19,347 bases of DNA, from the NCBI GenBank assembly GCA_900553165.1, contig USCN01000005.1, positions 1-19,347 on the forward strand, read 5' to 3'. Both the position numbers and the translations under genes were made by a program. Positions 1 through 19,347 of this stretch are shown in pieces (position 1 is the first letter of the stretch; the number at the start of each line of letters is the position of its first letter). The notes under the pieces are model-generated. The model saw only the letters and a list, made by a program, of their open reading frames with translations. It was not told where the DNA came from and did not search any database. The stretch is from an uncultured Collinsella sp. Lineage in GTDB: Bacteria > Actinomycetota > Coriobacteriia > Coriobacteriales > Coriobacteriaceae.

Positions 1-557
1 GCAAAGTCCAGGCTGCGATTCGCGGCATCCAGCGACATGCGGTAGCGGCCGCTAATGAGCGCGCGCGATGCCAAGGCGGCAAGCCAGCGCAGGTAGGGAC
101 GGCGGGTCAGGTCGCCTGCGGCCTCACGCTCGTAGGGGTCCTGCGCCGAGGCAATCTTGAGCGCCAGATCGTGCTCCACCTCGTCGCACTTGGACACCAG
201 ATACTGTACGTATTCCTCGTTGGATTCGGCGGTGAGCGCCGTCAGCATGCGCTGGGCATCCCAGTTGGCCGGATCGAGCGCGGCTGCCTCGCGGAGCATG
301 TTCTCGGCTGCGGCTTCTTCTTGCTCTGCCTGGGCGTCGTCGGGGATAAAGGGGATGCGGTAGTCGACAGCCTCGACCACCTTGGCAATGAGGTGCCCGG
401 CGCGGTCGCGATCGTGCACGATGAGCGGCGCGGGGTTGCGGGTGAATTGCTCCATTAGACGCTCGACGGCGGGGCCGTCAGTGAGCGGGATATTGTCGCG
501 GCGCAAGGCCTCAAGAACGAGGCGATGGCAATCCTCTTGAATGGGATCGAATGCCAT
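1..557 (-). CDS. TPR-like hypothetical protein, N-terminal part (runs off the left edge)
   Basis: An open frame runs leftward from ATG at 557 without a stop to position 1, giving 185 codons of a longer protein. The start is chosen because GGAGG lies 5-9 bases upstream of the ATG on the minus strand. The protein starts MAFDPIQEDCHRLVLEALRR, is rich in Ala, Glu, Asp and Arg and looks fully helical. The stretch around residues 80-110 (AAAENMLREAAALDPANWDAQ) reads like a tetratricopeptide helix pair with the typical 'ALDPxNxxA' turn. No signal peptide or membrane segment is seen. A TPR-type scaffold or regulatory protein is my best guess, but no specific function can be assigned and the C-terminal part is missing. 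An AT-rich patch around 590-602 could hold its promoter -10. Confidence 0.75.
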   Translation of the reverse strand, partial: MAFDPIQEDCHRLVLEALRRDNIPLTDGPAVERLMEQFTRNPAPLIVHDRDRAGHLIAKVVEAVDYRIPFIPDDAQAEQEEAAAENMLREAAALDPANWDAQRMLTALTAESNEEYVQYLVSKCDEVEHDLALKIASAQDPYEREAAGDLTRRPYLRWLAALASRALISGRYRMSLDAANRSLDF

Positions 558-1057
558 GGGGCCTCCTTTGCTGCGGTTAGGGTTCAAATATCTTTATATA
601 AGGTTCTAGTTTACCCGCATGTGGCACACCGGGGGTGCCGCACTTGGACTTGCACCTTTGCACCACGAAGACGGATGTCACACAAATGTCGGCACCTCGG
701 TTGCGCGGGTGGTATCACAGTGCCGTAAACGGTCGATTTTTGGCGGCGAACGGGGCACATTTTGGAGGGGCACAGCCCTGTCCGGGATATGTAGTCAACC
801 CTGATAAAACGTTTTCCCAGCTTGGGAGTATGAATGCCCCACAAGGGTCTTCAGGGATAGAAAAAACGTTTCATCATTATCGGCTTTAGGTGAATAACTG
901 ACCAACCAGAACGGTAAAATAGTGTTTGTCTGAGCGTTGAGGCGTTAAGACATCGCGCATTGTCATCGCCGGCAACGCGCAAAACGGTCCTAACGGAGCC
1001 AATCGGGTGCTCCGTTATATACGCAAGTCTAAGAGGGGCTTGTTTAGGAGGCACAGT
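558..1057. other. 500-bp intergenic region; leader of the alcohol dehydrogenase gene
   Basis: No convincing gene lies here; the short frames have poor coding character. It holds several inverted repeats. GTGGCAC/GTGCCGCAC at about 619-641 and CGGCAC/GTGCCG at 690-695 and 720-725 are short hairpins. AAAACGTTTT (806-815) and AAACGTTT (864-871) are palindromes with a central CG, of the general kind bound by LacI-family regulators. TAACGGAGC (991-999) and GCTCCGTTA (1009-1017) form a perfect 9-bp stem with a 9-nt loop just upstream of the dehydrogenase start. It lacks a U-tract, so it is a leader structure rather than a terminator. A possible -10 (TAAAAT, 915-920) lacks a good -35. The length suggests a regulated promoter. 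Confidence 0.5.
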
Positions 1058-2281
1058 ATGGGACGTTTTACCAATCCTCGCGATCTGTACTTTGGTGAGG
1101 GCGCTCGCCACGAGGTGAAGAACCTCAAGGGCAAGAAGGCTATCATCGTTTCTGGCGGCAGCTCTATGCGCCGCGGCGGATTCCTGCAGGACGTCGAGAA
1201 CGACCTTAAGGAAGGCGGTTTCGAGGTCAAGCTGTTCGAGGGCGTCGAGTCCGACCCGTCCATCGAGACGGTCATGAAGGGCGCCGAGGCCATGCGCGAG
1301 TTCGAGCCCGACTGGATTATCGCCATCGGCGGCGGCTCGCCCATCGATGCCGCTAAGGCCATGTGGGTCTTCTACGAGTATCCCGAGGAGTCCTTCGATA
1401 ACATTATCCAGCCGTTCAGCTTCCCCGAGCTGCGTCAGAAGGCTCATTTCTGCGCCATCTCCTCTACCTCCGGCACCGCTACCGAGGTCACCGCGTTCTC
1501 CGTCATTACCGACTACGCCAAGGGCATCAAGTACCCGCTGGCCGACTTCAACATCACCCCTGATGTCGCCATCGTCGACCCCGAGCTCACCTACACCATG
1601 CCCGCCAAGCTGTGCGCTCACACCGGCATGGATGCTCTGACCCACTGCATGGAGGCTTACGTTTCCACTTGTGCTTCTATGTTCACCGACGCCAACGCTC
1701 TGCACGGCATCCGCGAGATCGTCGAGTGGCTGCCCAAGTCCTATGCTGGCGACCATGAAGCCCGTCAGCACATGCACGAGGCTCAGTGCATCGCCGGTAT
1801 CGCCTTCTCCTCGGGCCTGCTCGGCATCGTTCACTCCATGGCTCACAAGACCGGTGCTGCCTTCGAGAACGGCCACATCATCCACGGTGCTGCTAACGCT
1901 ATGTACCTGGGCAAGGTCATCCAGTGGAACTCCAAGGACCCGCGTGCTGCCGAGCGTTACGCTTACGTGGCCAAGGAGATCCTGCACCTTCCCGGCGAGA
2001 CCAACGAGGAGCTCATCGCTGCGCTCGTCCAGAAGATTCGCGACCTCAACGACCAGCTCAACATTCCGCAGTCCATCAAGGATTACGCGAATGGTGGCGT
2101 GAAGGTCGACGCCGAGAACCCGCAGATGGTTTCCGAGGAGGAGTTCCTCGCCAAGCTGCCCGAGATCGCCGCGAACGCCGAGCAGGACGCCTGCACGCCC
2201 GAGAACCCGCGTGAGACCAAGGCTGCCGACTTCGAGAAGATTCTCAAGGCCTGCTACTACGACACCGACATCGATTTCTAA
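1058..2281 (+). CDS. Iron-containing alcohol dehydrogenase (group III)
   Basis: This predicts a cytoplasmic 407-aa NAD(P)-dependent alcohol dehydrogenase of the Fe-ADH superfamily, reducing aldehydes to alcohols (or the reverse) in fermentative redox balancing. The sequence is close in style to clostridial butanol-type dehydrogenases and the C-terminal half of AdhE. Visible motifs: the nucleotide-binding GGGS loop IGGGSPIDAAK at residues 90-100; STSGTATEVT at 136-145; and metal ligands Asp192 and His196 (DALTH), His259 (VHSMAH) and a His in the GHIIHG segment (273 or 276). Length is typical of a full enzyme. The frame extends upstream to 1007, but ATG at 1058 is preferred because TAGGAGG at 1045-1051 precedes it with good spacing. 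It is followed by its own strong terminator. The exact substrate cannot be read from sequence. Confidence 0.95.
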   Translation: MGRFTNPRDLYFGEGARHEVKNLKGKKAIIVSGGSSMRRGGFLQDVENDLKEGGFEVKLFEGVESDPSIETVMKGAEAMREFEPDWIIAIGGGSPIDAAKAMWVFYEYPEESFDNIIQPFSFPELRQKAHFCAISSTSGTATEVTAFSVITDYAKGIKYPLADFNITPDVAIVDPELTYTMPAKLCAHTGMDALTHCMEAYVSTCASMFTDANALHGIREIVEWLPKSYAGDHEARQHMHEAQCIAGIAFSSGLLGIVHSMAHKTGAAFENGHIIHGAANAMYLGKVIQWNSKDPRAAERYAYVAKEILHLPGETNEELIAALVQKIRDLNDQLNIPQSIKDYANGGVKVDAENPQMVSEEEFLAKLPEIAANAEQDACTPENPRETKAADFEKILKACYYDTDIDF

Positions 2282-2303
2282 TCGACTCTTGTTATCGTAA
2301 CGA

Positions 2304-2349
2304 GGGGCTCCGCACGTATCTGTACGGAGCCCCTTTCTTTTTTCTTTTA
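2304..2349 (+). terminator. Rho-independent terminator after the alcohol dehydrogenase
   Basis: GGGGCTCCG (2304-2312) and CGGAGCCCC (2325-2333) form a perfect 9-bp stem with a 12-nt loop, followed by a T-rich run to about 2349. Only some 15 bases separate the end of the T-run from the ATG of the next gene, so it may also act as an attenuator for that gene. Confidence 0.9.
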
Positions 2350-2364
2350 GAGAATGGGATAGTT

Positions 2365-3465
2365 ATGGCTGCAATTTTCAATAGCCCCAGCAAGTACATC
2401 CAGGGTCCGGACGAGCTCGCCAAGCTCGGCTCCTATGTCGAGCCGCTTGGCGCTAAGGCCCTCGTCATCGTGACGCCTTCGGGCAAGAAGCGCGTCGGTG
2501 CCAAGATCGAGGGCGGCTTTGCCGAGGCTAAGGCCGAGCTGCTGTTTGAGGACTTTAATGGCGAGTGCTCCAAGGGCGAGGTCGACCGTTTGGTGGCGCT
2601 CGCGCGCGACAACGGTTGCGATATCATCGTCGGCGTCGGTGGCGGCAAGATCCTCGACACCGCCAAGGCCGTTGCCTACTACCTGGAGTCCCCGGTTATC
2701 ATTTGCCCCACCATCGCCTCGACCGATGCACCGTGCTCGGCACTTTCGGTGCTCTACACCGATGACGGCCAGTTCGATAAGTATCTGTTCCTTAAGGCAA
2801 ACCCCAGCATTGTCCTGATGGATACGACGGTTATCGCGGCGAGCCCGGTGCGCCTGACGGTTTCCGGTATGGGCGATGCGCTCGCAACCTATTTCGAGGC
2901 CCAGGCAACGCACGATGCCGACGGCGGCACCTGCGCCGGTGGCAAGGGCGGCATGGCCGGCCTGGCGCTCGCCAAGCTCTGCTACGAGACGCTTATGGCC
3001 GATGGCGTCAAGGCCAAGGTCGCGCTGGAGAAGGGTGCGCTGACGCCTGCCGTGGAGCACATCATCGAGGCAAATACGCTGCTCTCCGGCATTGGCTTTG
3101 AGAGCTCGGGCCTCGCTGCGGCCCATGCCATCCACAATGGCCTGACGATGCTGCCCGAGTGCCACGGCATGTATCACGGCGAGAAGGTCGCCTTTGGCAC
3201 CATCGTCCAGCTGGTACTCGAGGATGCCCCGACCGAGAAGCTCGAGGAAGTCTTGGGCTTCTGCATTGAGCTGGGCCTGCCGGTCACGATGAAGGAACTT
3301 GGCGTTGCCGAGCTTACGCGCGAGCAGGCCATGATTGTTGCCGAGGCCGCCTGCTCGCCCGATGACACCATGTGCAACATGCCGTTTGAGGTGACGCCCG
3401 AGATGGTCGCAAACGCCATCCTGGGTGCCGACGCGCTGGGTCACTACTACCTTATGGATGAGTAA
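2365..3465 (+). CDS. gldA: Glycerol dehydrogenase (GldA family), copy 1
   Basis: A 366-aa NAD-dependent, zinc-type glycerol dehydrogenase, cytoplasmic, interconverting glycerol and dihydroxyacetone; full family length. Visible motifs: GVGGGKILDTAKA around residues 90-102 binds the dinucleotide; ASTDAPCSALSVL at 118-130 contains the conserved substrate-pocket Asp121; the expected metal ligands are Asp171 (MGDALATYFE), His254 (AAHAIHNGL) and His271 (YHGEKVAFG). The Shine-Dalgarno sequence is weak (GAGAATGGGA region before ATG 2365). The gene begins just behind the terminator of the alcohol dehydrogenase, leaving little room for an independent promoter unless it overlaps the terminator. It ends before its own terminator. 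Related 2-hydroxy-ketone or amino-alcohol substrates are possible, as GldA enzymes are promiscuous. Confidence 0.93.
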   Translation: MAAIFNSPSKYIQGPDELAKLGSYVEPLGAKALVIVTPSGKKRVGAKIEGGFAEAKAELLFEDFNGECSKGEVDRLVALARDNGCDIIVGVGGGKILDTAKAVAYYLESPVIICPTIASTDAPCSALSVLYTDDGQFDKYLFLKANPSIVLMDTTVIAASPVRLTVSGMGDALATYFEAQATHDADGGTCAGGKGGMAGLALAKLCYETLMADGVKAKVALEKGALTPAVEHIIEANTLLSGIGFESSGLAAAHAIHNGLTMLPECHGMYHGEKVAFGTIVQLVLEDAPTEKLEEVLGFCIELGLPVTMKELGVAELTREQAMIVAEAACSPDDTMCNMPFEVTPEMVANAILGADALGHYYLMDE

Positions 3466-3479
3466 ATCAAGCTAAGGAA

Positions 3480-3513
3480 GGGGCAAAGCCAGCAGACGGC
3501 TTTGCCCCTTTTT
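3480..3513 (+). terminator. Rho-independent terminator after gldA copy 1
   Basis: GGGGCAAAGCC (3480-3490) pairs perfectly with GGCTTTGCCCC (3498-3508) around the 7-nt loop AGCAGAC, followed by TTTTT at 3509-3513. It lies 14 bases after the stop codon. Confidence 0.92.
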
Positions 3514-3518
3514 GCTAT

Positions 3519-3581
3519 GGTGCAAACCAACCTGACCCCATCGCACCAAGTTGGTGCAAAGGGGTCAGGTTACTTTGCACC
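3519..3581. repeat. Compound palindromic (REP/REPIN-like) intergenic element
   Basis: The left arm 3519-3539 (GGTGCAAA, CCA, ACCTGACCCC) is matched in reverse complement by the right arm 3561-3581 (GGGGTCAGGT, TAC, TTTGCACC) with only 2 of 21 positions differing. The 21-base centre holds a second perfect hairpin, GCACCAA-G-TTGGTGC (3543-3557). The GGTGCAAA word recurs at 3553-3560. The GGGGTCAGGT core resembles repeats that accompany REP-associated tyrosine transposases, but no transposase is in view. It directly follows the gldA terminator and precedes the second gldA paralogue. Confidence 0.75.
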
Positions 3582-3612
3582 AATCGTTGTTTGATGAAGG
3601 GCGGATTCTCGT

Positions 3613-4680
3613 ATGGCGCTTCCTATGGTTTACGGCGGTCCCGGTCGGTATGTTCAGGGGCCGGGCGAACTTTCGCGTCAGGGCAGGTATTTGTCATGGT
3701 TGGGCTGCGCTGCCTATGTCTTGTTTGACCAGGGCACCGAGGATCGGCTGTGCAGGCAGATTGTCGATGGATTTCTGGACGACGATCTAAGCGAGCCGTT
3801 CTTTAAAATTTACAACGGTCCGTGTACGGAAGAGGCTGTTGCCGAAATGGCTAAGGAAGCCCAGGCTGAGTATTGCGACATGGTGGTGGGTATTGGCGGT
3901 GGCAAGATGCTCGATATCGCCAAGGCAGTAGCGTTTTATGCCGAGTTGCCGTTGTGCGTATGCCCCACGGCGGCTTCGATGGACGGTCCGTGCAGCGCGA
4001 TTTCGGTGCTGTATCACGAGGATGGGTCGTTCGACCGCTACCTGATGCTCGAGAAGAATCCAGACCTGGTCGTGGTCGATACCAACGTGGTCGCGGTGGC
4101 TCCACTGCGTATGACGGTCGCTGGTATGGGCGATGCACTGGCAACGTACTTCGAGGCGCGTTCGTGTGTCGCAGCGCACGGCACTAACGAGCACGGTGGT
4201 GCGCCGGGGCACTTGGCCCTGGTTGCGGCTCGTGCCTGCTACGATACGCTCATGGAGTGCGGTGTCGCTGCCAAGCGCGATCTCAAAAAGGGCCGTATAT
4301 CGCCGGCGGTTGAGCGTCTGATCGAGTGCAATATTCTGCTCTCGGGCGTCGGCTTTGAGAGCGGTGGCTTGGCGTTGGCGCATGCCATCGCCAACGGTCT
4401 GACGATTCTGCCCGAGTGCAAGGCCATGCATGGTGAGGCCGTGGCATTTGGCCTGGTGGTGCAGCTGCGCCTGGAGCGTGCGCCAGAGCTTGATCAGGTG
4501 CTCGAGTTTTGCCAGCGCGTTGGTCTGCCGACGACGCTCGAGGAGCTGGGCCTTGGCGAGATTTCCGATGCCGACTTGCTGAGCGTTGCGGACGCAACTT
4601 TTAAGAACGAGCGTAACATGGCCAACGAGCAGGCCAAGGTGACCAAGCAAAAGCTCGTGCAGCTCATGCGCGAGGCATAG
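3613..4680 (+). CDS. GldA-family glycerol dehydrogenase-like protein, copy 2
   Basis: A 355-aa paralogue of the preceding gene. The metal ligands are retained: Asp174 (MGDALATYF), His257 (LAHAIANGL) and His273 (MHGEAVAFG). The dinucleotide loop GIGGGKMLDIAKA (about 93-105) and the pocket Asp124 (SMDGPCSAISVL) are also retained, so it should be an active dehydrogenase. It differs from copy 1 in the N-terminal segment (residues 30-65 lack the usual TPSGKKRVG-like strand and read CAAYVLFDQGTEDRLCRQ), in Met for Thr before the pocket Asp, and in a shorter C-terminus ending LVQLMREA. A changed substrate is therefore plausible. ATG 3613 is preceded by GAAGGGCGG about 10 bases upstream. The compound palindrome lies in or just before its leader. 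No clear terminator follows it. Confidence 0.88.
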   Translation: MALPMVYGGPGRYVQGPGELSRQGRYLSWLGCAAYVLFDQGTEDRLCRQIVDGFLDDDLSEPFFKIYNGPCTEEAVAEMAKEAQAEYCDMVVGIGGGKMLDIAKAVAFYAELPLCVCPTAASMDGPCSAISVLYHEDGSFDRYLMLEKNPDLVVVDTNVVAVAPLRMTVAGMGDALATYFEARSCVAAHGTNEHGGAPGHLALVAARACYDTLMECGVAAKRDLKKGRISPAVERLIECNILLSGVGFESGGLALAHAIANGLTILPECKAMHGEAVAFGLVVQLRLERAPELDQVLEFCQRVGLPTTLEELGLGEISDADLLSVADATFKNERNMANEQAKVTKQKLVQLMREA

Positions 4681-4831
4681 CTCGGCGCTTGATTGGCCTT
4701 GTGCAATCGAGGCGGCGGTAGCCCGTAGGCTATTTGCCGTAAAGATGCGCCGCATGTAATTTGCCCGAGGCGTGGGCCAATAGCGTATCATTATCTCTTG
4801 CTTGTTTGCACTGCTCAGGGAGGGGCCGCGC

Positions 4832-6085
4832 ATGGCGCAGGAACACGATCTGTTTGATGACATCATCGAAATCAGCAAGGGCTTGGATTTTTTTAAAGAC
4901 CCGCTTGGCGGTGTGACCGACGCACTCGATCCGTCGGCTCCGCAGTGGAATCCTGCTGACTACAAGGAGCGCCCGCGCGGTAACACCATACCGTGCCTGG
5001 CTTGCAAGAACGAGAAGAGCGGCTGTACCGCGTGCATGGACGTGTGCCCGGTGAACGCCATTGAGATCGAGGAAGATGCTATCGAGATTCTCGACAGTTG
5101 CCGTAAGTGCGGTCTGTGCGCCGCTGCTTGCCCGACGGAGGCGATCATCTCCCCGCGCCTTGCACCCAAAAACGTCTACGACGACATTGTCTCGGCGGCT
5201 ACGAGCCACGAGACCGCCTACGTTACCTGCACGCGTGCCCTTAAGCGCATGCCGCGCGAGAACGAGGTTGTTGTCGCCTGTGTAGGCGATATTACGGCCG
5301 AGACCTGGTTCTCGGTGCTGGCCGATTATCCCAACGTGAGCGTGTACCTGCCGCTGGGCGTGTGCGATAAGTGCCGTAACACCGGTGGCGAGGACATCCT
5401 GGGCGAGGCCATTGCTACCGCCGAGGAGTGGGCGGGCACGGGCATGGGTCTGGAGGTCGATCCCAAGAGCCTCAAGTGCCATAAGCGCCGCGAGTACGAG
5501 CGCAAGGAGTACATGGAAAAGATTGCCCGCACCACGGGCCTTACCGTGACCAAGCTCAACCCGGCAACGGCGGCGCTGGCCTCGGTGACGCAGAAGCTCA
5601 AAGCCCACCGCCACCAGATTACCCAGCTCGAGCGCACGCTCAACACCATGTGCGGCACCACGACGACCAAGCGTCGCCGTTCGCTCACGCACGGTCGCCA
5701 GTTGGTGCTCTCGACATTGCAAAACCACCCCGAGCTTGCCCAGAACATGCAGGTGAGCACGCCTGAGTGTGATTTTGACAAGTGCACGTCGTGTGGCGAG
5801 TGTGTCAATGTATGTCCCACGTTCGCCTGTGATTTGGTGGGAAGCGGCCGCTTTGCGTTGGAGTCCACGTATTGCTTGGGCTGCGGTGCCTGCGTCAAGG
5901 TGTGCCCCGAGCATGCGCTCAAGTTGGTTGAGCATGACGCGTCCAATCTGGTTGTCGTCGATCCCGAAGCCGAGGAAAAGGCCGCCCAGAAGGCGAAGGC
6001 TCACGAAGAGGCTGAGAAGGTCAAGGCCGAGGCAAAGGCCAAGCTTGACAAGATGCTCGACCAGGTGGAAAAGCTCGCGGACTAG
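4832..6085 (+). CDS. 4Fe-4S dicluster (polyferredoxin-like) protein
   Basis: A 417-aa cytoplasmic iron-sulfur protein, presumably an electron carrier or a redox-enzyme subunit. The N-terminal ferredoxin module has C55xxC58, C65xxC68xxxC72P and C90xxC93xxC96xxxC100P. The C-terminal module has C318xxC321xxC324xxxC328P and C348xxC351xxC354xxxC358P, a classical bacterial two-cluster ferredoxin. Between them, residues about 145-300 carry further cysteines (C150, C178xxC181, C216, C274) in a segment slightly reminiscent of small hydrogenase/heterodisulfide-reductase FeS subunits; this likeness is tentative. The last 45 residues are a charged Ala/Lys/Glu helix, probably coiled coil. The start at 4832 is chosen over the upstream in-frame ATG at 4802 because AGGGAGG (4817-4823) precedes it. 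A possible promoter is TTGCCC (4761) with TATCAT (4786), though 19-bp spacing is long. The partner enzyme is unknown. Confidence 0.9.
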   Translation: MAQEHDLFDDIIEISKGLDFFKDPLGGVTDALDPSAPQWNPADYKERPRGNTIPCLACKNEKSGCTACMDVCPVNAIEIEEDAIEILDSCRKCGLCAAACPTEAIISPRLAPKNVYDDIVSAATSHETAYVTCTRALKRMPRENEVVVACVGDITAETWFSVLADYPNVSVYLPLGVCDKCRNTGGEDILGEAIATAEEWAGTGMGLEVDPKSLKCHKRREYERKEYMEKIARTTGLTVTKLNPATAALASVTQKLKAHRHQITQLERTLNTMCGTTTTKRRRSLTHGRQLVLSTLQNHPELAQNMQVSTPECDFDKCTSCGECVNVCPTFACDLVGSGRFALESTYCLGCGACVKVCPEHALKLVEHDASNLVVVDPEAEEKAAQKAKAHEEAEKVKAEAKAKLDKMLDQVEKLAD

Positions 6086-6199
6086 TCAGCGAGCTCTATC
6101 TCTGCTTCATTCGTGCCGCCGTGGTGTTCGGGTTCGCCCAGATGCTGCGGCGGCGCTATACTTATGCAGTTTGAAATGCTTGTACCAAAAGGAGCTGTC

Positions 6200-7276
<1,077 letters not shown>

Positions 7277-7287
7277 GGGCGACGCAT

Positions 7288-7671
7288 ATGTTTAAATACG
7301 GCAAAAAAGCTGGCTACATGGGCATTGCGCTGCTCGTACTTGCGGTGATTCCGTTGGTGGTCGCAGCGTTTGTGATCCCCAACATTGGTCCTGAGGTGGC
7401 AACGAAGTTTAACGCAGCCGGCGAGGTGACGCGCTGGGGCAAGAGCTACGAGCTGCTGGCACTGCCGGTGCTCAACCTACTGCTGAGCGTGGCGACGTAC
7501 TTTACGGCAGGACGCCAGGCTAAAAACAATGATGACTCCGCCGCCATGGCACGCATCGTGTGCGAGCGCTACCTGCGCAACGGTTGCATCACGGGTGTAT
7601 TCCTCAACGTGATCAACGTTTACTTTATGTACTCGGCGATTACCGGAACGGGCTTTGGCTTTGGTTTCTAG
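7288..7671 (+). CDS. Small DUF1648-type membrane protein
   Basis: A 127-aa integral membrane protein. Three hydrophobic segments are visible: residues about 11-32 (MGIALLVLAVIPLVVAAFVI), 53-73 (LLALPVLNLLLSVATYF) and 100-118 (GVFLNVINVYFMYSA). Between the first two lies the hallmark of DUF1648, a short extracytoplasmic motif ending in FNAAGEVTRWGKS (conserved G-x-x-x-R-W-G). In other bacteria this domain occurs in SdpI-like immunity proteins and in small proteins of unknown role. This copy is short and lacks the rest of an SdpI protein. It starts 11 bases behind ychF with AAGGG of its ribosome binding site touching the ychF stop, indicating co-transcription. No functional link to ychF is known. 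Confidence 0.85.
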   Translation: MFKYGKKAGYMGIALLVLAVIPLVVAAFVIPNIGPEVATKFNAAGEVTRWGKSYELLALPVLNLLLSVATYFTAGRQAKNNDDSAAMARIVCERYLRNGCITGVFLNVINVYFMYSAITGTGFGFGF

Positions 7672-7680
7672 CTTGTTCTT

Positions 7681-8070
7681 TTAGGCAACGAGCCTGCACG
7701 CATATTCAATGGCTGCTGCGAGGCCGCCGCTCGATCGTGGTTTAAAGACCATGTCGGCGGCGGCCTCGTTTTCGTATCCGGCGCCGCGAAGGGCGAGTGC
7801 GATACCGGCTTCTAAAAGGAGCGGCAGGCCGTGTTGGCTGGTTGCGATTACGGCAGCCTGATTGAGCGAGCAGCTGTGCGCTTGGCATTGGATGGCAAGT
7901 TCACCTTGCGCCGGGCAAGGGACCAGAACGGCGGCGACGCGACTTGATAGCAATGCAAATGCTGTGCGCTCATCGGGTGAAAGGCATTCGGCTTCAACGA
8001 CGACGAGCTTGGGCGGTGCGCTGTTTGTGCGAAGCGTAGTTCGGTGCATGCGGACCGAAGAACCCGACAT
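7681..8070 (-). CDS. Small protein resembling the C-terminal part of a HAD/Cof phosphatase
   Basis: A 129-aa leftward gene. The start is ATG at 8070, where AGGAG lies upstream with about 7-base spacing; the longer frame to 8094 would need TTG and runs into the operator. I do not recognise a named family. Residues about 72-122 (AVIATSQHGLPLLLEAGIAL, then ENEAAADMVFKPRSSGG) resemble the last part of Cof-type HAD phosphatases, where 'GDxxNDxPMLexAGxgVAM' and 'aADyVt..ndedGva.aie' occur. Here the acidic GD/ND catalytic residues are replaced by TS/HG, so a phosphatase activity is unlikely. The first 20 residues are basic and probably disordered. It is divergent from an XRE regulator across a perfect palindrome, suggesting that the regulator controls it. 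It is convergent with the DUF1648 gene (9-base gap). Confidence 0.7.
   Translation of the reverse strand: MSGSSVRMHRTTLRTNSAPPKLVVVEAECLSPDERTAFALLSSRVAAVLVPCPAQGELAIQCQAHSCSLNQAAVIATSQHGLPLLLEAGIALALRGAGYENEAAADMVFKPRSSGGLAAAIEYACRLVA
7719..7772 (+). terminator. Possible terminator for the ychF operon inside the convergent gene
   Basis: CGAGGCCGCCG (7719-7729) and CGGCGGCCTCG (7758-7768) form a perfect 11-bp GC-rich stem, with an inner TGGT/ACCA pair (7738-7741 and 7748-7751), followed by TTTT on the plus strand. The loop is large and the T-run short. It lies within the 3' part of the convergent small-protein gene. Confidence 0.35.
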
Positions 8071-8093
8071 AGAAAACTCCTGTGTATTCGGCA

Positions 8094-8117
8094 AAACGTA
8101 AACTATAGTTTACGTTT
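8094..8117. promoter_or_regulatory. Perfect 24-bp palindromic operator with overlapping divergent -10 elements
   Basis: AAACGTAAACTA (8094-8105) is followed at once by its exact reverse complement TAGTTTACGTTT (8106-8117). TATAGT occurs in it on both strands (plus 8104-8109; minus 8107-8102), so both divergent genes could use -10 hexamers lying within the palindrome. Neither side shows a good -35. A dimeric HTH protein, most simply the XRE protein encoded 30 bases to the right, is the obvious candidate ligand. Confidence 0.75.
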
Positions 8118-8146
8118 ATGTTCGGCCCCATTTCAAACTCGTCTGC

Positions 8147-8365
8147 ATGGACGAACGTGCGAAACAGATTCTTGGCAGGCGGGTTGAAGAGACACGCAGG
8201 GACCTTGGTATCTCCAAGGTTGATTTTTGTGTGGCGACAGGAATCAGCCGACCCTACCTCGACCGAATCGAAGATGGGACGGCAAATTTCACGCTCAAGG
8301 TTCTATTTAAGATCGCGCCCGCACTCGGCATGACGGTGTCAGAGCTTCTCGAGGGCATCGAATAG
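8147..8365 (+). CDS. XRE/Cro-family HTH transcriptional regulator (small)
   Basis: A 72-aa protein consisting almost only of a Cro/CI-type helix-turn-helix domain: LGRRVEETRRDLGISKVDFC, then TGISRPYLDRIEDGTANFTLKVLFKIAPALGMTVSELL. The helix-turn-helix lies at about residues 22-45. It likely binds DNA as a dimer and represses itself and the divergent small gene through the 24-bp palindrome at 8094-8117. No Shine-Dalgarno sequence is visible before ATG 8147 (upstream bases are TTCAAACTCGTCTGC), unlike most genes here. If transcription starts from the TATAGT inside the palindrome, the leader would be only about 30 nt and translation weak, fitting an autorepressor made in small amounts. No toxin-like partner is recognised. 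Confidence 0.88.
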   Translation: MDERAKQILGRRVEETRRDLGISKVDFCVATGISRPYLDRIEDGTANFTLKVLFKIAPALGMTVSELLEGIE

Positions 8366-8387
8366 GGGATACCCGTCGAAAACTGAA

Positions 8388-9401
8388 TTACGCCATCGGG
8401 ATGCGGTCGTGGTTGACTTGGCTGTAGAACAGGCGCTGGATCTCGGCGGCATCGCGTGACTGGCCGAGCGCCCACATGGTTTTGGCCACGAGCGTCTCGG
8501 TGGTCATGTCATCGCCACGCAAAATACCCGGATGATCAGCGTAAGCACGGCCGACCTCATAAACACCCAGATCGAGGCCCTCTTCGGGGACCTGCGTGGT
8601 CATAACGACGGTGCGGCCCGAATCGACCCAGCGGAAAATTGCCTCTTGGAACGACTCGCCCGATTCACCAAACTCGGGAATACCGCCAATGCCAAAGGTC
8701 TCCAGAATCACGGCGTCGTAGCTATCGGCCAGAGCGTCCAGAATGCCAGGGTTCACGCCGGGCGTAAGCTTAAGGACAAATACGCGCGGGTCGATGCTGT
8801 CGTAGAAACGCACCGGGTTTTCGCCCTGATGCGTGCCGTGAAGCCCGTTGCGCACGATGCGGTCATTGCGGATATAGGCGATGGGCGGATAGTTGACGCT
8901 AATGAACGCGTTAAAGCTCATGGTGCGCTGTTTGCGGGCGCGCGTGCCGGCAATGGCTACGCCGCCAAACACGATTGAGACGTCGTGCGAGTGTTCGTCG
9001 AGCGCATAGAGCAGACTCTGGTACAGGTTGAGCTTGGCGTCGGTAAAGGGATTGCCCATGGGCTTTTGCGAGCCGGTGAGCACAATGGGTTTGGGGCTAT
9101 CCTGAATCAGGTAGGAAAGCGCTGCCGCGGTGTAGCTCATGGTGTCGGTGCCGTGCAGAATCACGAAGCCGTCGTGGTCGGCATAACCCTCGACGATGAC
9201 GTCGCGGATACGCATCCAGTCACTGGGGCGCATATTGGTACTGTCGATGTTCATCGGCTGCACCACGTCGAGCTCGCAGAGGCCCGAGATCTCGGGGACG
9301 CTCTGGGCGAGCTCCTCACCGGTCAGGGCGGGGGAGAGGCCGTTGCCATCCTCGGTCGATGCGATGGTGCCGCCCGTGGCGATGAGAAGGATGCGCTTCA
9401 T
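8388..9401 (-). CDS. ansA: Type I (cytoplasmic) L-asparaginase
   Basis: A 337-aa enzyme hydrolysing L-asparagine to aspartate and ammonia. The asparaginase/glutaminase signature is complete: ATGGTIAS at residues 8-15 with nucleophile Thr12, and HGTDTMSYTA at 83-92 with the catalytic Thr85-Asp86 pair, followed by PIVLTGSQKPM (105-115). No signal peptide is present, since it begins MKRILLIATGG, so it is the cytoplasmic type I form. Length agrees with AnsA-type enzymes of about 330-340 residues. ATG 9401 is preceded by AAGGAA on the minus strand. It stands alone and is divergent from guaA. A possible extended -10 (TGATGTAAT, minus strand around 9485-9495) could drive it. Some glutaminase side activity is possible. 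Confidence 0.95.
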   Translation of the reverse strand: MKRILLIATGGTIASTEDGNGLSPALTGEELAQSVPEISGLCELDVVQPMNIDSTNMRPSDWMRIRDVIVEGYADHDGFVILHGTDTMSYTAAALSYLIQDSPKPIVLTGSQKPMGNPFTDAKLNLYQSLLYALDEHSHDVSIVFGGVAIAGTRARKQRTMSFNAFISVNYPPIAYIRNDRIVRNGLHGTHQGENPVRFYDSIDPRVFVLKLTPGVNPGILDALADSYDAVILETFGIGGIPEFGESGESFQEAIFRWVDSGRTVVMTTQVPEEGLDLGVYEVGRAYADHPGILRGDDMTTETLVAKTMWALGQSRDAAEIQRLFYSQVNHDRIPMA

Positions 9402-9669
9402 GCTGGTATTCCTTATCGTATTTGCCGCCGCAGGGGCGGAGCCGTTCGGCAGTATTGTGGCACAGGGCGTCCAATGTTCAAACGTATTACATCATCTGTA
9501 ACGTCTGGTAACGCTTCAATTACCGTCAAATAGGGCCCAGGTCGTGCGTTTGCCGTGCGCTGATGGCTGCGAGGGACGAGAAACCCCATATAACGTGTAC
9601 ACTATGTAAGCTGTTTTCGTTTATTCGCGCGGGTGGGCACCGGCTCCCCGCCAACAAGAGGGGGAAACC

Positions 9670-11268
9670 ATGGATCAAAAGGCTTCCGCAAAGGTCCTCG
9701 TACTCGACTTTGGTGCGCAGTACGGTCAGCTCATTGCCCGTCGCGTCCGCGACCTCAACGTGTATTCCGAGATTGTCCCCTGCGACATCTCGGCCGACGA
9801 GATTCGCGAAATGAACGCCTCTGCGCTCATCCTTTCCGGCGGCCCGGCCTCTGTGTATGCCGAGGACGCTCCGTCCATCGATCCTGCCATCTTTGACCTG
9901 GGCCTTCCCGTCCTGGGCTTTTGCTACGGCCATCAGATCACGGCCGTGACGCTCGGCGGCAAGGTTGGCCACTCCGAGGTGGGCGAGTACGGCCGCGCCA
10001 CCATCACGCGTACGGCCGGCGCCAAGCTCTTTAACTCCACGCCTATGGAGCAGACCGTGTGGATGAGCCACCGCGACGCCGTGTCCGAGGTGCCCGAGGG
10101 CTTTACCGTTACCGCCAGCACCGACGTGTGCCCGGTTGCCGCCATGGAGTGCGTCGAGCGCAAGATTTTCACCACGCAGTTCCACCCCGAGGTCAAGCAC
10201 TCCGAGTACGGTCAGCAGCTGCTGAGCAACTTCCTGTTTGAGATCTGTGGCCTGGAGCCCAACTGGAGCATGGACGACCTGGTCGAGACCATGACGGCCG
10301 AGTTCCGCGAGAAGGTCGGTGACGACCGCGTGATTCTGGCTCTGTCCGGCGGCGTCGACTCCTCCGTCGTGGCTGCGCTGGGCGCCCGCGCCGTGGGCAA
10401 GCAGATGACCTGTGTGTTCATCAACCATGGTCTGTTGCGCAAGGGCGAGCCCGAGCAGGTGGAGGAGGTCTTCACCAAGCAGTTTGACGTCGACTTTATT
10501 CACGTCCACGCCGAGGACCGTTATGCCGAGCTTCTGGCCGGCGTGACCGAGCCCGAGGAGAAGCGCCGCATCATCGGTACGCAGTTCTGGAAAGAGTTCT
10601 TCGCCGTGGCGCAGCAGCTCGAGACCGATGGCAAGCCGGTCAAGTACCTGGCTCAGGGCACCATCTACCCCGACATCATCGAGTCCGGCGCTCGCAAGAC
10701 GGGCGGCAAGACGGCCACCATCAAGAGCCATCACAACCTGATCCCGTTCCCCGAGGGCGTGCACTTCGATCTCATTGAGCCGCTCGACCACTTCTTTAAG
10801 GACGAGGTCCGCGCACTTGGTCTGGCACTGGGCCTGCCGGGTCACATCGTGTTCCGTCAGCCTTTCCCGGGCCCGGGTCTGGCCATCCGCATCATCGGTG
10901 CGGTCGACAAGGAGAAGCTCGAGATCCTCAAGAACGCCGACGCCATCGTGCGCGAGGAGCTCGACGCCTACAACCAGCGTCTGTTTGAGCAGACCGGCGA
11001 GCGCAACTCTGAGCACAGCTGCTGGCAGTATTTCGCGGTTCTGCCCGACATCAAGTCCGTTGGCGTTATGGGCGACGAGCGTACCTATCAGCGCCCGATC
11101 ATCCTGCGTGCCGTCGAGTCCAGCGATGCCATGACCGCCGACTGGGCCAAGCTGCCCTACGATGTCTTGGCCCGCATCTCCGGCCGCATCGTTGCCGAGG
11201 TTCCCGGCGCCAACCGCGTGTGCTACGACATCACGTCCAAGCCGCCCGCGACCATCGAGTGGGAGTAG
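9670..11268 (+). CDS. guaA: GMP synthase (glutamine-hydrolysing)
   Basis: A 532-aa two-domain enzyme converting XMP, glutamine and ATP to GMP in purine synthesis. The class I glutamine amidotransferase domain (residues about 8-195) has the triad Cys85 (GFCYGHQ), His172 and Glu174 (FHPEVKHSE). The ATP-pyrophosphatase domain starts with the PP-loop LALSGGVDSS at 223-232. The C-terminal dimerisation domain ends in the conserved RVCYDITSKPPATIEWE. The protein is complete. ATG 9670 is preceded by GAGGGGG. The leader has a GC-rich hairpin (GCGGG 9629-9633 with CCCGC 9647-9651); no purine riboswitch was seen. The last codons (GAG TGG GAG TAG) appear to be the attachment site of the element to the right: the coding sequence is restored intact, as usual for guaA-integrated islands. 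Confidence 0.98.
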   Translation: MDQKASAKVLVLDFGAQYGQLIARRVRDLNVYSEIVPCDISADEIREMNASALILSGGPASVYAEDAPSIDPAIFDLGLPVLGFCYGHQITAVTLGGKVGHSEVGEYGRATITRTAGAKLFNSTPMEQTVWMSHRDAVSEVPEGFTVTASTDVCPVAAMECVERKIFTTQFHPEVKHSEYGQQLLSNFLFEICGLEPNWSMDDLVETMTAEFREKVGDDRVILALSGGVDSSVVAALGARAVGKQMTCVFINHGLLRKGEPEQVEEVFTKQFDVDFIHVHAEDRYAELLAGVTEPEEKRRIIGTQFWKEFFAVAQQLETDGKPVKYLAQGTIYPDIIESGARKTGGKTATIKSHHNLIPFPEGVHFDLIEPLDHFFKDEVRALGLALGLPGHIVFRQPFPGPGLAIRIIGAVDKEKLEILKNADAIVREELDAYNQRLFEQTGERNSEHSCWQYFAVLPDIKSVGVMGDERTYQRPIILRAVESSDAMTADWAKLPYDVLARISGRIVAEVPGANRVCYDITSKPPATIEWE

Positions 11269-11361
11269 GCTGATAGGGTTCTGACCTGCATTTTTGAGTG
11301 CCGCACTGTGCCGCTGAGTTTCGTTTCGTACGAGAGTCATGGCAAAGCCGCCAGCGATGTT

Positions 11362-11799
11362 GGTGAGTAAATACGATAACCGAGCCTCCGTTCCCGCGTT
11401 GGGACGGAGGCTTTTTCTTTGTCGTTTTACTCCCTTTCACCTGCGATTTCGCAATTTACTCCCCCGTGTTTCAAGACGGCAAGGCACGGTGCGGCATTCG
11501 GAGGAACGGGAGTAAGGATTCATCCCAAGTGAGTAGACGCGCGATTTTTGTCTCCGAGAGCCAAACGGGGCCGTTTCGGGGCCTGTGAAACTCAAATCGA
11601 ACTCAATAGGCTTTTCGGCGGTCTTCTCACAGCGTTTTCCCAGGTGGTTAATGGGGAGTAAAGAATCTCGCCGCCTCAATGAAAACGGGAGTAACCAGGG
11701 GAAATGCCGCGGCGTACTGCCGCGTGCCGCCGTGTAAGCCACCGCGTCATTTACTCCCCAGGTGCGCCGGAAATGCCTTGGCATGCAATGGGGAGTAAA
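11362..11799. repeat. Array of GGGAGTAA motifs in both orientations (candidate integrase-binding sites)
   Basis: Seven exact copies of the octamer GGGAGTAA are present. On the plus strand they lie at 11508-11515, 11654-11661, 11687-11694 and 11791-11798. On the minus strand they lie at 11427-11434, 11456-11463 and 11751-11758. Near copies are GGTGAGTAA (11362-11370) and GTGAGTAG (11529-11536). The longer word TGGGGAGTAAA is exact at 11652-11662 and 11789-11799 (plus) and 11750-11760 (minus), the last two forming an inverted pair. By chance about 0.01 copies of an octamer would be expected. The motif resembles the guaA stop region GGGAGTAG (11261-11268). Arm-type or core-type sites of the nearby tyrosine recombinase are the best explanation. 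Confidence 0.8.
11383..11420 (+). terminator. Rho-independent terminator downstream of guaA
   Basis: AGCCTCCGT (11383-11391) pairs with ACGGAGGCT (11404-11412), with an inner CCC/GGG pair next to a one-base bulge, followed by the T-rich run TTTTTCTTT. It lies 115 bases after the guaA stop, so guaA mRNA would carry a 3' tail that includes element DNA if the junction is at the guaA end. Confidence 0.85.
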
Positions 11800-11886
11800 A
11801 ACTCAGCTTACGCAGGCCCGAGCGGCGCTCGCCGCCTGGTCCACCGTCCTGATTCGGTTGCGTTGATCGCGAAATGCGGAGAGCCG

Positions 11887-12300
11887 CTACAGCGAGGCTT
11901 TCCAGTCCTCGTATTCGTCGGCGTCGATCTTGCCGTTTTCGAGCTGCGCGCGCTTCTCTGCCCACAGTTCGATCGCCATCGCGGCTTTGGGCGCGTGCGG
12001 CGCCTTGGGGTTCAGGGAGAGGCCCGTGCCGTCGGCTGCGGGCACGATGCCGAAGGAGTCCTCGAGCCGCACGAGCAGCGACATGAGGTCGCCCGCAGTC
12101 TCGACGCCGTAATCCTTGAGGGCGTTGACGGACACGCCGAGCGCCGCGGAGATGGACTCGAGCAGCTCGGGCTTCACGGCGCGGATGCCGCTCTCGTAGT
12201 GGCGCACGGCCCCCTCGGTCAGGCCGACCGCCTCGGCGAGCTGCGCCTGCGTCATGCCGCGCGACTTGCGGTACCGCCTTATGTTCTCGCCTACGGACAT
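11887..12300 (-). CDS. XRE-family HTH repressor of the element
   Basis: A 137-aa regulator. An N-terminal Cro/CI-type helix-turn-helix domain covers residues about 4-60 (IRRYRKSRGMTQAQLAEAVG, LTEGAVRHYESGIRAVKPELL). An acidic helical C-terminal part of about 70 residues ends in GKIDADEYEDWKASL. ATG 12300 is preceded by the strong site AGGAGGAGGG; the frame continues upstream to 12360, but that start lacks a ribosome binding site and overlaps the operator. The C-terminal part shows no LexA/CI peptidase motif, so control by RecA-type self-cleavage is unlikely. It is divergent from the xis-int-mobC operon across a cluster of GTAC motifs and is the natural candidate for the element's master repressor. 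Confidence 0.9.
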   Translation of the reverse strand: MSVGENIRRYRKSRGMTQAQLAEAVGLTEGAVRHYESGIRAVKPELLESISAALGVSVNALKDYGVETAGDLMSLLVRLEDSFGIVPAADGTGLSLNPKAPHAPKAAMAIELWAEKRAQLENGKIDADEYEDWKASL

Positions 12301-12331
12301 GAGCCCTCCTCCTGGAATTACGTACCAGCAC

Positions 12332-12360
12332 ATCTTATCAGCGTACGCAAATGTACGCAA
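12332..12360 (-). promoter_or_regulatory. Candidate promoter of the XRE repressor with overlapping GTAC operator
   Basis: On the minus strand TTGCGT (12360-12355) and TAAGAT (12337-12332) are spaced by 17 bases and would start transcription about 25 nt before the strong ribosome binding site and ATG 12300. The inverted pair GCGTAC-GCAAAT-GTACGC (12341-12358) covers the spacer and part of the -35, placing an operator exactly where autorepression would be expected. Confidence 0.5.
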
Positions 12361-12422
12361 TTCTATTGACAGTACAGATATGTACGTTTACTCTGAATCT
12401 GTGAACCGTACGTATCCGTACG
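12341..12422. promoter_or_regulatory. Cluster of three GTAC-N6-GTAC operators between the repressor and the int operon
   Basis: GTAC tetramers occur at 12343, 12353, 12372, 12382, 12408 and 12418, in pairs each with exactly 6 bases between (10-base period, one helical turn). A lone copy is at 12322. The pairs are GTAC-GCAAAT-GTACG, GTAC-AGATAT-GTACG and GTAC-GTATCC-GTACG. The same arrangement recurs upstream of parA (19010-19024). The likely ligand is the divergent XRE protein. Confidence 0.7.
12366..12394 (+). promoter_or_regulatory. Promoter of the xis-int-mobC operon with operator in the spacer
   Basis: TTGACA (12366-12371) is followed after 17 bases by TACTCT (12389-12394). The spacer contains GTACA-GATA-TGTAC (12372-12385), a 5-bp inverted repeat that is also a GTAC-N6-GTAC motif. 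A protein bound here would block RNA polymerase directly. Another motif copy, CGTAC-GTATCC-GTACG (12407-12422), sits just downstream in the leader. Confidence 0.75.
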
Positions 12423-12440
12423 CCATTGATTGGAGGAGCC

Positions 12441-12644
12441 ATGGACGAGAAGGTGGCGAAGACGCCGAGGCCGCACATGCTGGACGCCGACGAGGTCGCG
12501 GAGCTGCTGAGGATCAAGAAAGGCAGCGCCTACGAGGTGATCAGGAAGATAAACGCCGAGCAGGAGGCGCGCGGGCGCGTGGTCATCCGCGGGCGCGTTC
12601 GAAGCGACGTCTTCGACGCCCTGTACTTCCCGGAGGTGGACTGA
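12441..12644 (+). CDS. Excisionase-like winged-helix DNA-binding protein
   Basis: A 67-aa protein, MDEKVAKTPRPHMLDADEVA onward, of the small MerR-like/excisionase group encoded just before tyrosine recombinases on mobile elements. The segment LDADEVAELLRIKKGSAYEVIRKIN (residues about 14-38) is the typical helix-turn-helix with recognition helix after KKGSAY, and VVIRGRVRSDVFDALYF (about 48-64) is the wing. ATG 12441 follows GGAGGA with good spacing; the further upstream ATG in frame lacks a site. It ends one base before the recombinase start, so the two are translationally coupled. It probably sets the direction of recombination toward excision, but it could instead be a regulator of the operon. 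Confidence 0.82.
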   Translation: MDEKVAKTPRPHMLDADEVAELLRIKKGSAYEVIRKINAEQEARGRVVIRGRVRSDVFDALYFPEVD

Positions 12645-12645
12645 C

Positions 12646-13716
12646 ATGCCCGTGTACAAGGACGACGGCAACGGCACGTTCTACGTGCAGTGCTACTACC
12701 GCGACGCCCGCGGCTCGAAGCGCCACAAGACGAAGCGCGGCTTCTCCTCCGAGGTGGAGGCCGCAGTGTGGGAGAGCCAGTTCAAGAGCCTTAACGGCGG
12801 GGCCATGGACATGACGTTCTCCGAGTTCGTCGAGGTGTACGCCTCCGAGGTGAAGCCGCGCATACGCGAGCACACGTGGATCACCAAGGAGTACATCATC
12901 AACGACAAGCTCGTGCCGTTCTTCGGGGACATGCGCATGTGCGACGTGAGGCCGATCGACGTCATCAGGTGGCAAAACGAGCTCACCGAGCACCGGGACG
13001 CCGACGGGAAGCCCTGGGCACCGACGTACCTGCGCACAGTGAACAACCAGCTCAACGCCATCTTCAACCACGCCGAGCGCTACTACGGCCTCAGCGACAA
13101 CCCGGTGCGCAGGGTCGACAAGATAGGCTCGAAGAAGGGCGGCGAGATGCAGTTCTGGACCAAGGACGAGTACCTGAGGTTCAGCGAGGCCGTCATGGAC
13201 AAGCCTCTCTCATTCCACGCCTTCGAGCTGCTTTACTGGACGGGCATACGCTGCGGCGAGCTCCTGGCGCTCACGCCGTCCGACTTCATGCTGGAGAGCT
13301 CGCGGCTGCGCATCAACAAGTCGTACCAGAGCCTCAACGGCGTTGACACCGTGACCGACCCCAAGACGCCCAAGTCCGTGCGCACGATCGTCATGCCCGC
13401 CTTCCTGCGCGACGAGATGGCGGACTTCATCGAGATGCGCGACGACGTCGCCCCCGACGAGCGCCTGTTCGCCGTGACCAAGCACTTCCTGGCCCACGAG
13501 ATGGAGCGCGGGTGCAAGGCGTCGGGCGTGAAGCGCATCCGCATACACGACATACGCCACAGCCATGTGAGCCTGCTGATAGAGATGGGCTTCTCCGCGC
13601 TGGCCATCGCCGAGCGCATGGGCCACGAGGCGGTGGACATCACCTACCGCTACGCGCACCTGTTCCCCACGAAGCAGGACGAGATGGCCGCCGCGCTCGA
13701 CGGGGCGAGGGGGTAA
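12646..13716 (+). CDS. int: Tyrosine recombinase (site-specific integrase)
   Basis: A complete 356-aa phage-type integrase. Residues 1-50 form an N-terminal arm-binding (AP2-like) module (VYKDDGNGTFYVQCYYRDAR). Residues about 56-150 are the SAM-like core-binding domain. The catalytic domain from about 168 has all active residues: Arg202 (TGIRCGELLAL), Lys243 (TPKS), His301 and Arg304 (HDIRHSH), His327 (MGHE) and nucleophile Tyr336 (TYRYAHLFP). The presence of an arm-binding domain predicts arm-type sites near its attachment site, which fits the GGGAGTAA array 0.9 kb away. It begins one base after the excisionase-like gene and is followed by the MobC-like gene within 6 bases. Integration into the guaA 3' end is inferred from location. 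Confidence 0.96.
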   Translation: MPVYKDDGNGTFYVQCYYRDARGSKRHKTKRGFSSEVEAAVWESQFKSLNGGAMDMTFSEFVEVYASEVKPRIREHTWITKEYIINDKLVPFFGDMRMCDVRPIDVIRWQNELTEHRDADGKPWAPTYLRTVNNQLNAIFNHAERYYGLSDNPVRRVDKIGSKKGGEMQFWTKDEYLRFSEAVMDKPLSFHAFELLYWTGIRCGELLALTPSDFMLESSRLRINKSYQSLNGVDTVTDPKTPKSVRTIVMPAFLRDEMADFIEMRDDVAPDERLFAVTKHFLAHEMERGCKASGVKRIRIHDIRHSHVSLLIEMGFSALAIAERMGHEAVDITYRYAHLFPTKQDEMAAALDGARG

Positions 13717-13721
13717 GAAGG

Positions 13722-14147
13722 ATGCCGTGCGAGAACAGCGCCCGCAAGCGCAGCAAGACGATGGCGTTCCGCTGCACGCCCGAGGAGCGCAAGCTCATAT
13801 GCGAGATGGCAGCCTGGAGCGGCATGAACAGGCAGGACTACATCATCGCCAAGCTCACCGATACCCAGGTCGAGGTGAGGCCCTCCGTGAGCGTGCAGAA
13901 GGCACTGAGGGACTCGATGGCGGAATTGGCCAAGGAGGTGCGGCTGGCGGCCTCCTACGGCGAGCTGAGCGAGTCCCTGCAACAGAGAATTGAGCACGTG
14001 ATGAGGTTCTTCCTAGCGCTCGGCGAGCCTGTTGACGCGCCGACGGAAGAGACATCGCCACGAACTACGTTTTTGGAAGAGCCGGTTCCATCCGTCATCG
14101 ATGCGGGTTCCGACACCGCAAGCATCTTCGAGATGGGACGCAGGTAG
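13722..14147 (+). CDS. MobC-like relaxosome / ribbon-helix-helix mobilisation protein
   Basis: A 141-aa basic-to-acidic protein. Residues about 10-50 (RSKTMAFRCTPEERKLICEM then SGMNRQDYIIAKL) match the ribbon-helix-helix domain of MobC-type plasmid mobilisation proteins, which bind oriT and help the relaxase. A helical stretch (about 60-105) and a disordered acidic tail follow. ATG 13722 is 5 bases after the int stop; the close AAGAAGG gives tight spacing, so ATG 13761 is an alternative start. No relaxase is in view; it would lie elsewhere on the element or in trans. Its stop is only 3 bases from the stop of the convergent DUF262 gene. It could also be a general RHH regulator. Confidence 0.75.
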   Translation: MPCENSARKRSKTMAFRCTPEERKLICEMAAWSGMNRQDYIIAKLTDTQVEVRPSVSVQKALRDSMAELAKEVRLAASYGELSESLQQRIEHVMRFFLALGEPVDAPTEETSPRTTFLEEPVPSVIDAGSDTASIFEMGRR

Positions 14148-14150
14148 GGC

Positions 14151-15854
14151 TTAGCGCCAGACCTCCAACGCCTTGTCCGCAAGCCATTCGGCGCGATCGG
14201 CGATATCGCCCTCGTTCCAAGACTCCTTCTCTAGGGCGCCGGCCATGGTCGCAAGGCCGGCGGCGCAGAGGGCAAGGCCGTCCTTGTATCCCTTTCCCTG
14301 CTTCTTGGTGGGCCAATCGGCATCGCGGATGGAGGCGTTGAGCGAATGCGTGATGATGGCGAGGTTGCCGAGCGTGAGGAGCTTCCGGTCCCTTCGCGTG
14401 GCAGCCTCATCGTCGAGGGCTCCCCATTTGTTGCGCCACTTCTTGGGCATCATGTGCTCGAGGGTGTACTGGTTGAACCCGAGCAGGGCCGTGCTGCTCA
14501 TGCCCGGACGAATGGCGCTTTCCAGCAGATAGAGGACGCCCTTGGACTGGAGGTTGTACAGACACGATTCCTCGAATGCCGCTCGAACCTCGGCGTCGCC
14601 GGGCATGTACGTCGTCGCCTCGTCATTGGCTTCGAGAGCCTTCCTCAGCGCCTCCGCGTCCTTCACCTCGTTCAAGATCAGCGAGGTGAACAGCCTGTTG
14701 TAGTTCTTCGTGGTCGCCTGAACCAGCATTCGGCGGACGATGTAGCTCTCAAGCAGGGCGTAGATCTTAGATTCCTCGCTCGAAGACTCCGCGTTCTTTC
14801 GAACGTAGAGCACGTACGGGATGAGCGTCGAGTTCTTGAGGCCGAATATCAGCACGTTCAGGCGCTCGACGCCGGAAGCGGAGGGGATGTCCGCGTCGCA
14901 GTAGCCAGGGTCGAACGTGGACTCGAACGCCTCGGCATACGCCTTCATGTTGTCGAGAATCTCGACCTTGTCGCCGTTGCAGTACCTGCCGATGAAATCC
15001 TTGTAGGACTGGAAGAGGTTCGAAGTACGCGAATAGAAGAGCTTGTCCTCGGTCGTGACGCCACGCCTCTTGTCCTGGACCAGAATCTGGAGGAACGCGT
15101 CGAAGAAGAGGTCGACGAGCGTGCGCTTGATGCGCCCGGTAACGATCTCCTGCTCCCAATACTCCCTCTTCTCAGCCGTGGGCTCGAAGACGTCTTCCCA
15201 GCACTCCTTGAACGCCTGCTCGTTCTCGCGGTTGAAGAAGTAGTTCTTAAGGAGCTCCGCCGTCGTCAGGCGCACCCCGAGCGAGTTGATGGTGTCGAAT
15301 ATCTGCTGCTCGTCCTCGCCCTCGGTAAGATCGATGCAGACGAACTGGACGTTCGACTTGATCGTGTTCCTGTCGACCTTCTCCGGGTCGATATTCTTGA
15401 GGAAGTAGTTGTAGGCAAGGACGATGGCCGAGGAGCCCTCGAGGGGTTCGCAGCCCGTGGCGCTGACGACCTTTTCGAAATCCTGCCGGTCGTACTTGCC
15501 GTGCCGCAAGGCGACATCGCCGGTCTCCAGGACGAAATCTCGCTCAAACAAATTGTTGGTGCCGTTTTTTGCACAGAGTGCCTTGAAGAAGATGACCATG
15601 GTCGTGAGTCGCTGCTGGCCGTCGATGACGGTGCGAACCTCGGAGACCTCGGACCAGGTGTTGCCGGAGGAGGCCTGCTTCAGGATGATGGAGCCCAGGA
15701 AATAGGGCCGCTTCGAGGCCGTGACGAACTCCATGTCGCCGAGGAAACGCTCCCATTGCTCTTCTCCCCAGACGTACGCCCTTTGGTAAAAAGGTATTTC
15801 GAGCAGGCGCGATCCGTTGAACACGCCGCTTATCGTTGCTTTTCCTGCATCCAT
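14151..15854 (-). CDS. GmrSD-type DUF262/DUF1524 protein (type IV restriction-like)
   Basis: A 567-aa single-chain protein with the two domains of GmrSD restriction enzymes, which cleave modified phage DNA in a nucleotide-dependent way. DUF262 (N-terminal half): IPFYQRAYVWGEEQWERFL at residues 20-38; the diagnostic nucleotide-hydrolysis motif IDGQQRLTT at 77-85; and FDTINSLGVRLTTAELLKN at 186-204. The C-terminal DUF1524 HNH nuclease region has NQYTLEHMMPKKW at 461-473 (His467 of the EHxxP motif) and GNLAIITHSLNASI at 496-509, so both catalytic parts look intact. It starts at ATG 15854 with a weak Shine-Dalgarno sequence, 51 bases behind the DUF4238 gene, and is probably co-transcribed with it. 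A role in defence against phages is inferred from the family and island context. Confidence 0.9.
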   Translation of the reverse strand: MDAGKATISGVFNGSRLLEIPFYQRAYVWGEEQWERFLGDMEFVTASKRPYFLGSIILKQASSGNTWSEVSEVRTVIDGQQRLTTMVIFFKALCAKNGTNNLFERDFVLETGDVALRHGKYDRQDFEKVVSATGCEPLEGSSAIVLAYNYFLKNIDPEKVDRNTIKSNVQFVCIDLTEGEDEQQIFDTINSLGVRLTTAELLKNYFFNRENEQAFKECWEDVFEPTAEKREYWEQEIVTGRIKRTLVDLFFDAFLQILVQDKRRGVTTEDKLFYSRTSNLFQSYKDFIGRYCNGDKVEILDNMKAYAEAFESTFDPGYCDADIPSASGVERLNVLIFGLKNSTLIPYVLYVRKNAESSSEESKIYALLESYIVRRMLVQATTKNYNRLFTSLILNEVKDAEALRKALEANDEATTYMPGDAEVRAAFEESCLYNLQSKGVLYLLESAIRPGMSSTALLGFNQYTLEHMMPKKWRNKWGALDDEAATRRDRKLLTLGNLAIITHSLNASIRDADWPTKKQGKGYKDGLALCAAGLATMAGALEKESWNEGDIADRAEWLADKALEVWR

Positions 15855-15905
15855 CCTTAAAGCCCTATCTATCCTTTGCGGTTATTGCTGGCGGGGTCAA
15901 TTTTA

Positions 15906-17033
15906 TCAATACGCTGCTTGACCCTTTAATGTTCCCGGTCCTTGCCGTCTTCTCCCCAGAAGGTGCTCGAAGATGATGCGCAGGTCCTCGTCATCAAGGC
16001 AGCCGCCCTCGAGGCAGCCACGGTCGATGGTATCGATCATCGTCTGCCCCTTCTTCTTCGAGCGGTCGTAGATCACTGTGTCGAGGGATAGCTCCCTGCC
16101 GTCGCGCGTGAACATCTCGTGCATGAATTCGGCACTGTTCGCTTGACTCCAATCGCGTACCGCGTGCTCGAGCGGGCCGCTTCCCCTCGATATGGCGACA
16201 TCCCAATGCTCGCAGTTAAGCAGAAGAAGTCGGTTCATGAACTCGACGCCCGAAAAACCGAGTCTCGCAAACGGCGGAAATAGAGGGTCATCTGAAAAGA
16301 CCGCAGCATACTCACTGCTCAACGGCATATACGCGAGATGAAAATCGTACGAGTCGTCCTCGGGCCCGATGATGAACATAGGCATCGACGTCGTAACGAA
16401 CCCTGAGCCGACGGGTGCCCTAAGGATGGAGAAGCTCTTCTCAAAAAAAGCCTTTCGAATACGGTTAACTGGCACAATATCATCGTTGGAGAAGAGCATG
16501 GTTGCGGCGGCGGCAAGCTCGACCACCGCTTGGGAATCCCCGCGCCAATCCGACCAATCGAGCAAGCCGAGCTCATAGGGTGTCAGATGAACGTTTCTGA
16601 GCAGCTCTTCGGCAGTCTCGCGTGACCATTTCTTGTCGACGCGCATACTGATAGGGTGCCGGACGATGATATTTGCTGCCAGCTCGCAAACGGCGGCTTT
16701 CCCATCAGAATACCCTTCGTCTTCGCACTGGTCTTCTTTCTGGCGTTCCAAAAAGCGATCGTAAAGCGGCGCGATGCGGCTCTCGAGCTCAGATAGCTTA
16801 ACCTCGATGAGGTTCTGCGCATAGAATCTGTCTGTCGCATCGCCTGTCGCATCGGCATGCTCGACCTCATAAAGATCGCGCATGCTGCAAAGGTTCTCGC
16901 AATTCGTGCGGAAGAAGGAGCCCTTCTGTCTGCTGTAGGCATGAAGCTGCCCGGAGGAATCCGCGAAATGGCGCAGGTAGAACCGCGGCACCCAGTGCTG
17001 CTTTCGCGTCATCTTTCCGGGCAGCTTCGACAT
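15906..17033 (-). CDS. DUF4238 domain protein, upstream partner of the GmrSD-type gene
   Basis: A 375-aa protein recognised by the N-terminal DUF4238 hallmark KQHWVPRFYLRHFA at residues 11-24, followed by a strand-rich segment (GQLHAYSRQKG) and NLCSMRDLYEVE (47-58). The rest is mixed alpha/beta with a conserved-looking SSEYAAVFSDDPLFPPFARL block. No membrane segment is seen. DUF4238 has no established biochemical function; proteins of this family are often found on islands. ATG 17033 is preceded by GAAGG about 7 bases upstream on the minus strand; a second Met lies at residue 8. It is the first gene of a two-gene leftward operon with the DUF262/DUF1524 gene. A sensor, nuclease accessory or regulator role would be guesswork. 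Confidence 0.85.
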   Translation of the reverse strand: MSKLPGKMTRKQHWVPRFYLRHFADSSGQLHAYSRQKGSFFRTNCENLCSMRDLYEVEHADATGDATDRFYAQNLIEVKLSELESRIAPLYDRFLERQKEDQCEDEGYSDGKAAVCELAANIIVRHPISMRVDKKWSRETAEELLRNVHLTPYELGLLDWSDWRGDSQAVVELAAAATMLFSNDDIVPVNRIRKAFFEKSFSILRAPVGSGFVTTSMPMFIIGPEDDSYDFHLAYMPLSSEYAAVFSDDPLFPPFARLGFSGVEFMNRLLLLNCEHWDVAISRGSGPLEHAVRDWSQANSAEFMHEMFTRDGRELSLDTVIYDRSKKKGQTMIDTIDRGCLEGGCLDDEDLRIIFEHLLGRRRQGPGTLKGQAAY

Positions 17034-17275
17034 CCTAAGCCTTCACCGCCTTTTTATTATGTAATGGCTTAGTGTTATTGAAGACTTACTTACTCACTGT
17101 AATCATGTTAGCACACCGACCAAGGATTTCTATGAGTCCTTATTTGTTCCACCCTTTGGCAATAGTCGCTGTCGTCACGAGCAAGCCGCTTGCGACTTCC
17201 CACGCGGAGTTAAACAATAATTGCAAACTGAAGCTGCAAATCCGCCCGACAAGGCTCTTTTATAAAACCCATTGT
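17034..17275. other. AT-richer intergenic region between the ABC-F gene and the DUF4238 operon
   Basis: This 242-bp stretch is visibly AT-richer than its surroundings and has no gene. TAAACAAT (17211-17218) and ATTGTTTA (17271-17278) are perfect inverted 8-mers, the right one covering the ABC-F stop codon. GCAAG-CCG-CTTGC near 17180-17195 is a small hairpin. No clear terminator for the ABC-F gene was found. A minus-strand CATAAT near 17056-17061 is a possible -10 for the DUF4238 operon, without a good -35. Confidence 0.4.
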
Positions 17276-18763
17276 TTAGACGACCAGCAATCTCATCAGG
17301 CTTTCACCTTGAATAGTTTCCCAGCCAATCTGCGTGACTGCCTCCGACAGCTGTCTATCATGCGTAACCAACAGTAACGCGCCAGAGAAACCGCTCAGCA
17401 TTTCCTGCAGCGCCTCAATAGAGCCCACATCAAGATGATTCGTAGGCTCGTCGAGTACGAGGAAGTTGGGATTCGTAACAAGCTGTTCAGCAAGCATGAG
17501 TTTGCGGAGTTCGCCAGGACTCAAATCGTCGCCATCGAGCAGTCTGTCAGGGTCGGAGTTCAACCGCGCCACGATGGAGAGGATGCGACCTTTCGTCTCC
17601 TGGTCCTGGTCTCGGAGATGCCTCAGGGCTCGCTCGCGTTCCTCTGGCCCGACGTCCTGGGGAACGTACGCAACTTTGACATTATCAGGAACAGATTCGA
17701 TGATGCTTCGTACCACCAGGCTCTTTCCCGTTCCGTTCGCACCGGTCAGCACCACGTGATCCGTTGGTGAGATCCAGAGCTCCGGCACATCTATCGAGAA
17801 CTCGCCAGCAGACAGTCGCGATGCCTCCAAGTGCGCCACGCAACTTGAGCGTGCAGTGACGCCGAACTCGCCGATACGATGGTCGTATCTTTTCGAGACG
17901 GTTTTCTTGGAAAGCTCTGCCTCGGCCTTTGCGAGCCGTCCGCTCATTTTGGACGAGAGCCTCCCTGCAACGCCGTCCTTGCCAGAGACTATGGCGCGTC
18001 CGATCTTCTCGCGAGCGTCGCTGTCTTTTTTGCTCAAACCGCGCTTGCTTCGCTTGCCCTTCTGACGTGCCGCCTCTTCGCTCCTGCGCTGGGCTTCTGC
18101 CTTCAGGCGCTTCGCTTCACGAGAGGCTTGCTCGCGATCCCTCATCGCAGAGGCGCGTTCGCTCGCCGCTTGGTCGCTTGCCTTTGAGTACCCGCCGGGG
18201 CGCATGGTCCAACGCGCGCCCTCGCACATGAGGCTCTGGCCCACAAGGCTATCGAGCAGGTCTCTATCGTGCGAGATGAGGATGCCGATGCCGCTGAAGG
18301 AGGCCAGCGCCTCCTTCACGATGTCGCGCGTGGCGGCATCGAGGTCGTTGGTCGGCTCGTCCATGATGAGGATATCTGGTTGTGCATAGAGGGCGCATGC
18401 GATTTGGATCCGCTTCTGTTGACCGCCCGAGAGCGTGTCGTAGCGCCAGAACCAGTCGTCTTCGATGCGGAGCAGTGCCCTTGCCCGTTGCGCCTCCTTG
18501 CCCCAATCCGATGCGAGATCGAAGAGATCGTCCGGTTCCTGCGTCGAGTCTTGCTGGCAATACGACGCGAACAGACTCGGGCTCACTGTCCCGGAATCGG
18601 GTGTAATAGCGCGGGCGGCGATACGGGCGAGCGTGCTCTTCCCGCATCCGTTGTCGCCGATGATGCCCGTCCATCCCGATGGGAACGTGGCGCTGACGTC
18701 TTCGATGGCAGGCGATGCCGTACCGGGGTAGGTATAGCTGATGTGAGTGAGATTCAGTTGCAT
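17276..18763 (-). CDS. ABC-F family ATPase (ribosome protection / translation factor type)
   Basis: A 495-aa soluble twin-ATPase without membrane segments, as in ABC-F proteins that act on the ribosome; many members confer resistance to macrolides, lincosamides, pleuromutilins or phenicols. First cassette: Walker A GDNGCGKST (36-44), signature LSGGQQKR (111-118), Walker B ILIMDEPTNDLD (131-142). The linker at about 190-290 is highly charged and helical (REQASREAKRLKAEAQRR), corresponding to the ribosome-reaching arm. Second cassette: Walker A TGANGTGKS (340-348), signature LSPGELRK (414-421), Walker B FLVLDEPTNHLD (434-445). Length matches resistance-type members. The start at 18763 is chosen because AAAGGAG precedes it; the frame continues without stop up to 18904 and may serve as a leader. 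Drug class cannot be told from sequence. Confidence 0.93.
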   Translation of the reverse strand: MQLNLTHISYTYPGTASPAIEDVSATFPSGWTGIIGDNGCGKSTLARIAARAITPDSGTVSPSLFASYCQQDSTQEPDDLFDLASDWGKEAQRARALLRIEDDWFWRYDTLSGGQQKRIQIACALYAQPDILIMDEPTNDLDAATRDIVKEALASFSGIGILISHDRDLLDSLVGQSLMCEGARWTMRPGGYSKASDQAASERASAMRDREQASREAKRLKAEAQRRSEEAARQKGKRSKRGLSKKDSDAREKIGRAIVSGKDGVAGRLSSKMSGRLAKAEAELSKKTVSKRYDHRIGEFGVTARSSCVAHLEASRLSAGEFSIDVPELWISPTDHVVLTGANGTGKSLVVRSIIESVPDNVKVAYVPQDVGPEERERALRHLRDQDQETKGRILSIVARLNSDPDRLLDGDDLSPGELRKLMLAEQLVTNPNFLVLDEPTNHLDVGSIEALQEMLSGFSGALLLVTHDRQLSEAVTQIGWETIQGESLMRLLVV

Positions 18764-18974
18764 GGCGAGCTCCTTTGAGAGGAGGTCGCGCAGGGTCAGG
18801 CACGCGATGTATGGATTCGGAACGAGAAGACACTGAAGCGATGCGGCACCCTGAAGCGCGACCGGATGTACAGAGTGGTCGTATGGGGTACCCGAAACGG
18901 GCATCGCTAGTTCTTCATCTAACCTGACCTAACTCGAAGCGGCGCTTGCCAAAGGCCCCGCTGGATGATTGATA
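18764..18974 (-). promoter_or_regulatory. Long leader of the ABC-F gene with possible Shine-Dalgarno-sequestering hairpin
   Basis: If transcription starts from the TATAAT at 18986-18981, the leader is about 210 nt. It holds an open frame from ATG 18904 that is in frame with the ABC-F gene and has no stop, and a tiny frame MKN-stop from 18918. The ABC-F Shine-Dalgarno AGGAG (18774-18770) can pair with CTCCT (18784-18780) across a 5-nt loop, which would hide the ribosome site. CTGAAGCG is repeated at about 18833 and 18851. Such leaders are typical of ABC-F genes induced by ribosome stalling. Confidence 0.5.
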
Positions 18975-18980
18975 TCTAGG

Positions 18981-18989
18981 ATTATAGCA
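18981..18989 (-). promoter_or_regulatory. Extended -10 promoter of the ABC-F gene
   Basis: The minus strand reads TGCTATAAT (18989-18981), a consensus -10 with the TGn extension, which can compensate for the poor -35. It faces left towards the ABC-F gene and lies only 7 bases from the 40-bp palindrome, so a protein bound there could also affect this promoter. Confidence 0.65.
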
Positions 18990-18996
18990 TGGTGAT

Positions 18997-19036
18997 GTAC
19001 CACGAAAGCGTACATATCCGTACGTTTTCGTGGTAC
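18997..19036. promoter_or_regulatory. 40-bp near-perfect palindrome with GTAC motifs upstream of parA
   Basis: GTACCACGAAA (18997-19007) and TTTCGTGGTAC (19026-19036) are perfect inverted arms; the 18-base centre continues the symmetry so that 17 of 20 base pairs match. The centre contains GTAC-ATATCC-GTACG (19010-19024), the same motif as in the int operon control region. The right arm overlaps an extended -10, TGGTACACT (19031-19039), for rightward transcription to parA. It could be an operator, a partition site, or both. Confidence 0.75.
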
Positions 19037-19045
19037 ACTCCGCTT

Positions 19046-19124
19046 GTCGGACAAATCTGTACGGTTTTGTCCCGACGCTCCGAGACTCGGGGCGCGCCGG
19101 ACCGGATGCGGCGAGGCGCGCCCC
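19046..19124. repeat. Two further inverted repeats just upstream of parA
   Basis: GTCGGACAAA (19046-19055) pairs with TTTGTCCCGAC (19066-19076) with one bulged base; its loop holds another TGTACGG. GGGGCGCGCC (19089-19098) and GGCGCGCCCC (19115-19124) are perfect 10-bp arms around 16 bases. With the 40-bp palindrome, three inverted repeats are packed into about 130 bp before parA, in the 5' leader if the extended -10 at 19031-19039 is used. Confidence 0.7.
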
Positions 19125-19145
19125 ACGCTAGAGAGGACGCGACCC

Positions 19146-19347
19146 ATGCGCACGATAGCAATTTCCAACTACAAGGGCGGCGTCGGCAAGACGACGACCG
19201 CCGTGAACCTGGCGGCCATCTTCGCCGCCCGGGGCCTTCGGACCCTGCTCGTCGACCTCGACCCGCAGGCGTCTGCCACAGACTTCTTCGCCCTCTACGA
19301 CCGGGCCGCCTCCGAGCGGCGCACCTCGGTCGAGCTGCTCTACGGCG
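19146..19347 (+). CDS. parA: ParA-family partition ATPase, N-terminal part (runs off the right edge)
   Basis: 67 codons are visible, with the deviant Walker A motif of ParA/MinD proteins, KGGVGKTT at residues 10-17 in the context [19 protein letters not shown], and the following strand [15 protein letters not shown] (34-48) with the conserved DxDPQ(A/G)SAT. ParA proteins segregate plasmids or low-copy elements together with a ParB-like partner and a parS site. ATG 19146 follows GAGAGGA. Its presence suggests that the element has an extrachromosomal stage or a plasmid ancestor. The partner gene should lie to the right of the window. The start lies directly downstream of three inverted repeats, as expected for an autoregulated partition operon. 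Confidence 0.93.

Follow-up and report, generated by a model that had tools for sequence, protein, structure and literature searches.

Genes and Features at the guaA Locus

The window, that is, the whole stretch of 19,347 bases analysed in this work, carries the GMP synthase gene guaA (9670–11268, plus strand; Pfam GATase and GMP_synt_C), which is the target of an integrated element. The end of the gene, GGGAGTAG, is present at 11261–11268, and the core repeat GAGTGGGAGTA (11257–11267, plus strand), an 11-mer that recurs at right ends, is regarded as the attL copy and presumably marks the crossover point. Insertion at guaA with the 11-bp core repeat at the left and right ends was also found in relatives, and by its place at the 3' end of guaA and its 11-bp core repeat the window element appears to be a guaA-specific, Tn5801-like insertion. 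The right end of this copy was not found within the window.

Behind guaA lies a terminator-like hairpin with a T run, supplied by the element and partly conserved (11384–11420, plus strand; recognised by eye). It is followed by a gene for an Xre-like regulator (11887–12300, minus strand; Pfam HTH_3) and by a promoter region with palindromic GTACG words, likely operators of that regulator (12301–12440; by eye). The next gene encodes a 67-aa excisionase-like protein (12441–12644, plus strand), which resembles the NCBIfam model of the ICEBs1 excisionase with a score under its cut-off (E 7e-13, 48.1 bits, cut-off 100) and gave no match in a Pfam search. The tyrosine integrase gene (12646–13716, plus strand) encodes an arm-binding domain (PF14657, above its cut-off), a SAM-like domain (PF14659) and a catalytic domain (PF00589); in the predicted structure, the N-terminal domain consists of three strands and a helix (E3-5, E12-19, E25-33, H36-50). 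Residues R202, K225, H301, R304, H327 and Y336 are invariant across 24 sequences, and from knowledge of the family we take them to be the catalytic R, K, H, R, H and Y. With this N-terminal domain and these residues, the recombinase probably belongs to the arm-domain tyrosine integrases of the IntTn916 subgroup. A gene for a NikA-like protein (13722–14147, plus strand; PF21983) comes next. The region 14151–17033 encodes a GmrSD-type restriction protein and a DUF4238 protein, a cargo common to elements in Bifidobacterium, Arcanobacterium, Olsenella, Varibaculum and Collinsella, and from about 17052 onwards the window departs from the sequence common to eight elements and the rearranged locus L071.

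Two Repeated Words in the Left Arm

Between guaA and the regulator gene, the octamer GGGAGTAA, hereafter class A, occurs in seven exact copies within 11427–11798, on the minus strand at 11427–11434, 11456–11463 and 11751–11758 and on the plus strand at 11508–11515, 11654–11661, 11687–11694 and 11791–11798. There are no further copies in the window, and 200 dinucleotide shuffles gave a mean of 0.22 copies and a largest count of 2. Near copies are found on the plus strand at 11363–11370 (GTGAGTAA, inside the conserved block GGTGAGTAAA) and 11529–11536 (GTGAGTAG), while TGGGGAGTAAA was read by eye three times. The counts and positions given in a preliminary description of this DNA (seven exact octamers, two near copies and an 11-mer present three times) were thus reproduced. 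The word is non-palindromic, and its exact copies are spaced, start to start, by 29, 52, 146, 33, 64 and 40 bases. The same description placed spacings of 21, 29, 33 and 40 bases near whole helical turns. The last three are present and 21 is the distance from the site at 11508 to the near copy at 11529; however, the phasing is weak, with a Rayleigh R of 0.76 and an uncorrected p of about 0.02 at 10.5 bp, and with p of 0.66 at 10.0 bp and 0.61 at 11.0 bp.

Inside the array, in a conserved block, sits a second word, absent from the preliminary description and hereafter called class B. It is a tandem AACTCAA with a period of 11 (11589–11595 and 11600–11606, together 11589–11606, plus strand), a candidate arm-type pair of the integrase. 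Single copies of AAACTCA stand at 11315–11321 on the minus strand and at 11799–11805 on the plus strand, the latter adjoining the last class A site.

Conservation of the Array with the Element

A scan for the integrase, with one genome per species, yielded 77 loci from the best 80 of 83 matches. Among these best 80 of 83 matches, near-identical integrases are spread across several orders of Actinobacteria, and the hosts of the close loci include Bifidobacterium, Arcanobacterium, Varibaculum and Gleimia in addition to Coriobacteriia. In the 24 loci with an integrase 97–100% identical and complete upstream DNA, all seven octamers lie at the same offset from the integrase (1 bp slack) in 22, and six of them in the other two (L009 and L026); outside this set, locus L030 begins too near the integrase, and L071 has four octamers. 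Variable columns make up 3/56 of the octamers vs 240/559 of the other intergenic DNA (21 distinct sequences, 54 members), and in 5000 random placements the conservation of the octamers was never reached. A chance origin was rejected on these grounds, as had been claimed from the sequence of the window: 0.22 copies are expected against seven observed, and the octamers are conserved beyond the background. The end of guaA precedes the core in most close loci, while in L006, L012, L017 and L024 other DNA stands there, which is read as the right ends of neighbouring elements. The array is thereby confirmed, and its sites are conserved. It lies, as the preliminary description had it, in the attachment arm of an element inserted at guaA, near an arm-domain tyrosine recombinase.

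The array might be ordinary DNA behind guaA, present in relatives that lack the element. A search for guaA gave loci for 30 relatives, 26 of them with 1500 bp downstream (L204, L210, L212 and L213 were too short). The class A consensus GGGARTAA is absent behind guaA in 17 of the 26, a group that includes elements with other words, such as that of genome G010, and occurs two or more times in nine. Six of these nine have an integrase match (L189, L193, L197, L200, L201 and L218), and L209 is the same element as L164. In L198, 500 bp of left arm identical to that of L108 are followed by another frame up to the contig end (a transposase by eye). The exception is L195 (G007), with two GGGARTAA words and a membrane-protein-like frame close behind (by eye), no integrase, regulator or excisionase-like match behind guaA and zero similarity to the four arms compared. 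The view of the array as ordinary guaA-flanking DNA was rejected; 17 of the 26 loci lack the word, and most of the others are linked to an element.

Class A Words in Other Elements at guaA

Integrase matches were found in 77 of 396 genomes of the class and in 38 of 138 and 27 of 140 genomes of two families, sets that overlap with that of the class. The pooled 164 matches formed 74 clusters; the guaA end or the core was mapped in 39 (36 located through guaA, 3 solely through the core motif), and 35 were without mapping. The integrases of the 39 mapped clusters are 50–100% identical to that of the window. In 17 of the 39, a word is repeated in the first 700 bp at p ≤0.01 (200 shuffles, floor 0.005), with words differing among clades; for some of the 17 (L027, L031 and L163 among them) the word may belong to a coding sequence or an operator. 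Class A words were counted as G[GT]GA[AG]TA from +15 to +600, and three or more were present in six clusters, namely the window, L023, L105, L117, L129 and L138. A comparison of other guaA elements for the same word, suggested in the preliminary description, had a divided outcome: GGGARTAA-like words recur in six clades, and other clades with the same guaA target use other words. Palindromic words, TGATACG or CGAAAACG, occur in the arm and near the regulator promoter in L145, L146 and L163 and in L118, and are possibly operators. Two related integrase genes stand in tandem in L147, L164, L167, L168, L169 and L171 (G243, G034, G248, G380 and G020).

The six clades share a geometry. Shifted sets give 10.9 coincidences in position and strand (sd 3.6), compared with 36 observed (p 0.0002), and the four less related clades alone give 14 coincidences vs 3.9 (p 0.0024). 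All clusters with at least three sites between +15 and +600 enter this test. Its first version, with seven hand-chosen clades drawn from 36 of the 39 clusters (those with at least 900 bp to the integrase), included L164, which has two sites, and left out L169, and gave 41 vs 12.2 (p 0.0002); both of these loci reach three class A sites only if the count extends to +700. In L128 and L137, the aligned positions carry GAATGAC-like words.

The likeness of the octamer to the end of guaA had led to the proposal of attB-like repeats, which holds for part of the clades. Words within one mismatch of the clade's own guaA end exceed shuffled words in 7 of 22 clades (fractions 0.003–0.033, uncorrected), while the remaining 15 show no such excess over shuffles. 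Compared by eye with the core at its A/G position, the word carries the same base in 6 of 9 clades and the other base in L128, L129 and L164.

A further word, AAGCCACC, is constant among the left arms, where it occurs 13 times in 10 of the 39 clusters vs a mean of 0.90 and a maximum of 3 in 50 shuffles. In the window it lies at 11736–11743, and it is also found in the right-end block. It may represent a third site class or a site for a host factor.

The Tandem Repeat and the Integrase N-Terminal Domain

A tandem direct repeat with a period of 11–12 bp is present in 30 of the 39 clusters mapped at guaA. It lies at +51 to +62 in 15 short-arm clusters (mostly Clostridia) and at +286 to +359 in 15 long-arm clusters, including the window. 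In the fixed stretch from +280 to +365, a tandem was found in 13 of 36 clusters vs 0.40 expected; control stretches gave 0, 0, 1, 0 and 0, and the stretch from +20 to +105, which is the short-arm position, gave 15.

The tandem word correlates with the N-terminal domain of the integrase when the rest of the protein is removed (partial Mantel r 0.27, p 0.0005, n=30), and with the rest when the N-terminal domain is removed (partial r 0.20, p 0.003, n=30); the words entering this and the class A/class B comparison were chosen by the authors. Within the +61 group, the values are 0.64 (p 0.0005) for the N-terminal domain vs -0.02 (p 0.57) for the rest, and within the +300 group 0.26 (p 0.007) vs 0.12 (p 0.11). 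The tandem AACTCAA word thus appears to follow the N-terminal domain of the integrase. Class A words are uncorrelated with class B words (p 0.72, eight clades only), and a single reader for both classes is disfavoured because class A does not track class B, eight clades being few.

Class B is a better candidate than class A for the arm-type sites of the integrase, judging from the covariation of its word with the N-terminal domain and from mycobacteriophage 11-bp pairs, which behave alike in the portion of the source considered here (PMC3203893). The octamer GGGAGTAA is probably not the arm-type site, and the earlier proposal that the recombinase binds the octamers as its own sites gave way to one in which the tandem repeat takes that place.

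Right Ends of the Elements

Right ends were sought with the core pattern GARTGGGARTA in 19 genomes chosen as integrase carriers. As the pattern gave 124 matches vs 70 for a reversed-pattern control, single matches mean little. Where several cores follow guaA on the same strand, as in G253, they are compatible with elements in tandem. In that genome, less than 60 kb of contig C1 (1487625–1547034) holds eight GAGTGGGARTA cores, all of the same strand, which suggests several guaA elements in a row. The right ends picked from same-strand core copies terminate in the core 11-mer. The 1000 bp preceding each of 14 right-end cores contain no exact GGGAGTAA or GGGAATAA; 11 of these right ends have the window-type block. 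In the consensus of these 11, AAACTCA or its complement appears at three places that do not form an 11-bp pair, and AACTCAA-type words are thus found on both arms. From about 180 to 115 bp before the core, the consensus of the right-end block also has GGGACAA three times, in both orientations, which may mark yet another class of site.

A different layout is seen in G010, where a right-end core about 38 kb from guaA is preceded by four class A and six class B words of the L117 clade; most simply, this is the other end of the L117 element. The layout is repeated with another class B word, GGCTACCA, in L183, L184 and at the second core in L185, so that both site classes are present in G010 and three other right ends.

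Proposed Role of the Two Site Classes and Its Alternatives

The reading that we favour, with confidence somewhat above even, is that the left, integrase-side arm of the element at the 3' end of guaA carries two classes of short sites, with class A as accessory sites that fold a lengthened arm around the class B pair. Class B, i.e., the 11-bp tandem pair of AACTCAA with its single copies, would be read by the N-terminal arm domain of the integrase, while class A around the pair would be bound by a recombination protein encoded by the element. Once bound, class A would bend the arm, allowing an integrase seated on the pair to reach the crossover core. The distance to be bridged is about 320 bp in the window (about 300 in long arms) vs about 60 bp in short-arm relatives. 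The place of the array in the element, its conservation, the shared geometry and the covariation of class B with the integrase domain are observed; binding, bending and the identity of the binder are what we infer from them. As for that binder, an accessory protein of the element (NikA-like or excisionase-like) is a serious candidate without reaching an even chance, the integrase acting in another mode is only slightly less likely, a host architectural protein seems rather doubtful, and any other reader would be improbable.

Three or more class A words in +15 to +600 occur in 6 of the 15 long-arm vs none of the 15 short-arm clusters (Fisher p 0.017, with clusters treated as independent). The other nine long-arm clusters lack three such words, so that a long arm can do without class A and, where clear class A is missing, a different word or a different solution would be required. 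Folding of the added arm length by class A would be the simplest account. Besides these nine clusters, several observations weigh against the two-class reading: the correlation of the tandem word with the remainder of the integrase, the lack of exact octamers before the 14 right-end cores, and the two GGGARTAA words of L195.

The roles could also be exchanged, GGGAGTAA being the arm-type site of the integrase and the tandem AACTCAA the site of an excisionase. The many conserved copies of the octamer beside an arm-domain integrase agree with such an exchange, as does the excisionase-like gene in the window; moreover, Apl-type directionality factors are described, in the part of the source used, as binding direct repeats one turn apart, an arrangement typical of excisionases (PMC7498355). 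We consider this exchange unlikely, because it is the tandem word that varies with the N-terminal domain and class A does not track that word in eight clades, because L112, L114 and L129 have the tandem repeat and no clear excisionase-like match in their loci, and because all 15 short-arm clusters are without three or more class A copies. It is quite improbable that an excisionase-like or NikA-like protein binds class A in the control of transfer or excision, with no folding in integration. Genes for both proteins are neighbours in the window, and 37 of the 39 mapped clusters have a NikA-like match behind the integrase; however, the locus of L129 (9.5 kb) has five class A sites and no excisionase-like match, and NikA-like genes occur with and without class A, so their presence is undecisive.

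A regulatory region for the Xre-like regulator or a host factor, governing expression of the module or termination downstream of guaA, would accord with the palindromic TGATACG shared by the arm and the regulator promoter region in L145, L146 and L163. This seems very improbable, as the promoter in the window has palindromic GTACG rather than the non-palindromic GGGAGTAA, and in G010 class A also flanks the right-end core so far from guaA. Chance, or a neutral remnant of repeated insertions, is brought to mind by the resemblance of the word to the guaA end and by the frequency of tandem elements, and is given almost no credence against 0.22 expected copies, conservation above the background and a shared geometry. 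Beyond the favoured two-class reading, we tentatively suggest an attP of about 1 kb with at least three site classes, namely arm pairs that vary along with the integrase, GGGARTAA accessory sites and the constant AAGCCACC, in which the long arm would form an enlarged intasome whose second reader would be an as yet undescribed recombination factor; we regard this as possible and doubtful enough to be held loosely.

Relation to Known Attachment Sites and Significance

The guaA target, the 11-bp core and arm-domain integrases are already known (PMC4844618, PMC4701971, PMC8138268); Tn5801-like elements likewise occupy the 3' end of guaA, flanked on either side by an 11-bp repeat, and the passages used describe no arm sites for them (PMC4844618). 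The arm resembles the attP of phage λ, which combines a tyrosine integrase bearing an N-terminal arm domain, arm-type sites apart from the core and sites for bending proteins between them, the accessory proteins bending the DNA between core and arm sites (PMC4880445). As far as the sections used describe it, λ packs five arm-type and 16 protein sites into 240 bp (PMC4880445), whereas here the left arm by itself has two repeated words spread along some 540 bp, which bears out the earlier impression of an arm unusually rich in sites. In the attP of Cluster K mycobacteriophages, too, 11-bp arm-type repeats come in pairs and differ in sequence according to the N-terminal region of the integrase, and many arm sites are not without precedent, L5 having several additional arm-type sites and Pixie six; in the part of that source considered, Cluster K has four or six predicted sites of one word, in contrast to two classes here (PMC3203893). 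ICEMlSymR7A, another integrative element, also combines a directionality factor with repeats of an integrase arm motif; as given in the passages used, its attP has five such motifs, all of one consensus, within 283 bp, vs two words here (PMC11963761).

In a search of the open-access literature by title and abstract, no paper was recognised as describing this array. As far as that search goes, two things are new: a second class of sites that keeps a conserved geometry of its own, and the displacement of the arm pair. The landing arm at guaA is larger and more layered than textbook arms. If the two-class reading is true, one integrase family with a fixed target would offer a natural series in which the arm word, the arm length and the N-terminal domain vary while the core stays constant. 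Such a series would open two questions to direct experiment, namely the reading of a site by an arm-binding domain and the way in which an intasome accommodates a shift of the pair from about 60 to about 300 bp from the core. Since nearly identical integrases span several orders of Actinobacteria, the control of transfer of guaA elements matters for gut bacteria.
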